A stretch of DNA of 64,000 nt, taken from positions 634,621 through 698,620 of the forward strand of contig NZ_JAHYSS010000004.1 of assembly GCF_019802255.1 (NCBI RefSeq). The letters are read 5' to 3'. The stretch is from Pedobacter polysacchareus (GTDB lineage Bacteria; Bacteroidota; Bacteroidia; Sphingobacteriales; Sphingobacteriaceae). Shown here piece by piece: positions 1-64,000 of this stretch (the stretch's first letter is position 1; each line of letters starts with the position of its first letter). The position numbers were made by a program, and so were the translations under genes. A model generated the notes under the pieces. That model was given only the letters and a program-made list of their open reading frames with translations, searched no databases and was not told the origin of the DNA.

Positions 1-206
1 ATTTGACTTATATATCCACACAGGATAAAAAAAGCCCCCATGTACTGCGTCATTCTTATGCGACGAGCCTGTTGAACAGGGGGGCGGACTTAAATGCAAT
101 TAAAGAGTTATTGGGCCATGCCAGCCTGGCTGCAACCCAGGTATACACCCATAACTCTATAGAGAGATTAAAATCAATATATAAACAAGCCCATCCAAAG
201 GCATAA
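1..206 (+). CDS. Tyrosine recombinase (XerC/XerD family), C-terminal part
   Basis: The gene is cut by the window edge and only its last 67 codons are visible. They carry the catalytic end of a phage-integrase-type recombinase: an HxxR motif (H-V-L-R), the LGH motif with the second His, and the Tyr nucleophile in the VYTH motif ten residues later. Such enzymes cleave and rejoin DNA through a 3'-phosphotyrosine. XerC/XerD members resolve chromosome dimers at dif. The position just before hpf and tuf is the usual place for the Bacteroidota xer gene, often with rpsU upstream, which argues for the housekeeping enzyme and not an integrase of a mobile element. The stop lies 14 bases before the hpf ATG, so the two are probably co-transcribed. 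Whether it is XerC or XerD cannot be decided from this fragment. Confidence 0.88.
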
Positions 207-210
207 AAAA

Positions 211-215
211 GGAGG
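211..215 (+). promoter_or_regulatory. Strong Shine-Dalgarno sequence of hpf
   Basis: GGAGG preceded by an A-run (AGGAGG core), five bases before the hpf ATG at 221. Nearly all other genes in this window lack any SD. Bacteroidota ribosomes are known to sequester the anti-SD tail of 16S rRNA with bS21, bS18 and bS6, so a full SD is exceptional and may signal special translational control. Confidence 0.75.
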
Positions 216-220
216 AAACA

Positions 221-568
221 ATGAAAATTACAGTTCAATCGATCCATTTCAATGCAGACCAGAAATTGTTGGAGTTTATTCAGAAGAAAACAGATAAGTT
301 AGATCAGTACTTCGACCAGATTATTAGTGGGGAGGTTTATTTAAAATTAGAAAACGTAGACGATGAAGCAAACAAGATAAGTGAAATCAAACTGATGGTT
401 CCAGGAGTTACGATGTTCGCAAAGGAACAATGTAAATCTTTTGAGGAGGCTACAGATTTGGCAATTGAGTCCCTGAGGAAACAAATTACTAAACACAAAG
501 ATAAAACTCGAGAAAAATTAAGCGAACATAAAGCAATTTTAAATGCCAACGAAGTATCTGATTATTAG
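221..568 (+). CDS. hpf: Ribosome hibernation promoting factor, short form (HPF/YfiA family)
   Basis: A protein of 115 residues with the S30AE/sigma-54 modulation fold: the N-terminal MKITVQSIHFNAD strand, a central EVYLKLEN segment, and the C-terminal basic helix. This is the short form without the extended dimerisation domain. The family binds the 30S A and P sites in slow growth and inactivates 70S ribosomes. The ATG is fixed by the SD at 211-215. It follows the recombinase by 14 bases and ends just before a strong terminator at 601-631, so the recombinase-hpf transcript ends there. The combination of a hibernation factor with an intact SD is unusual in this phylum. Confidence 0.93.
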   Translation: MKITVQSIHFNADQKLLEFIQKKTDKLDQYFDQIISGEVYLKLENVDDEANKISEIKLMVPGVTMFAKEQCKSFEEATDLAIESLRKQITKHKDKTREKLSEHKAILNANEVSDY

Positions 569-600
569 GCTGATATTTTTGAGGTTTTTAATAAAAAGGG

Positions 601-631
601 TGGCAGGATGAAGTCCTGCCATTTTTTTTTT
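601..631 (+). terminator. Rho-independent terminator after hpf
   Basis: Perfect 8-bp stem (TGGCAGGA with TCCTGCCA), five-base loop TGAAG, then a run of about ten T. It closes the recombinase-hpf transcript before the tRNA cluster. Between 632 and 775 I see no gene. Confidence 0.9.
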
Positions 632-775
632 AAAATAATTTTGGATCATATTAAAATTGGTGTACATTTGCAATCCCAATCAGAGAGGGCGTTTCTCTTA
701 AAAGATTCGGATTAGTTCTGTGAAAGATTAACATTTAGAAAAATCATTGTGCATACCATTGCAATGATCATATTA

Positions 776-848
<73 letters not shown>

Positions 849-891
849 CTTTTAACTTCGATACTGCAAAGTATTGGCAAGTTAAAGGTAG

Positions 892-974
892 GGGGGGATA
901 CCAGAGTGGCCAAATGGGACAGACTGTAACTCTGTTGTCGCAAGACTTCGAAGGTTCGAATCCTTCTCCCCCCA
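892..974 (+). tRNA. tRNA-Tyr (anticodon GTA)
   Basis: Class II tRNA with a long variable arm. Acceptor GGGGGGA/TCCCCCC, anticodon stem ACAGA/TCTGT with loop CTGTAAC (anticodon GTA), variable arm around GTCGCAAGAC, and T-arm AAGGTTCGAATCCTT. CCA is not encoded. Confidence 0.95.
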
Positions 975-984
975 CAATAAAAAA

Positions 985-1057
985 GCGAAAGTAGCTCAGT
1001 TGGTAGAGCGATAGCCTTCCAAGCTATAGGTCGCGAGTTCGAACCTCGTCTTTCGCT
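985..1057 (+). tRNA. tRNA-Gly (anticodon TCC)
   Basis: Acceptor GCGAAAG/CTTTCGC, D-arm AGCTCAGTTGGTAGAGC, anticodon stem ATAGC/GCTAT with loop CTTCCAA (anticodon TCC), and T-loop TTCGAAC. It lies ten bases after tRNA-Tyr and is surely co-transcribed with it. Confidence 0.95.
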
Positions 1058-1159
1058 CAAAATTGGAAAAGCTGGAGAATCGGCAAGGAATTGAGTAGTT
1101 CAATTCGACTATCAAAATTGAACTACTTAATTTAATTTAGATTGAAGCTGAGATTAAAA

Positions 1160-1231
<72 letters not shown>

Positions 1232-1242
1232 CAAGATAAAAA

Positions 1243-1289
1243 CAAGCTTTGTTGAATCTGTCGTTTATAGCAGTTGAACAAGGTTTTTT
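1243..1289 (+). terminator. Probable terminator between the tRNA cluster and tuf
   Basis: Imperfect hairpin: CTTTGTT (1247-1253) pairs with AACAAGG (1277-1283), with an inner CTG/CAG helix, followed by T6 (1284-1289). It would separate the tRNA transcript from tuf. Pairing is imperfect, so partial readthrough is possible. Confidence 0.55.
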
Positions 1290-1355
1290 GTGTTGAATTT
1301 GTATCAAAACAATTAATAAATAAAAAAGTTATAACCTACTAATAAGTATAAAAAC

Positions 1356-2543
1356 ATGGCAAAAGAAAAGTTTGACCGCAGCAAGCCGCACTTAAACATC
1401 GGCACAATCGGTCACGTTGACCACGGTAAAACAACCTTAACAGCAGCTATCACTAAAGTGTTATCTGATGCTGGTTTATCTGAGGCGCGTTCATTTGATT
1501 CTATTGACTCTGCTCCAGAGGAAAAAGAAAGAGGTATCACTATCAATACAGCACACGTTGAGTATTCAACAGCTAACCGTCACTATGCACACGTTGACTG
1601 TCCAGGTCACGCGGATTATGTAAAGAACATGGTTACTGGTGCTGCACAAATGGATGGAGCTATCATCGTTGTAGCTGCTACAGATGGTCCAATGCCACAA
1701 ACTCGTGAGCACATTCTATTGGCTCGTCAGGTTGGTGTTCCTTCATTGGTAGTATTCATGAATAAAGTGGATATGGTTGACGATCCTGAATTACTAGAAT
1801 TAGTAGAGATGGAAGTTCGTGAATTGTTATCTTTCTATGAATTCCCTGGTGATGATATCCCTGTAATTCAAGGTTCGGCTCTTGGTGGCTTGAACGGAGA
1901 TCCTACTTGGGTTGCTAAAATCATGGAATTAATGGATGCTGTAGATAGCTACATTCCAATCCCTCCACGTTTAACTGACCTTCCATTCTTAATGCCTGTT
2001 GAAGATGTATTCTCGATCACTGGTCGTGGTACTGTAGCAACTGGTCGTATTGAGCGTGGTGTAATCAACTCTGGAGATCCAGTTGAGATCTTAGGTATGG
2101 GTGCTGAAAATCTTAAATCAACTGTAACAGGTGTTGAGATGTTCCGTAAGATCCTTGATTATGGTGAAGCAGGTGATAACGTAGGTCTATTGTTACGTGG
2201 TATTGAGAAAACTGATATCCGTCGTGGTATGGTAATCTGTAAACCAGGTTCAGTAACTCCTCACACAGATTTCAAAGCTGAGATCTATGTATTATCAAAA
2301 GCAGAAGGTGGACGTCACACTCCATTCTTTAACAAATACCGTCCACAATTCTATTTCCGTACCACAGACGTTACAGGTGAAATCACCTTAGTTGAAGGAA
2401 CTGAAATGGTAATGCCAGGTGATAACGTAACTATCAATGTTAAATTGATCAACGCAATCGCAATGGAAAAAGGTCTACGTTTCGCAATCCGTGAGGGTGG
2501 TAGAACAGTAGGTGCTGGTCAGGTAACTGAAATTGTAAAGTAA
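1356..2543 (+). CDS. tuf: Translation elongation factor Tu
   Basis: EF-Tu of 395 residues carries aminoacyl-tRNA to the ribosomal A site as a GTP complex. The G-domain motifs are all present: GHVDHGKT (P-loop, about residues 18-25), the RGITI switch I segment, DCPGH (switch II), and NKVD. Domains 2 and 3 follow, ending in the typical VGAGQVTEI tail. The ATG has no SD but an A-rich leader, normal for the phylum. Placing tuf between tRNA genes and trnW-secE-nusG is the standard Bacteroidota arrangement. Codon use is strongly biased, as expected for one of the most abundant proteins. Confidence 0.98.
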
Positions 2544-2579
2544 TTTAAAGCCAATAGGCCTTAAAGAACAAAAATAAAG

Positions 2580-2613
2580 CAAAGTAGCTGGGCTTTAAAA
2601 ACCCACTACTTTG
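2580..2613 (+). terminator. Hairpin downstream of tuf, possible terminator or processing site
   Basis: CAAAGTAG-c-TGGG (2580-2592) pairs with CCCA-CTACTTTG (2602-2613), a 12-bp helix with one bulged C, followed only by TTTCTAATAAAG. The weak T-run suggests a leaky terminator or an RNA processing site before tRNA-Trp. Confidence 0.5.
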
Positions 2614-2662
2614 TTTCTAATAAAGCTGCTAAATCTTGGTTGAAGAGATAAAGCATAATATA

Positions 2663-2735
2663 CACGGGAATAGTTCAACGGTAGAATAGAGGTCTCCAAA
2701 ACCTTTGATCAGGGTTCGAATCCTTGTTCCCGTGC
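2663..2735 (+). tRNA. tRNA-Trp (anticodon CCA)
   Basis: Acceptor CACGGGA/TCCCGTG, D-arm AGTTCAACGGTAGAAT, anticodon stem GAGGT/ACCTT with loop CTCCAAA (anticodon CCA), and T-loop TTCGAAT. It sits 12 bases before the secE ATG, so it is probably cut out of a common tRNA-secE-nusG transcript. Confidence 0.95.
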
Positions 2736-2747
2736 TAATAAAAGATT

Positions 2748-2945
2748 ATGGCTAAAGTAGTTCAGTTTATTAAAGAATCGTATGAAGAAATGACCCAGAA
2801 GGTTACTTGGCCTACATGGGGAGAATTGCAAAATTCTGCAGTGCTGGTTCTAGTAGCTTCGTTTATCATTGCATTAGTCGTTTTTGCAATGGATAAGGGA
2901 TCTACTTTTGTTTTAGATACTTTTTATAAATCACTTTCTAATTAA
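2748..2945 (+). CDS. secE: Preprotein translocase subunit SecE
   Basis: A protein of 65 residues. The amphipathic SecE helix with the conserved VTWPTW segment (about residues 19-24) is followed by one membrane span (about residues 29-48, AVLVLVASFIIALVVF). This is the minimal single-span SecE found in most bacteria, which clamps SecY in the translocon. No SD. It is followed by nusG after nine bases, the universal secE-nusG pair. Confidence 0.95.
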   Translation: MAKVVQFIKESYEEMTQKVTWPTWGELQNSAVLVLVASFIIALVVFAMDKGSTFVLDTFYKSLSN

Positions 2946-2954
2946 TATAGCTAA

Positions 2955-3497
2955 ATGGACGATCAGTTGAAATGGTATGTAGTTAGGGCGGTAAGCGGTA
3001 AAGAGAAGAAGGTAAAACAGTATATCGATTCTGAAATTAGCCGTTTAGGTTTTTCTCACCTTGTTCCTCAGGTATTGATCCCAATGGAGAAATACTATCA
3101 AATGAAAGAGGGAAAAAAGATTGCGAAAGAGCGTAACTTCTATCCCGGATATGTTTTAATTGAAGCGAATTTGGATGGAGAGCTGGAACACATTATTAAG
3201 AATGTTAATAGTGTAATTGGCTTTTTAGGAGATAAAGGCGGAAACCCGGTACCTATGCGTCAAGCAGAGGTTAATCGCATTTTAGGTAAAGTTGATGAGA
3301 TGAGCCAGCAAGGTGAAACCATGAACGTAACTTATTATGTCGGAGAGAACGTAAAAGTAATGGATGGGCCATTTAATGGTTTTACCGGCGTGATCGAAGA
3401 GGTGAACGAAGAGAAGAAAAAACTGAAAGTAATGGTTAAGATTTTCGGAAGAAAAACTCCACTGGAGCTTAACTATATGCAGGTAGAAAAAGAATAG
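2955..3497 (+). CDS. nusG: Transcription termination/antitermination factor NusG
   Basis: A protein of 180 residues with an N-terminal NGN domain ([12 protein letters not shown] at residues 6-17, and [10 protein letters not shown]) and a C-terminal KOW domain starting near [16 protein letters not shown] (about residues 126-141). It binds the RNA polymerase clamp and links it to Rho or to ribosomal protein S10. It is co-transcribed with secE and followed after 76 bases by rplK. Confidence 0.96.
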
Positions 3498-3573
3498 AAA
3501 TATTATATAAGATCTTAAATGTTACTTGCTTCCAACATTATAACATTGAGTATTAAAATTAACAAAACAGAAA

Positions 3574-4017
3574 ATGGCAAAAGAAGTCAGTGCACTTGTT
3601 AAGTTACAAATCAAGGGTGGAGCTGCAAATCCATCACCACCAGTAGGACCTGCTTTAGGTGCTAAGGGGGTGAACATTATGGAGTTTTGCAAGCAATTTA
3701 ATGCTCGTACCCAAGATAAGCCAGGTAAAGTATTACCAGTTGTAATCACTGTTTATGCTGACAAGTCTTTCGAATTTATCATCAAAACCCCTCCGGTTGC
3801 TATCCAGTTAAAGGATGCTACTAAATTAACGAGTGGTTCTGCTGAGCCCAACCGTAAGAAAGTTGGTTCGGTGACTTGGGATCAGGTTAAGTCAATTGCT
3901 GAAGATAAAATGACTGATTTAAATGCTTTCACTATCGAATCTGCAATGAGTATGGTTGCAGGTACAGCACGCAGTATGGGAATCACCGTTAGTGGTGATG
4001 CACCTTGGACAAATTAA
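3574..4017 (+). CDS. rplK: 50S ribosomal protein L11
   Basis: L11 of 147 residues. The N-terminal domain with [20 protein letters not shown] (residues 11-30) and the C-terminal rRNA-binding domain are both complete. L11 binds the GTPase-associated region of 23S rRNA with the L10/L12 stalk. The 76-base spacer after nusG contains a small inverted repeat (AATGTT 3518-3523 with AACATT 3534-3539). In other bacteria L1 represses its own operon in this leader, but I cannot show an L1 site here. Confidence 0.97.
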
Positions 4018-4040
4018 TTAACAAAAAACAGTTTACAACA

Positions 4041-4739
4041 GTGGCTAAATTAACAAAAAATCAAAAAAAGGCACATGCTAAACTAGAATCTGGTAAAACG
4101 TATTCTTTACAGGATGCGGCTGCTTTGGTAAAAGATATCACTACTACTAAATTTGATGCATCGGTTGATATCGATGTAGCTTTAGGAGTAGATCCACGTA
4201 AAGCCAATCAAATGGTACGTGGTATTGCTACTTTACCACACGGTACAGGTAAAACTGTACGTGTATTAGTTCTTTGTAATCCTGATAAGGAAGAAGAAGC
4301 TAAAGCAGCAGGTGCAGATTTTGTAGGTTTAGACGAATATGTAGCCAAGATTGAAGGTGGATGGACTGATGTTGACATTATTATCACTACTCCTGCTTGT
4401 ATGGCAAAAGTAGGTAAACTGGGCCGCGTTTTAGGTCCACGTAACCTTATGCCAAACCCTAAGTCAGGTACTGTAACTAACGAAGTTGGTAAAGCAGTAA
4501 CTGATGTAAAAGGCGGTAAGATTGATTTTAAAGTTGACAAAAGTGGTATTATACACGCTTCAATAGGAAAAGTATCATTCCCAGCAGAAAAAATATATGA
4601 AAACGCATTAGAAGTACTTCAAGTAATTTCTAAGCTAAAACCATCTGCTGCAAAAGGAACTTATTTTAAGAGCATTCATGTTTCTTCAACTATGAGTCCT
4701 GGAATTGCAATCGAAACTAAATCAGTAGCGGGGATTTAA
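4041..4739 (+). CDS. rplA: 50S ribosomal protein L1
   Basis: L1, 232 residues when started at GTG 4041, which gives the family's N-terminus [10 protein letters not shown]. An in-frame ATG at 4005 overlaps the end of rplK and would add 12 residues unlike L1, so I reject it. Conserved segments include [10 protein letters not shown] and [11 protein letters not shown]1 binds 23S rRNA at the mobile L1 stalk, which helps release the E-site tRNA, and in many bacteria it represses its own operon. It ends two bases before the rplJ start. Confidence 0.95.
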
Positions 4740-4741
4740 TT

Positions 4742-5263
4742 ATGAACAGAGAAGAAAAACACGTAGTAGTTTCAGCACTTCTAGAGAAGATGCAGGAATT
4801 CGGTAACTTTTATATTGCCGATACATCAAGCTTATCTGTTGAGAAAGTAAACAGCATCCGTCGCAAATGTTTCGAAAGCGGGATTGAAATGCAGGTAGCT
4901 AAAAATACTTTGATCAAAAAAGCGATCGAAGGATTAGAAGGCGATGCATCAGAGATCTATGTTGCGCTTAAAGGTCAATCAGCATTATTATTCTCTACAG
5001 TAGGTAACGGTCCAGCTAAGCTGATCAAAGCCTTGAGAAAAGGATCTGATAAACCACAACTTAAAGCAGCTTATATCGATTCTACAGTATTTGTTGGCGA
5101 TAACCAATTAGATACTTTAGTGAGCTTGAAATCAAGAGAAGAGCTTATTGGAGACATCATTGGATTATTACAATCACCAGCTAAAAATGTGGTTTCAGCT
5201 TTACAGTCAGGCGGTAACAAAATTGCAGGAATTGTTAAAACTCTTCAAGAGAGAGAAGGTTAA
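4742..5263 (+). CDS. rplJ: 50S ribosomal protein L10
   Basis: L10 of 173 residues, the base of the ribosomal stalk. It shows the N-terminal rRNA-binding domain (MNREEKHVVVSALLEKM, and VAKNTLIKKA near residue 58) and a C-terminal helix that anchors L7/L12 dimers. The ATG lies two bases after the rplA stop, so the two are translationally coupled. A 65-base spacer separates it from rplL, the usual arrangement that allows more L7/L12 to be made. Confidence 0.96.
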   Translation: MNREEKHVVVSALLEKMQEFGNFYIADTSSLSVEKVNSIRRKCFESGIEMQVAKNTLIKKAIEGLEGDASEIYVALKGQSALLFSTVGNGPAKLIKALRKGSDKPQLKAAYIDSTVFVGDNQLDTLVSLKSREELIGDIIGLLQSPAKNVVSALQSGGNKIAGIVKTLQEREG

Positions 5264-5328
5264 GGAACACCTTAAAAGTTCAAATTATAAATTATTATTT
5301 TACGTAAAATTTTTTAAAATCTATAAAT

Positions 5329-5703
5329 ATGGCAGATTTAAAAGCGTTTGCTGAGCAATTGGTAAACTTAACAGTTAAAGAAGTTAACGAATTAGCTCAA
5401 ATCTTAAAAGACGAGTATGGTATTGAACCAGCTGCTGCTGCAGTTGCTGTTGCAGGTCCTGCTGGTGATGCTGCTCCTGCAGCTGAAGAAAAATCATCTT
5501 TTGATGTGATCTTGAAAGAAGCTGGTGGTCAGAAATTAGCAGTTGTGAAATTGGTAAAAGACTTAACTGGTCTAGGTTTGAAAGAAGCTAAAGATTTAGT
5601 TGATGGCGCACCAAAAGAATTAAAAGCTGGTGTTTCTAAAGACGAAGCTGAAGCTTTGAAAAAACAATTAGAAGAAGCTGGAGCTGTAGTTGAAATTAAG
5701 TAA
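5329..5703 (+). CDS. rplL: 50S ribosomal protein L7/L12
   Basis: L7/L12 of 124 residues: an N-terminal dimerisation domain (residues 1-33), an Ala/Pro-rich flexible hinge (about residues 35-53), and the C-terminal factor-binding domain with the [14 protein letters not shown] motif. It recruits elongation factors to the stalk. It is followed by a 13-bp hairpin (5731-5760) that sits between ribosomal protein and polymerase genes. Confidence 0.97.
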
Positions 5704-5730
5704 TCACTTAATTTTAATATAACTTTAAAC

Positions 5731-5760
5731 ATAGACTCCGACTGTATAGTCGGAGTCTAT
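5731..5760 (+). terminator. Attenuator-like hairpin between rplL and rpoB
   Basis: Perfect 13-bp stem (5731-5743 with 5748-5760) with the four-base loop GTAT and no T-run after it. It resembles the partial terminator/processing hairpin known between rplL and rpoB in other bacteria, which lowers polymerase transcription relative to ribosomal proteins. The role here is inferred. Confidence 0.65.
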
Positions 5761-5857
5761 ACCTGTTTATAAACATTTCATCTTGTTTGGCTGGTGAAAA
5801 CGTTTAACGGCAAACCAAACAAATAGTTTATTCTTAAACTAAATTAACTTTAGTCCA

Positions 5858-8800
5858 TTGGCAAATAAAGTCGACCAAAGAGTAAATTTTGCACGTAGTA
5901 AGCACATCATAGATTACCCGGATTTTCTAGATGTACAGTTGCAATCATTCAGAGAATTTTTTCAGATCGAGACCACTTCAGATAACCGTCATACAGAAGG
6001 TTTATTTAAGGTGTTTGCTGAAAACTTCCCAATCACAGATTCTAGAAATATCTTTGTTTTAGAATTCCTAGATTATTTTATTGATCCACCGCGTTACGAT
6101 ATACCTGAGTGTATTGACCGTGGGTTAACGTATAGTGTTCCATTAAAAGCGAAGCTGAAACTTTCTTGTAATGATGCAGAACACGAAGATTTTGAAACCA
6201 TCATTCAAGATGTGTACCTGGGAACTATTCCATATATGACCCCTAAAGGTACCTTCGTAATCAACGGTGCAGAGCGCGTAATTGTTTCGCAATTACACAG
6301 GTCGCCAGGTGTGTTCTTCGGCCAGAGCCGTCACACAAATGGTACTAAGCTTTATTCTGCGCGTGTGATTCCTTTCAAAGGATCATGGATCGAGTTTGCT
6401 ACAGACGTGAACAACGTGATGTATGCCTACATCGACCGTAAGAAAAAATTCCCGGTAACTACGTTATTGCGTGCGATCGGTTACGATTCTGATAAAGACA
6501 TCCTTGAATTATTTGATCTTGCTGATGAAGTAAAAGTTAGCAAATCAGGTTTAAAGAAGTACATCGGACGTAAACTTGCTGCAAGGGTGCTAAGAAAATG
6601 GGTTGAAGATTTTGTGGATGAAGATACCGGTGAGGTAGTTTCCATTGATCGTAACGAAGTAATCTTAGACAGAGATACTGTTTTAGAAGATGAGCACATT
6701 GATATGATCATTGATGCAGGCGTTAAAACGATCATCTTATCTAAAGATGATGGTGCCAGCCAAGCTGATTATACCATTATCTATAATACATTACAAAAAG
6801 ATACTTCAAACTCTGAAAAAGAGGCTGTTGAAAACATCTATCGTGCTTTGCGTAACGCAGAACCACCTGATGAGGAAACTGCAAGAGGTATCATTGAGCG
6901 TTTGTTCTTCTCGGATAAACGTTATGACTTAGGAGATGTAGGTAGATACCGCATCAACCGTAAGTTGAAAATGGATACTCCTGATCACGTTAAAGTATTG
7001 ACAAAAGCGGATATTATTGCGATTGTTAAATACCTGATCAAACTGATCAACTCTAAAGAAGAAGTGGATGATATTGATCACTTGTCGAATCGTCGTGTTC
7101 GTACAGTAGGTGAGCAATTGTACGCTCAATTTGGTGTTGGTTTAGCGCGTATGGCTCGTACCATTCGTGAGCGTATGAACATTCGTGATAACGAGGTGTT
7201 TACCCCAACAGACTTAATTAATGCCCGTACTTTATCGTCGGTTATTAATTCATTCTTTGGTACCAACCAGTTGTCGCAGTTCATGGACCAAACGAATCCT
7301 CTGGCAGAGATCACGCACAAGCGTCGTCTTTCAGCCCTAGGCCCAGGTGGTCTTTCACGTGAACGTGCCGGTTTCGAGGTGCGTGACGTTCACTATACTC
7401 ACTACGGTCGTCTTTGTACGATTGAAACTCCGGAGGGTCCAAACATTGGTTTGATCTCTTCTCTTTGCGTTCACGCGAAGATCAATAACTTAGGTTTCAT
7501 TGAAACTCCATACAAAAAAGTTAAAGACGGAATTGTTCAGGTAGATGAGGATGTGATTTACCTGTCTGCAGAAGATGAAGATGGTAAAACTATTGCACAA
7601 GCGAACGCTGCTTATGATGATCAAGGTAATTTCACCACTGCACGTGTTAAAGCGCGTTACGAGGGTGACTTCCCGGTTATTGAGCCTGAGAAATTAGACT
7701 TAATGGACGTGGCACCTAATCAGATTACATCGATCGCTGCTTCGTTGATTCCGTTCCTGGAGCATGATGATGCGAACAGGGCCTTGATGGGATCCAACAT
7801 GCAACGTCAGGCCGTACCATTGTTACGTCCTGAAGCGCCAATCGTTGGTACAGGTTTAGAAGGTCGCGTAGCCCGCGATTCAAGAACACTGATCAATGCT
7901 GAAGGTGAAGGTGTAGTAGAATATGTGGATTCAAATGAGATCACCATTAAGTATGTAAGAAACGACGCTGATCGTTTGGTTTCATTCGAAGGTGATAGCA
8001 AAACATATAAATTAATCAAATTCAAGAAAACCAATCAGAATACTTGTATCAACTTGAAGCCAATCGTTAAGAAAGGTCAGAAAGTAGTAAAAGGACAAGT
8101 ACTTTGTGAAGGTTATGCTACTGAAAATGGTGAATTGGCATTAGGAAGAAACTTAAAAGTTGCTTTCATGCCTTGGCAAGGATACAACTTTGAGGATGCG
8201 ATCGTAATTAGCGAACGTATTGTTCGTGAAGATATCTTTACTTCATTACACATCGAAGAGTTTGAATTAGAAGTGCGTGATACGAAACGTGGAGAAGAGG
8301 AATTGACACCAGATATCCCTAACGTTTCTGAAGAGGCTACTAAAGATTTAGATGAAAACGGTATCATCCGTGTAGGTGCTGAAGTGAAAGAAGGAGACAT
8401 CCTGATTGGTAAGATCACTCCTAAAGGAGAATCTGATCCTTCGCCGGAAGAGAAATTACTACGTGCGATCTTTGGTGATAAAGCAGGTGATGTGAAAGAT
8501 GCATCCTTGAAAACTCCACCATCGATTAAAGGTGTGGTAATTGATACTAAGTTATTCTCAAGAGCTAAGAAAACTACTAAAGCTGAAGAAAAAGCAGCGA
8601 TAGAGAAATTAGATAAGAGATATGACCTTGCAACTACTAATCTGAAAAATGAGCTTGTAGATAAATTATTCCAGATTGTAAACGGTAAGACATCTCAAGG
8701 TGTATTCAATGTTTACAAGGAATTATTATTCCCTAAAGGCGCTAAGTTTACGCAGAAAAGTCTTGCTGATCTGGAATATGCTCACATCAACCCATACAAA

Positions 8801-9661
8801 TGGACTACTGATGAAGAGAAAAATGACCAGATTAAATTGCTATTGCACAACTATGGTATTCGTGTGAACGAAGAACTAGGTGCTTACAAACGTGATAAAT
8901 TCGCCATCAGTGTTGGTGATGAATTGCCATCAGGTATTGTACAAATGGCTAAGGTTTATGTAGCTAAAAAACGTAAATTAAAAGTAGGTGATAAGATGGC
9001 TGGTCGTCACGGTAATAAGGGTATTGTAGCCCGTATCGTTCGTGATGAAGATATGCCATTCTTAGAAGATGGAACACCTGTTGATATCGTGTTGAACCCA
9101 CTGGGTGTACCTTCACGTATGAACTTGGGCCAGATCTATGAAACTGTATTGGCATGGGCCGGTAAGGAATTGGGTGTGAAATTTGCTACTCCAATCTTTG
9201 ATGGTGCTAAACATGACGAGGTAGAAGACTGGATCGCTAAAGCTGGTGTACCTGCTTCAGGTAGAACTTACTTACATAACGGTTTAACGGGTGAGAAATT
9301 TGACCAGCCAACAACTGTAGGTATTATCTACATGTTGAAATTAGGGCACATGGTTGATGATAAGATGCACGCTCGTTCAATCGGACCATATTCATTAATT
9401 ACACAACAGCCATTGGGTGGTAAAGCTCAATTCGGTGGACAGCGTTTTGGTGAGATGGAGGTTTGGGCATTAGAGGCATTCGGTGCGGCTAATATCCTAC
9501 AAGAGATCTTAACTGTTAAGTCAGATGATGTGATCGGTAGGGCCAAAACTTATGAGGCGATTGTAAAAGGCGAAAACCTTCCTACGCCAGGTGTACCAGA
9601 ATCATTCAATGTATTGGTACATGAGTTACGTGGATTAGGTTTAGATATTACGTTAGACTAA
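5858..9661 (+). CDS. rpoB: DNA-directed RNA polymerase subunit beta
   Basis: RpoB of 1267 residues starting at TTG 5858, which gives the family N-terminus [12 protein letters not shown]. No ATG lies close by in frame. The rifampicin pocket ([20 protein letters not shown], then LSALGPGG) has the wild-type residues at the positions equivalent to E. coli D516, H526 and S531. The catalytic loop with GRHGNKG (near residue 1050) and the C-terminal clamp region with [17 protein letters not shown] are intact. It forms the active-site cleft with RpoC. The 154-base leader after rplL holds a hairpin, and another terminator-like hairpin follows the stop. Confidence 0.97.
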
Positions 9662-9677
9662 TGTTGAATTTTTTAAT

Positions 9678-9721
9678 GCTGGAACGGACCACAGTTAAGC
9701 TGGTGTCCGTTCCGGCTTTTT
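9678..9721 (+). terminator. Terminator-like hairpin in the rpoB-rpoC spacer
   Basis: GCTGGAACGGAC (9678-9689) pairs over 12 bp (one G-T) with GTCCGTTCCGGC (9705-9716), followed by T5. By sequence it looks like a complete intrinsic terminator, but it lies between two subunit genes that must be made in similar amounts. It may be leaky, or a processing or stabilising element. Confidence 0.6.
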
Positions 9722-9748
9722 AAATTTTCAAATTCAAACAAAAGAGCT

Positions 9749-12700
9749 ATGTCTTACAAAAAGGATAATAAATTAAAAAGCAATTTCACCTCGATCACCA
9801 TTAGTTTGGCATCGCCGGAGGCTATTTTAGAGCGCTCTAGTGGGGAGGTGTTGAAACCTGAGACGATCAATTACCGTACTTACAAACCTGAGCGTGATGG
9901 TTTGTTCTGCGAGCGTATTTTCGGTCCGGTTAAAGATTACGAATGTCATTGCGGTAAATACAAACGTATCCGTTATAAGGGTATTGTATGTGACCGTTGT
10001 GGTGTTGAGGTTACAGAAAAGAAAGTACGTAGAGAGCGTATGGGACACATCAACTTGGTGGTTCCTGTAGCGCATATCTGGTATTTCCGCTCTTTACCAA
10101 ATAAAATTGGATACCTGTTAGGATTGCCTACAAAGAGATTAGATTTGATCATTTACTACGAGCGTTATGTAGTAATTCAAGCTGGTTTCATGGCAGAAGA
10201 AGGTATTCAATATATGGATTTCTTAACTGAAGAGGAATATCTTGATATTCTTGATAAGTTGCCAAAAGAAAACCAATATTTAGACGATAAAGACCCTAAT
10301 AAATTCATCGCCAAAATGGGTGCTGAAGCATTAGAAGATTTATTGAAACGTATTGATTTAGATACTTTATCTTATAACTTACGCCACCAGGCTGCAAACG
10401 AAACTTCTCAGCAACGTAAAAACGAAGCTTTGAAACGTTTACAGGTAGTGGAAGCTTTCCGTGGTGCAAGAACCCGTATTGAGAATAATCCAGAGTGGAT
10501 GATCATCAAGATTGTTCCAGTTATTCCACCGGAATTGCGTCCATTAGTACCGCTAGAAGGTGGTCGTTTTGCGACTTCAGATTTAAATGATCTATACCGT
10601 CGTGTGATTATCCGTAACAATCGTTTGAAACGTTTAATCGAGATCAAAGCGCCGGAAGTAATTTTACGTAACGAAAAACGTATGTTACAAGAAGCGGTGG
10701 ATTCGTTATTTGATAACTCACGTAAAGTAAATGCAGTTAAAACTGAAGGTAACCGTGCTTTAAAATCTCTTTCAGATATCCTGAAAGGTAAACAAGGTCG
10801 TTTCCGTCAGAATTTATTAGGTAAACGTGTGGATTATTCTGCTCGTTCGGTAATTGTTGTAGGTCCAAACCTTAAATTACATGAATGTGGTTTACCTAAA
10901 GATATGGCTGCTGAGCTATTCAAACCGTTTATCATTCGCAAGATGATAGAAAGAGGTATCGTTAAAACAGTAAAATCTGCAAAGAAAATTGTAGACAGAA
11001 AAGACCCATTAGTTTGGGATATTCTGGAGAATGTTTTAAAAGGTCACCCGGTATTACTGAATCGTGCACCAACACTACACAGATTGGGTATCCAGTCTTT
11101 CCAACCTAAATTGGTGGAAGGTAAAGCGATCCAATTACACCCATTAGTATGTACCGCATTTAACGCGGATTTTGACGGTGACCAGATGGCAGTACACTTG
11201 CCATTAGGACATGCCGCAATCTTAGAAGCTCAAGTATTAATGCTTGCTGCCCACAACATTCTAAACCCTGCAAACGGAACGCCGATTACTGTACCTTCAC
11301 AGGATATGGTTTTGGGTCTTTACTATATTACTAAAGGCCGTAGAACAGACGCAGGACGTGTAGTTAACGGACAAGATTTCTCATTCTATTCTCCTGAAGA
11401 AGTAATCATTGCTTACAATGAGAAGAGAATTGATCTTCACGCGTTTATTAAAGTGAAGGTAAATGTGAAATTGGAAGACGGAACTATCGTTAATAAATTG
11501 TTGGATACAACTGTAGGTCGTGTACTATTTAATCAAATGGTTCCGGCAGAAGTTGGTTATATCAATGAACTATTGACTAAGAAATCTCTTAGAGATATCA
11601 TTGGTCACGTAGTAAAAGTTACTGGTATGTCTCGCGCAGCTAGATTCTTAGATGATATCAAAGAATTAGGTTTCCAAATGGCATTCAGAGGAGGTTTATC
11701 ATTTAATTTACAAGATGTAAACATTCCTGTTGAAAAACAAGCGCTATTGGAACAAGCTTCTGCTGAGGTTGAAGAAGTAAGGAATAACTATAACATGGGA
11801 TTCATTACCAACAACGAGCGTTACAACCAAATTATCGATATCTGGACTCGTATTAATAACCGTTTAACATCATTCGTGATGACTCAGTTATCGAGCGATA
11901 ACCAAGGTTTCAACTCAGTTTATATGATGTTGGACTCTGGAGCCCGTGGTTCGAAAGAGCAGATTCGTCAGCTATGTGGTATGCGTGGTTTGATGGCTAA
12001 GCCTCAGAAATCAGGTTCAGGTGGTGAGATTATTGAAAATCCGATTCTATCTAACTTTAAGGAAGGTTTATCGGTATTAGAATACTTTATCTCTACTCAC
12101 GGTGCGCGTAAAGGTCTTGCGGATACGGCGTTAAAAACGGCAGATGCGGGTTACTTGACACGTCGTTTACATGATGTAGCACAGGATATGATCGTTAATG
12201 CAGAAGATTGCGGTACTTTAAGAGGTATGTACACTACTGCATTGAAAGATAATGAAGACATTGTTGAGCCGTTATACGACAGATTATTGGGTCGTATCTC
12301 TCTACATGATGTATTCAATCCTATGAATGGTGAATTGTTAGTTGGAGCCGGAATGGATATTGATGAAGATATTGCGAAAGCAATTGAAGAATCACCATTA
12401 GAAGGTGTTGAAATTCGTTCGGTATTAACCTGCGAAAATAAACGCGGAGTATGTGCGCTTTGTTACGGTCGTAACTTAGCAACTGGTAAACGAGTTCAAA
12501 AAGGTGAAGCTGTCGGTGTAATTGCTGCTCAGTCTATCGGTGAGCCGGGTACACAGTTAACACTTCGTACGTTCCACGTTGGGGGTACTGCATCGAACAT
12601 CGCTGCAGAATCTCAAATCAATGCTAAATTTGATGGTATCATCGAGTTTGAAAATGTTCGTACAGTAGAGAATGATACTGAAGAAGGCGTGAAACAAATT

Positions 12701-14035
12701 GTTTTAGGTCGTTCAGGAGAGTTCAAAATTGTGGAGCCTGGTACAAACAAAGTGATCATGACCAATAACATTCCTTATGGTTCATTCTTATATGTTGAGG
12801 ATGGTGCTAAAATCACTAAAGGTGATAAGATTTGTTCATGGGATCCATATAATGCGGTAATTATCTCTGAGTTCGCTGGTAAAATCGAATTTGATGCTAT
12901 TGTTGAAGGTGTAACCTTCCGTGAAGAGTCAGATGAGCAAACTGGTCACCGTGAGAAAGTAATTATCGATACACGTGATAAAACTAAAAACCCTTCTGTA
13001 CGGGTTGTGGATAAAAAAGGTGAATTGATCAGAGGATATAACATCCCTGTTGGAGCCCACATCGCTATCGATGAAGGTGACGCAGTTAAAACTGGTCAGA
13101 TCCTGGTTAAGATTCCTCGTGCAACTGGTAAAACTAGAGATATCACGGGTGGTTTACCACGTGTAACGGAGCTTTTCGAAGCGCGTAACCCTTCAAACCC
13201 TGCTGTAGTAACAGAGATTGATGGTGTGGTAACCTTAGGTGGCGTTAAACGTGGTAACCGCGAAATGACGATCGAATCTAAAGACGGCGAAGTTAAAAAA
13301 TACCTTGTTCCATTGTCTAAACACATCCTGGTTCAGGATAATGACTTTGTGAAAGCAGGTATGCCTCTGTCTGATGGTTCTATCTCTCCAGCGGATATCT
13401 TAGCGATTAAAGGCCCTGCTGCTGTACAAGAATATCTAGTCAATGGTATCCAAGAGGTTTACCGTTTACAAGGTGTGAAAATCAATGATAAACACTTTGA
13501 GGTGATTGTACACCAGATGATGCAAAAAGTTCATATTGAAGATCCAGGAGATACCACTTTCTTAGAGAATAATCTTGCAGATCGTTGGGACTTCATGATT
13601 GAGAATGACGAGATTTATGACAAGAAAGTTGTTGTAGAAGCTGGTGATTCTAACACCGTGAAACCAGGACAAATCCTTTCTCTACGTAAATTAAGAGATG
13701 AAAATTCTCAATTGAAACGTAAAGATTTGAGACAAATTGAAGTTCGTGATGCAAGACCTGCAACTGCGAGTTCAATGTTACAAGGGATCACACGTGCTTC
13801 ATTAGGAACGAAATCGTTCATCTCTGCAGCATCCTTCCAGGAGACTACAAAAGTGTTAAACGAAGCAGCAATTGCTGGTAAACGTGATAACATGCTTGGA
13901 TTAAAAGAAAACGTAATTGTTGGACACTTAATTCCTTCAGGTACAGGTGTACGTGGATATGAGCGTATCATTGTAGGTTCTCAAGAAGAATACGATAAAT
14001 TATTAGCTTCGAAACAAGAAGAAGTAGATGCTTAA
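9749..14035 (+). CDS. rpoC: DNA-directed RNA polymerase subunit beta'
   Basis: RpoC of 1428 residues. It contains the N-terminal zinc ribbon ([20 protein letters not shown], four Cys near residues 67-85), the catalytic NADFDGDQM motif near residue 473 with its three metal-binding Asp, and the second Cys cluster ([13 protein letters not shown]). It carries the Mg2+ active site and the clamp. It begins with ATG 87 bases after rpoB and ends before a strong terminator at 14053-14090. Confidence 0.98.
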
Positions 14036-14052
14036 TATTTAAATATCTTTTC

Positions 14053-14090
14053 AAAAGTCCCCCTTCTGATAAAGTCGGGGGACTTTTTTT
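14053..14090 (+). terminator. Rho-independent terminator after rpoC
   Basis: AAAAGTCCCCC (14053-14063) pairs with GGGGGACTTTT (14077-14087), with a 13-base loop and T7 from 14084. It ends the rpoBC transcript. Confidence 0.9.
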
Positions 14091-14160
14091 ATACGCGATG
14101 GTTTGGAAAATAATTGGCTATCCACTACCTCCATATGGATTAAAGTAATAGTTTTGTGCT

Positions 14161-14475
14161 ATGGAAGAACAGCAAAACGACAACCAATTAAGTATTGAAC
14201 TTTCTGAAGAGATCGCAGAAGGGATTTTTTCTAACCTGGCCATCATCACACATTCCAATACAGAGTTTGTACTGGACTTTATCAGAGTGATGCCTGGGGT
14301 GCCTAAGGCAAGGGTGAAATCAAGAATTATCCTGACACCGGAACATGCTAAAAGGCTAATGGCGGCAATGCAAGATAATCTGGAAAAATATGAAACTGCT
14401 TATGGCAAAATTAAAACGCAGGATGAGCCTCCTGGATTTCCAATGAATTTTGGCGGACCAACTGCTCAGGCTTAA
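14161..14475 (+). CDS. DUF3467 family protein
   Basis: A small protein of 104 residues that matches DUF3467: IELSEEIAEGIFSNLAIITHS, the FVLDFIRVMPG segment (about residues 40-50), and a helix with TPEHAKRLMAAMQDNL. No signal peptide or membrane span, and a Pro/Gly-rich tail. The family is conserved behind rpoC in Bacteroidota, but I know of no established function. It lies beyond the rpoC terminator with 125 bases of upstream sequence, so it may have its own promoter. Its stop overlaps the stop of miaA on the other strand by four bases. Confidence 0.85.
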   Translation: MEEQQNDNQLSIELSEEIAEGIFSNLAIITHSNTEFVLDFIRVMPGVPKARVKSRIILTPEHAKRLMAAMQDNLEKYETAYGKIKTQDEPPGFPMNFGGPTAQA

Positions 14476-15383
14476 GATTTTAATGCATTATTGATATGAA
14501 GGATGACGGCTTTGCTGGCATTGGGTTCAAACCAGGCAGTGTTGTCATCCCTTCTAAACCAGGTCAGCTGGCGTTTCGCAAAGCGTCGTGTGTTTTGCTT
14601 AATTTTATCTACTGCGGCTTCTATCGGGGTAAGACCATCCAGATAGTCGAATAATTCCGAATAACCTACCGTATTTAAGGCATTGTACTTTCTATATTCC
14701 TGAAGCCCTTTTACCTCTTCCAGCAAACCTGAGTCCATCATTTGATCAACTCTATCGTTGATGCGCTGATAGAGCGCTGCACGGTCCATATTTAGCCCTA
14801 TTTTAATGATGTTGAATGGTCTTTGCTTTTTGCTGTTGGTTTGATAGGAGGATAGTTTCTCCCCAGTAGACAGGAAGAATTCCAATCCCCTGACCATTCT
14901 TTGCGGGTTGGCCTGATCTACTTTTTCATAATATTCAGGATCATGGATTTTTAGCTGCTGTTTGATGGATTCAATCCCTTCATTTTCCAGCTGTTGTTTT
15001 AATTGTTCGCGGATGTTGAGGTCTGTATCCGGTAGGTCATCGAGTCCATTGCATACGGCATCAATATATAAACCGGATCCACCAACCATAATCAGCAGAT
15101 CCTGTTTTTTAAAAAGTTCCTCCATCAGCTGTAAGGCTTGTATTTCAAAGTCTCCGGTACTGAATAAGGTGGTTATACTATGGGAGTTAATGAAATGATG
15201 AGGGGCTGCATTTAACTCTTCCTGGGAAGGTTTTGCAGTCCCAATTTCCATCTCCTTAAAGAACTGACGGGAATCTGCCGAAATGATTTCTGTAGAAAAG
15301 TGTCTGGCCAGTTCAATAGCCAATGCCGTTTTTCCGATTCCGGTAGGACCCACAATTACAACTAAGGTTTTATTCAATAGCAT
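14472..15383 (-). CDS. miaA: tRNA dimethylallyltransferase
   Basis: MiaA of 303 residues adds a dimethylallyl group to A37 of tRNAs that read codons starting with U. The P-loop GPTGIGKT (residues 12-19), the DSRQF motif, the GTAKPS segment and the VGGSGLYIDA motif are present, with the tRNA-binding C-terminal region (KQNTRRFAKRQLTWFRRD) complete. It is the last gene of the minus-strand unit that starts with dapD, nine bases after the acidic pRiA4b-like gene. It ends tail to tail with the DUF3467 gene, with a four-base overlap and no visible terminator. Confidence 0.96.
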   Translation of the reverse strand: MLLNKTLVVIVGPTGIGKTALAIELARHFSTEIISADSRQFFKEMEIGTAKPSQEELNAAPHHFINSHSITTLFSTGDFEIQALQLMEELFKKQDLLIMVGGSGLYIDAVCNGLDDLPDTDLNIREQLKQQLENEGIESIKQQLKIHDPEYYEKVDQANPQRMVRGLEFFLSTGEKLSSYQTNSKKQRPFNIIKIGLNMDRAALYQRINDRVDQMMDSGLLEEVKGLQEYRKYNALNTVGYSELFDYLDGLTPIEAAVDKIKQNTRRFAKRQLTWFRRDDNTAWFEPNASKAVILHINNALKS

Positions 15384-15392
15384 GATCGAATA

Positions 15393-16055
15393 CTAGTAAT
15401 CGTCGTCTTTACCACCGTACTCATCATCTTCATAGCTGTCTTCGTCGCTGCCATACTCATCAGCATCAGCCGAATCTTCATCAGCATCGTCATCGATCGT
15501 TTTTTCTTCCGTATTGATGCCTCTTCCGTCCATGGCTGCTAATTCTTCCGTATCGCCAGGAACAAAATCCAGCTCATTTAAGAAGTCGAATTCAGAAGAC
15601 GCCTCGTTTGAGGATACTGCAACTGCGTTGAAATTGTCTTTATCAATGATTTTAGGCGCTTCTCCAACACTTTTAACCAATACAGGATACTCAAGGTTCG
15701 GATCAGTTTCAAGAATGATCTTGATCAATTCTACATGAAAATCAAACGGACGATCGAAGTTGTAGATATAATAGAATTTCTGGTGCGGATCTTCAATGAA
15801 GCTGCTCAGTTTAGCTTTTTCCATTAAAGTTACCCCTCTATCTGTTTTACGTTGATTTGGCAGGTAGGCAATTTCGTCTCCTTTGATCCAATGATCAGTA
15901 CTCACATAAAAAGAAGAGGATTTTTCAGCAGAATATCCTGTTGAGCGATGTATCGCACGATGTAAATCTTCAAATGTCTGGTTTGGTTTGATATCGATTT
16001 CCCTAACTACCTCATCGAAATCCTCGAAACTTATTCTAAATCTATAAATTGCCAT
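15393..16055 (-). CDS. pRiA4b ORF3-like domain protein with acidic tail
   Basis: A protein of 220 residues. The first 130 or so (YRFRISFEDFDEVVREIDI, FEDLHRAIHRSTGY, FYYIYNFDRPFDFHVELI) match the fold called plasmid pRiA4b ORF3-like (IS1096 passenger-like), whose biochemical role is not known. From about residue 165 the protein becomes very acidic, and its last 35 residues are almost all D, E, S, G and Y, probably disordered. No signal peptide. It sits between cca and miaA, so a link to RNA metabolism is possible but unproven. The family name comes from a plasmid, but nothing here suggests mobility. Confidence 0.8.
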   Translation of the reverse strand: MAIYRFRISFEDFDEVVREIDIKPNQTFEDLHRAIHRSTGYSAEKSSSFYVSTDHWIKGDEIAYLPNQRKTDRGVTLMEKAKLSSFIEDPHQKFYYIYNFDRPFDFHVELIKIILETDPNLEYPVLVKSVGEAPKIIDKDNFNAVAVSSNEASSEFDFLNELDFVPGDTEELAAMDGRGINTEEKTIDDDADEDSADADEYGSDEDSYEDDEYGGKDDDY

Positions 16056-16105
16056 CTGAGCTTTTTTTCTAGCTATAAAATTATAAAATATTATTGTACT
16101 TTGTA

Positions 16106-17512
16106 TTAGTGCTTTACGGGCTGAAGACCAAATTCTTTGGCTTTTTCCAGCATAAACTGTAAGGCCTCGTCATAGTCATTTTTGATCTCACCTTCCAGAA
16201 TTGCTTCACGGATAGCATTTTTGATCAGCCCCACTTCTTTGCCTGCGCTTAAACCAAAGATCTCCATAATGTGGGTACCTGTGATTGGTGGCTGCCAGTT
16301 TCTTACTTTGTCGCGTTCTTCCACGTCTTTAAGCTTCTGTTTAACCAGCTCAAAGTTATTGCGGTACTTTTTTACTTTGTACTCGTTTTTAGTGGTGACA
16401 TCTGCATTGCAGAGCATCATCAGACTCTCTATATCTTCACCGGCATCGAATAATAACCTCCTGACTGCCGAATCTGTAACCACTTCCTGCGCCAGAACAA
16501 TAGGTCTGAGGTGAAGCTGTACCAATTTCTGGACCAATTTCATCTTCTCATTTAATGGAAGTTTCAATTGATTAAAAATCTGAGGTACCATTCTTGCACC
16601 TTTATCTTCATGACCATGAAAAGTCCAGCCATGTCCTTCTTCAAAACGCTTGGTTGCTGGTTTGGCAATGTCATGAAGAATGGCCGCCCAACGAAGCCAA
16701 AGGTCGTCGGTCGCCTCACAAATATTATCAAGAACCTGCAAGGTATGATAAAAATTATCTTTATGCCCTTTTCCATTAATGATCTCCACACCGTAAAGGT
16801 TGGCCATTTGTGGAAATACCAGGTGTAAAAGACCGGTATCAAACAGGTATTTAAAACCTATAGAGGGTGTTTTAGAAAGAATAATTTTGTTGAGTTCATC
16901 AGTAATGCGCTCTTTTGATACGATACTGATTCTTTCTTTCTGTTTTTTAATGGCATTGATGGCACTTTCGTCTATGCTGAACTCTAATTGGGTGGCAAAG
17001 CGAATGGCCCTCATCATCCTCAATGGATCATCTGAAAAAGTAAGCTCAGGATCAAGGGGTGTTCTGATGAGTTTTTGCTCCAGGTCGTTAATTCCGTTAA
17101 ATGGATCAACAAGCTGTGCATAATTTTCTTTATTCAGGGAGATGGCCAGGGCATTGATGGTGAAATCTCTTCTCAGCTGGTCGTCTTTGATGGTACCGTT
17201 TTCTACGATAGGCTTGCGGGAATCTGCACGGTAGGACTCTTTTCGGGCCCCAACAAATTCTATTTCCAGATCACGGGTTTTTAACATGGCAGTGCCGAAG
17301 TTTTTAAACACCGCAACCTTGGTTTTGAGTTGTTTACCTACTAATTCAGCAAACTCAATTCCATTCCCCAGCACCACAATATCGATGTCTTTAGAGGGTC
17401 TTTTTAAGAAAATATCGCGCACATACCCACCTATTACGTATGCTTCAATCTGATGTGTTTGAGCAATATCGGCAAGGACTTTAAATATTGGATTTTGTAA
17501 ATGTTTTTCCAT
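16106..17512 (-). CDS. cca: CCA tRNA nucleotidyltransferase / poly(A) polymerase family with HD domain
   Basis: A protein of 468 residues. The class II nucleotidyltransferase head shows GGYVRD (residues 28-33) and KDIDIVV with the two catalytic Asp, then [21 protein letters not shown] and the neck helices. A C-terminal HD phosphohydrolase domain follows (ILHDIAKP, and HGHEDKGA). It adds CCA to tRNA 3' ends. This is consistent with the tRNA genes here, none of which encodes CCA. The HD domain suggests a phosphatase or phosphodiesterase activity as in E. coli Cca. A -7 box (17523-17530) precedes it within the operon. Confidence 0.93.
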
Positions 17513-17522
17513 TAATGAGTTA

Positions 17523-17530
17523 CAAAAGTA
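17523..17530 (-). promoter_or_regulatory. Candidate -7 promoter box for cca
   Basis: On the minus strand this reads TACTTTTG, a full match to TAnnTTTG, ten bases before the cca ATG. No clear TTG is found at the right distance upstream, so this could be an internal promoter of the dapD-miaA unit or chance. Confidence 0.4.
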
Positions 17531-17537
17531 ATAAAAC

Positions 17538-18104
17538 TTACTTTCTAATAAAGGAAAATTGACCTCCGGGAGCTAATTTCATAATGGTAGAAGGTTTCTT
17601 TGGAGTCTGCAGTGCTTGTTCCCAATCAACTACGTAATCTACTGCCGCTTTTATTTCTTCTGAAATCTCATCAAAGATCAGTGGAGAGGGTTCACCAGAT
17701 TTATTCGCAGAAGTGGAAGTGATCGGTTTCCGGAACCGTTGAATGAGCTCCTTACAGAAATCATGCTTTACAATTCTAATCCCTACGCTGCCATCTTCAT
17801 TGATCACGTTTTTAGCCAGGTTTTTTGCACCTGAGAAAATGATCGTCAATGGGTTTTCCGCGTATTCAATTAAGTCGTAAGCGACTTCAGGAATTTCAGT
17901 TACGTAACTTTGGAGTTTAGAATCATTGTCGAGCAAGACGATAAAGCTTTTATCCGCGCTGCGTTGTTTAATGTCATTTATTCTGGCTACTGCTGCTTCA
18001 TTTGTAGCATCACACCCTAATCCCCAAACTGTGTCTGTAGGATAAAGAATCACCCCTCCGTCTTTTAATACCTGAAGGGTTTTTTCAATTTCTGTTCTAA
18101 GCAT
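17538..18104 (-). CDS. Threonylcarbamoyl-AMP synthase family (Sua5/YciO/YrdC)
   Basis: A protein of 188 residues made of a single YrdC domain. [18 protein letters not shown] (residues 15-32) and [13 protein letters not shown] form the nucleotide and bicarbonate site, and [13 protein letters not shown] lies near residue 130. Such enzymes make threonylcarbamoyl-AMP from Thr, bicarbonate and ATP for t6A37 of tRNA. With miaA and cca this makes a third tRNA-maturation gene in the same unit. It lacks the Sua5 C-terminal domain. A TsaC role is likely, but a YciO-like paralogue cannot be excluded. Confidence 0.9.
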
Positions 18105-18110
18105 AACCTG

Positions 18111-19238
18111 TTATTTCTGGTGATTGGAAAGTACCTGGGTATAAATTTTAATCATTTCCTCGGTGAGGACCCGGGTATCAAATTTTTTAACATATTCCAG
18201 CCCTTTTGCTGTCATCTTTTTGGCGAGAGCAGAGCTGTTTAATACTTTGTTTATGGCATTGGAGAGTCCCTGATGGTCATAAGGAGCCACATACAAGCTG
18301 TTTTCGCCTCCGGCTTCTTCTAAACAGGAACCTGTTGCTGCAATGACCGGAACACCGGAATATAAAGCTTCAATGATAGGAATACCAAATCCTTCATATA
18401 ATGATGGATACACAAAGGCATTAGCCATTTGATAAATGGAAGGTAAGTCCTCAAAAGGTACATTCTGTAAAAAAGTGACTCTGGACTTTAGTCCTAATGC
18501 CTCAATTTCTTTGTTAACCAGCTCTTTATAAGCTGTTTTTTTTCCAACAACAACGAGCTGATAATCGGGATGAATTTCTGGCAATGCTTTGATCAGCGTC
18601 AGCAGATTTTTCCGGTTTTCGATCGTTCCTACATTCAGAATATATTTTTCTGGTAACTGGTGTTTATCCCTGACTTCCTGTTTTTTCTTTTGATCGGTTG
18701 TAGATTTGAAACTGTCGTCGCAGCTTTGGTAAACGACCTCGATTTTATCAGGATCGGTATGGAAAAAATGGACAAGGTCTCTTTTTGTACATTCACTGAT
18801 GGCGATGATTTTGTCTGCATGCTTGCAGGCATAGCGGAATTTCAGCTGATAAATGAATCGATCGATCCTGCCGTAATATTGAGGGAACCTGAGGAAAATC
18901 AGGTCATGTATTGTGACTACACTTGCAATTCCTGAATCCTGAATACCCAGGGGGATCTCATGGCTCAAGCCATGAAATAAGTCAATCTGATCTTTTAGTA
19001 ATTGTTTTTTGATTCCTGAAGTTCTCCAGAACCATCCCGGACGATCAGGAAGCTCGGTTTTAATCCCCTTAATTTTTAAAAACCGGGAAATCTGAGCATG
19101 ATCCTTTACTTTGGGTGTATAAACAAAGTATTGGTTTTGAGGGAAAAATTCTGCCAGGTGGGTAACTAAAGACCTGCTGTAATTCCCCAGTCCTGTTAAA
19201 TTATTCGCTGCCCTCTTTCCGTCAAAACCAATCTTCAT
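18111..19238 (-). CDS. Glycosyltransferase, GT-B fold, family 4 type
   Basis: A protein of 375 residues. The N-terminal MKIGFDGKRAANNLTGLGNYS is typical of GT4 enzymes. The C-terminal donor half has KYILNVGTIENRKN, then the EGFGIPIIEALYSGVPVIAA motif (around residue 285) with the two conserved Glu that hold the nucleotide sugar. No membrane span. The sugar and acceptor are unknown, with polysaccharide or lipid glycosylation as the usual role. It is packed between dapD (four bases) and the tsaC-like gene (six bases), so it is co-transcribed, although its function is not obviously linked. Confidence 0.88.
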   Translation of the reverse strand: MKIGFDGKRAANNLTGLGNYSRSLVTHLAEFFPQNQYFVYTPKVKDHAQISRFLKIKGIKTELPDRPGWFWRTSGIKKQLLKDQIDLFHGLSHEIPLGIQDSGIASVVTIHDLIFLRFPQYYGRIDRFIYQLKFRYACKHADKIIAISECTKRDLVHFFHTDPDKIEVVYQSCDDSFKSTTDQKKKQEVRDKHQLPEKYILNVGTIENRKNLLTLIKALPEIHPDYQLVVVGKKTAYKELVNKEIEALGLKSRVTFLQNVPFEDLPSIYQMANAFVYPSLYEGFGIPIIEALYSGVPVIAATGSCLEEAGGENSLYVAPYDHQGLSNAINKVLNSSALAKKMTAKGLEYVKKFDTRVLTEEMIKIYTQVLSNHQK

Positions 19239-19242
19239 TATA

Positions 19243-20061
19243 TTATACTGCTACATTATTTTCTCTCAATGCATCATTTAGAGAAGTCTTTTTATCTGTA
19301 GATTCTTTACGCTGACCAATGATCAATGCACATGGAACCTGGAATTCGCCAGCAGGGAATTTCTTCGCATAGCTTCCTGGAATAACCACTGAACGTGCAG
19401 GAACGATACCTTTATATTCAACTGGTGTGCTTCCTGTAACGTCGATGATTTTTGTAGAGGCAGTTAAAACTACGTTTGCACCTAGTACCGCTTCTCTTTC
19501 CACACGAACACCTTCCACAACGATCGCTCTTGACCCAATGAAAACATTGTCTTCAATGATGACCGGAGCAGCTTGAATTGGCTCTAATACACCGCCAATA
19601 CCCACACCACCACTCAAGTGAACGTGTTTACCGATCTGTGCACAGGAACCTACAGTAGCCCATGTATCTACCATGGTACCTTCGTCAACGTAAGCACCGA
19701 TATTTACATAAGAAGGCATCATGATCACACCTTTGGCCAAATATGCGCCATAACGTGCAATACCATGAGGTACTACTCTTACACCTAATTCTTTATAATT
19801 GGTTTTCAATTTCATTTTATCATGAAATACGAAAGGACCAACTTCAATTTCTTTCATTTCTCTGATTGGAAAATAAAGGATTACTGCCTTTTTGATCCAT
19901 TCATTCACAGCCCACGAGTTCAGTACTGGTTCAGCAACGCGCAATTCACCTTTATCAAGTTGCATAATTACCGTTTCTATTGCCTCGCAATATTCACTAT
20001 ATCCTAATAAAGTTCTGTCTTCCCAAGCGGCTTCTACTAACTTTTTTAATTGTGCTATCAT
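19243..20061 (-). CDS. dapD: 2,3,4,5-tetrahydropyridine-2,6-dicarboxylate N-succinyltransferase
   Basis: DapD of 272 residues converts tetrahydrodipicolinate and succinyl-CoA to N-succinyl-2-amino-6-oxopimelate on the way to diaminopimelate and lysine. An N-terminal helical domain is followed by a left-handed beta helix of hexapeptide repeats (about residues 100-220, with GAYVDEGTMVDTWATVG and GVGIGGVLEP), as in known DapD trimers. First gene of the minus-strand unit. Divergent from the S4-domain gene at 20140, with 78 bases between them. Confidence 0.95.
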   Translation of the reverse strand: MIAQLKKLVEAAWEDRTLLGYSEYCEAIETVIMQLDKGELRVAEPVLNSWAVNEWIKKAVILYFPIREMKEIEVGPFVFHDKMKLKTNYKELGVRVVPHGIARYGAYLAKGVIMMPSYVNIGAYVDEGTMVDTWATVGSCAQIGKHVHLSGGVGIGGVLEPIQAAPVIIEDNVFIGSRAIVVEGVRVEREAVLGANVVLTASTKIIDVTGSTPVEYKGIVPARSVVIPGSYAKKFPAGEFQVPCALIIGQRKESTDKKTSLNDALRENNVAV

Positions 20062-20124
20062 GTTTTAAGTTATTTTTTGACAAAATAAATCAATTTTATG
20101 TATAGACCATTGTTTTCTATAATG

Positions 20125-20132
20125 TATTTTTG
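20125..20132 (+). promoter_or_regulatory. Candidate -7 promoter box for the S4-domain gene
   Basis: TATTTTTG, an exact TAnnTTTG match, ends seven bases before the ATG at 20140, which predicts an almost leaderless mRNA. The -33 TTG is not well placed (the nearest is 12 bases upstream). Confidence 0.45.
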
Positions 20133-20139
20133 ATTTTTT

Positions 20140-20544
20140 ATGGCAGAGCAAGAAAAATTACGGATAGATAAGTACTTATGGGCAATTAGATTATTTAAGA
20201 CCAGGAGTTTGGCGACAGAGGCTTGTAAAGCGGGTCGGGTGAAATTCAATGGGAATAATCTTAAAGCTTCTGCAATAGTCAAACCTGGTGATGTGTACCA
20301 GGTATCCAAAGGAATAGAAAAGAAAGTAATTGAAGTGGTGGAGCTGCTTTACAATAGGGTAGAGGCTAAAATTGCGGTTACTAAATATAAAGACATTACG
20401 CCTCTGGAGGAGACCCAGGGTTATAAATCTATGTTCCATTCACCGGTATTGATTAGAGATCGTGGTGCAGGCAGACCAACAAAGAAGGACCGTAGAGAAA
20501 TCGACGACCTGACTGGTGGTCTTTTTGAGGAAGAAGAAAAGTAA
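20140..20544 (+). CDS. S4 RNA-binding domain protein, Hsp15 (HslR)-like
   Basis: A protein of 134 residues. An N-terminal S4 domain (LRIDKYLWAIRLFKTRSLATEACKAGRV, residues 7-34) is followed by a basic linker and a C-terminal tail (DRGAGRPTKKDRREIDDLTG) that matches Hsp15. HslR binds free 50S subunits carrying a stalled peptidyl-tRNA after heat shock. It ends head on against the EcsC-family gene with six bases between stops. HslR is likely, although other S4-domain proteins share the first half. Confidence 0.85.
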   Translation: MAEQEKLRIDKYLWAIRLFKTRSLATEACKAGRVKFNGNNLKASAIVKPGDVYQVSKGIEKKVIEVVELLYNRVEAKIAVTKYKDITPLEETQGYKSMFHSPVLIRDRGAGRPTKKDRREIDDLTGGLFEEEEK

Positions 20545-20550
20545 TTGCTG

Positions 20551-21267
20551 TTATTTTAGTAATCTCATTCTATAGGCTTGCATTGCTGTTTCGCCCAGCT
20601 GTTTGATCAATTGATAATTGGCAATTGCACCTACAGCTGCACCAACTACAGGCAATAACTGGGCTAGTTTGGCGAGATCGATGTAATCGCGGTATTCCTG
20701 CTGAAGGGTTTTCCAATCGATATTGTCCACATTTTCTGGGAGTATATGCAGTTTATCCTCCCAATTTTCAAGGTGCATGAAAACTTTTGTACGTCCTTGC
20801 TGACTGGAGAAAGCAAGTTGAAAAATATACAGCAAATATAAACGCTCTCTATAATCTTTTACATCAAAGCCATATAGTGCTGCAATTTCAAATAGCAGTT
20901 TCATTTTTATGCCGATGAGTATCGGGAAATCTGCCATGCTCATCAGGAAGCCACCAGCACCGGTAATACCTCCTTCTGCAGCCCCTGTTTTACAATAATT
21001 GTCAATTTTTTGCTTTACCAAAGCCTCCCGATGTACCAGGCTCATTTCTAATGCGGGCATGCTAGAAGTGGTATAAGTGGAACCATACAATACCCCTTTG
21101 ATCATGTTTTTAATGGTCACCGTGATTGCAGTATGAATTTTTTCAGGAATATAGCTGTTGATTTTCTTTTGAACGTTATTGGTGATCTTATTGAAAAATG
21201 AGGGTTTAAGCCTCATTTTTCTTTTCCAGAATTCCAGTTCAATGGTTATTTTCTCTTCGTAATTCAC
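20551..21267 (-). CDS. EcsC family protein
   Basis: A protein of 238 residues matching the EcsC family: the Gly-rich GAAEGGITGAGGFLMSMADFPILIGI segment (about residues 94-119), then LLFEIAALYGFDVKDYRERLYLLYIFQLA. The C-terminal part has a hydrophobic stretch (LAQLLPVVGAAVGAIANYQLI) that could associate with membranes. EcsC was named from the Bacillus ecs ABC transporter operon, but the function is not known, and no transporter gene is found here. The start 18 bases after the guaD stop suggests co-transcription with guanine deaminase. Confidence 0.82.
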   Translation of the reverse strand: MNYEEKITIELEFWKRKMRLKPSFFNKITNNVQKKINSYIPEKIHTAITVTIKNMIKGVLYGSTYTTSSMPALEMSLVHREALVKQKIDNYCKTGAAEGGITGAGGFLMSMADFPILIGIKMKLLFEIAALYGFDVKDYRERLYLLYIFQLAFSSQQGRTKVFMHLENWEDKLHILPENVDNIDWKTLQQEYRDYIDLAKLAQLLPVVGAAVGAIANYQLIKQLGETAMQAYRMRLLK

Positions 21268-21285
21268 AGGTGTATATTACAATAA

Positions 21286-21771
21286 TTAATAGGTAACTCT
21301 CATAGAAGATTGCTCCCAGAGTTTAAAAGCCTGGAGGGCTTCGTCTCTTAGCATTTGCTGGATAGGTAGGCTACGTGCTGGCATAGGTTTTTCCAATTCT
21401 TCATAGATGAATTGATCATCAAAGCCAATATTTGCCGCATCCACTTTTGTATTGGCGTAATAAATCGTGTTTATTCTTGACCAATAAACAGCACTCAGGC
21501 ACATCGGGCAAGGTTCACAACTGGTATAAATCACACATCCGGTCAGGTCAAAAGTTTTCAGTTTTTTGCAGGCCATTCTAATGGCGGAAACCTCTGCATG
21601 GGCTGTTGGATCATTTGTACTGGTCACTTTATTGCCGCTTTTTGCGATCACTTTCCCATCTTTGACCACTACGGCACCAAATGGGCCACCTAATTCTTCG
21701 GTTACATTCTTCTCCGAAAGGCCAATGGCCATTCTCATAAATTTTTCGTGCTGCTGCGTTGTAACGTCCAT
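21286..21771 (-). CDS. guaD: Guanine deaminase (cytidine deaminase fold)
   Basis: A protein of 161 residues. The zinc site motifs are HAEVSAIRMA (HAE, residues 58-60) and SCEPCPMC (two Cys near residues 90 and 93). The tail (DAANIGFDDQFIYEELEKP, ending in Y) closely resembles Bacillus GuaD, in which the C-terminus of one subunit completes the active site of the other. It deaminates guanine to xanthine. A tRNA adenosine deaminase (TadA) is less likely because of the GFDDQFIY tail. Confidence 0.87.
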   Translation of the reverse strand: MDVTTQQHEKFMRMAIGLSEKNVTEELGGPFGAVVVKDGKVIAKSGNKVTSTNDPTAHAEVSAIRMACKKLKTFDLTGCVIYTSCEPCPMCLSAVYWSRINTIYYANTKVDAANIGFDDQFIYEELEKPMPARSLPIQQMLRDEALQAFKLWEQSSMRVTY

Positions 21772-21855
21772 ATTGTCAATTTATTGAATTTAGAAATGAG
21801 GATCATACTGCTGTCAGTATCGATGCCTCAGCGCGTATGCTAAAAATAAGCGCAC

Positions 21856-21886
21856 AAAAAAAATGCCCCGATTACCCGGAGCATTT
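21856..21886 (-). terminator. Rho-independent terminator after the Skp-like lipoprotein gene
   Basis: On the minus strand AAATGCTCCG pairs with CGGGGCATTT (10 bp, one G-U), six-base loop, then a T8 run (21856-21863). It lies just past the stop of the gene at 21906-22508. Confidence 0.88.
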
Positions 21887-21905
21887 AAAATTCATCAGCT
21901 GATGA

Positions 21906-22508
21906 TTATTTTTTGTCTTTTGAATAAGCTTCGTTTAATCCTACGATTACTTCGCTGGTTACATCTAAAGATTCGTCAGCAAATAAAATTGCGCTGTTAC
22001 CTTTTGAATAAGTCAACACCATTTTGAAACCTTTTCCTTTTGCATAAGTTTTCAAATATTCTGCAACCTTATCATATAATTTTTCATTCTCAGTAGCTTG
22101 CTCATTTTGAAGTGCAGCACCTGCATTTTGAGAATAAGCCTGTAATTCTTGTTGTTTACGTGCTAGTCTTTCTTCAGTTGCAGCTCTTTGATCAGCAGGC
22201 AAGGTATTTTGCTGTTGTTGATATTGAGTGACTTCACGTTGGAAAGCTTGTTGTTTAGAAGCAAGATCTGTTTGTGCTGTTTTCGACTTCGCGTCAAGTT
22301 TAGTTTTTAAGTCTTTGAAATACTGATATTTTGTTAACAGGGAATCAGAATTTACATAGACGATTTTCTCTGCGCTTGTTACTGTGGCCGACTCAGATTT
22401 TGGAGCAGTAGTAGTCCCTGCGTTTTCTTTGTTCTGGCAAGAAGCCATTACGGAAACTAATGCAACTGCAGTAGCAATGCTGCCAAGTTTTAATGTTGAT
22501 CTTTTCAT
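21906..22508 (-). CDS. OmpH/Skp-like lipoprotein
   Basis: A protein of 200 residues. A lipoprotein signal ends in a VMASC lipobox (Cys near residue 24), followed by a low-complexity T/S/K linker. From residue 48 a Skp (OmpH) domain begins: KIVYVNSDSLLTKYQYFKDL, a long Gln/Lys-rich coiled coil, and the C-terminal KGFKMVLTYSKGNSAILFAD. Skp proteins hold unfolded outer-membrane proteins in the periplasm. Unlike the two skp genes behind bamA, this copy is lipid-anchored and stands alone, divergent from gyrB and with its own terminator. Confidence 0.88.
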   Translation of the reverse strand: MKRSTLKLGSIATAVALVSVMASCQNKENAGTTTAPKSESATVTSAEKIVYVNSDSLLTKYQYFKDLKTKLDAKSKTAQTDLASKQQAFQREVTQYQQQQNTLPADQRAATEERLARKQQELQAYSQNAGAALQNEQATENEKLYDKVAEYLKTYAKGKGFKMVLTYSKGNSAILFADESLDVTSEVIVGLNEAYSKDKK

Positions 22509-22651
22509 CTAATGAGTATAATTGATTTTTTGTTTTACTTTTTGACTCCTATCACCCTTCCAGCTATTTTTAAACTGGTTTTTTCGGATATTTCTTCCCC
22601 TTTGGAATGATAAATTTCAACAAATATAAAATTTCAAATTTAGTATCCTAA

Positions 22652-24724
<2,073 letters not shown>

Positions 24725-24747
24725 TTAGCAGTTCAAAATAAGAATAA

Positions 24748-24793
24748 AAATATAAAAGGAGGTGCCTGATAAAGGTACCTCCTTTTATATTTA
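24748..24793 (+). terminator. Bidirectional terminator between gyrB and the retropepsin-like gene
   Basis: A stem of about 19 bp (AAATATAAAAGGAGGTGCC paired with its near-complement 24774-24793, one G-T) with the seven-base loop TGATAAA. T-rich on one side and A-rich on the other, so it can serve gyrB on plus and the convergent gene on minus. Confidence 0.85.
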
Positions 24794-24887
24794 ACAAGGA
24801 TTAGATTTTAGAGGGCTTAATGTCAAGTAGGAATTCTTTCTTATGGAGAGCCTATTAAGAAGTTTTTTCTGAAAACTTAGAAGCGAT

Positions 24888-25316
24888 TTATTCGCTGTAT
24901 AAAAATAGCTTCAGCTTTTTATAATGGATCACTGCCTGGTATTTCATCAGCACATCACTGCCAATAATGCCGGCAATCATAGGGTGTCCCATTTGTTCAT
25001 AAGCCTGGTTCACACTTTCCAGATCCAGGGCTACAGTTTCATAGTCATGAATGAGCAACCTGCCCATTTTAATTTTTGGAATGGTGGCTTGAATCGTGCT
25101 GGAGGTAGCAAAAAGGGTAGTAGCCTGGGTTTCCTCACTATAAGCAAGTTCGGAAATGTTTTTCTTAATCAAGGACATGTCAAAAACGGAACGGGAGGCT
25201 CCTGTGTCTAAAACAGCAAAACACTTCTTCCCAAAAACAACAATTTCCACCAAAAGGTGGAAACCGTCATCTTGTAGATTTATTAAGGTTAAGGGAACAG
25301 CAATCGTTCTCATCAA
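24888..25316 (-). CDS. Retropepsin-like aspartic protease domain protein
   Basis: A protein of 142 residues. The FAVLDTGASRSVFD motif (residues 33-46, catalytic Asp in DTGAS) and the later GIIGSDVLMKY segment are the marks of single-domain retropepsin-like proteases, which work as dimers. No signal peptide or membrane anchor, so it is predicted to be cytoplasmic. Two start codons (25316 and 25313) stand side by side. Its start is two bases from the mdh stop on the same strand, so mdh and this gene form a pair. The substrate is unknown. Confidence 0.85.
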   Translation of the reverse strand: MMRTIAVPLTLINLQDDGFHLLVEIVVFGKKCFAVLDTGASRSVFDMSLIKKNISELAYSEETQATTLFATSSTIQATIPKIKMGRLLIHDYETVALDLESVNQAYEQMGHPMIAGIIGSDVLMKYQAVIHYKKLKLFLYSE

Positions 25317-25318
25317 AT

Positions 25319-26257
25319 TTATACTAGTTTCATGTCATGTAAAACACTGTTCATGGCACGAACGGCATCTGCACTTTTATTAAAGGAAGCTTGTTCCTCC
25401 TCATTCAATTTATAGTCAATTACCTTTTCCCAGCCATTGCGGCCAACAATTACAGGAACACCTAAACAGATGTCCTGCTGACCGTATTCGCCATCAAGGG
25501 CTACACAGCAGGTAAATAATTTCTTTTCATCACGCACAATACTTTCTACCAAAGCAGCACCTGCAGCTCCTGGTGCATACCAGGCAGAAGTGCCTAGAAG
25601 ACCAGTTAGTGTAGCACCACCAACCATGGTATCTGCCGCTACCTTGTCTAAAGTTGCTTTATCCAGTAATTCTGTAACTGGTAAACTCTGATAAGTGGCA
25701 TAACGTGTTAATGGAATCATGGTGGTATCGCCATGACCGCCAATTACAAAACCTTGGAGGTCATTTGAATTGCAATTTAAGGCTACGCTTAAATAATATT
25801 TGAAGCGGGCGCTGTCTAAAGTTCCGCCCATACCGATAATTCTGTTTTTAGGTAATCCTAGTGATTTTAAAGCCAGATAGGTCATGGTATCCATCGGGTT
25901 ACTGATCACAATAATGATCGCCTCTGGAGAGTATTTAAGAATGTTTTCTGCCACACCTTTCACGATGCCCGCATTGATTCCGATCAGTTCTTCACGGGTC
26001 ATTCCCGGTTTACGCGGTAAACCTGAAGTAATCACTGCTACTGTTGATCCTGCAGTCTGACTATAATCATTTGTAACCCCTTTTATTTTTGTATCAAAGC
26101 CCAATAGAGTGGCCGTTTGCATCATATCAATCGCTTTGCCTTCTGCAAAACCTTCTTTGATGTCTAATAAAACAAGCTCTTCTGCTAATTCTTTTCTGGC
26201 AATATTATCTGCACAAGTGGCACCTACAGCGCCGGCACCTACAACCGTTATTTTCAT
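25319..26257 (-). CDS. mdh: Malate dehydrogenase (LDH-like family)
   Basis: A protein of 312 residues. The NAD site is GAGAVGATCAD (residues 7-17). The mobile loop SGLPRKPGM carries the Arg that selects oxaloacetate over pyruvate. SNPMD and the catalytic His in GGHGDTTM follow. This is the LDH-like malate dehydrogenase of the TCA cycle, oxidising malate with NAD+. The lactate dehydrogenase alternative is unlikely because of the Arg in the loop. Upstream 248 bases hold no gene before the divergent lipocalin. Confidence 0.95.
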   Translation of the reverse strand: MKITVVGAGAVGATCADNIARKELAEELVLLDIKEGFAEGKAIDMMQTATLLGFDTKIKGVTNDYSQTAGSTVAVITSGLPRKPGMTREELIGINAGIVKGVAENILKYSPEAIIIVISNPMDTMTYLALKSLGLPKNRIIGMGGTLDSARFKYYLSVALNCNSNDLQGFVIGGHGDTTMIPLTRYATYQSLPVTELLDKATLDKVAADTMVGGATLTGLLGTSAWYAPGAAGAALVESIVRDEKKLFTCCVALDGEYGQQDICLGVPVIVGRNGWEKVIDYKLNEEEQASFNKSADAVRAMNSVLHDMKLV

Positions 26258-26455
26258 AATGAATCTAATTTTATTTTAATAGCAACAAGCATAGAGCTTG
26301 ATTACAGGGGTTAAATCTATTGTTTTTAAATGCGCATTGATAAAGTAATTTACAATATAATTAATTTTTAAAGCAAAGCCAACCTGGTGACGCCTCCTGC
26401 CGAAGTTATAAATTTAGGTCAGTTTAAAAAACGCTTTTTAAAACTTTCTTCAACC

Positions 26456-26487
26456 TTGCTGGTTTTATGATAAAGAATTTACATTTG
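26456..26487 (+). promoter_or_regulatory. Promoter of the lipocalin gene (TTG-21-TACATTTG)
   Basis: TTG (26456-26458), a 21-base spacer, then TACATTTG (26480-26487), an exact match to the phylum consensus. The predicted start of transcription near 26492 lies after the in-frame ATG at 26467, so translation must begin at ATG 26506 (or 26518). Confidence 0.7.
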
Positions 26488-26505
26488 CTTAATAGTCGCA
26501 AACAA

Positions 26506-27003
26506 ATGGAACCTATTATGGATAATGTACCTGTAGAAAAAGTTGATATCATGTCGTATGCAGGGAAGTGGTACTCTTTATATTCGATTCCCACTTTCAT
26601 TGACAAACATTGGCGCCAGACGGTGGAGACCTATGTGATCCATCCGGATGGCTATTATGCTGTTTTTACTGGTTATAAAGTGCAGGGTGAGGACAAACAA
26701 AAGTACTTCAGATCCAAGCTGTTTGTGGTACGTGGAAGTAGAAATGCCCGCTTTAAAGCCGAATTTATCTGGCCGGTAAAAGTGGATTACTGGGTGATCG
26801 AACTTGCTGAGGATTACTCCTATGTAGTAGTTGGCCATCCAAAATTCAAATACCTTTTTATTATGGCGAGGAAGCCCAATATTCCTGAAAAATTACTCGT
26901 GGAAATCATAGACCGCTGTCAGAAAAAGGGTTACGATACCAGTAAACTAGTTTCTCAGGAACACAAATCTTCCGGGCCAATTCCGGCAGTCCATTCTATG
27001 TAA
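26506..27003 (+). CDS. Lipocalin family protein
   Basis: A protein of 165 residues from ATG 26506, chosen because the promoter box covers the upstream ATG at 26467. The lipocalin signature is SYAGKWYSLYSIPTFID (GxW, residues 16-18 or so), and later strands (VDYWVIELAEDYSYVVVGHP) match the Blc/apolipoprotein D group. These eight-stranded barrels bind small hydrophobic ligands. Most bacterial Blc proteins are outer-membrane lipoproteins, but no signal or lipobox is visible here, so this one appears to be cytoplasmic. The ligand is unknown. Confidence 0.83.
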   Translation: MEPIMDNVPVEKVDIMSYAGKWYSLYSIPTFIDKHWRQTVETYVIHPDGYYAVFTGYKVQGEDKQKYFRSKLFVVRGSRNARFKAEFIWPVKVDYWVIELAEDYSYVVVGHPKFKYLFIMARKPNIPEKLLVEIIDRCQKKGYDTSKLVSQEHKSSGPIPAVHSM

Positions 27004-27064
27004 AAATTACCGCCATTCTGGATAAAATTCCCTGCTTCAATTACTGGGAGAACTGAAATTTCTG

Positions 27065-27072
27065 TATTTTTG
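27065..27072 (+). promoter_or_regulatory. Candidate -7 promoter box for dnaE
   Basis: TATTTTTG, an exact TAnnTTTG match 47 bases before the dnaE ATG. The -33 element is weak (a CTG 18 bases upstream). Confidence 0.5.
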
Positions 27073-27119
27073 ATCAATCATATTGATTTCTAAAAAGACG
27101 ATTTTCTAATTACCTAGCT

Positions 27120-30100
27120 ATGTATTTGATTTTTGATACCGAAACGACGGGATTGCCACGCAATTGGAATGCGCCGATTACCGATACGGATAATTGGCCC
27201 AGATGTATTCAAATTGCCTGGCAGTTACATGATGAGCTTGGAAATCTGATCGAACATCAGGATTACCTGGTAAAACCTGAAGGCTTCAATATACCTTATG
27301 ATGCAGAGCGAATCCACGGTATTTCTACTGAATTAGCCACCGAACAAGGTATCTCTCTGGCAGAAGTATTAGAGAAATTTAATATTGCGCTGTCAAAATC
27401 TAAGTTTGTTGTTGGACAAAATATTGGCTTTGATGTCAATATCATGGGTTGTGAGTTTCACCGTTTAGGGATAGAAAGTCCAATGAGCACCATGCCTGTG
27501 CTCGATACCTGTACCGAAGTAACTGCAGAGTTATTGAAGATTCCAGGTGGTCGCGGAGGTAAATTTAAACTGCCTACACTTACAGAATTACACCAATACC
27601 TTTTTGGAACCCCATTTTCAGAAGCCCACAATGCTACGGCGGATGTGGAGGCCACCACGCGTTGCTTTTTGCAGCTGATCAAAATGGAGGTATTTACACT
27701 GGAGCAATTACAGGCGGATGCCAATTATATCCCGGCCTTTAACAGGCAAAATCCAGGAACGATTGAAAGGATAGGTTTAAACCATGTAAACCTTAAGTCT
27801 GCTTCTGATGAAATCAGAAAACGGCTGCAAAAAACTGAAGCTCCGAAAGTATCTAAAAAGACGCTGGAGGAGAACAAGCAGGAACTGGCCAACGTCGCTT
27901 TTGCCCATTTGCACAACCATACGCAATTTTCTGTACTGCAATCTACCATCAATATTCCTTCTCTAATCAGAGCCACAGCTGCACATAAAATGCCTGCAGT
28001 AGCGATGACCGATCATGCGAATATGATGGGTGCTTTCCATTTCGTGGCGCAGATCCTGAACCACAATAAAGGAGTGGAAGCCAGGAATAAGGAAGCGATA
28101 GAAAAAGGAGAAACACCGGATGAGGTCATTATTAAACCCATTGTTGGTTGTGAATTCTTTGTCTGCGACGACCATTTGGATAAGAAAAGAAAAGATGACG
28201 GATACCAGGTTGTATTACTGGCGAAGAACAAGCAAGGGTATCATAACCTGGCAAAAATGTCTTCTATCGCTTATACAAAAGGATTCTATTATATCCCCCG
28301 CATTGATAAAGCTATTATAGAGCAATATAAAGAAGACATCATCGTCTTGTCTGGTAACTTATATGGGGAGATTTCCAGCAAATTGCTGAACCTTGGTGAA
28401 AAACAAGCAGAAGAAGCATTGTTATGGTGGAAATCACAATTTGGTGAAGACTTCTACATCGAAGTGATGCGCCATAGCCAGGAAGATGAAGATATTGTCA
28501 ATGTTTCATTAGTTGCACTGGCTAAAAAACACGATGTAAAGGTGATTGCCACAAACAATACCTATTATATCAATAAAAAAGATGCCAATGCCCACGATAT
28601 TTTATTGTGTGTAAAAGACGGAGAGAAACAAGCTACCCCAATTGGCCGTGGCCGTGGATACCGTTTTGGCTTACCAAACCAGGAGTATTATTTCAAAACT
28701 CCTGAAGAAATGAAAAACCTTTTCGCTGATTTACCAGAAGCGATTATCAACATACAGGAAATTGTAGATAAAATAGAAATCTACAAACTTGCCCGTGAAG
28801 TCCTTTTACCTAAGTTCGATATTTCTGAAGAATTCCTTGTAAAAGAGGATGAAGAAGATGGTGGTAAAAGAGGGGAAAACAAATATTTACGCCACCTGAC
28901 TTATGAAGGAGCGAAAAAACGGTACGGAATAATTACGGACGACATTGCCGAACGTCTGGATTTCGAATTACAGACGATTGAGAAGACCGGATATCCGGGA
29001 TACTTCTTGATTGTACAGGATTTCATTGCCAAGGCCAGGGAGCTCGACGTGTCAGTAGGTCCGGGAAGGGGATCTGCCGCAGGATCTGCAGTAGCCTATT
29101 GTTTGTGGATCACCAATATTGACCCCATCAAATACGATTTGCTATTTGAGCGTTTCCTGAATCCAGACCGTGTTTCCATGCCAGATATTGACATCGACTT
29201 TGATGATGAGGGCCGTGGAAGGGTAATGGACTATGTAATCAATAAATATGGAGCCAACCAGGTGGCACAGATCATCACCTATGGTACCATGGCCGCCAAA
29301 TCATCCGTTAAGGACACGGCAAGGGTATTGGATCTGCCACTTTATGAAGCAGAGAAGATCGCCAAGTTGATTCCCAATATGAAACTGGCGAAAATATTCA
29401 CACTGGATGAGAAGAGCCTGAAAGGCGCACTTCGGGCAGATGAATATGAAAAGGTGTTAGAGTTAAAATCTTTGGCAGGTGCCAACGATTTGGGTGCAAA
29501 AACACTGGAGCAGGCACAAATCCTGGAAGGCTCGCTAAGAAATACAGGAATCCATGCCTGTGGGGTGATCATTACACCGAGCGACATTACCAACTTTGTA
29601 CCGGTAGCCACCGCTAAAGATTCAGACCTGTATGTAACCCAATTCGACAACTCCGTTGTAGAAAGTGCCGGTCTGTTGAAAATGGACTTCCTGGGGCTAA
29701 AAACATTAACCCTGATCAAAGACACGGTAAAACTGGTTAAATTCAGACATAAGATCGACCTCGATCCGGACAACTTCCCGATTGACGATGCGAAGACTTA
29801 TGAGCTATTCCAGCGGGGAGAAACCATCGGAATCTTCCAGTACGAGTCTAACGGGATGCAGAAGTACATGAAGGAATTGAAACCTACCGTTTTCGGAGAT
29901 TTAATTGCCATGAATGCACTTTATCGCCCAGGACCACTGGAGTATATTCCATCTTTCGTACGCAGGAAAAATGGAGAAGAAGAGATCAAATATGACCTTG
30001 ACGCCTGCGAAGAATATTTAAAAGAAACTTACGGAATTACCGTATACCAGGAGCAGGTGATGCTACTTTCCCAGAAACTTGCTGGATTTACCAAAGGTGA

Positions 30101-31550
30101 GGCCGACGTATTACGTAAGGCGATGGGTAAGAAACAAAAGGATGTACTGGATAAAATGAAACCTAAATTCGTAGCTCAGGCTGCAGAAAAGGGACATGAT
30201 CCGACCATATTAGAGAAGATCTGGAAAGATTGGGAAGCATTCGCTTCTTATGCCTTCAACAAATCCCACTCTACCTGTTATGCCTGGATTGCTTACCAAA
30301 CCGCCTATTTAAAAGCACATTACCCTGCAGAATATATGGCTGCGGTACTTTCCAACAATATGAGTGACATCAAACAGGTGGCCTTCTTTATGGAAGAATG
30401 CAAGCAGATGGGCGTTTCTGTATTGGGGCCTGATGTGAACGAGTCGGGTACTAAATTCTCCGTAAATACCAGCGGACAAGTACGATTTGGCCTTTCGGGA
30501 ATTAAAGGTGTAGGGGAAAAAGCAGTAGAAAGTATCATTATAGAGCGCACAGAAAACGGCCAGTATAAGAGTGTATACGATTTTGCCAAACGTTCCAATA
30601 CCCGTACCGTCAATAAGAAAGCTTACGAAAGTTTTGTCTATAGCGGTGCTTTTGATGGCTTCGGCTACCATAGAGCGCAGTATTTCTTTGTCGGCATCAA
30701 CGATAAAATGAATGGTATAGAGAAGATGATCAAGTTTGCGAATGATTTCCAGAACAACGAATCTTCTGCACAATCCTCTTTATTTGGTGGAACAGCTTCC
30801 GATATGGTGTATGAACCTAGTTTACCCGTATCTCCGGAATGGAGCCTGATCGACAGGTTGAAATATGAGAAAGACGCCATCGGTATCTTTTTAAGTGGTC
30901 ACCCGCTCGATAACTATAAATTAGAGCTTAAAGAATTTTGCCAGCATAAAGTCAGACACCTTTCTGTAGTCAATAAGATCAGAACCGGCGACTCTACCGA
31001 GGAAGTACTTGCAGAGTTTGAAGGCATCAAAAATAAAGAACTTGTAGTGGGTGGTTTGGTGGTGATTTCTGCACAAAGAATGACCAAAACCGGAAAGCCT
31101 TTCGGAACAATTGTGTTCGAAGACTATGAAGATACCTGTGAATTGGCGCTGTTTGGTGATGATTTCATCAAATTTAAACAATTCCTGACCGATGGCTATT
31201 TCCTGCAAATCAGAGGTAGGGTAGGAGAACGTTTCAGAAAAGAAGGAGATTGGGAGTTCAAAATTACTTCCATTCACTTATTGTCTGAGTTGCGTGATAA
31301 ACTGGCAAAAAGTGTAACGATTCAAGTACCTATTGAAAAGATTACTGATGATTTTATGCTGAAAATCAACGCGATACTCGAAGAGAATAAAGCCAGCACC
31401 GACCACCAGAATTGTCAGCTGCTGTTTGATGTTTATGATAGAGAACAGAACGTAAATGTAAAATTGCCTTCCAAATCATTGAAGATTAATCCTAATAATG
31501 ACTTTTTGGAGCAGTTAACTGCTTTGAATGTAAATCCTAAGTTGAACTAA
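27120..31550 (+). CDS. dnaE: DNA polymerase III subunit alpha with N-terminal proofreading exonuclease
   Basis: A protein of 1476 residues, about 300 more than E. coli DnaE. Residues 1-190 form a DnaQ-like 3'-5' exonuclease: FDTETTG (motif I), VGQNIGFDVNIMG (motif II), and HNATADVEAT (motif III, DEDDh type). The PHP domain starts near residue 260 with HLHNHTQFSVLQS and TDHANMMG. The polymerase core has the catalytic PDIDIDFDDEGR near residue 690 and the GSLRNTGIHACGVII segment, and the C-terminal OB-fold lies near residue 1310. One chain thus holds synthesis and proofreading. This differs from PolC, where the exonuclease is inserted into PHP. It has its own promoter box and ends 135 bases before trxA. 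Confidence 0.96.
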   Translation: MYLIFDTETTGLPRNWNAPITDTDNWPRCIQIAWQLHDELGNLIEHQDYLVKPEGFNIPYDAERIHGISTELATEQGISLAEVLEKFNIALSKSKFVVGQNIGFDVNIMGCEFHRLGIESPMSTMPVLDTCTEVTAELLKIPGGRGGKFKLPTLTELHQYLFGTPFSEAHNATADVEATTRCFLQLIKMEVFTLEQLQADANYIPAFNRQNPGTIERIGLNHVNLKSASDEIRKRLQKTEAPKVSKKTLEENKQELANVAFAHLHNHTQFSVLQSTINIPSLIRATAAHKMPAVAMTDHANMMGAFHFVAQILNHNKGVEARNKEAIEKGETPDEVIIKPIVGCEFFVCDDHLDKKRKDDGYQVVLLAKNKQGYHNLAKMSSIAYTKGFYYIPRIDKAIIEQYKEDIIVLSGNLYGEISSKLLNLGEKQAEEALLWWKSQFGEDFYIEVMRHSQEDEDIVNVSLVALAKKHDVKVIATNNTYYINKKDANAHDILLCVKDGEKQATPIGRGRGYRFGLPNQEYYFKTPEEMKNLFADLPEAIINIQEIVDKIEIYKLAREVLLPKFDISEEFLVKEDEEDGGKRGENKYLRHLTYEGAKKRYGIITDDIAERLDFELQTIEKTGYPGYFLIVQDFIAKARELDVSVGPGRGSAAGSAVAYCLWITNIDPIKYDLLFERFLNPDRVSMPDIDIDFDDEGRGRVMDYVINKYGANQVAQIITYGTMAAKSSVKDTARVLDLPLYEAEKIAKLIPNMKLAKIFTLDEKSLKGALRADEYEKVLELKSLAGANDLGAKTLEQAQILEGSLRNTGIHACGVIITPSDITNFVPVATAKDSDLYVTQFDNSVVESAGLLKMDFLGLKTLTLIKDTVKLVKFRHKIDLDPDNFPIDDAKTYELFQRGETIGIFQYESNGMQKYMKELKPTVFGDLIAMNALYRPGPLEYIPSFVRRKNGEEEIKYDLDACEEYLKETYGITVYQEQVMLLSQKLAGFTKGEADVLRKAMGKKQKDVLDKMKPKFVAQAAEKGHDPTILEKIWKDWEAFASYAFNKSHSTCYAWIAYQTAYLKAHYPAEYMAAVLSNNMSDIKQVAFFMEECKQMGVSVLGPDVNESGTKFSVNTSGQVRFGLSGIKGVGEKAVESIIIERTENGQYKSVYDFAKRSNTRTVNKKAYESFVYSGAFDGFGYHRAQYFFVGINDKMNGIEKMIKFANDFQNNESSAQSSLFGGTASDMVYEPSLPVSPEWSLIDRLKYEKDAIGIFLSGHPLDNYKLELKEFCQHKVRHLSVVNKIRTGDSTEEVLAEFEGIKNKELVVGGLVVISAQRMTKTGKPFGTIVFEDYEDTCELALFGDDFIKFKQFLTDGYFLQIRGRVGERFRKEGDWEFKITSIHLLSELRDKLAKSVTIQVPIEKITDDFMLKINAILEENKASTDHQNCQLLFDVYDREQNVNVKLPSKSLKINPNNDFLEQLTALNVNPKLN

Positions 31551-31593
31551 TGTCATTTTGGCATTGTCAGGATGATGGCATTACAATTGATTA

Positions 31594-31601
31594 TATCTTT
31601 G
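31594..31601 (+). promoter_or_regulatory. Candidate -7 promoter box for trxA
   Basis: TATCTTTG, an exact TAnnTTTG match 84 bases before ATG 31686. It would give a leader of about 80 bases. The -33 element is unclear. Confidence 0.5.
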
Positions 31602-31685
31602 CGTAGAGTTTGGATTTAAAGATTAGATTTGCCGATTCAAACTAATAGACGATACAATAAAAAACTAATTAAAAAAATAAGAATT

Positions 31686-32003
31686 ATGGCTTTGGAAATT
31701 ACAGATGCAAACTTCGAGGAAGTTGTATTAAAATCAGATAAACCCGTTTTGGTTGATTTTTGGGCAGAGTGGTGTGGTCCATGTCGCATGGTAGGACCAG
31801 TAGTAGACGAGATCTCAAAAGAATACGAAGGAAAAGCGATCGTAGGTAAAGTAAATGTGGACAACAACCCTCAAATCTCTACTCAGTTCGGTATCCGCAA
31901 CATTCCAGCGTTATTGTTCTTCAAAAATGGTGAAGTTGTAGATAAACAAGTTGGTGCTGTTCCAAAATCAGTATTGGCACAAAAATTAGATGCACAGTTG
32001 TAA
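31686..32003 (+). CDS. trxA: Thioredoxin
   Basis: Thioredoxin of 105 residues from ATG 31686. The active site is the classical WCGPC (in [11 protein letters not shown], residues 28-38), and the cis-Pro segment RNIPALLFF is present. An upstream in-frame start at 31629 would add 19 residues rich in K, R and N without a signal peptide and unlike the family, so I reject it. Cytoplasmic disulfide reductase, and a possible electron donor for the Bcp peroxiredoxin at 41060. Monocistronic with its own terminator. Confidence 0.96.
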
Positions 32004-32030
32004 TCAACTCAACATATACTAGTTAAAAAA

Positions 32031-32059
32031 GCGTTCATAGATTTATGAACGCTTTTTTT
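32031..32059 (+). terminator. Rho-independent terminator after trxA
   Basis: GCGTTCATA (32031-32039) pairs perfectly with TATGAACGC (32044-32052), with loop GATT. It is preceded by an A-run and followed by T7. The next gene starts only 11 bases after the T-run. Confidence 0.92.
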
Positions 32060-32070
32060 ATATTTACCCT

Positions 32071-32991
32071 ATGCAGTATCCAATCGATGAGCAAGGAATC
32101 TCTTTCCATGGCAATCTTGAATTATTAGCCAAACAAGTGGTAGAAGGCTTTATAACCGGCCTTCATAAAAGCCCCTTTCATGGTTTTTCTGTGGAATTTG
32201 CGGAACACCGACTGTACAATGTAGGAGATAATGTAAAAAATATCGACTGGAAGCTTTTTGCTAAAACAGATAAACTCTTCAGCAAACGTTTCGAAGAAGA
32301 AACCAATCTGCGTTGTCAGTTTATTGTGGATGTTTCATCTTCCATGTACTTCCCTTCGGGAGAATATAATAAACTTAACTTTTCTATACAGGCAACTGCT
32401 GCTTTGATCTATTTATTGAAAAGACAAAGAGATGCTTTCGGGCTCAGCTTGTTTTCCGATCATTTATTACTGAATACCCCTGCTAAATCAACCACTGCCC
32501 ATCAGAAATACCTGTTCAGTCAGCTCGAGCAAGCCTTAAATAAATCAGAAATGAACCTGCAAACCAATGTGGCACAAGCCTTACACCAGGTGGCAGAACT
32601 GATCCATAAACGCTCATTAGTTGTGATTTTTAGTGATATGCTGAATAGTAATCAGGGAGAGGAGCATCTGGAAAGGTTATTTTCAGCGCTTCAGCACTTG
32701 AAATTCAACAAACATGAAGTGGTGATCTTTAATGTAACGGATAAGTCAAGGGAAGTAGATTTCGAATTTGAAAACCGGCCTTACGAATTTATAGATATGG
32801 AAACGGGTGCGACGATTAAAGCGCATGCTGCAAGTTTGAAAACAGAATACCTCAGCAGAATGAGTAAATACAGACAGGCCATCCAGCTGAAATGCAGCCA
32901 ATACAAAATCGACATGATCGATGCCGATATTGCAGCTGGATTTCAACCTATATTGGAGGCCTATCTGATCAAAAGGCAAAAAATGAGTTAA
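32071..32991 (+). CDS. DUF58 domain protein (von Willebrand A-like)
   Basis: A protein of 306 residues. The DUF58 signature GDNVKNIDWKLFAKTDKLFSKRFEEE (about residues 52-77) is followed by a vWA-like metal site, VDVSSSM (DxSxS, near residue 91). No membrane span. DUF58 proteins usually work with a MoxR AAA ATPase and other vWA proteins (the Bacteroides Bat operons), but no such partner is nearby, so this is a stand-alone copy. A TATATTTA sequence, one base off the -7 consensus, lies just before the ATG. Its stop overlaps that of the convergent aminotransferase by four bases. Confidence 0.87.
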   Translation: MQYPIDEQGISFHGNLELLAKQVVEGFITGLHKSPFHGFSVEFAEHRLYNVGDNVKNIDWKLFAKTDKLFSKRFEEETNLRCQFIVDVSSSMYFPSGEYNKLNFSIQATAALIYLLKRQRDAFGLSLFSDHLLLNTPAKSTTAHQKYLFSQLEQALNKSEMNLQTNVAQALHQVAELIHKRSLVVIFSDMLNSNQGEEHLERLFSALQHLKFNKHEVVIFNVTDKSREVDFEFENRPYEFIDMETGATIKAHAASLKTEYLSRMSKYRQAIQLKCSQYKIDMIDADIAAGFQPILEAYLIKRQKMS

Positions 32992-34184
32992 GCGGAAGCA
33001 ACTACTGCTGCTACATTTCTTAGAATCACCTCGCAGGCATATTCAATTTCTTCATTTGTAATGATCAATGGCGGAGCTACACGCATAGAATTGCTGCAAT
33101 GCAAAAACCAGTCGCTGATCACACCATCGGCAATACAGGCATCAATGATTTTTTTATTAATCTCAAAGTTCTCAAATTCAATAGCCATCATTAAACCCTT
33201 TCCACGTACCTCTTTGATGGCAGGGTGAACCAATAGTTTTTTAAATAATTCTCCTTTTTCTTCTACACCATCTACAATGTTTTCTTTTTGGATGGTTTGC
33301 AAAGTGGCTAAACCTGCTGCACAGCTCACTGGGTGGCCGCCAAAGGTAGTCAGGTGTCCTAAAATAGGATTTGTTGCCAAGGCCCTCATGATCTCCGTAG
33401 AACTGATAAATGCACCAATTGGCATACCGCCACCGATTCCTTTGGCCAGTAAAAGAATATCAGGAGCAATTCCGTAATGTTCAAAGCCAAACATCTTTCC
33501 AGTACGTCCAAAACCGCATTGAATTTCGTCCAGGACCAATAAGGTGCCTGTAGCCTTACATTTTGCGCTTAGCGCCTCAAAATAGGCTTTATCGGCAGTT
33601 CTAAGACCAGCTTCACCTTGTACGGTCTCCATAAATACAGCGGCAGTACGTTCTGTAATCAGATCCAGGTCTGCGATCACATTAAAATTGATGAACCGGA
33701 TATCGGGAAGTAATGGTCTGTAGGCTTGTTTGAATTCTTCGTTACCCATTAGGCTTAAAGCGCCTTGAGTACTGCCATGGTAAGAATTATGGCAGGAAAT
33801 GATTTCCGGCCGACCGGTATATCTTTTAGCCAGTTTCATGGCGCCTTCTACGGCTTCTGCACCGGAATTAACGAAATAAGTACAGTTTAAATGACTTGGG
33901 AGCACATCTGCTAAAGCTTTAGCAAAGTTTACCTGCGGACTCTGAACGAATTCGCCATAAACCATGATGTGCATGTAGTTTTCCACTTGCTCCTTCACCG
34001 CATTTACTACAGCAGGGTGGCAATGGCCAACATTACTCACACCAATACCGGCAATTAAATCCAGGTGTTTTTTGCCTGCAGTATCATAAAGATACATACC
34101 GCTGGCTTTAGTAAATTCTAAAAGAAGTGGCTCTAGTGTAGTTTGGGCGTTATGTTGAAGGAATAATTGACGTTGTGTAAGCAT
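32988..34184 (-). CDS. Class III PLP-dependent aminotransferase
   Basis: A protein of 398 residues from ATG 34184. A TTG two codons upstream is in frame but lies inside a -7 box. The family marks are VNSGAEAVEGAMKLAKRYTGR (cofactor phosphate site), SYHGSTQGALSLMG, LVLDEIQCGFGRTGK (DE pair), and the Schiff-base Lys in LLLAKGIGGGMPIGA. Substrates of the class include acetylornithine, ornithine, 4-aminobutyrate and lysine. No arginine genes are adjacent, so the substrate is left open. It follows the ECF sigma module on the same strand. Confidence 0.88.
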   Translation of the reverse strand: MLTQRQLFLQHNAQTTLEPLLLEFTKASGMYLYDTAGKKHLDLIAGIGVSNVGHCHPAVVNAVKEQVENYMHIMVYGEFVQSPQVNFAKALADVLPSHLNCTYFVNSGAEAVEGAMKLAKRYTGRPEIISCHNSYHGSTQGALSLMGNEEFKQAYRPLLPDIRFINFNVIADLDLITERTAAVFMETVQGEAGLRTADKAYFEALSAKCKATGTLLVLDEIQCGFGRTGKMFGFEHYGIAPDILLLAKGIGGGMPIGAFISSTEIMRALATNPILGHLTTFGGHPVSCAAGLATLQTIQKENIVDGVEEKGELFKKLLVHPAIKEVRGKGLMMAIEFENFEINKKIIDACIADGVISDWFLHCSNSMRVAPPLIITNEEIEYACEVILRNVAAVVASA

Positions 34185-34187
34185 ACA

Positions 34188-34195
34188 CAAAAATA
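34188..34195 (-). promoter_or_regulatory. Candidate -7 promoter box for the aminotransferase gene
   Basis: Minus strand TATTTTTG, an exact TAnnTTTG match, ending only three bases before the ATG. If used, the transcript begins at or next to the start codon. No TTG is seen at -33. Confidence 0.35.
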
Positions 34196-34199
34196 CAAA

Positions 34200-34652
34200 T
34201 TAATTCCGCTCAGGCCTGCCATTTTTGTATCTCGATAGGAGTTCTCTTTTAAAAGTCTCCTGAGCACGGTAATATTTTCCTACGGTTTTAATAGGCAGGC
34301 TTGATTTCAATTTGTAATAATATTTTTTCTCAATGGAGAGGTCTCTTTGTTTAAAATTCAGTTCATTCACAATCAGATTCTGTACTTCTGTATCTGATAA
34401 ATCATCGATTTCAGTACTTTTTCTAAAACTGATCATATTTTGAGCTCTTTCTTTACGCAAAGCAGATTGTTCCTTTTGAAATTCATTATATATCGGCCAA
34501 AAGATCTTCGCTTCTTCCTCAGAAAGGTCTAGTTTCTGTGTTAAATAGCTAATTCTTAAGGATTCGATTTCAGCAGACCTATCGCCAGGCTTCTGTGCGG
34601 AAGCAAAGAAAGGCAGCATAAAAAGCATGGAGGCAATAATTATATTTTTCAT
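34200..34652 (-). CDS. Periplasmic helical protein, CpxP/Spy-like
   Basis: A protein of 150 residues with a cleavable signal peptide (MKNIIIASMLFMLPFFASAQ). The rest is helical and charged, with SYLTQKLDLSEEEAKIFWPIYNEF (about residues 34-57), a pattern like the LTxxQ helices of CpxP/Spy chaperones. It follows the ECF sigma gene and its membrane partner on the same strand (38 bases after the latter), and related proteins in Bacteroidota are named sensors of ECF sigma factors. A role in envelope stress sensing is inferred from this context. Confidence 0.72.
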   Translation of the reverse strand: MKNIIIASMLFMLPFFASAQKPGDRSAEIESLRISYLTQKLDLSEEEAKIFWPIYNEFQKEQSALRKERAQNMISFRKSTEIDDLSDTEVQNLIVNELNFKQRDLSIEKKYYYKLKSSLPIKTVGKYYRAQETFKRELLSRYKNGRPERN

Positions 34653-34690
34653 TAGGGTATTATTTTATTAGTTGATGAAGAGATCAAAAA

Positions 34691-35293
34691 TTATAGATCC
34701 GAAGCAATTTCATTTTGGCTGTAGTTGCTGAGAATATAGTTTTCTAAATCAGCATCTGCTACCGAAGGTTGTTCCTGCGTTAGGCGATTAGATTGAATAT
34801 GTTCTATGATGGTACTTTCGTCAATATCAAAAAGCATTTGTTCTGTTGCGGCATCAGCAGAAAGCGGAAGTGCTGAAGTTGGGTTTGCATTCTGATAAAA
34901 ATATACACTCAAGGCACTCACCAATACAAAACAGGCAGCGGATGCATATTTTAATGACTTAGAATGCCATAGTCGAATGGTTTTTGTGACCTTTTCTTCC
35001 GTTGTTTTTGCAGCAATCCTGGCCTGCAGTTGCTGGAAATAATCGGGAGGTACGGTGTACCCAACCACTTCTGCCTGAATCTTCGTAGAAAGCGACTCAA
35101 AGTAACCTTCCGGCATACTGAAGCCCGATTCTGGGCTGCTTGTTTTCAAATCATCCAAAAATATCGCTTCATGAATGTTTGCTGGCAGTCCTTCAAAATA
35201 CCCTTCTGGAATAGAAAAAGGATGTTTCAGGTCTAAGCCGGCCAGCTGAGGGGCTTCGTTCATCCATTCGCTATTTTCTAAATCATTTTCCAT
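34691..35293 (-). CDS. Membrane-anchored partner of ECF sigma factor (putative anti-sigma)
   Basis: A protein of 200 residues from ATG 35293. An ATG at 35347 would overlap the sigma gene by 20 bases and cannot be excluded. The cytoplasmic half holds three copies of a short motif: FSIPEGYFEGLP (26-37), FSMPEGYFESL (58-68) and YTVPPDYFQQL (79-89). One membrane span follows (about 115-133, FVLVSALSVYFYQ), then a periplasmic tail of about 65 residues. No ZAS zinc motif and no FecR domain are visible. The position directly after an ECF sigma gene suggests an anti-sigma factor of a poorly described type. Confidence 0.68.
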   Translation of the reverse strand: MENDLENSEWMNEAPQLAGLDLKHPFSIPEGYFEGLPANIHEAIFLDDLKTSSPESGFSMPEGYFESLSTKIQAEVVGYTVPPDYFQQLQARIAAKTTEEKVTKTIRLWHSKSLKYASAACFVLVSALSVYFYQNANPTSALPLSADAATEQMLFDIDESTIIEHIQSNRLTQEQPSVADADLENYILSNYSQNEIASDL

Positions 35294-35327
35294 TGCATAA
35301 GTATTGATACATTTCAGAGCAAAAGGT

Positions 35328-35888
35328 TTAAAAGGTGATGTCCTCATTTAGCATAAAAGTTTCCACTTTTTTTACTGCAATATGAAAAGAGGCTTTTAGG
35401 GCACCTACACTGGTTCCCGTGATCTCCGCAATTTCTTCATATTTAAGGTCGTCAAAATACTTCATGTTAAAAATGAGCCGTTGTTTTTCCGGTAAGGTCA
35501 ACAATGCCTGCTGTAATTTCATCTGGATTTTATCCCCATTGAAATAAGAAGAAGCGACCAGGCTTTCCGCCAGTTCTTCAGAAACATCGTCCAATGGCGT
35601 ATTGTTGCGTTGTTTCTTTTTATTCAGAAAAGTAATAGATTCATTGGTGGCGATGCGATAGATCCAGGTATACAACTTGGAATCGCTGCGGAACTTCTCC
35701 AGATTTTTCCAGACTTTCACGAAAACTTCCTGAACCAGGTCATCCGTATCATCATGGTCGATCACCAACCGGCGGATATGCCAGTAGATCTTTTGCTGGT
35801 ACTTTTGAAGAAGCAGGTTAAAGGCTTCATTACGAGTCTCCTTACTGGAGAATTTCTCTAAAATTTCTGAATCTTCAACCTGCTTCAT
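35328..35888 (-). CDS. RNA polymerase ECF-type sigma factor
   Basis: A protein of 186 residues. Region 2 has YQQKIYWHIRRLVIDHDDTDDLVQEVFVKVWKNLEKFR and YTWIYRIATNESITFLNKK (about residues 29-92). Region 4 has LPEKQRLIFNMKYFDDLKYEEIAEITGTSVGALKASFHIAVKKVE, a helix-turn-helix. This two-domain layout is that of extracytoplasmic-function sigma factors, which direct polymerase to stress or transport genes. First gene of a sigma, membrane partner, CpxP-like set on the minus strand. Confidence 0.92.
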   Translation of the reverse strand: MKQVEDSEILEKFSSKETRNEAFNLLLQKYQQKIYWHIRRLVIDHDDTDDLVQEVFVKVWKNLEKFRSDSKLYTWIYRIATNESITFLNKKKQRNNTPLDDVSEELAESLVASSYFNGDKIQMKLQQALLTLPEKQRLIFNMKYFDDLKYEEIAEITGTSVGALKASFHIAVKKVETFMLNEDITF

Positions 35889-35941
35889 TTATAGTATTTA
35901 ATCTGTTAATATGGACAGATATATTAAACGCCTGTTAGGGC

Positions 35942-36901
35942 TTATTTATTGGCTCTTTTCATTACTTTTTGAACAGCTTCAACGATATTGATCGTATCCA
36001 AACCGTACTTTGTCATCAATTGATCAGGAGTACCACTTTCCCCGAAGCTATCATTTACGGCTACAAATTCCTGAGGTGAAGGAAGTTCTGTCGACAATAA
36101 TCTGGCTACACTCTCTCCAAGACCACCAAATTTATTGTGCTCTTCGCAAGTCACTACGCAACCTGTTTTCTTCACAGATTTTAAGATTGCAGCTTCATCC
36201 AATGGCTTAATCGTGTGAATATTGATAATTTCTGCATCAATACCCAATTCTGCCAATTGCTCACCAGCCTCAATTGCTTTCCAAACCATGTGTCCGGTAG
36301 CAACGATCGTCACATCAGTACCTTCGTTTACCATCCATGCTTTACCAATCTCAAATTTCTGATCAGGATCAGTAAATACAGGAATTACTGGTCTGCCGAA
36401 ACGTAAATAAACAGGACCTTCATATTCAGCAATTGCAATAGTTGCCGCTTTAGTCTGGTTGTAATCACAAGTATTGATCACAGTCATGCCTGGAAGCATT
36501 TTCATCAAACCGATATCTTCTAAAATCTGGTGAGTTGCCCCATCTTCACCTAGTGTTAAACCAGCATGAGAAGCACAGATTTTTACGTTTTTATTTGAAT
36601 AAGCAACAGACTGTCTGATCTGGTCATAAACCCTTCCTGTAGAGAAGTTGGCGAAAGTTCCTGTGAAAGGAATTTTACCACCAATGGTTAAACCAGCAGC
36701 AATACCGATCATATTTGCTTCGGCAATACCAATCTGGAAAAAGCGCTCAGGGAATTCTTTAATAAAGGCATCCATTTTCAAAGAACCTACCAAATCCGCA
36801 CAAAGTGCAACTACTTCCGGGTTTTTCTGTCCTGCTTCAAGTAATCCTGCTCCAAAACCAGAACGGGTATCTTTCTTTTCAGTATATGTGTACTTTTTCA
36901 T
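35942..36901 (-). CDS. Transketolase, C-terminal subunit
   Basis: A protein of 319 residues equal to the second half of a transketolase: the pyrimidine-binding domain (GFGAGLLEAGQKNPEVVALCADL, and FFQIGIAEANMIGIAAGL with the catalytic Glu) and the C-terminal domain (GLGESVARLLS). The first half is encoded two bases upstream on the same strand. The two subunits together move two-carbon units between pentose and triose/tetrose phosphates. A split transketolase is frequent in Bacteroidota and archaea. A 1-deoxyxylulose-5-phosphate synthase is not indicated, since the N-terminal half matches transketolase. Confidence 0.93.
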   Translation of the reverse strand: MKKYTYTEKKDTRSGFGAGLLEAGQKNPEVVALCADLVGSLKMDAFIKEFPERFFQIGIAEANMIGIAAGLTIGGKIPFTGTFANFSTGRVYDQIRQSVAYSNKNVKICASHAGLTLGEDGATHQILEDIGLMKMLPGMTVINTCDYNQTKAATIAIAEYEGPVYLRFGRPVIPVFTDPDQKFEIGKAWMVNEGTDVTIVATGHMVWKAIEAGEQLAELGIDAEIINIHTIKPLDEAAILKSVKKTGCVVTCEEHNKFGGLGESVARLLSTELPSPQEFVAVNDSFGESGTPDQLMTKYGLDTINIVEAVQKVMKRANK

Positions 36902-36903
36902 GC

Positions 36904-37749
36904 TTAATAGTCTTTTAGGGTAGAAGGTAATTGTGCTAATGCTGCGGCTAATTGCTCGTCATTTGGAGCAATACCATGCCATTTGTGTGATCCCATCATG
37001 AAATCTACACCATTACCCATGATAGTACTCATCAAGTTTAAAATCGGTTTGCCTTTACCGGTTAAAGATTTAGCATAGTGTAAAGCTTTCACAATATCAG
37101 CCATATCGTTACCGTTAGACGTGATCACATGCCATCCGAAAGCTTCGAATTTAGCTTGTAAACTCTCTAATGAAAGTACTTTTTCAGTAGGACCATCAAT
37201 TTGCTGTCCATTATAATCAATAGTAGCAATCAAATTGTCAACCTTATTGAATGGTGCATACATGATGGCTTCCCAATTTTGGCCTTCCTGTAATTCTCCA
37301 TCCCCTAATAACACATAAACTGTGGAATGGTCTTTATTTAATTTCTTCGCTTGTGCAGCCCCAATCGCTACAGACATGCCCTGACCTAAAGATCCGGAAG
37401 CAATTCTGATACCTGGAAGATGCTCATGTGTAGTTGGATGTCCCTGTAATCTTGAATTTAATTTTCTGAATGTAGCCAGCTCAGTAACTTCAAAATAGCC
37501 TGATCTAGCCAGCGCACTATAGAAAACCGGTGAAATATGTCCGTTAGAAAGGAAAAATATATCTTCTCCTATTCCATCCATTTTAAAATCAGTAGTGTGG
37601 TTCATCACATCAAAATACAATGCAGTCATAAAGTCTGCACATCCTAATGATCCTCCGGGGTGGCCTGATTGGCAACCATGCACCATTCTAACAATATCTC
37701 TTCTTACTTGAGAAGCGATATCTTCTAATTCATTGATTGTATGTTTCAT
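36904..37749 (-). CDS. Transketolase, N-terminal subunit
   Basis: A protein of 281 residues equal to the thiamine-diphosphate-binding half: GCQSGHPGGSLGCADFMTALYF (residues 25-46), then the ThDP/Mg2+ motif GDGELQEGQNWEA with the later DYNGQ. It requires the partner at 35942-36901 for the rest of the active site. A -7 box at 37775-37782 gives a leader of about 20 bases. It heads a two-gene operon for the non-oxidative pentose phosphate pathway. Confidence 0.93.
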   Translation of the reverse strand: MKHTINELEDIASQVRRDIVRMVHGCQSGHPGGSLGCADFMTALYFDVMNHTTDFKMDGIGEDIFFLSNGHISPVFYSALARSGYFEVTELATFRKLNSRLQGHPTTHEHLPGIRIASGSLGQGMSVAIGAAQAKKLNKDHSTVYVLLGDGELQEGQNWEAIMYAPFNKVDNLIATIDYNGQQIDGPTEKVLSLESLQAKFEAFGWHVITSNGNDMADIVKALHYAKSLTGKGKPILNLMSTIMGNGVDFMMGSHKWHGIAPNDEQLAAALAQLPSTLKDY

Positions 37750-37774
37750 TAATTGGGGTTGTTGATTAATATGA

Positions 37775-37782
37775 CAAATGTA
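37775..37782 (-). promoter_or_regulatory. Candidate -7 promoter box for the transketolase pair
   Basis: Minus strand TACATTTG, an exact TAnnTTTG match 25 bases before the ATG. The -33 element is not obvious. From 37783 to 38001 there is no gene. Confidence 0.5.
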
Positions 37783-38001
37783 ATTAAAAATACTTTGGAC
37801 GTAACATGTTAAGCTAAAGTTCAGTAGAAAGGCATAAAATACAACTATCGCCTGCTTTTTGTTTTATTTTTCTATCGATTTATCAATATAAGCTTGTTAT
37901 TCCAGAGAATTCTATATTTTTAGGAACTTTTATGTTCGATTTTGATAAAAATACTAACCAAACTTCAAAAAATTGATATCTAAAACCACACAAACTAAAT
38001 C

Positions 38002-39285
38002 ATGACAAACCAAACACAAAAATCAGTCATTTCTCCCATTGTAACCATTGGGGCTTTATTCTTCATTTTTGGCTTTGTAACCTGGGCCAATAGTACCTTA
38101 ATTCCCTTTCTGAAAATAGCTTGCGGACTTAAAACAGATTTTGAAGCTTTCCTGGTCACCTTCGCCTCGTACATCGCTTACTTCTTTCTATCCCTTCCTT
38201 CTTCATGGATCTTAAAAAAACTGGGATTTAAAAACGGAATTATTATAGGCTTACTGATTTTGGCATTCGGATCTTTAATTTTTATCCCTGCGGCAGACAG
38301 CAGAAGTTTTGGTTTGTTCTTAACAGGTATCTTTATCCAGGGAGCAGCCCTTTCGCTATTGCAAACGGCTTCTAACCCTTACATCAGCATCATCGGTCCA
38401 ATAGAAAGTGCGGCAAAACGCATGAGCATCATGGGACTATGTAATAAATTTGCTGGTGTGATTGTGCCAATTGTAATGGGAACTATTTTCCTTAAAAATG
38501 CAAGTGCAATTGAAAGCAAAATCGCTGATATAGCCACTACAGCTGCAGAACGTGAACTATTATTACAGGAAGTTTTAGGGCGTGTGCATACACCTTATAT
38601 AGTATTGGCGATTGTATTCACACTTTTTGCCATATTTATTAAATATTCAAACCTGCCGGAAGTTGACGTCGATAAAGAAGATGAAGTAATTGAAGGAGAA
38701 GTTAAAGTGACAAAAACTTCCATCTTCCAATTCCCACACCTTTTCCTTGGTGCATTCTGTATCTTCGTTTATGTAGCTGCAGAGGTAATGGCGGGTGATA
38801 TCATCGGCGTATATGGAAAATCATTAGGCATCAGTGCCGATATTACCAAGTACTTCACCACCCTTACGCTAGCGAGTATGCTGGTCGGTTATGTGGTGGG
38901 TATTATTGTAATCCCTAAATACATTACCCAGCAGTTTGCCTTAAAAATCTGTGCGATTTTAGGGGTGATTTTTGTAGGTGCAGCATATTTAACGCATGGT
39001 TATACTTCCGTGATTTTCGTAGGTTTATTAGGACTGGCGAATTCATTAATGTGGCCGGCAATCTTCCCTCTAGGAATCAAAGGACTTGGTAAATTCACTA
39101 AAACAGGATCAGCGATTATGGTCATGGGTATTGCAGGTGGTGCGGTTTGGCCATTGATTTACGGTTACCTGAAAGATTATTTACACATGGACTTCCAATT
39201 GGCATTTTTTGTAAGTGTGCTGCCTTGTTACTTATACATCTGGTATTTTGCTGTAGCCGGACATAAAGTTCGTACTAAAGGATAA
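38002..39285 (+). CDS. Sugar MFS transporter, FucP/GluP (FHS) family
   Basis: A protein of 427 residues with about 12 membrane spans. The N-terminal FFIFGFVTWANSTLIPFLK (residues 18-36) and the central TASNPYISIIGP segment (near residue 127) are marks of the fucose:H+ symporter (FHS) family, which includes FucP and the glucose/galactose transporter GluP. The substrate could be fucose, glucose, galactose or another hexose and is not fixed by the sequence. No catabolic genes are adjacent. The gene is single, with its own terminator. Confidence 0.9.
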   Translation: MTNQTQKSVISPIVTIGALFFIFGFVTWANSTLIPFLKIACGLKTDFEAFLVTFASYIAYFFLSLPSSWILKKLGFKNGIIIGLLILAFGSLIFIPAADSRSFGLFLTGIFIQGAALSLLQTASNPYISIIGPIESAAKRMSIMGLCNKFAGVIVPIVMGTIFLKNASAIESKIADIATTAAERELLLQEVLGRVHTPYIVLAIVFTLFAIFIKYSNLPEVDVDKEDEVIEGEVKVTKTSIFQFPHLFLGAFCIFVYVAAEVMAGDIIGVYGKSLGISADITKYFTTLTLASMLVGYVVGIIVIPKYITQQFALKICAILGVIFVGAAYLTHGYTSVIFVGLLGLANSLMWPAIFPLGIKGLGKFTKTGSAIMVMGIAGGAVWPLIYGYLKDYLHMDFQLAFFVSVLPCYLYIWYFAVAGHKVRTKG

Positions 39286-39305
39286 TATAAATAGCCTTAG
39301 CTATT

Positions 39306-39339
39306 AAAAGGGAGGAGCGAAAGTTTCTCCCTTTTTTTT
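39306..39339 (+). terminator. Rho-independent terminator after the sugar transporter gene
   Basis: AAAAGGGAG (39306-39314) pairs with CTCCCTTTT (39327-39335), with a 12-base loop, followed by T8 in total. Between here and 39478 no gene is seen. Confidence 0.85.
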
Positions 39340-39478
39340 ATGCAGCAGGATTGCTTAAAAGCTAAGCACTTAAATGCGGAAGGCCAGCTACCCCAATAAG
39401 TTTTGAAATGCGGTCTTATCTTCTTAATACTGAACAAAATGAATGCCGGATCTGAAGTTTTAATCTCATATAAAACTG

Positions 39479-39486
39479 TATTTTTG
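39479..39486 (+). promoter_or_regulatory. Candidate -7 promoter box for the hybrid histidine kinase
   Basis: TATTTTTG, an exact TAnnTTTG match 42 bases before ATG 39529. Only a weak -33 (CTG at 39452-39454) is present. Confidence 0.45.
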
Positions 39487-39528
39487 TGATTATTGTTTGC
39501 CTGGGGGGCTTAACTTTAATGTGTGTGT

Positions 39529-41037
39529 ATGGCAATTTCTACCTTTAGAAGGGGGGAGGATAGTGTTCATGATTTAAGAACAATATATCTTTTAGTGTCC
39601 TTTATCGTGCTTTGTATGGTATTCAGTTACTGGATTGTGCTCTCTGCGAACAACCAGCAAGTCCGTATCTGGTTTTCAATTGCCTCTGGCATCGCAGTGC
39701 TGATCGCCTGTTATGGCCTGATCCAGCAGTTTAAAAGCGTAATCAAAAATAAACTGCAACCGCCAGCAACAGCACAGCTTCATCAAGCATTAGCACAAAA
39801 AAACAAAGAATTAAATGGAATGGCCCTGGAACTGATTAAAGAACAGGAAATCAGGGAAGCTTCTGAAAAAGCAAAACAAATATTTCTGGTCAATATCAGC
39901 CACGAAATCCGTACCCCTATGAATGGAATTATGGGTTTCGCACAGTTATTGGAGGAATCTCTGGTGGACGAAGATCACCATCAATCCCTTCAGATGATCA
40001 TCAAATCGGCCGATCAGCTCATGGCCATCCTCAATGATATCCTCGACTTTTCCAGATTGGAATCCGGAGACATCAATTTTCAAAACCTTCCTTTTACTTT
40101 GAAAGACACCGTACATTCCATTTATAGAATGATGGAACACAGTGCAAAATGTAAAAACCTGAATTTTAGCTACGAGATTCCTGATACCCTGCCGGAAGTG
40201 CTGAGCGGTGATGCCCTTCGTCTGGGACAGATTCTATTAAACCTCACTTCAAATGCCATCAAATTCACTGAAAAAGGGGAAGTGAAAATCTCTTTAAGAG
40301 CATTAGATGAGCAAGATGATACCGTCTCTATTGGATTTCAGCTGCACGATACTGGAATAGGGATCCCAATGAATAAACAGCAGAAAGTGTTTGATTTCTT
40401 TGAACAGGTAACCAATGATACCTCCAGAAGGTATGCAGGAACTGGACTTGGACTAAGTATTGTAAAACGCCTGGTGGAGTTACAGGGCGGGGCTGTGGCG
40501 ATGGATAGTGTGGTTGGCCGTGGCTCAGATTTCTACTTTACCATGAATTTCGACAAAGTATCGGAAGAACTGAAAACACAAACCATAAATAGCCGAAGAT
40601 CCAGACTTCATCAGCCCATCCTGCAGAATGGCAAAGGAATTAAAGTCCTGATTGTGGAAGACAATCCGATCAATCAGCTGCTGGTCACTAAATTACTTGA
40701 AAATCAGGGCTATGAAATTACCCTGGCTGGCAATGGCCGCATTGCATTGGAAGCTTATGAAAAGCAATCATTTGATATTATCCTGATGGATTTGCAGATG
40801 CCGGAACTGGACGGTTATGAAACTACCCGGATCATTAGAAAGATGGCCGGTGATAAAGCTGAGATTCCTATAGTGGCCATGACAGCCCATACCATCAAAG
40901 GTGAGCTGGAAAAATGTGTCAGTATCGGAATGAATGATTACATTTCCAAGCCTTTTTATGCTGCAGAATTGTATCAAAAGATAGAAATTATCATAGAAAA
41001 AGCCAGATCCAGGGTGGTTTCCGATCAGAAATCCTAA
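39529..41037 (+). CDS. Hybrid sensor histidine kinase/response regulator
   Basis: A protein of 502 residues from ATG 39529 (GTG 39523 is also in frame). Two membrane spans (about residues 18-38 and 48-65) with almost no loop between them are followed by a short coiled coil and HisKA with FLVNISHEIRTPMNGIMGFAQLL (phospho-His near residue 125). The HATPase part has the N box LTSNAIKFTEKGE and G boxes DTGIGIP and GTGLGLSIVKRLVELQGG. A receiver domain with the phospho-acceptor Asp in ILMDLQMPELDGYE ends the protein. No sensory domain is evident, so it may sense the membrane itself or a partner. The output regulator is not encoded nearby. Confidence 0.92.
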   Translation: MAISTFRRGEDSVHDLRTIYLLVSFIVLCMVFSYWIVLSANNQQVRIWFSIASGIAVLIACYGLIQQFKSVIKNKLQPPATAQLHQALAQKNKELNGMALELIKEQEIREASEKAKQIFLVNISHEIRTPMNGIMGFAQLLEESLVDEDHHQSLQMIIKSADQLMAILNDILDFSRLESGDINFQNLPFTLKDTVHSIYRMMEHSAKCKNLNFSYEIPDTLPEVLSGDALRLGQILLNLTSNAIKFTEKGEVKISLRALDEQDDTVSIGFQLHDTGIGIPMNKQQKVFDFFEQVTNDTSRRYAGTGLGLSIVKRLVELQGGAVAMDSVVGRGSDFYFTMNFDKVSEELKTQTINSRRSRLHQPILQNGKGIKVLIVEDNPINQLLVTKLLENQGYEITLAGNGRIALEAYEKQSFDIILMDLQMPELDGYETTRIIRKMAGDKAEIPIVAMTAHTIKGELEKCVSIGMNDYISKPFYAAELYQKIEIIIEKARSRVVSDQKS

Positions 41038-41050
41038 ATCTGGCTTTTTT
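40998..41050 (+). terminator. Terminator overlapping the 3' end of the kinase gene
   Basis: AAAAGCCAGAT (40998-41008, inside the coding sequence) pairs with ATCTGGCTTTT (41038-41048), followed by T6. The loop of 29 bases contains the stop codon. Confidence 0.65.
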
Positions 41051-41059
41051 CAGTAGTAC

Positions 41060-41527
41060 TTATGCGTTCAGTAATTCCAGCACCTGAGCCGTTGCATTTT
41101 TAGTGTCCACCTTTTCAATGATGTGCGTAATTATGCCGTTTTCATCAATCAGGAAGGTTTTTCTATTCGTGCCCATGTATTTTTTACCATACATGTTTTT
41201 CTCACCCCAAACCCCATAAGCCTCTACGATCTTTTTATCAGGATCAGCAATTAATGTAAAAGGAAGTTCGTATTTACTGGCAAATTTCTGATGAGATTGC
41301 TCAGAATCCACACTCACGCCCAATACCACAATACCCTTGGCAATTAAGCCCTGGTAATTGTCTCTGAAATCACATGCCTCCGCAGTACAACCCGGAGTAT
41401 TGTCTTTTGGATAGAAGTAAAGTACCACTTTTTTTCCTTTGAATTGATTCAAGGAAATTGGATTTCCATCCTGATCTGTTGCGGTAAAATCAGGCGCTGC
41501 CTGACCTGCTGTTAATTCAGTCATCAT
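41060..41527 (-). CDS. bcp: Thioredoxin-dependent peroxiredoxin (Bcp/PrxQ)
   Basis: A protein of 155 residues. YFYPKDNTPGCTAEACDFRDNY (residues 37-58) has the peroxidatic Cys in PGCT and the resolving Cys five residues later, the atypical two-Cys PrxQ arrangement. It reduces H2O2 and alkyl peroxides at the expense of thioredoxin. Two ATGs stand side by side (41527 and 41524). Last gene of the FAH-M23-bcp unit, starting one base after the peptidase stop. Confidence 0.94.
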   Translation of the reverse strand: MMTELTAGQAAPDFTATDQDGNPISLNQFKGKKVVLYFYPKDNTPGCTAEACDFRDNYQGLIAKGIVVLGVSVDSEQSHQKFASKYELPFTLIADPDKKIVEAYGVWGEKNMYGKKYMGTNRKTFLIDENGIITHIIEKVDTKNATAQVLELLNA

Positions 41528-41528
41528 A

Positions 41529-43250
41529 CTATTTATAAAATGTAATTGAATAATTTCTATTGTTGCCTTTCATATCGGAAACGATCACTTCCAGGGTATG
41601 TTTCCCTGGCGCAATACTGCCATCAAAAGTATGCCATAAACTAGCGGTTTTAGCATCAAATTCCATCAAAATCCATTTGCCGTCTACATAACCATTAAAG
41701 CTTTTCAAACCTGAAAGGTTATCTCTTAATTTGAATGACATCTTACTGATTCCTGCCATATTCTTGCCATCGCTGATGTTTAGCGGCGTCAGGGTAGGGG
41801 GAACGGTATCTATCGCGATGTGGAAACGGCCAAAGGTTCTTGGGTTAGCTTTCACATAACCATTGTCGAAGCTGCCGCCTTGAGCACCACCACCCGAATT
41901 AACGATCAATGCTTTTTCTTTATATTTCGATAAACTGCTGTCGGCTTTAATCCAAAGCTCAAAACCGAGGTGAAGCGGCGTCAGGTTATTATGGATCTGA
42001 TGTGCTGCAGAAAAAGCATTGCCAGCTGGCTTAGGGAAAGCTTTATACTGGAAGTTCAGGTCATTATACAAAGTTCCTTTAGGAAAGATCACTTTTACTT
42101 CTGAATTGTTAAATTCGTTTATAGTGCCATAAGCGTAAGGAATACCCTTGGCCTGTTCTGGAGTTTTAATCACCGCTTTCGGATCCGATTGCACTTTAAA
42201 CTGAAGTACGCTTTTATTTCCTTTCCCATCGGTGATGAGGTATTTTAACTGATGCAATTTGCCATCATTAAACTCGATCCTGCCATTATTTACAAGATTG
42301 CTATAGATACCCAATGGATTTCCAGGATCTACAAAACTCTTTTGAATACTTTTCCTCGTATTTATAAAGGTAGGATAGTCAATGTGGGAGTTGATCGCCT
42401 TGCTGTTTTCAAATTTGAAACGTTCCATCGCAGAAGTGAAAACAATTTTGCCATCCAGTTCCAATTCAATAGAATATACACCATTGGTACCCGAAGCCCC
42501 GTTGTGTTTGTCGGTACTGATCACTCCAAATCCAACTTCTCCATCTAAATGAATCGTATTCACCTGATTCAAGGCGTAATTGCCGGAACCACCCACTACC
42601 TGAAAATACTGCTTTGGTGTCAGTTCATTAAAAGGTAAATGGTTTAATCGGTAAACATACATCGCATAAATTACCGGAGGAATATTGTCAGGGATTTCGA
42701 AACCAAATAATTGTGGGTTAATGATCGCTTCCGTCTTGGTATCTCTAATTTCGAAGTGTAAATGAGGGCCGCCAGAACTTCCTGTATTACCGGTGTAAGC
42801 GATCACATCCCCTTTGCGTACGGGGATTAATGTAGCCGCAGGGAAATCGTCAATCTCATAAGATTTCTTTTGATACTGTAAGGTTTTTACCTGCTGTGCG
42901 ATTTTAGGATTAAAGCGTGATAGATGACCATAAACCGATGTATATCCATTAGGATGGGTCAGGTAAACTGCTAGTCCGAAACCACTGTTTTGAACCCTTA
43001 AACGGGAAACGTAGCCATCGGCGATGGCATATACCGGATAACCTTCCCGCTGATTGGTGCGGAAATCCATTCCTGAATGAAAATGATTAGGGCGGAGTTC
43101 TCCAAAAGAACCGGCCAGTGCCGGAGGAACAATATCCAGCGGTGACCTGAAATCCACCAATGGATATTTCTGAGTACTAAAAACCTGTTGGGCACTTGCT
43201 GCAAAACTAAAGAACAGCAGGCTCAGCAATAACAATTTCGCTTTTACCAT
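41529..43250 (-). CDS. M23 family metallopeptidase (LytM domain)
   Basis: A protein of 573 residues with a signal peptide (MVKAKLLLLSLLFFSFAASAQ). The M23 domain lies near the N-terminus: HFHSGMDF (first zinc His and Asp, about residues 56-63), VYGHLSRFNP, and GPHLHFEIRD (second HxH, about residues 161-170). The 370 residues that follow look like beta-rich domains of unknown role. Active-site residues appear intact, so it may be a peptidoglycan endopeptidase or a LytM-type factor in the periplasm. Five bases after the FAH gene. Confidence 0.9.
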   Translation of the reverse strand: MVKAKLLLLSLLFFSFAASAQQVFSTQKYPLVDFRSPLDIVPPALAGSFGELRPNHFHSGMDFRTNQREGYPVYAIADGYVSRLRVQNSGFGLAVYLTHPNGYTSVYGHLSRFNPKIAQQVKTLQYQKKSYEIDDFPAATLIPVRKGDVIAYTGNTGSSGGPHLHFEIRDTKTEAIINPQLFGFEIPDNIPPVIYAMYVYRLNHLPFNELTPKQYFQVVGGSGNYALNQVNTIHLDGEVGFGVISTDKHNGASGTNGVYSIELELDGKIVFTSAMERFKFENSKAINSHIDYPTFINTRKSIQKSFVDPGNPLGIYSNLVNNGRIEFNDGKLHQLKYLITDGKGNKSVLQFKVQSDPKAVIKTPEQAKGIPYAYGTINEFNNSEVKVIFPKGTLYNDLNFQYKAFPKPAGNAFSAAHQIHNNLTPLHLGFELWIKADSSLSKYKEKALIVNSGGGAQGGSFDNGYVKANPRTFGRFHIAIDTVPPTLTPLNISDGKNMAGISKMSFKLRDNLSGLKSFNGYVDGKWILMEFDAKTASLWHTFDGSIAPGKHTLEVIVSDMKGNNRNYSITFYK

Positions 43251-43255
43251 GAAAA

Positions 43256-43867
43256 CTATTTTATATCAAAATTTAACAACTGCTGGCCATCCATCCAGGC
43301 TTCTAATTTATCACCCTCATGTACTTGTCCAACGCCTTCTGGTGTGCCTGTAAAAATCAGGTCTCCTTTTTTTAAGGTGAAATATTGAGATATAAAAGAA
43401 ATCAGGTATTCGAAAGAGAAGATCATATCTTTTGTGTTTCCTTGCTGACGGGGCGCTCCATTGATCTGAAGTTCAAATGGAAGCTGGTGCAAGTCGCTCA
43501 ACTGTGCTTTTGGTACAAATGAGCTCACTGCTGCACTATGGTCAAATGCTTTCGCTAATTCCCATGGCAGGCCTTTTTCTTTATGACGTGTCTGAATGTC
43601 TCTTGCGGTAAAGTCAATCCCCAACCCAACTTCTTCAAAATAATTACCTGCAAATTTTTCGGCGATATGTTTTCCTTCTCTGCAGATTTTTAAAACCACT
43701 TCCAGCTCATAATGTATGTCGGAAGAAAATTCAGGAATGTAAAAAGGCTTGTTTTCTCTTAAGGCAGCAGTATCCGGCTTTAGAAATATAACTGGTGTCC
43801 CTGGAATAGGGTTGTTTAATTCTTTGGCATGCGCAGCGTAGTTGCGGCCAATGGCAATGATCTTCAT
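43256..43867 (-). CDS. Fumarylacetoacetate hydrolase (FAH) family protein
   Basis: A protein of 203 residues covering the FAH catalytic fold: IGRNYAAHAKELNNPIPGTPVIFLKP (residues 6-31), the metal ligands in IHYELEVVLKI and FTARDIQ, and the end FTGTPEGVGQV. Single-domain members include fumarylpyruvate and acylpyruvate hydrolases and oxaloacetate tautomerase/decarboxylase (FAHD1). The exact substrate cannot be assigned. First gene of a three-gene minus-strand unit. Confidence 0.88.
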   Translation of the reverse strand: MKIIAIGRNYAAHAKELNNPIPGTPVIFLKPDTAALRENKPFYIPEFSSDIHYELEVVLKICREGKHIAEKFAGNYFEEVGLGIDFTARDIQTRHKEKGLPWELAKAFDHSAAVSSFVPKAQLSDLHQLPFELQINGAPRQQGNTKDMIFSFEYLISFISQYFTLKKGDLIFTGTPEGVGQVHEGDKLEAWMDGQQLLNFDIK

Positions 43868-43956
43868 CTTCAGATTTGGGATTAATAATTATGGAACTAA
43901 CAAGATTCGGTCCTGAAAGTTTCCTCCTCCCCAAAAATACTAAAGAATAGGGGGAA

Positions 43957-44472
43957 TTATAAAACGGAAATACGTTTTACTATAGTTTCAGATCCAGAAA
44001 TGATCTTCAGGAAATAGATTCCACTGTTTAAGCGGTTGGGAATGGTGTAGCTTTTTGTCTGCTCACCTGGATTAATACGTTCATTTGCAAGGGTTACGAT
44101 CTCATTGCCTAACAAATCCATGATTTTAACGGAAAAGTTTGACTCCCTGTCCAATTTCAAAATCAGGTTGATCTGATCAGTTACCGGATTTGGATATACT
44201 TTTAAGACCGTCAGTATTTTATCGGCTTTAATCGTTGTATTTCCCTTTGCATTCGACAATACCTCATTGTAAGGAATATAACCGAAAGCTGATTTAGGCT
44301 TATATGTAGGGACATTGGCTTTGATTTGCGGAGTCTTGTAGATTTTCTTTGCCCTTACATTTGAGATGGTGCTGTCCTGTCGCTGTGCTAAAACATTTAG
44401 GCCGCAGAAAACACTCAGGCATAAAATGCAAGAAATCTTCAAGAGCAGCTTAATTTGTAGTTTTATCTTCAT
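43957..44472 (-). CDS. Short T9SS type A sorting domain protein
   Basis: A protein of 171 residues from ATG 44472. An upstream ATG at 44517 lies before the promoter and is rejected. It has a basic N-terminus and signal peptide (LLLKISCILCLSVFCGLNVLAQ) and a middle of only about 60 residues. A full C-terminal sorting domain follows: YPNPVTDQINLILKL, then SVKIMDLLGNEIV, SGIYFLKI and KRISVL. Such domains send proteins through the type IX secretion system and are cut off at the surface. Almost nothing would remain as mature cargo, which is odd. It may be a small surface peptide or a fragment. Confidence 0.85.
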   Translation of the reverse strand: MKIKLQIKLLLKISCILCLSVFCGLNVLAQRQDSTISNVRAKKIYKTPQIKANVPTYKPKSAFGYIPYNEVLSNAKGNTTIKADKILTVLKVYPNPVTDQINLILKLDRESNFSVKIMDLLGNEIVTLANERINPGEQTKSYTIPNRLNSGIYFLKIISGSETIVKRISVL

Positions 44473-44485
44473 GCTTGGATAGTTC

Positions 44486-44517
44486 CAAAAATATAAATAA
44501 AAAAACAAAATAATCAA
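44486..44517 (-). promoter_or_regulatory. Promoter of the T9SS sorting-domain gene (TTG-21-TATTTTTG)
   Basis: Minus strand: TTG at 44517-44515, a 21-base spacer, then TATTTTTG at 44493-44486. Transcription would begin about eight bases before ATG 44472, which fixes that start. Confidence 0.65.
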
Positions 44518-44623
44518 TGATTTTGTTCGGTAATTTAATATTTAACAATATTTAACAACTTATGGCGTTCAGTCTTGTTTGTATTTTTAACCATAATCTG
44601 CTATTCAGAATTTTATAGGATTG

Positions 44624-44631
44624 TAAATTTG
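44624..44631 (+). promoter_or_regulatory. Candidate -7 promoter box for kup
   Basis: TAAATTTG, an exact TAnnTTTG match 37 bases before GTG 44669. A weak CTG at 44598-44600 sits 23 bases upstream. Confidence 0.5.
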
Positions 44632-44668
44632 TTTATTTACTGTAATTTTACCGCATAATTAGAACAAG

Positions 44669-46621
44669 GTGTCGAATCAGAAAAATTTAAATGCGCTCAG
44701 TGCCGGAGGGTTACTCATAAGTTTAGGTATTGTATATGGAGACATTGGAACCTCACCACTCTATACCCTAAAAGCGATTTTTACAGCAGTTAAAGGGGCA
44801 GGGCAGGCCGTGACGCCGGAATTAGTACTTGGTGCGATTTCCTGTATCATCTGGACCTTAACCCTACAAACGACAATTAAATACGTTGTCATTACCTTGA
44901 AGGCAGATAACAAAGGTGAGGGAGGGATCTTTTCACTCTACTCTCTGGTCAGGAAAAATGCGAAATGGCTCGTCATACCTGCCGTTATTGGAGGATGTGC
45001 CATGCTCGCCGACGGAGTGATCACCCCCAGTATTACGGTAACTACCGCTATTGAGGGATTACAGCTAAAATTCCCGGATGTACCCGTTATCCCAATCGTT
45101 ATTGCCATCATTACCGGACTCTTTATCATTCAGCAATTTGGAACCAACCTGGTTGGAAAGCTGTTTGGGCCAGTCATGTTTTTATGGTTTAGTGCGTTAG
45201 GGATCTTAGGATTGTTATTTGTCGTACAGGATTTTACGATCCTAAAGGCTTTGAATCCTTATTATGCCGTGGTATTATTGATCCATAATCCTGCTGCCTT
45301 ACTGATCTTAGGTGGTGTATTCCTGTGTACTACCGGAGCAGAAGCGCTGTATTCGGATATGGGACACTGCGGAAAAAACAACATCAGGGTGAGTTGGGTA
45401 TTCGTTAAAATCATGCTGATTTTAAATTACCTCGGACAAGGGGTATGGGTATTACACAGACCTCATTATGAAGTTGAATTAAACCCATTCTTCGAAATCG
45501 TTCCTCCTGCATACCTGTTATTTATGGTAGCATTGGCTACTTTAGCAGCTGTAATTGCCAGTCAGGCGATGATTACTGGCTCCTTTACCCTGATTTCTGA
45601 GGCGGTAAGGTTAAACCTTTGGCCGAAAGTAAGGATCAATTATCCAAGTAATCAAAAAGGACAGATCTATGTGCCTTCGATCAACTGGTTATTGTGGCTT
45701 GGTTGTGTGGCCATCGTACTGATCTTTAAGAAATCCGGTGCAATGGAGGGGGCCTACGGTCTGGCCATCAACTTAACTTTCTTATCTACTACGATCCTTG
45801 TCGCAGCCTATATGAAACGTAAAAAGGTGCCAGTCTATGTGATTGTAATCTTCTTAGTAATCTATGGTGTATTAGAATCTACCTTCCTGGTAGGTAACCT
45901 TGCCAAATTCTTCCATGGTGGCTGGATGACCGTATTGATCGGTTCTGCCCTGTTTACCGTGATGTGGAGTTGGTATGTAGCCAGAAAAATCAAAAACAGA
46001 TTCGTTAAATATGTAGAGATTGAAGATTACTTCCAGATCATTTCTGAGCTAAGTGTAGATGAATCTGTTCCTAAATATTCTTCTCAGCTGGTATATTTAA
46101 CCAGTGCCAACTTTAAAACAGAAATCGAATCTAAAATCATTTATTCGATCATTCAGAAAGAACCAAAACGTGCCGATATTTATTGGTTGGTGCACGTAGA
46201 TGTGGTGGATGAGCCCTATACAAGAGAATATAAGGTAGAGTTCCTGATTCCAGGGAAGCTGATCCGTATCGATTTTAAATTGGGTTTCAGGGTAGAGCAG
46301 AGTGTAAACCTGTTATACAGAAAAGTAATAGAAGAGCTGGTGAAGAATGGCGAAGTAGACATTACCAGTCAGTATACCTCTTTAAATAAACATAAAATTG
46401 CGGGAGATTTCAGGTTCGTGCTGTTAGAAAAACACTTATCGAAATTCTCGAAACTGAGCTTCTATGAGCGCAGTGTGATGGATTATTACTTCATTCTGAA
46501 ACGCTTCAGTCTTTCTGAGGAAAGAAGTTTTGGACTGGATTCCAGTTATGTGGACGTAGAGAAAGTTCCGCTGATCTTTGTCACACCAGATGATATCGAA
46601 TTGACAAGATTGCCGGTGTAA
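44669..46621 (+). CDS. kup: KUP/HAK/KT family potassium uptake protein
   Basis: A protein of 650 residues starting at GTG 44669 (MSNQKNLNALSAGG). The family motif LGIVYGDIGTSPLYTLK (about residues 20-36) is followed by about 12 membrane spans and a cytoplasmic C-terminal part of about 190 residues (from near YVEIEDYFQIISELSVDE). It imports K+ with protons. No ATG is available near the family N-terminus, so GTG is well supported. Single gene with a promoter box upstream and a strong terminator at 46645. Confidence 0.95.
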   Translation: MSNQKNLNALSAGGLLISLGIVYGDIGTSPLYTLKAIFTAVKGAGQAVTPELVLGAISCIIWTLTLQTTIKYVVITLKADNKGEGGIFSLYSLVRKNAKWLVIPAVIGGCAMLADGVITPSITVTTAIEGLQLKFPDVPVIPIVIAIITGLFIIQQFGTNLVGKLFGPVMFLWFSALGILGLLFVVQDFTILKALNPYYAVVLLIHNPAALLILGGVFLCTTGAEALYSDMGHCGKNNIRVSWVFVKIMLILNYLGQGVWVLHRPHYEVELNPFFEIVPPAYLLFMVALATLAAVIASQAMITGSFTLISEAVRLNLWPKVRINYPSNQKGQIYVPSINWLLWLGCVAIVLIFKKSGAMEGAYGLAINLTFLSTTILVAAYMKRKKVPVYVIVIFLVIYGVLESTFLVGNLAKFFHGGWMTVLIGSALFTVMWSWYVARKIKNRFVKYVEIEDYFQIISELSVDESVPKYSSQLVYLTSANFKTEIESKIIYSIIQKEPKRADIYWLVHVDVVDEPYTREYKVEFLIPGKLIRIDFKLGFRVEQSVNLLYRKVIEELVKNGEVDITSQYTSLNKHKIAGDFRFVLLEKHLSKFSKLSFYERSVMDYYFILKRFSLSEERSFGLDSSYVDVEKVPLIFVTPDDIELTRLPV

Positions 46622-46644
46622 TACACCTATATCCTTATATTAAA

Positions 46645-46678
46645 GGCTGTTCATATTCATTTATGAGCAGCCTTTTTT
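46645..46678 (+). terminator. Rho-independent terminator after kup
   Basis: GGCTGTTCATA (46645-46655) pairs over 11 bp (one U-G) with TATGAGCAGCC (46662-46672), with a six-base loop, then T6. Confidence 0.9.
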
Positions 46679-46772
46679 ATGCAAAACTGTGCCGCTGGAA
46701 TCCTTGAAAAATTGCCTTGTTATTAATAATAGCTAAGCTAAGCGTATGACTCAATCGAAAATTGTATAAAAT

Positions 46773-46798
46773 AAAAAAGGCTCCGGGGAGGAGCCTTT
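46773..46798 (-). terminator. Orphan intrinsic terminator on the minus strand
   Basis: On the minus strand AAAGGCTCC (46798-46790) pairs perfectly with GGAGCCTTT (46784-46776), with loop TCCCC, then a T6 run. No protein gene ends just before it on that strand. The permease upstream has its own terminator at 47307-47335, so this one should end another transcript. Confidence 0.7.
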
Positions 46799-46852
46799 AG
46801 TGTTGGTCTTCCGACCGAACAACTATAGGGATAATTATAGGAGGGCACTTTA

Positions 46853-46915
46853 ATGGGTATAAATACCATAACTAAGATAGGTAATTATTTTATAAAAGAT
46901 GGAATTATGAGATAA
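46853..46915 (+). CDS. Candidate 20-residue small protein with strong SD
   Basis: ATG 46853 to TAA 46915 encodes MGINTITKIGNYFIKDGIMR, a basic, partly hydrophobic peptide. The SD AGGAGGG (46839-46845) ends seven bases before the ATG, one of only two strong SDs seen in this window (the other is hpf). Two hairpins lie just upstream (46776-46798 and 46802-46820). No promoter with a clear -7 box was found on plus. I do not recognise the peptide. It could be a leader, a toxin-like small protein or chance. Confidence 0.35.
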   Translation: MGINTITKIGNYFIKDGIMR

Positions 46916-47136
46916 CAAGTCATGAGTATAGGGCAAAACTAATTTTTATACACCCTTTAATGAAGAAATAATTGAATCAATGTAGAAATATTTATTTCCT
47001 ATCGGTTTCTGGTATAAAGGCCCAGATCGAAGTCTGAATTTTTAACATGCCCTGTTTTTGGTCTGGATTTCTACCTGATTTTCATTAAATGACGCCTCAA
47101 TTGGGGGAGAAAAAAGGGGGATTACATCGCTATCTG

Positions 47137-47218
47137 TTTTGCTCTTGTTTTGCTCTTGTTTTGCTTTTATTATGCCCTGCTGTTACTCGGACAAAACGAC
47201 AGCAAAACAAAAGCAAAA
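47137..47218. repeat. Imperfect 27-bp inverted repeat built on 11-base tandem units
   Basis: Left arm 47137-47163 contains two exact copies of TTTTGCTCTTG plus the start of a third degenerate copy (to 47169). The right arm 47192-47218 is its reverse complement at 24 of 27 positions. The 28-base loop is 47164-47191. G5 runs stand on both sides (47116-47120 and 47220-47224). Not placed as a terminator of either neighbouring gene. Confidence 0.7.
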
Positions 47219-47306
47219 TGGGGGCAGGTAAAATTGTAAGCTGAAATAGGAGATATTCTGACTTAATTATTAGTTAATTCCTGTTTGAGGATATAAATTT
47301 CAGTAC

Positions 47307-47335
47307 AAAAAAAAAGGGTGCCTGAAAAGACACCC
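47307..47335 (-). terminator. Rho-independent terminator after the amino acid permease gene
   Basis: Minus strand GGGTGTC pairs with GGCACCC (one G-U), loop TTTTCA, then a run of T9 (47315-47307). It lies 25 bases past the permease stop. Confidence 0.88.
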
Positions 47336-47359
47336 TATATTATAAATTGATCAGTCGAA

Positions 47360-49315
47360 TTAGGAGATCGCGCTGCTTTCTTTACCTAATTTACTATGTC
47401 TGTAACCATAAAGGAAGTAGACTACCAGTCCGATGGCCAGCCAGATGCCGAAGCCGATCCAGTTGGAAATTCCAAGCTCACACATCATATATAAACAGCT
47501 CATCAATCCTAAAACAGGAATTAACGACAAGTTTTTTGTGATACAGAAATAAGTGATCACCAGGCAAATCATAAAGAAAATCCACATTGGGATTTTGTGT
47601 TTAAACAAGGACCATCCCTCTTCGTATTTCTTCTCTACGTTTACCGCAGATTGGTCTACAAACTGTTGGTATTGTGTTTCAGAAAGCTCAGACAGGTACC
47701 CTGCAGCGTCTAATGTTTGTCCTGGGGCAACTTTTACCGGACCATTTTTAATCTCTTCCTTTACCGATTCCAGTTCCTTCTCGTTTAGTGAAGTAATGAA
47801 ATGAACCGGTTCAACAATCTTTGGCGTATTGAAAATAAAGGCATTCATTTCTTGCTTATAACTGGTAAAACCGAAGATTAAAGCAGCAATCAATGCAAAA
47901 GGGATAATATATTTAGAGTTGACATAAGGCGTTTTAAACTTTCCTCGCTGAATATTTGGCTTGTTTTGAAGTACCAGTACACCCGCACAAACCAGCACGA
48001 ATGCAAATAAAGTTCCTATGGAACAAAGATCGGTAACGATCGTCAGGTTCATGAATAAGGAAGGAATGGCAACTACAAAGCCCACCACAATGGTGGCAAA
48101 GGATGGTGTTTTATATACCGGGTGAATCTTCGAAAATGACTTCGGCAACAAACCATCACGGCTCATGCTCATCCAGATTCTAGGCTGCCCCATTTGGAAT
48201 ACCAATAACACACTGGCCATGGCAAATACCGCGCTTACTGCGATAATTCCGCTCATCAGTTTCAGGTTGATGTGGTCAAATACGAAGGCTAATGGATCAC
48301 CAACAGCTAAAAGGCTGTAATTCACAATTCCGGTCAGTACTAAAGCAATGGCTACATATAAAATGGTACAGATGATAATCGCCCACATCATTCCTCTTGG
48401 AAGATCCCGCTGCGGGTTTTTACATTCTTCCGCAGTAGTAGAAATGGCATCAAAACCAATATAGGCAAAGAATACCGCAGATACCCCTTTAAGTACACCA
48501 GACACGCCATTTGGAGCGAAAGGATCCCAGTTTGCCGTATCTACGTAGAAAATACCTACTGACAAGACCAATAAAATTACGGCTAATTTAACCACTACCA
48601 TGGCATTACTTGCATTTCTGGATTCCTTCATTCCTCTGTAAATCAGCCAGGTAATCAGGATGATGATGCCTAGTGCCGGAATGTCGGCTACGATGTGAAA
48701 ATTGCCGATTTTTGGTGCTGTGATCCAGGCATTATTGGCCAGTTTAGTAGCCTCATCCAGATTAGCGAAATCTTTTCCAGCATTTAGTAATGCTTCTGCG
48801 TGTTTATGACCGTTGTAGGCAGAAAGGTAGTCCATTGTAGCCCAATCAGGCACATGTATCCCTTTGATGCCCAATGCGGGTATGTTTATGGAGGAGAGGA
48901 GTCCCGTAAAATAGTCGGACCAGGAAATGGCCACAGTGATATTTCCGATAGAGTATTCCATGATCAGCGACCAGCCAATGATCCAGGCTACCAATTCGCC
49001 AAAGGCGACGTAAGAATACGTATAAGCGCTGCCTGAAACCGGTACCATCGACGCAAATTCCGCATAAGCGAAAGCGGCAAAACTACAGGCAATAGCGGTA
49101 AAGATAAATAGGAATATCACTGCCGGACCACCATCCGCACTTGCTTTTCCAATGGTACTGAATATACCGGCGCCAATAATGGCCGCGATTCCAAAAGCGG
49201 TCAGATCTCTTACTCCTAAGGTCTTTTGCAAAGAGTCTCCATGATCTCCATGGCCCTTTTCGGCATCTTCTAATATCTTGGATATGGACTTCTTTCTGAA
49301 GAGTTTTTCAAACAT
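47360..49315 (-). CDS. APC superfamily amino acid permease, cationic amino acid transporter type
   Basis: A protein of 651 residues. The APC core begins with TLGVRDLTAFGIAAIIGAGIFSTIGKA (residues 32-58), and FFAYIGFDAISTTAEECKNPQRDLPRGM (near residue 285) is the CAT-family signature. About 14 membrane spans. Two hydrophilic insertions stand out, about residues 155-200 and about residues 505-570 before the last spans (ITSLNEKELESVKEEIKNGP onward). It probably imports amino acids with protons. The substrate is not fixed. A -7 box lies at 49346-49353. Confidence 0.88.
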   Translation of the reverse strand: MFEKLFRKKSISKILEDAEKGHGDHGDSLQKTLGVRDLTAFGIAAIIGAGIFSTIGKASADGGPAVIFLFIFTAIACSFAAFAYAEFASMVPVSGSAYTYSYVAFGELVAWIIGWSLIMEYSIGNITVAISWSDYFTGLLSSINIPALGIKGIHVPDWATMDYLSAYNGHKHAEALLNAGKDFANLDEATKLANNAWITAPKIGNFHIVADIPALGIIILITWLIYRGMKESRNASNAMVVVKLAVILLVLSVGIFYVDTANWDPFAPNGVSGVLKGVSAVFFAYIGFDAISTTAEECKNPQRDLPRGMMWAIIICTILYVAIALVLTGIVNYSLLAVGDPLAFVFDHINLKLMSGIIAVSAVFAMASVLLVFQMGQPRIWMSMSRDGLLPKSFSKIHPVYKTPSFATIVVGFVVAIPSLFMNLTIVTDLCSIGTLFAFVLVCAGVLVLQNKPNIQRGKFKTPYVNSKYIIPFALIAALIFGFTSYKQEMNAFIFNTPKIVEPVHFITSLNEKELESVKEEIKNGPVKVAPGQTLDAAGYLSELSETQYQQFVDQSAVNVEKKYEEGWSLFKHKIPMWIFFMICLVITYFCITKNLSLIPVLGLMSCLYMMCELGISNWIGFGIWLAIGLVVYFLYGYRHSKLGKESSAIS

Positions 49316-49345
49316 TGAATGCTGGTTAGTTTAGTTTGTATTATT

Positions 49346-49353
49346 CAAACTTA
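49346..49353 (-). promoter_or_regulatory. Candidate -7 promoter box for the amino acid permease
   Basis: Minus strand TAAGTTTG, an exact TAnnTTTG match 30 bases before the ATG. The nearest TTG upstream is at 15 bases, shorter than usual. Confidence 0.45.
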
Positions 49354-49371
49354 TAAATTACTTCTAAACAA

Positions 49372-51087
49372 TTAACCTAATTTCTGTAATTCGTCCTTTA
49401 CGAAGGAAGCCAGTTCCTCAATATAACTCAGACTGAAGTCGAATTTAATGCCCGCTGTTTCATAAATTTCATTGATTGGCTTGGTGTAACCCAGAGATAA
49501 TGCAGCTAGGTATTGCTCCAATGCTTTTTGCGGATTTTCCTTGTAATTTTTCCAAATTGCAATGGCACCCAATTGCGCAATCGCATATTCTATGTAATAA
49601 AAAGGAACCTCAAATAAGTGTAATTGCTTCTGCCATAGGTTGCCAAACTCAGCCTCCTGACCTTCCCAATTTGCAAATCCAGCACCAAATCGTGCATAAA
49701 TCTGTTTGAAAGTCACCTCTCTATCGGCTGCATTATGACCAGGATTGGTATAGATCCAGTGCTGGAACTGATCAATCACTGCTACCCATGGAAGCGTTTT
49801 CAGTACATCCGCCAGTTGTTCTTTTTTAGCGCGTAATAAATCTTCTTCCTTGTCAAAATAAACATCCCAATAATCCATAGAAATCAATTCCATGCTCATG
49901 GAAGCAAGTTCTGCTACTTCAGATGGACAATGTTTAAAGTCATTCAGCTCCAGGTTTGCGGTCATAAAAGTATGGATCGCATGGCCGCCTTCATGAACCA
50001 TTGTGGTCAGGTCTCTTAATGAACCTGCGGAGTTCATGAAAATAAAGGGGGCACCAGTTTCTGCCAGCGGATAGTTATATCCTCCAGGTGCTTTTCCTTT
50101 TCTGCTTTCTACATCAAACAGGTTATTGGATTTCATCGTAGCTAACATCTGACCTAGCTTAGGGTCAATGGCATTGAAACATTCGATGCTTTTATCAATC
50201 AGCTCCTCCCCATTTTTAAAAGGTTTTAAAGCAGGTTTACCAGTGGTGCTCACTTCCATATCCCAAGGTTTTAGGATAGTCAATCCTAAAGCATCCGCAC
50301 GTTTTTGTGCTTGTTCTTTCAAAATAGGCACGACCTGTTTTTCAATGGCTTCATGGAAATGATAACAATCCTGTGGTGTATAGTCGAACCTGCCCAGGGC
50401 CTGGAACATATAATCCCTATAGTTTTCGAAACCAGCATTTAAAGCGACCTGATGACGCATCACCAGCAACTCATCAAAAAGGATATTCAAATCGTCTTTG
50501 TCTACCAAACGACGTTGCTGAATGGTTTCCCAGGCTTGTTGCCTAACCGCTCTGTCTGTATCTTTAATGAAGTTTGAAGCTTGTTCCAGCGTATATTCCT
50601 GGCCATTAATCTCCACACTCATCGCACCGGTAATGCCTTGATAACGCTGCTGCGCCACTTGAAGTTTAGTCAGCAGTTCGACATTCTCTTCGCGGTAGAT
50701 TTCAATTGCTTTTCTGATCGCCCTGATGTAAACGAAATATTTTTCCTGATCCAGCTCATCAATAAAAGGGCTGTCGTTGAATTTTTGATTTAATTGGTTG
50801 GCAATAGGGGAGATCTTTGGTTCAATTTCCGTAGCAAAATATTGAAAATCTTCCACTAACTTTTCATTTCCCGTATCACAGCTCATGCGGATGTATCTCC
50901 AGGCAAAATCTTCCTCTAAGGCAGCTTCCAGCTCACTTTTGTCTTTAAGCCATTTTTCAAGTTCTTGAACATCAGCAATTGGACGCTCCAGCAATTCTTG
51001 TAAAATAGGGGATAAATTATCCCATTTCATTTCCAATTGTTGTGGGATATAAGCCCTTTGCTTTACCGGTATATTAAGATTGATCAT
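49372..51087 (-). CDS. M3 family oligoendopeptidase (PepF-like)
   Basis: A protein of 571 residues from ATG 51087. An upstream frame to 51228 adds 47 residues rich in K, F and C with no signal peptide and runs across the -7 box, so it is rejected. The zinc site is MVHEGGHAIHTFM (HExxH), with the third ligand Glu in PSEVAELASMSMELISMDYW about 25 residues later, as in M3 peptidases. It degrades peptides in the cytoplasm. Length fits the PepF group. It stands alone between the permease and the ubiA terminator. Confidence 0.92.
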   Translation of the reverse strand: MINLNIPVKQRAYIPQQLEMKWDNLSPILQELLERPIADVQELEKWLKDKSELEAALEEDFAWRYIRMSCDTGNEKLVEDFQYFATEIEPKISPIANQLNQKFNDSPFIDELDQEKYFVYIRAIRKAIEIYREENVELLTKLQVAQQRYQGITGAMSVEINGQEYTLEQASNFIKDTDRAVRQQAWETIQQRRLVDKDDLNILFDELLVMRHQVALNAGFENYRDYMFQALGRFDYTPQDCYHFHEAIEKQVVPILKEQAQKRADALGLTILKPWDMEVSTTGKPALKPFKNGEELIDKSIECFNAIDPKLGQMLATMKSNNLFDVESRKGKAPGGYNYPLAETGAPFIFMNSAGSLRDLTTMVHEGGHAIHTFMTANLELNDFKHCPSEVAELASMSMELISMDYWDVYFDKEEDLLRAKKEQLADVLKTLPWVAVIDQFQHWIYTNPGHNAADREVTFKQIYARFGAGFANWEGQEAEFGNLWQKQLHLFEVPFYYIEYAIAQLGAIAIWKNYKENPQKALEQYLAALSLGYTKPINEIYETAGIKFDFSLSYIEELASFVKDELQKLG

Positions 51088-51109
51088 AGCTTTTTTTAAA
51101 TTACTATGG

Positions 51110-51117
51110 CAAATATA
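51110..51117 (-). promoter_or_regulatory. Candidate -7 promoter box for the M3 peptidase
   Basis: Minus strand TATATTTG, an exact TAnnTTTG match 22 bases before ATG 51087. The -33 is unclear. Confidence 0.5.
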
Positions 51118-51170
51118 ATGAACGCAGGGCAGAGGCTGATAAATCTGCCAATTAAAATGCGGCTTAACGT

Positions 51171-51208
51171 AAAAAGCCTTTTTCGAGCAGGGCTTGAAAA
51201 AGGCTTTT
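51171..51208 (-). terminator. Terminator after ubiA
   Basis: Perfect 13-bp stem (51172-51184 with 51196-51208), 11-base loop, with a T5 run on the minus strand side. It ends the engB-ubiA transcript. Confidence 0.85.
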
Positions 51209-51238
51209 CTAAAATATGCTGAGCGCAATAGGTGCTTG

Positions 51239-52108
51239 TTAATAGAATAGTGTCCTCATTAAGGTGTCTAAAAGGAAACAGGCGGCAAAAATTACAGAGG
51301 CAAAACCATTGGTGGTCATGAAAGCTTTATCTACTTTACTGATGTCATTTGGCTTCACTAGCAGGTGCTGATAGATCAGCATCGAGCAGAAAAACGCAAC
51401 CCCCAGGTAATAGAACCAGCTAAAATTATCAGGTGCCAGAATGATAGGCACAATGACACATAATGCTGAAAACACATGAAGTACTTCTGAAAGTTTCAAG
51501 GCATTTTTAATCCCCAATGCTGCGGGAATGGAATGCAGTTTTTCATCACGGTCAAAACCTTCGTCCTGCAGGGCATAAATGATGTCGAAACCACTTACCC
51601 AAAAGAGCACGGCGAAAGAATAAAGGACGGGGATGACTGCAAACTGTCCGGTAACGGCGATATAAGCACCAATAGGTGCCAAGGCAAGACCTAAGCCGAG
51701 TACTAGGTGACAAAGAGCGGTAAACCTTTTAGTATAGCTATAGAATAACACCACAAACAGGGCTACAGGCGATAGGTAAAAGCACAGCGGATTGATAAAA
51801 ATAGTCGTCACCATAAATAAGATACAGTTGACGATCACAAAAATCAGCGCTTCATTAGCTGAAACCCTTCCTGCCGGAATATCACGCATTTGTGTGCGTG
51901 GGTTTTTGGCATCGATATTTCTGTCCAGGTACCGGTTAAAGGCCATTGCCGCGTTGCGGGCAAAGACCATACACAGCAATACCATCACCAATAAAGTCCA
52001 TTTAAAAGGACTGGTAGTCGTTGTTACGCCTAAAAAGAATCCAATCATTGCAAAGGGTAATGCAAAAACGGAGTGGGCAAACAGGACCAGTGAAAAATAT
52101 TTTTTCAT
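51239..52108 (-). CDS. UbiA family prenyltransferase
   Basis: A protein of 289 residues with about eight membrane spans. Both Asp-rich motifs are present: NRYLDRNIDAKNPRT (about residues 58-72) and DIIYALQDEGFDRDEKLHSIP (about residues 173-193), which bind Mg2+ and the prenyl diphosphate. Family members attach polyprenyl chains to 4-hydroxybenzoate or to menaquinone precursors. As Bacteroidota make menaquinone and ubiE/menG lies nearby, a menaquinone step is most likely, although MenA versus an MqnP-type enzyme cannot be decided. Second gene after engB (15-base gap). Confidence 0.9.
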   Translation of the reverse strand: MKKYFSLVLFAHSVFALPFAMIGFFLGVTTTTSPFKWTLLVMVLLCMVFARNAAMAFNRYLDRNIDAKNPRTQMRDIPAGRVSANEALIFVIVNCILFMVTTIFINPLCFYLSPVALFVVLFYSYTKRFTALCHLVLGLGLALAPIGAYIAVTGQFAVIPVLYSFAVLFWVSGFDIIYALQDEGFDRDEKLHSIPAALGIKNALKLSEVLHVFSALCVIVPIILAPDNFSWFYYLGVAFFCSMLIYQHLLVKPNDISKVDKAFMTTNGFASVIFAACFLLDTLMRTLFY

Positions 52109-52123
52109 ATCCGCAATACCTGT

Positions 52124-52750
52124 TTAGTCTTCCTGAGGGGTTAAAATTGGCATGGCGAAGTCAAGATTTGTCTGTTCAATAAACTCCAGAATCTCCTCTC
52201 TGCCTTGCTGTTTCTCCGCAGAAGTGACAAAACATGGAGGGATTTCTTCAAACCATCCACCCAATGCTTTCTTAAACGCTGCAATGTTTTTATCCGTTTT
52301 CGTTGCTGATTGTTTATCTGCCTTAGTGAAAGCCAGTACAAAAGGAATCTGGATTTCGCCCATCCAGCAGCAAAACTCAAGATCGATTTTTTGAGGTTCT
52401 AATCTACTGTCTATCAATACGAAAACGCATTGCAGGCTTTCTCTTCTAGTGATGTAATAACGGATAAATTTCTCCCAGCTCTCTCTGCTGTTCTTCGAAA
52501 CTTTGGCATAACCATACCCTGGTAAATCTACAATATACCATTTTTCGTTGATGAGAAAATGGTTAATCAGCTGGGTTTTACCCGGCTTTTGGGACGTTTT
52601 TGCTAAACCATGCTGATTCACCAGCATATTGATCAATGAAGACTTCCCTACGTTGGAACGTCCGATAAATGCGTATTCGGGCATATTGGCTACAGGCAAA
52701 GCTGAAACCTTTGTATTACTACAAATAAATGTTGCTGATTTTATAATCAT
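52124..52750 (-). CDS. engB: Ribosome biogenesis GTP-binding protein EngB/YsxC
   Basis: A protein of 208 residues. G1 is GRSNVGKSS (about residues 31-39), G3 is DLPGYGYAKVS (about residues 75-85), G4 is TKADK, and G5 lies in CFVTSAEKQQG. This is the TrmE-Era-EngA-YihA group GTPase needed for 50S assembly. The N-terminus MIIKSATFICSNT fits the family. Its -7 box ends only four bases before the ATG, so the mRNA is probably leaderless. Confidence 0.94.
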   Translation of the reverse strand: MIIKSATFICSNTKVSALPVANMPEYAFIGRSNVGKSSLINMLVNQHGLAKTSQKPGKTQLINHFLINEKWYIVDLPGYGYAKVSKNSRESWEKFIRYYITRRESLQCVFVLIDSRLEPQKIDLEFCCWMGEIQIPFVLAFTKADKQSATKTDKNIAAFKKALGGWFEEIPPCFVTSAEKQQGREEILEFIEQTNLDFAMPILTPQED

Positions 52751-52754
52751 TTGA

Positions 52755-52762
52755 CAAAGGTA
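52755..52762 (-). promoter_or_regulatory. Candidate -7 promoter box for engB
   Basis: Minus strand TACCTTTG, an exact TAnnTTTG match whose last base is five bases from the first base of the ATG (52750). Predicted transcription start at or next to the start codon. It is arranged back to back with the ubiE box. Confidence 0.5.
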
Positions 52763-52785
52763 GAAAATTAGTTTTCAACAATACT

Positions 52786-52793
52786 TATCTTTG
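52786..52793 (+). promoter_or_regulatory. Candidate -7 promoter box for ubiE
   Basis: TATCTTTG, an exact TAnnTTTG match ending ten bases before ATG 52803. It overlaps an in-frame TTG at 52791, which argues against that codon as the start. The -33 is weak. Confidence 0.5.
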
Positions 52794-52802
52794 CAGCATA
52801 CC

Positions 52803-53534
52803 ATGAACGAAAAGATTACACCATACCAGTCTGCAACCGCTACTAAAAAGGAACAAGTAGCCTCTATGTTTGATAACATATCTGAAACTTATGATTTTTT
52901 AAATCACTTTATGTCGCTCGGAATTGACATTCTATGGCGTAAAAAGGCGATTGCTGAGCTAAAAGCGTTACAACCGCGCTTGATTCTTGACGTCGCAACG
53001 GGGACTGGAGATTTTGCTTTTGAAGCGATAAAAATTCTGAAACCGGAGAAAGTAATTGGGGTAGATATTTCTGATGGAATGCTGGAAGTGGCCAGAAAAA
53101 AGATAAAAGAGCGCAATTTGGGCAGTATTTTCTCTGTACAAATGGGCGATTCTGAAGGTTTACATTTTGACGACAATCATTTTGATGCGGTTACCGTAGC
53201 ATTTGGGGTAAGAAATTATGAAAATTTAGAAAAGGGATTGGCAGACATGTACCGGGTATTGAAACCAGGTGGTAAAATTGTGATCCTTGAATTTTCAAAA
53301 CCAAGGAAGTTCCCGATTAAACAAGGATATAATTTTTACTTTAACCACATCACGCCGACGCTAGGAAAGATCTTTTCAAAGGATAACAAAGCTTATACCT
53401 ATTTACCGGAATCAGTAGCCGCATTCCCGGATGGAGATGCTTTTAATCAAATGATGACTAAAGTTGGTTTCAAAGAAGCGAAGGACAACAGGCTGACATT
53501 TGGCGTGTGCGCAATTTATACCGGAGTAAAATAA
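52803..53534 (+). CDS. ubiE: Demethylmenaquinone/ubiquinone methyltransferase UbiE/MenG
   Basis: A protein of 243 residues from ATG 52803. The SAM site is LILDVATGTGDFAFEA (about residues 60-75). The family motifs YDFLNHFMSLGIDILWRKKA (N-terminal) and FGVRNYENLEKGLADMYRVLKPGG follow. It methylates demethylmenaquinone in the last step of menaquinone synthesis. It is followed after 62 bases by porT, a pair conserved in Bacteroidota, although the two have unrelated functions. Confidence 0.95.
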   Translation: MNEKITPYQSATATKKEQVASMFDNISETYDFLNHFMSLGIDILWRKKAIAELKALQPRLILDVATGTGDFAFEAIKILKPEKVIGVDISDGMLEVARKKIKERNLGSIFSVQMGDSEGLHFDDNHFDAVTVAFGVRNYENLEKGLADMYRVLKPGGKIVILEFSKPRKFPIKQGYNFYFNHITPTLGKIFSKDNKAYTYLPESVAAFPDGDAFNQMMTKVGFKEAKDNRLTFGVCAIYTGVK

Positions 53535-53596
53535 TTCTGTAGGAGAACCTACGTTCTGCAGCAGAAAATCACGATATTCCAATCAAAGAACCCAGA

Positions 53597-54355
53597 ATGA
53601 AAATAAAACTATTCCTTTTTTCTCTTTTGATGCTGATCGTTTCTACAGGAAAAGCGCAGAATTGGGGCGGGGGAATAGATGATACTGATCTTCACTTTGG
53701 ATTTACTTTTCAATACCTCTCTTCGGAGTATAAAGTATTAAAGAAAGCTGATTGGAAGGAAAGTCCGGGCTATATCAGCGATTTGCCGGGCGATGTGCCC
53801 AGAGGATTGAGTGCTATAGCGGCAAAGCCCTCTCCTGGATTCGGAATCGGCTTTGTGGTCAATCAAAAAGTATTGGAAAATGTGGATCTCCGTTTAACAC
53901 CTGTCCTGGTATTTAACGATCGGGTATTGACCTATCGCTTTGAAAATGTACCCATCATCCCCGGACAAGAATTTTTAGAAGTAGAGAAAAAGGTACAGTC
54001 TACTTTGGTAGAATTTCCTTTAGGATTGAAAATTAAGTCGAACAGAAGGAACAATTTCCGGGCGTATATGATTGGCGGCATTAAATATTCTGCGGACATT
54101 TCCTCCAAGAAAAAGAGCGACAATACCAAGGTGACTGATCCAATGGAGATGTTCCTGAACAACAAAAGAAACTTTTTTTCTTATGAAGCAGGTTTAGGAA
54201 TGGACCTGTATTTTGAATACTTCAAAATGTCTCCGGAACTGAAACTCTCTTATTCTCTTGATAATGTCATGAAAAGGGAAACACCACATGTATTTTCCAA
54301 TCCAATTGATAAGTTGATGTTACGCCATGTCACCTTCAGCTTGTTTTTTGAGTGA
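53597..54355 (+). CDS. porT: Type IX secretion system protein PorT (SprT)
   Basis: A protein of 252 residues with a signal peptide (MKIKLFLFSLLMLIVSTGKAQ) and a predicted small outer-membrane beta barrel: HFGFTFQYLSSEYKVL, SPGFGIGFVVNQKV, RLTPVLVF, and the final aromatic FSLFFE. The length, the barrel pattern and the place behind ubiE match PorT/SprT, needed for type IX secretion and gliding in related bacteria. The identification rests on context and general features more than on a sharp motif. Confidence 0.82.
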   Translation: MKIKLFLFSLLMLIVSTGKAQNWGGGIDDTDLHFGFTFQYLSSEYKVLKKADWKESPGYISDLPGDVPRGLSAIAAKPSPGFGIGFVVNQKVLENVDLRLTPVLVFNDRVLTYRFENVPIIPGQEFLEVEKKVQSTLVEFPLGLKIKSNRRNNFRAYMIGGIKYSADISSKKKSDNTKVTDPMEMFLNNKRNFFSYEAGLGMDLYFEYFKMSPELKLSYSLDNVMKRETPHVFSNPIDKLMLRHVTFSLFFE

Positions 54356-54379
54356 TTTGTCAGATTTTTTTTAGTTTTG
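54347..54379 (+). promoter_or_regulatory. Promoter of the SDR gene (TTTG-21-TAGTTTTG)
   Basis: TTTG (54347-54350), a 21-base spacer, then TAGTTTTG (54372-54379). The -33 lies inside the last codons of porT. The transcript would begin near 54384, leaving a leader of about 180 bases before ATG 54564. Confidence 0.6.
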
Positions 54380-54563
54380 CTCCCGTTATTAGCTGTTTAA
54401 CCACGTTATAGTGATATTAAATCCATACTAAAGGTTAAAAAGGAAAAATGGAGGGTAGGGGAGAAAAAACAGCGCCTGTCAGGAGTAGAGCCGGAATACT
54501 GCAGCAATAAGCCCATAAGAACGAAAACAATTTTTAATAATCAGCCTAAAAAATAATATACCA

Positions 54564-55319
54564 ATGAAAACTGCATTAATTACAGGAGCAACTTCAGGAA
54601 TTGGCGCCGCCTGCGCGGAATTATTCGCTGCACAAGGTTATCATTTGATCCTTGTAGCCAGAAGAGAAGAATTGTTAAAAGAAGTGGCCAAGCGTTTGGA
54701 AGAGAAATATGCAATTGAAACCAAAACTTTGGTGGCAGATGTCAGAATTCATGATGATCTTTCTTATGTATTGGAAACTTTGCCAGCTGCATGGAAACAG
54801 GTAGATGTGCTGATTAATAATGCAGGCTTAAGTCAGGGGCTGGATCCGATCGATAAAGGTAACATTTCTGATTGGGACACCATGATCGATACGAATGTAA
54901 AAGGCCTGCTTTATGTCACTAAAATAGTGTCTAACTGGATGATTGCCCGAAAATCGGGACATATCATTAACATTGGTTCTATAGCCGGACAAGAGGTATA
55001 TCCAAATGGAAACGTATATTGTGCCACAAAACATGCAGTAGACGCCCTGAATAAAGGTATGCGCATTGATTTGCTGCCTCATGGAATTAAAGTGACGGCC
55101 ATTAATCCTGGAATGGTAGAAACAGAGTTTTCTAAAGTTCGTTTCAAAGGAGATGAAGGCCGTGCTAAAAAAGTATACGATGGGCTGGAGCCTTTAGTGG
55201 CCAATGATATTGCGGAAGCAATTTGGTTTGCAGTGAGCAGACCGGCACATGTCAATATCAACGACATGCTGATTATGCCAACAGCACAGGCAACGGGCAC
55301 CATCATTAAAAGAGATTAA
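54564..55319 (+). CDS. Short-chain dehydrogenase/reductase, YdfG-like
   Basis: A protein of 251 residues. The nucleotide site is TGATSGIGAACA (residues 8-19), NNAGLS lies near residue 88, and the catalytic Tyr-Lys pair is in YCATKHAVD. The sequence (VARREELL, GSIAGQEVYPNGNVYCATK, NPGMVETEFS) fits the classical SDR group of 3-hydroxy acid dehydrogenases such as YdfG, which oxidise serine or 3-hydroxy acids with NADP+. The true substrate is unknown. It is followed after 18 bases by the yqeY-like gene. Confidence 0.88.
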   Translation: MKTALITGATSGIGAACAELFAAQGYHLILVARREELLKEVAKRLEEKYAIETKTLVADVRIHDDLSYVLETLPAAWKQVDVLINNAGLSQGLDPIDKGNISDWDTMIDTNVKGLLYVTKIVSNWMIARKSGHIINIGSIAGQEVYPNGNVYCATKHAVDALNKGMRIDLLPHGIKVTAINPGMVETEFSKVRFKGDEGRAKKVYDGLEPLVANDIAEAIWFAVSRPAHVNINDMLIMPTAQATGTIIKRD

Positions 55320-55337
55320 AATTTCAATTCAAAAGAT

Positions 55338-55784
55338 ATGATATCAACTACTATAGATCAGGAAATTAAAAAAGCGATGCTGGCTAAAGATCAGGCTGCA
55401 TTACGAGGTTTAAGAGCAATTAAAGCCGCATTATTACTGGCAAGAACAGAAAAAGGATCGGCAGAGGAATTGACAGCAGAAGCGGAAGCGAAGATCCTTC
55501 AAAAACTGGTAAAACAACGTAAAGAATCTTCTGATATCTATAAAACACAAGGTCGTGAAGATTTGAGCATTATTGAAGAAGAAGAGATTGAAGTGATCAG
55601 CAAGTTCTTGCCTAAGCAATTAGAGCAGGCAGAAATTGAAAGCATTATCGCTCAAATCATTAAAGATGCAGGTGCAACTTCAGTGAAAGAAATGGGTAAG
55701 GTTATCGGCTTGGCCAACAAAGAATTAGCAGGTAAAGCAGACGGTAAATTGATCGCTGAAATCGTTAAAACGCAATTGGCATAG
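55338..55784 (+). CDS. GatB/YqeY domain protein
   Basis: A protein of 148 residues that matches the stand-alone YqeY family: KAMLAKDQAALRGLRAIKAALLLARTEKG at the start, KLVKQRKESSDIYKTQGREDL in the middle, and EMGKVIGLANKELAGKADGKLIAEIVK at the end. The domain equals the tRNA-contacting tail of GatB, so a role with tRNA or amidotransferase is assumed but not proven. Probably co-transcribed with the SDR gene. Confidence 0.9.
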   Translation: MISTTIDQEIKKAMLAKDQAALRGLRAIKAALLLARTEKGSAEELTAEAEAKILQKLVKQRKESSDIYKTQGREDLSIIEEEEIEVISKFLPKQLEQAEIESIIAQIIKDAGATSVKEMGKVIGLANKELAGKADGKLIAEIVKTQLA

Positions 55785-55896
55785 ATTATGCTTGAATTTT
55801 ATGTGTTTAAACTTTTTTCGAAAATTAATGTCTTAAATTACATTTAATTTAAATATACTGCACTAACTTAGTAGCATTACCTTATTAACACAAAAT

Positions 55897-56661
55897 ATGA
55901 AATACGAAGTAATAGACGAAGACGGGTTTAAATATATTGAGGCTGGAAAAGGAGAACCCCTGGTATTACTTCATGGTTTAATGGGAGAGTTGAGCAATTG
56001 GGAACCGGCAATCGATCATTTTAAGGAAAATTACCACGTTATCGTACCCATTCTGCCAATTTATGAACTGCCTATACTGACTTTAGGTGTAAAAAGTTTA
56101 TCAAAATATATTCACAAATTTTTAAAATATAAGAAGCTAAATCAGGTTGTTTTAATTGGAAATTCATTGGGCGGGCATATTGGATTGGTCTTTACTGCTG
56201 CGCACCAGGAAAACGTAAAAGCACTGGTATTGACCGGAAGTTCGGGCTTATATGAAAATGCATTTGGTGGTTCTTTTCCGAAAAGAGAAAACCGCGATTA
56301 TATTAAAGAAAAAGTACAGTTTACCTTTTACGATCCTGCAACAGCAACGGACGAATTGGTAGATGAAGTTTATAAAAGTGTGAATGACCGTTCAAGAGTG
56401 ATCAGAATTCTGGCCCTGGCAAAATCAGCCATCCGTCATAATATGTCGAAAGAACTGTCAAGAATCACAATTCCAGTTTCCTTAATTTGGGGAAAACAGG
56501 ATAAAATTACCCCTCCGGAAGTGGCGGAAGAGTTCCATGAACTGCTGCCGAATTCCGAGTTAAACTGGGTAGACAAATGTGGACATGCACCGATGATGGA
56601 GCGTCCGGAAGTATTCAATGAATATTTGGAGAAGTTTTTGAATAGAGTATTATTAAAATAA
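55897..56661 (+). CDS. Alpha/beta hydrolase
   Basis: A protein of 254 residues. The oxyanion region is LLHGLMGELSNW (residues 24-35), the nucleophile elbow is GNSLGG (near residue 88), the acid lies in SLIWGKQDKITPP, and the His is in DKCGHAPMMERPE. All three catalytic residues appear present. No signal peptide. The substrate is unknown. First gene of a long envelope-linked operon, four bases before the CBS gene. Confidence 0.9.
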   Translation: MKYEVIDEDGFKYIEAGKGEPLVLLHGLMGELSNWEPAIDHFKENYHVIVPILPIYELPILTLGVKSLSKYIHKFLKYKKLNQVVLIGNSLGGHIGLVFTAAHQENVKALVLTGSSGLYENAFGGSFPKRENRDYIKEKVQFTFYDPATATDELVDEVYKSVNDRSRVIRILALAKSAIRHNMSKELSRITIPVSLIWGKQDKITPPEVAEEFHELLPNSELNWVDKCGHAPMMERPEVFNEYLEKFLNRVLLK

Positions 56662-56665
56662 AATA

Positions 56666-57328
56666 ATGTTTGCAGCTGAACTCATATCTAATTCAATTCC
56701 CCCGCTAAAGACTTCTGATTCGGTTCAGAAAGCTTTGGACCGGATGACTGAGTTCAAGCTATACCACTTGCCCATTGTCAATGAAACACAGTTTCTGGGA
56801 TTGCTGGCAGAGGAAGAGCTGATAGAAATCAGGGACCATACCCAGGCAATCGGAAGTTTGCCTTTGTCTATTTTAAACCCTTTTGTATATGAAGATGCGC
56901 ATATCTATGACATCATCAGGCTTTTTCACCAACTGCATTTATCAGTAATTCCGGTGCTGGACTATAAAAAAAACTATTTGGGGCTCATTTCTATAAATAG
57001 TCTGCTGGATTATACCGCTGATATTTATGCAGTTAAAGAGCCAGGAGGGATTATTGTGCTGGAAATCAGCAACCGCAATAACTCCCTTTCCCACATGGCA
57101 CAAATTGTAGAAGCAGACAATGCGCAGATCCTTTCTTCTTATGTGCAATCTTTTCCCGATTCTACAAGGTTAGAGGTCACATTAAAAATCAATAAAACTG
57201 AGTTGTCGGGAATTATCGCCTCTTTTGAGCGGTACAATTACCAGGTAAAAGCTGTGTTTAACAGCACCATTTCAGACAATGGTACCGAAGACAGATATAA
57301 TTCATTCATGAATTATTTAAACGTATAA
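56666..57328 (+). CDS. CBS-domain pair protein with C-terminal ACT-like region
   Basis: A protein of 220 residues. Two CBS motifs form residues 1-135 (TSDSVQKALDRMTEFKLYHLPIVNETQFLGLL, then VIPVLDYKKNYLGLISINSLLDY), the usual adenine-nucleotide sensor pair. The C-terminal 80 residues (PGGIIVLEISNRNNSLSHMAQIVEADNAQILSSYV) have the beta-alpha-beta pattern of an ACT domain. No enzyme domain is attached. It lies directly before nadK (nine bases), so it may sense adenylates or amino acids for this operon, which is an inference. Confidence 0.83.
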   Translation: MFAAELISNSIPPLKTSDSVQKALDRMTEFKLYHLPIVNETQFLGLLAEEELIEIRDHTQAIGSLPLSILNPFVYEDAHIYDIIRLFHQLHLSVIPVLDYKKNYLGLISINSLLDYTADIYAVKEPGGIIVLEISNRNNSLSHMAQIVEADNAQILSSYVQSFPDSTRLEVTLKINKTELSGIIASFERYNYQVKAVFNSTISDNGTEDRYNSFMNYLNV

Positions 57329-57337
57329 ACCCCATAA

Positions 57338-58219
57338 ATGAGAACTGCAATATACGGTAGAGAGTTCAATAATAGTGTTCTACCATACGTACAGGAAGTA
57401 TTCAATGTGCTGGGGGAATTTAAGAAGCCCATTCTTGTTTACAAAGAGTATCTAGACTTTATCAAAGATAAAATAAAGCTGCCAGATGGCATCGTTGCTT
57501 TTAGTCACCATAGCGAATTGGTTGGTCAGACAGATGTACTGATCAGTCTTGGAGGTGATGGTACACTGCTCGATACGCTATCTTTAATCCGTGATTCTGG
57601 AATTCCAGTGATCGGGATTAACTTCGGCAGGTTAGGCTTTTTAGCCAGTATCAACAAAGATGAAATCCGCGTTGCGATGGAAGCTTTACGCCAGAAAGCG
57701 TATGCGCTGGATAAAAGAACGCTGATCAATCTGGATTCTAAGTTAGACCTTTTTGGAGAAGAGAATTTCGCCCTAAACGACATTACGATCCATAGAAGGG
57801 ATAAATCGGCGATGATGATCATTCATGCTTATATGAATGACGAATTCGTCAATTCTTATTGGGCAGATGGCTTAATCATAGCCACGCCTACAGGTTCTAC
57901 CGCTTATTCTTTGAGTTGCGGCGGACCGATCATTTACCCAAGTTCACAAAATTTTGTCATCACACCAATTGCTCCGCATAACCTGAATGTAAGGCCGGTC
58001 ATCATTCCTGATGATGTGAATCTTACTTTTGAAGTGGAAGCCAGAAGTGCCAAGTTCCTGGTTTCCTGCGATTCCAGAACCGCGACTGTTGATAGATCGG
58101 TGAAACTGACCTTAAATAAAGCAGCTTTTCATGTCAATCTGATCAGATTAAATGAGGAAAGTTATTTGAAGACATTGAGAAATAAACTACTTTGGGGAAT
58201 CGATACCCGAAATTATTAA
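57338..58219 (+). CDS. nadK: NAD kinase
   Basis: A protein of 293 residues that phosphorylates NAD+ to NADP+. The GGDGTLLDT motif (near residue 73), FGRLGFLAS, FALNDITIHR (the usual NE replaced by ND), and TPTGSTAYSLSCGGPI (about residues 185-200) are present. It ends one base before the porG gene, so the two are tightly coupled. Confidence 0.95.
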   Translation: MRTAIYGREFNNSVLPYVQEVFNVLGEFKKPILVYKEYLDFIKDKIKLPDGIVAFSHHSELVGQTDVLISLGGDGTLLDTLSLIRDSGIPVIGINFGRLGFLASINKDEIRVAMEALRQKAYALDKRTLINLDSKLDLFGEENFALNDITIHRRDKSAMMIIHAYMNDEFVNSYWADGLIIATPTGSTAYSLSCGGPIIYPSSQNFVITPIAPHNLNVRPVIIPDDVNLTFEVEARSAKFLVSCDSRTATVDRSVKLTLNKAAFHVNLIRLNEESYLKTLRNKLLWGIDTRNY

Positions 58220-58220
58220 A

Positions 58221-59042
58221 ATGCAGTACAGCACTCAGATTTTCTGTTTTTTTGCCTTGATTTTCATCGGATCTCCTGCCTTTGCCCAGAACCTGGAATT
58301 TGGCCTGATCGCTGGAGGGGCAGGATATATGGGCGATTTGAATCAGTCAAAACCGCTGAAAATAAGCGGCTTGTCGGCAGGTGCAAATGTGAAGGTGAAC
58401 TTTGATCCTTACTGGACAATGGGCCTGCATTATACCTATGGCAAGATCAAAGAAAATGACCTGCATGCCGATAATGAACAATTCCGACAAAGAGGTCTTA
58501 ATTTTAAAACCGCTTTGAATGAGTTGAGTCTGCAGGTAGATTTCAATTTCTTTGAATATTTTGCCGGAGGAGGAACTAAAAATTTTACACCTTATATATT
58601 TGCCGGAATAGGAGGGGTTTGGTTCAATCCGATCGGGAAATACCAGGTTGCCCCGGATACAGAACCAAGTGAATATCAGCTGCGCTTTTATCGTACCGAA
58701 GGGCAAAAAGAAGCTTACAAAAATGTGGCGCTTACGGTGCCCTATGGTGTAGGCTTTAAAGTCAGGTTGAAAGACAACTGGGGTTTATTTTCCCAAATCG
58801 GCTACCGGACGGCTTATACAGATTACCTGGATGATGTGAGCGGCAGCTATGCTGCCCCTAATCTGGAGGTATTGAATACTCCTGAACTTTTTAGGATTGG
58901 GCAGCATCTTGCAGACCCTTCAGGATCAGGAGCTAATCTTTACGGGACCCAAAGAGGAGACTTAAGAAAAAGAGATACTTATATGTTTGTAGGTATTGGC
59001 ATATCTTATACCTTTGTGTCCCAAAAATGTTATACATTTTAA
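58221..59042 (+). CDS. porG: Outer-membrane protein of the PorG family (DUF6089), type IX secretion
   Basis: A protein of 273 residues with a signal peptide (ending SPAFAQ). The start NLEFGLIAGGAGYMGDLNQ, the repeated aromatic strands and the end YMFVGIGISYTF are those of the DUF6089 barrel, to which Porphyromonas PorG belongs. PorG contacts the PorK/PorN ring of the type IX secretion system. The neighbourhood nadK-porG-uppS-bamA-ompH is the same as that of the Porphyromonas gene, which strengthens the call. The family has paralogues, so function is inferred. Confidence 0.8.
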   Translation: MQYSTQIFCFFALIFIGSPAFAQNLEFGLIAGGAGYMGDLNQSKPLKISGLSAGANVKVNFDPYWTMGLHYTYGKIKENDLHADNEQFRQRGLNFKTALNELSLQVDFNFFEYFAGGGTKNFTPYIFAGIGGVWFNPIGKYQVAPDTEPSEYQLRFYRTEGQKEAYKNVALTVPYGVGFKVRLKDNWGLFSQIGYRTAYTDYLDDVSGSYAAPNLEVLNTPELFRIGQHLADPSGSGANLYGTQRGDLRKRDTYMFVGIGISYTFVSQKCYTF

Positions 59043-59060
59043 GCATATTTGCAATCATAA

Positions 59061-59801
59061 ATGGGATTTAAAGAACAAATTGACGTTACACGCCTGCCTG
59101 AACACATCGCTATCATCATGGATGGAAACGGGAGATGGGCAAAAAATCAAGGCAAATTCAGGCATTTCGGCCATGAAAGTGGAGTACTCTCTGTGAAAGA
59201 TATCGTAGAAGGATGTGCCGATATCGGTATTAAGCACCTGACTGTATATGCTTTTTCTACGGAAAACTGGAATAGACCTATTGAAGAAGTAAATGCTTTA
59301 ATGGAATTATTGATCTCTACCATCAACCAGGAAACCGCTACACTCAACAAAAATAACATCCGGTTAAATGCCATCGGCGACATTGCCTCACTTCCTCAAA
59401 AGTGTATCGATGACCTGAAAAGTGCGATGGACAATACGGCGAAAAATACCCGTTGTACCCTCACGCTTGCCTTGAGTTACAGTGCGAAATGGGAAATCCT
59501 GGAAGCTGCTAAAAAATTAGCTCAAAAAGTTAAAGATCAGGAGATTGAAATCGATGCCATCAATGAAGAACTGTTTTCTACCCAGCTAACTACTACCGAT
59601 ATTCCTGATCCGGAACTGATGATCAGAACCAGTGGAGAACATCGGGTGAGTAATTTCCTGCTTTGGCAAATGGCTTATACTGAACTGTATTTTACCGATA
59701 AGCTTTGGCCAGACTTCAGAAGGGAAGACCTTTTTGAAGCCATTGTAGACTACCAAAAACGCGAACGCCGCTTCGGTAAAATTAGTGAACAACTGAACTA
59801 A
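59061..59801 (+). CDS. uppS: Undecaprenyl diphosphate synthase (isoprenyl transferase)
   Basis: A protein of 246 residues, a cis-prenyltransferase. HIAIIMDGNGRWAKNQGKFRHFGH (about residues 14-37) has the catalytic Asp. FSTENWNRP lies near residue 69, and the C-terminal DPELMIRTSGEHRVSNFLLWQMAYTELYF binds the homoallylic substrate. It makes the C55 carrier for peptidoglycan and surface glycans. It sits between porG and bamA. Confidence 0.95.
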   Translation: MGFKEQIDVTRLPEHIAIIMDGNGRWAKNQGKFRHFGHESGVLSVKDIVEGCADIGIKHLTVYAFSTENWNRPIEEVNALMELLISTINQETATLNKNNIRLNAIGDIASLPQKCIDDLKSAMDNTAKNTRCTLTLALSYSAKWEILEAAKKLAQKVKDQEIEIDAINEELFSTQLTTTDIPDPELMIRTSGEHRVSNFLLWQMAYTELYFTDKLWPDFRREDLFEAIVDYQKRERRFGKISEQLN

Positions 59802-59864
59802 TTTTACTTTTAACACTTTTTAACATGTGTTTAAATTAACTTAGCATCGATTTTTAGATTGTAA

Positions 59865-62414
59865 ATGAAAAGAATATATCAACTCATACTATTGTTATTG
59901 ATTGGTTTACCAACAATGGCACAGATCCGTCCTCAGTCCAATCCTGCAACTCCTACATTAAAAGTTAATGGCCTGGATCTGGATTATTTTAACCCCAAGG
60001 AATACACTATCGCAGATGTAACCCTGACTGGAACGAAATTTCTAGATAAAGACGTGATCATTACCCTTTCAAAATTAATTAAAGGGGAACGCATTGTACT
60101 TCCTGGTGAAGCAACAGCAAACGCAATTAAAATCCTTTGGGAACAAGGATTATTTGATGATGTAAAATTAGACATTGCTAAGATCGACGGTGATTCGGTT
60201 TACTTTGATATTGAAGTGGTAGAGCGTCCGCGCCTTTCCTCTTTTGATATTCAAGGCGTGAGTAAATCTCAGAAAACAGACATTCTGGAGAAACTGAATG
60301 CAAAGTCTACGAAATCTATTATCAACGAAAACTTATACAATTCAACCACCAGTACCATTAAAAAGTACTTGTTAGAGAAAGGTTATTTCTTTACTACGGT
60401 AAATTATAAGACTAAGCCAGATCCAAATCAGGAGAACCACGTGATTTTGGAAGTGATCGTAGACAAAGGCCGTAAGGTAAAAGTTCATGAGATCAACTTT
60501 ACAGGAAATGAAGTTTTTTCGGATGCGAAACTGCGTAAGTTCTTAAAGAAAACAAAACAACAGGCTTTCTATAAAGTCTTCGGATCGGGTAAATTCAATA
60601 AAGAAAAATACGACGAGGATAAGAAAACACTGATTGCTAAAATCCAGGACAGAGGTTACCGTGATGCGGTGATTCTAAAAGACAGTATTTACCGTTACAA
60701 CGATAAATCTATCGGTATTAAGATCGACTTATTTGAAGGTCCTAAATACTATTTCGGAGACATCTCCTGGGTAGGAAATGCGAAGTATTCAGGAAAAGAC
60801 CTGGAGCGTATTTTAGGCATTGAAAAAGGAGAGGTATTCAGTGAGGAAAAATTAGAACGTAAACTAAGAGGCAGTCCAAATAGTGATGACGTTTCCAGTT
60901 TATACCTGAATGATGGATACTTAACTTTTAACGTTGACCCTATTCAGACAAAAATTAAAGGCGATACCATTGATATGGAAATCCGTATCTATGAAGGTCC
61001 TCAATATACCAACAACCGTATCACAGTGAGAGGAAATACAATCACTAACGATAGAGTAGTATTGCGTACAGTGCGTACCAAGCCAGGTGATAAGTTCTCT
61101 AAAGATCTATTGATCCGTACGGTTCGTGACATCGGCCAATTGGGTAACTTTGATGAATCTAAAACCGTACCTACACCTAAGCCAAATCCGGCTGATGGAA
61201 CCGTAGATATTGAATATACAGTGGAAGAAAAACCTTCTGATCAGATTGAATTATCTGGTGGTTTTGGTGGTGGTAACATCATCGGTACCTTAGGACTTAC
61301 CTTCAATAACTTCTCCTTAAGAAACCTTTTCAATCCAAGTGCTTACAAACCTTTACCAAAAGGTGATGGTCAGAAATTAAGTTTACGTGGACAAACGAAT
61401 GGTAAATACTACCAATCTTACAGTTTCTCTTTCTCTGAGCCATGGTTAGGTGGTAAAAAACCAGTAAGTTTTGGGGTAAGTGCATTTACTTCCCTACAGT
61501 CTAACGGACGTAAAGTGGATGATCCACTAGGTCAGCAGCAAAGAATCAGATTGAATGGGGTAACTGTTAGTTTGGGTAGAATGTTAAAATGGCCAGACAA
61601 TTATTTCCAGTTGAGCCATGCCTTGAGTTTCCAGCAGTATATTCTGAACAATTATGGTGGTTATAAATTCAGTACCGGTACTGCTTATAACATCAGTTTA
61701 GCACAAGAGCTGAGCAGGGATTCACGTGATCATCCTATCTTCCCTCAAGGTGGTTCATATTTCAAATTTACAATTCAGGCAACACCTCCATACTCGTTGA
61801 TGAACAAGTTGAACTATAAAACTGCTTCTGATAAAGAATTCTATAAATTCACAGAGTACCACAAATGGAAATTTGAATCTCAATGGTTCCATAAACTGGC
61901 AGGTAAATTCGTAGTGAAAGCACAGGCACAGTTTGGTTTCTTAGGCTCATACAATAAAGAAGTTGGAGATCCAGCCTTCGAGCGTTTCAAACTGGGTGGT
62001 GATGGTATGCAAGGTTTCGACTTCCTGCAAGGATCAGAGCTGATTGCCATGCGTGGTTATGCGAACTCTGCAGTAATTCCTAATGGCGCAAACGTAGCCA
62101 TCGCACAGCAGTCAGGTAGCCCGATCTTCGCTAAGTATGTTATGGAAATCAGGTACCCTGTAATTGCAAGTTCGTCTGCTACTGCCTTCCTTGTGGCTTT
62201 TGCTGAGGGTGGTAATACCTGGAACAAGTTCGGTGATTTCAATCCTTTTAACATTAGGCGCTCTGCAGGTTTTGGTGCGAAGATATTTTTACCGATATTT
62301 GGATTATTGGGTATTGATTATGGTATTCCTTTCGATAAAATTCCTGGAATTGAAAACGGAGGAAAGCAATCCTTTACCTTTAGTATTGCGCAACAGATGG
62401 GTGGATTTAATTAA
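59865..62414 (+). CDS. bamA: Outer membrane protein assembly factor BamA
   Basis: A protein of 849 residues with a signal peptide (MKRIYQLILLLLIGLPTMAQ). POTRA domains span about residues 45-450 (recurring patterns such as YTIADVTLTGTKFLDKDVI and KYYFGDISWVGNAKYSGKDLERILGI), then a 16-strand barrel with the loop motif MRGY (AMRGYANS, near residue 728), the counterpart of the BamA VRGF motif. It inserts beta-barrel proteins into the outer membrane and would assemble PorT and PorG encoded nearby. Followed by two Skp-like genes, a classical order. Confidence 0.95.
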   Translation: MKRIYQLILLLLIGLPTMAQIRPQSNPATPTLKVNGLDLDYFNPKEYTIADVTLTGTKFLDKDVIITLSKLIKGERIVLPGEATANAIKILWEQGLFDDVKLDIAKIDGDSVYFDIEVVERPRLSSFDIQGVSKSQKTDILEKLNAKSTKSIINENLYNSTTSTIKKYLLEKGYFFTTVNYKTKPDPNQENHVILEVIVDKGRKVKVHEINFTGNEVFSDAKLRKFLKKTKQQAFYKVFGSGKFNKEKYDEDKKTLIAKIQDRGYRDAVILKDSIYRYNDKSIGIKIDLFEGPKYYFGDISWVGNAKYSGKDLERILGIEKGEVFSEEKLERKLRGSPNSDDVSSLYLNDGYLTFNVDPIQTKIKGDTIDMEIRIYEGPQYTNNRITVRGNTITNDRVVLRTVRTKPGDKFSKDLLIRTVRDIGQLGNFDESKTVPTPKPNPADGTVDIEYTVEEKPSDQIELSGGFGGGNIIGTLGLTFNNFSLRNLFNPSAYKPLPKGDGQKLSLRGQTNGKYYQSYSFSFSEPWLGGKKPVSFGVSAFTSLQSNGRKVDDPLGQQQRIRLNGVTVSLGRMLKWPDNYFQLSHALSFQQYILNNYGGYKFSTGTAYNISLAQELSRDSRDHPIFPQGGSYFKFTIQATPPYSLMNKLNYKTASDKEFYKFTEYHKWKFESQWFHKLAGKFVVKAQAQFGFLGSYNKEVGDPAFERFKLGGDGMQGFDFLQGSELIAMRGYANSAVIPNGANVAIAQQSGSPIFAKYVMEIRYPVIASSSATAFLVAFAEGGNTWNKFGDFNPFNIRRSAGFGAKIFLPIFGLLGIDYGIPFDKIPGIENGGKQSFTFSIAQQMGGFN

Positions 62415-62439
62415 CGTTTGGAATAATAAAAAATAGGCT

Positions 62440-62970
62440 ATGAAAAAATACCTTTTAATATGCTTCTTAAGCTTTACCTGCATGGGAGCTTTTGCACAGA
62501 AGTTTGCTTATGTAGATACAGAATACATCTTAAAGCACCTTCCAGAGTATAAGTCTTCACTGAATGAGCTGAATGTAGCTTCACAGCAATGGCAAGGACA
62601 AGTGGATCAAAACTTTGTAGAGATCGACAAAATGTACAAAGCTTATCAGGCAGATCAGGTATTACTTACTGCGGATATGCGTAAGAGAAGAGAGAATGAC
62701 ATCATTGAAAAAGAAAAAGAAGCGAAAGATTTTCAACGTAGAATCTTCGGTCCGGACGGAGAACTTTTTCAAAAACGTACAAAGTTATTAGGCCCTATCC
62801 AGGACAAAGTAACCAAGACGATTACAGAAGTTGCAAAAGGCAAACAACTGGACTTCATCTTTGATAAAAGCAGCGAAGCAACCATGATGATTTATGCCAG
62901 CAGCAACTACGATGTCAGCAATGATGTGATCAGATTGCTAGGTTTTAAACCAGGTACTATCCTTAAGTAA
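62440..62970 (+). CDS. OmpH/Skp family periplasmic chaperone, first copy
   Basis: A protein of 176 residues with a signal peptide (MKKYLLICFLSFTCMGAFAQ). The Skp core starts with FAYVDTEYILKHLPEYKSSLNEL (residues 22-44), then a long charged coiled coil, and ends with the strand KQLDFIFDKSSEATMMIYASSNYDVSNDVI. The trimeric chaperone carries unfolded outer-membrane proteins to BamA. It starts 25 bases after bamA. Confidence 0.92.
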   Translation: MKKYLLICFLSFTCMGAFAQKFAYVDTEYILKHLPEYKSSLNELNVASQQWQGQVDQNFVEIDKMYKAYQADQVLLTADMRKRRENDIIEKEKEAKDFQRRIFGPDGELFQKRTKLLGPIQDKVTKTITEVAKGKQLDFIFDKSSEATMMIYASSNYDVSNDVIRLLGFKPGTILK

Positions 62971-63024
62971 GTTAACAACACAAATAGATAAACAAGTAAA
63001 AACAATTTATTAAGACAAATAGAA

Positions 63025-63579
63025 ATGAGAAAGTCAATTAACGCATTTTTTATCGCAGCAGGGTTATTGTTTACTGCTAACGTAGCAAATGCACAACAAA
63101 AACTAGCGCACCTGAACTCGGCATTGATCATTGAAGCTATGCCAGAGGTTAAAGATGCCAGAACTAAATTAGAAGCGTTTGGTAAAACTAAACAAGCTGA
63201 TGTAGAGAAAATGATTACTGAATATCAAGGTAAGCTTTCAGCTGCTGAAGCCAAACAAAAAACATTGAGCGAAGCCAACAAAGAAACTGTTGGGAAAGAA
63301 TTGCAGGCAATGGGTGCTGAATTACAGGATCTTCAAAAACGTATCGAAGACGCAAGAGCTAAAGCACAACAAGAAATGGAAGCTAAAAATGCAGAATTGT
63401 TTAACCCTATCCAGGTGAAAGCTGATGCAGCAATTAAAGCTGTTTCTAAAGAAAAAGGTTTTGCTTACGTATTTGATACTGCTAACCAGGCATTAGTTTA
63501 CTGGGATGGTGGTGATGACATCACTGCTGCTGTTAAAGCTAAATTGGGTATCACTGCAACTGCAGCTCCAAAGAAATAA
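63025..63579 (+). CDS. OmpH/Skp family periplasmic chaperone, second copy
   Basis: A protein of 184 residues with a signal peptide (ending ANVANAQ). QKLAHLNSALIIEAMPEVKDARTKLEAF opens the Skp domain, followed by an Ala/Lys/Gln-rich coiled coil and GFAYVFDTANQALVYWDGGDDIT. Sequence similarity to the first copy is moderate, so this is an old duplication. In Porphyromonas the tandem pair behind bamA was linked to secretion of surface proteases. Closed by a strong terminator. Confidence 0.92.
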   Translation: MRKSINAFFIAAGLLFTANVANAQQKLAHLNSALIIEAMPEVKDARTKLEAFGKTKQADVEKMITEYQGKLSAAEAKQKTLSEANKETVGKELQAMGAELQDLQKRIEDARAKAQQEMEAKNAELFNPIQVKADAAIKAVSKEKGFAYVFDTANQALVYWDGGDDITAAVKAKLGITATAAPKK

Positions 63580-63601
63580 TTAGAATTAAAATATATAAAT
63601 T

Positions 63602-63640
63602 GCGGGATGGAGTGATCAAACTCCATCCCGCTTTTTTTTT
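63602..63640 (+). terminator. Rho-independent terminator after the second skp gene
   Basis: Perfect 12-bp stem (63602-63613 with 63620-63631), six-base loop GATCAA, then T9. The last T is three bases from the murI ATG. Confidence 0.93.
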
Positions 63641-63643
63641 ACC

Positions 63644-64000
63644 ATGAATACTGGACAATCTATAGGCGTTTTTGATTCTGGCTACGGTGGTTTAACGGTG
63701 TTTAAATCTATCGCCAAACAATTGCCGCAATACAATTATATTTATTTGGGCGACAATGCCCGCGCTCCCTATGGAGACCATTCTTTTGAAACGGTTTACC
63801 AGTACACATTAGAATGCGTAGAATGGCTGTTTGCTCAAGGATGCCCATTGGTGATCCTTGCCTGTAATACGGCTTCTGCAAAAGCGCTGCGCAGCATTCA
63901 GCAAAAGGTACTGCCGGTTAAGTATCCGAACCATCGGGTGCTGGGGGTGATCAGACCAACCGCTGAAGTGGTAGGTCAGTATACCCAGCGTAGGAAGGTT
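63644..64000 (+). CDS. murI: Glutamate racemase, N-terminal part
   Basis: The first 119 codons, cut by the window end. GVFDSGYGGLTVFKSI (residues 7-22) has the substrate-binding DSG, YLGDNARAPYGD lies at about residue 35, and the first catalytic Cys is in ILACNTASAKA (near residue 78). The enzyme makes D-glutamate for peptidoglycan. The ATG follows the terminator T-run by three bases, so the gene depends on readthrough or on a promoter placed within or before the hairpin. Confidence 0.93.
   Translation, partial: MNTGQSIGVFDSGYGGLTVFKSIAKQLPQYNYIYLGDNARAPYGDHSFETVYQYTLECVEWLFAQGCPLVILACNTASAKALRSIQQKVLPVKYPNHRVLGVIRPTAEVVGQYTQRRKV

Follow-up and report, generated by a model that had tools for sequence, protein, structure and literature searches.

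The gene for hibernation promoting factor (hpf) in this Pedobacter genome is preceded by a Shine-Dalgarno (SD) sequence that, as judged from its retention against neutral divergence, is under selection in Sphingobacteriaceae and is not a chance match in that family. Our best reading of the comparisons described below is that hpf is one of the few Bacteroidia genes whose translation is started through real pairing between an SD and the anti-SD (ASD) of 16S rRNA. By the same comparisons, the hpf SD is independent of the SDs of rpsU (which encodes bS21) and rpsR (bS18), and does not simply accompany rpsU control. It could well be, though we stop short of calling it probable, that this SD is functional and is used best by 30S subunits whose 16S tail lies exposed, hpf being a trans target of such subunits independently of rpsU.

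The window, by which we mean the whole stretch of 64,000 nucleotides that was analysed, begins at the hpf locus, where we distinguish the following features:

3..206, + strand: 3' end of xer, a tyrosine recombinase gene (Pfam Phage_integrase, E 1.6e-14); the window opens inside it
208..215, + strand: SD helix AAAGGAGG, complementary to CCUCCUUU in the 16S tail of this genome (-10.4 kcal/mol)
211..215, + strand: GGAGG core of the hpf SD, read directly as gcataaaaaa GGAGG aaaca ATG
221..568, + strand: hpf, hibernation promoting factor, 115 aa (Pfam Ribosomal_S30AE, E 3.9e-21)
601..631, + strand: terminator-like hairpin and T10 3' of hpf, TGGCAGGA-TGAAG-TCCTGCCA, read directly
1356..2543, + strand: tuf (EF-Tu), the SD-less control gene at the hpf locus

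The complete xer gene is found at L002 5904-6827, and its stop codon (TAA at 204-206) is followed by a 14-base gap, read as AAAAGGAGGAAACA, before the hpf ATG at 221. At this locus rpsU is followed by xer, hpf, four tRNA genes and tuf; the rpsU ATG lies at C14:633609, about 1.2 kb upstream of hpf, and this is the single rpsU match in the genome. The closest relatives are Pedobacter (Sphingobacteriaceae), and the best named match to the hpf protein is from Pedobacter sp. N36a (100%). By Pfam, the product belongs to the short HPF/YfiA proteins (S30AE family): a single Pfam family (S30AE) covers residues 3-96, and there is no C-terminal dimerisation domain. At the hairpin 3' of hpf, the terminator scan reports the opposite strand only.

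Strength and conservation of the hpf SD

The 16S rRNA of this genome has the tail GGAAUACCUCCUUUCU. Bases 208-215 form 8 contiguous bp with it at -10.4 kcal/mol, and the rpsU SD forms 12 bp (two of them G-U) at -16.6 kcal/mol; these two energies are nearest-neighbour values with helix initiation, and energies below are likewise in kcal/mol. An earlier sequence-only reading had placed GGAGG five bases 5' of the hpf ATG, and direct reading (211-215, ATG 221) bears this out. It had also expected the order rpsU-xer-hpf and a strong SD before rpsU, both of which we found in the genome upstream of the window, the rpsU SD being extended (-16.6). Its description of the hpf SD as perfect is correct for the GGAGG core but not for the full tail, with which hpf pairs over 8 bp as against 12 for rpsU.

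We ranked SDs among 754 ORFs in 870,660 bases of the genome (some 15% of the whole, made up of the window, the stretch upstream of it and 40 others of 20 kb each). ORFs were called from the first ATG in this genome and in the two others ranked below (G353 and G352), and some top ranks could be false starts. The hpf SD is 7th of the 754, which places it in the top 1% without making it unique; a smaller ORF sample had ranked it 2nd of 352, and we use the figure from the larger sample. The SD of rpsU ranks 1st and that of rpsR 3rd (-12.2), the 4th and 5th belong to genes for a 4Fe-4S protein and a rhamnose mutarotase, and ranks 2 and 6 are ORFs without a Pfam match. At -10 or stronger, matches were found in the SD region of 8/754 ORFs and in a mock region further upstream of 0/754. 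At -10.4, hpf thus lies within the strong-SD range of Bacteroidia (-7 or stronger) but outside the rpsU class (< -13), a strength that 2 of 77 Pedobacter-set loci reach, and it is not the strongest SD of its genome. The 4Fe-4S protein gene (Pfam Fer4; L316 5187-5687, on C1 of this genome) has the SD AAAAGGAGGT, which at -12.1 matches rpsR in strength; we take its product to be NuoI-like. A TM2-domain protein gene (L202 6584-6943, also on C1) has the SD AAGGAGG (-9.5).

The only sample in which hpf ranked first was one of 400 kb from G353 (family f33), where it has the strongest SD of the 317 called ORFs. There, the SD region gave 7 matches and the mock region 18 at -5, and 1 and 2 matches, respectively, at -10 (n=317). 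In G352 (family f32) the hpf SD is third of 333 ORFs, with 4 SD matches and 2 mock matches at -10. Because mock sites of like strength occur in both genomes, rank alone is weak evidence there.

Conservation was examined in a Pedobacter set of 80 loci, all from genomes with a name and almost all from Pedobacter, in which hpf was measured in 77 (all except L118, L120 and L143) and certain values for rpsU, xer, tuf, secE and nusG are absent. The hpf SD is -10.1 or stronger in 77/77 loci and the rpsU SD is below -13 in 71/71; the neighbouring genes reach -7 in 1/76 (xer), 0/72 (tuf), 0/72 (secE) and 0/69 (nusG). In the family as a whole, hpf was found in 141 of 151 genomes (the 10 without a match are in no count), and 44 of the 141 were measured. 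An hpf SD is present in 43 of these 44, the exception being G056, and mock sites gave 0/44; with one genome per genus, an hpf SD of -7 or stronger is present in 20/21. Absence of the SD from close relatives had been set beforehand as one of two refutations of the sequence-only reading, and what we found in both samples (77/77 and 43/44) is its presence.

The GGAGG itself is retained in 77/77 loci of the Pedobacter set, 42/44 family genomes and 19/21 genera. Pairwise identity at the fourfold sites of hpf is 0.393 in the Pedobacter set and 0.316 with one genome per genus, where random letters would give 0.310 and 0.293, respectively. These sites are near saturation and yet GGAGG is retained, which argues that the SD has been kept in the family by selection and not by descent alone. 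A shifted helix, AGAAAGGAG (-11.6), is found in G023 and G244, the first of which has lost GGAGG, and it therefore seems to be the pairing, rather than a single word, that is conserved before hpf. The record L174, titled 'Flavobacteriaceae bacterium PS02338', has a Pedobacter-type hpf locus, and its title may be mislabelled; second, divergent HPF-like genes occur in G270, G236, G012 and certain other genomes.

Distribution across Bacteroidia

Our sample of the class covers 66 further families by one or a few genomes each and is not random. Sixteen of the 296 class genomes gave no match to hpf and were left uncounted, and three loci whose start could not be placed (L295, L300 and L303) were dropped. 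Energies for the 44 family genomes, the class sample, the shifted helix, the follow-up genomes and the rpsR comparison were computed with the general tail CACCUCCUUUCU; the tail of the family is AUACCUCCUUUCU. Outside the family, an hpf SD of -7 or stronger is present in 23/84 genomes and 18/66 families and is missing in 61/84 genomes. At the same threshold, mock sites gave 4/84 (one of them below -13), xer 2/66 and tuf 0/51, and when SDs were contrasted within genomes, 21 had one before hpf only and 2 before xer only.

Follow-up genomes from families picked for having an hpf SD gave 19/30, which is not an unbiased rate. The SD is present in 7/8 genomes of f32 and 4/4 of f55 (-10.3 to -12.5), and rpsU is SD-less in all 11 of these hpf-SD genomes. 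Family f33 is mixed, with an hpf SD in 5 of the 12 genomes examined and none in the other 7. The distribution over the class is patchy, the fewest changes being 13 on the best tree, of which 4 are forced by starred branches. This tree, with 80 genomes (every third family row), 24 of 77 forks open and two family rows split from the rest, was used to assess patchiness only, not gain or loss.

The 16S end was found in 7 of 22 genomes searched outside the family; all 7 are hpf-SD genomes, and all have the canonical CCUCC. In G454 the sole match was unlike a 16S end. In the 13 genomes of the family whose 16S end could be read the tail is GGAAUACC, and in genomes of f32, f20 and f59 it is GGAACACC. 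The SDs of Pedobacter rpsU extend as GGAGGUAU or GGGGGUAU, following the family's own tail. Looking for covariation between the hpf SD and an altered ASD, we also searched 396 class genomes for tails lacking the first C of the core. There were matches in 22, mostly at scattered, chance-like sites, and the only real-looking altered 16S ends were those of G374 (f28, UCUCA) and G422 (f68, UCUCC, in three copies); the hpf genes of G422 and of an f28 genome other than G374 have no SD.

Relation to rpsU and rpsR

With rpsU scored at -9, genomes outside the family divide into 1 with both SDs, 19 with the hpf SD only, 7 with the rpsU SD only and 36 with neither (Fisher p 0.42); the independent pairs that the tree offers for this association are too few. 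None of the 7 outside-family genomes in which the rpsU SD reaches -13 (families f5, f15 and f52) has an hpf SD. Within the family, rpsU is weaker than -13 in 6/39 genomes, and all 6 retain the hpf SD (-8.6 to -11.6). Four of these 6 (genera g13 and g18) have one changed base in the rpsU core, which reads GGTGG or GGCGG. We considered whether these variants reflect covariation with the ASD and rejected this for GGTGG (g18), because 10/10 readable 16S ends of g18 (from 12 genomes searched) are CCUCC; no tail was found for G012 (g13), G010 or G023. On the evidence of these ends, GGTGG and GGCGG are mismatches in rpsU.

We located rpsR in 30 genomes and placed its start in 28 (G392 and G205 were dropped). 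Both rpsU and rpsR are weaker than -7 in 11 of 19 outside-family hpf-SD genomes, with rpsU unlocated in 2 more; 11/19 is not an unbiased rate, since the genomes for rpsR were chosen with the SD families in view.

The rpsU promoter (TTTG, 18 bases, TATCTTTG) agrees with the Bacteroidota-type consensus without a mismatch; the 19-kb stretch holds 4 such perfect matches on its forward strand. Behind rpsU lies a terminator-like hairpin with a stem of 14 pairs. As rpsU appears to have its own promoter and terminator, hpf is probably not on the rpsU transcript; in Flavobacterium johnsoniae, too, rpsU is a separate transcript (McNutt et al., 2023, PMC9976891). The leaders of both hpf and rpsU have weak folds.

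The sequence-only reading had proposed that hpf shares the control of rpsU. In its simple form this proposal finds no support, as the two SDs are not associated outside the family, rpsU has a separate transcript by its promoter and terminator, and the SD of hpf falls short of the < -13 class. It had also called for a comparison of hpf SDs across the phylum; in the class as sampled here, the SD recurs in 23/84 genomes outside the family and shows no association there with the rpsU SD.

Exposed 16S tails and competing explanations

In F. johnsoniae bS21, bS18 and bS6 hide the 16S tail, and ribosomes lacking bS21 or its C-terminus favour rpsU mRNA and perform worse on SD-less mRNAs (PMC9976891). 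Genes for bS21 with an SD of < -13 kcal/mol are described as autoregulated, this class being called necessary for rpsU-type control (PMC9976891). A tuf reporter given the SD AGGAGGU increased by 40% and 70% in a bS21-depletion strain with and without inducer, respectively, by 70% with bS21 Y54A and by >2-fold with a C-terminal deletion of bS21 (PMC9976891). We computed -10.3 for this SD, which is about the strength of that of hpf (-10.4), and because the reporter responded to loss of bS21, an SD of hpf strength can respond.

The SDs of rpsR in Bacteroidales, Cytophagales and Sphingobacteriales range from -7 to -14 with a mode of -11, and autoregulation has been proposed (PMC9976891, citing Jha et al., 2021). 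Within Flavobacteriales, rpsU is reported as apparently the only gene under SD-dependent control; the whole-genome screen described there covered that order, and a screen of ribosomal protein genes is described for the rest of the class (PMC9976891). In the literature that we searched, no account of an SD before hpf in this phylum turned up, and 'hpf' does not occur in the papers on SDs in this phylum whose text we searched, though a supplementary table may hold an entry.

Like rpsU of F. johnsoniae (PMC9976891), hpf has its SD near the start codon, in a class that avoids SDs and hides the ASD, but its SD is weaker (-10.4), and it encodes a factor that acts on ribosomes and not the missing protein itself. 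The hpf SD also differs in occurring where rpsU has no SD. The SDs of rpsR and hpf have a like energy range, and the rpsR SD is also found in this genome (-12.2); bS18 is part of the pocket that holds the 16S tail, whereas HPF is not known to be. In the accounts of other bacteria available to us, control of hibernation genes is transcriptional, leader-based or CsrA-based (CodY in Staphylococcus aureus; the lrtA leader; E. coli, PMC10746276), not by exposure of the ASD.

The tyrosine Y54 of bS21, which lies in the 16S-tail pocket, is present in 58/58 hpf-SD genomes whose bS21 could be read, as well as in 37/44 others; these are related genomes, so that we attach no probability to the counts, and the 30 follow-up genomes among them were chosen with the SD families in view. 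From the conservation of Y54, we infer that complete ribosomes hide the 16S tail in hpf-SD genomes. The hpf SD would then pair with the tail when it is exposed, and its best users would be 30S subunits that have lost, or only loosely hold, bS21, bS18 or both; such subunits, which may well favour hpf, might build up through a shortage of bS21 or bS18, late in assembly or by wear in stationary phase. As they accumulate, the output of HPF would rise relative to that of SD-less mRNAs, and HPF would then silence part of the ribosome pool. Under this scheme the exposed-tail ribosomes behind rpsU autoregulation would also act on hpf, as a target in trans and not as a gene tied to rpsU.

The main rival is an ordinary enhancer of initiation, used constitutively by complete ribosomes whose tail is occasionally freed, so that HPF would be made steadily and nothing would be sensed. 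We consider this somewhat doubtful. Wild-type F. johnsoniae ribosomes do form unusually stable complexes on rpsU mRNA (PMC9976891), and in G352 two genes read as uL5 and uL23 (L422 16534-17088 and L423 1015-1308) also have SDs (-9.7 and -9.5), which indicates that SDs in that genome are not reserved for sensors of bS21 and bS18. However, addition of AGGAGGU to tuf lowered GFP somewhat in wild-type F. johnsoniae and so was not obviously enhancing on complete ribosomes, and SDs are rarer than mock sites in that genome (PMC9976891), as they are in G353 at -5 (7 vs 18).

Translational coupling, in which ribosomes that finish xer linger near its stop codon and are held by the SD for reinitiation at hpf, appears improbable. 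It would suit the spacing of the genes, which is 12-20 bases in 40/44 family genomes, and the absence of a Bacteroidota-type promoter (at most 1 mismatch) from the 250 bases before hpf in 76/76 Pedobacter-set loci, which makes it probable that hpf shares the transcript of xer. The SD is nevertheless retained where the gap is 86 or 97 bases in the family (G042 and G124) and 31-117 bases in six genomes outside it, and 15 of 45 SD-less outside-family genomes have a gap of 10-15 bases.

That the GGA-rich site is instead bound by an RNA-binding protein of the CsrA type that blocks hpf translation is very unlikely: CsrA binds GGA motifs in leaders, and the hibernation genes of E. coli have been studied for CsrA control, but hpf fusions were unaffected by CsrA in the E. 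coli experiments available to us (PMC10746276), and our search found CsrA in 0/20 genomes as against 3/14 controls; a different protein might bind there. Least credible is chance, or an inherited sequence without function, which a short, purine-rich spacer and a patchy distribution (13 changes at minimum, 4 forced) might suggest but which, given GGAGG in 77/77 and 42/44 at near-random neutral divergence and mock sites in 0/44, we regard as refuted, at the level of sequence, within the family and as possible for scattered single genomes outside it.

Against preferential use of the hpf SD by exposed-tail 30S subunits count its energy (-10.4, short of the < -13 class), its lack of association with the rpsU SD outside the family, the 61/84 outside-family genomes and 7/12 f33 genomes without it, and the presence in this genome of other strong-SD genes, for the 4Fe-4S protein and rhamnose mutarotase, with no evident link to ribosomes. 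A broader version, which we regard as unlikely, is that specialised ribosomes act in trans on hpf throughout Bacteroidia, these being 30S subunits without bS21, bS18 or both that would initiate badly on SD-less mRNAs and well on hpf, such that incompleteness of the ribosome would switch on hibernation independently of bS21 autoregulation, and that hpf is the main such gene in several families.

A selected SD before hpf in lineages other than Flavobacteriales would extend this type of control beyond the genes for ribosomal proteins and would connect the condition of the 30S platform with hibernation. The comparisons suggest a possible role for a special class of ribosomes in the timing of hibernation.
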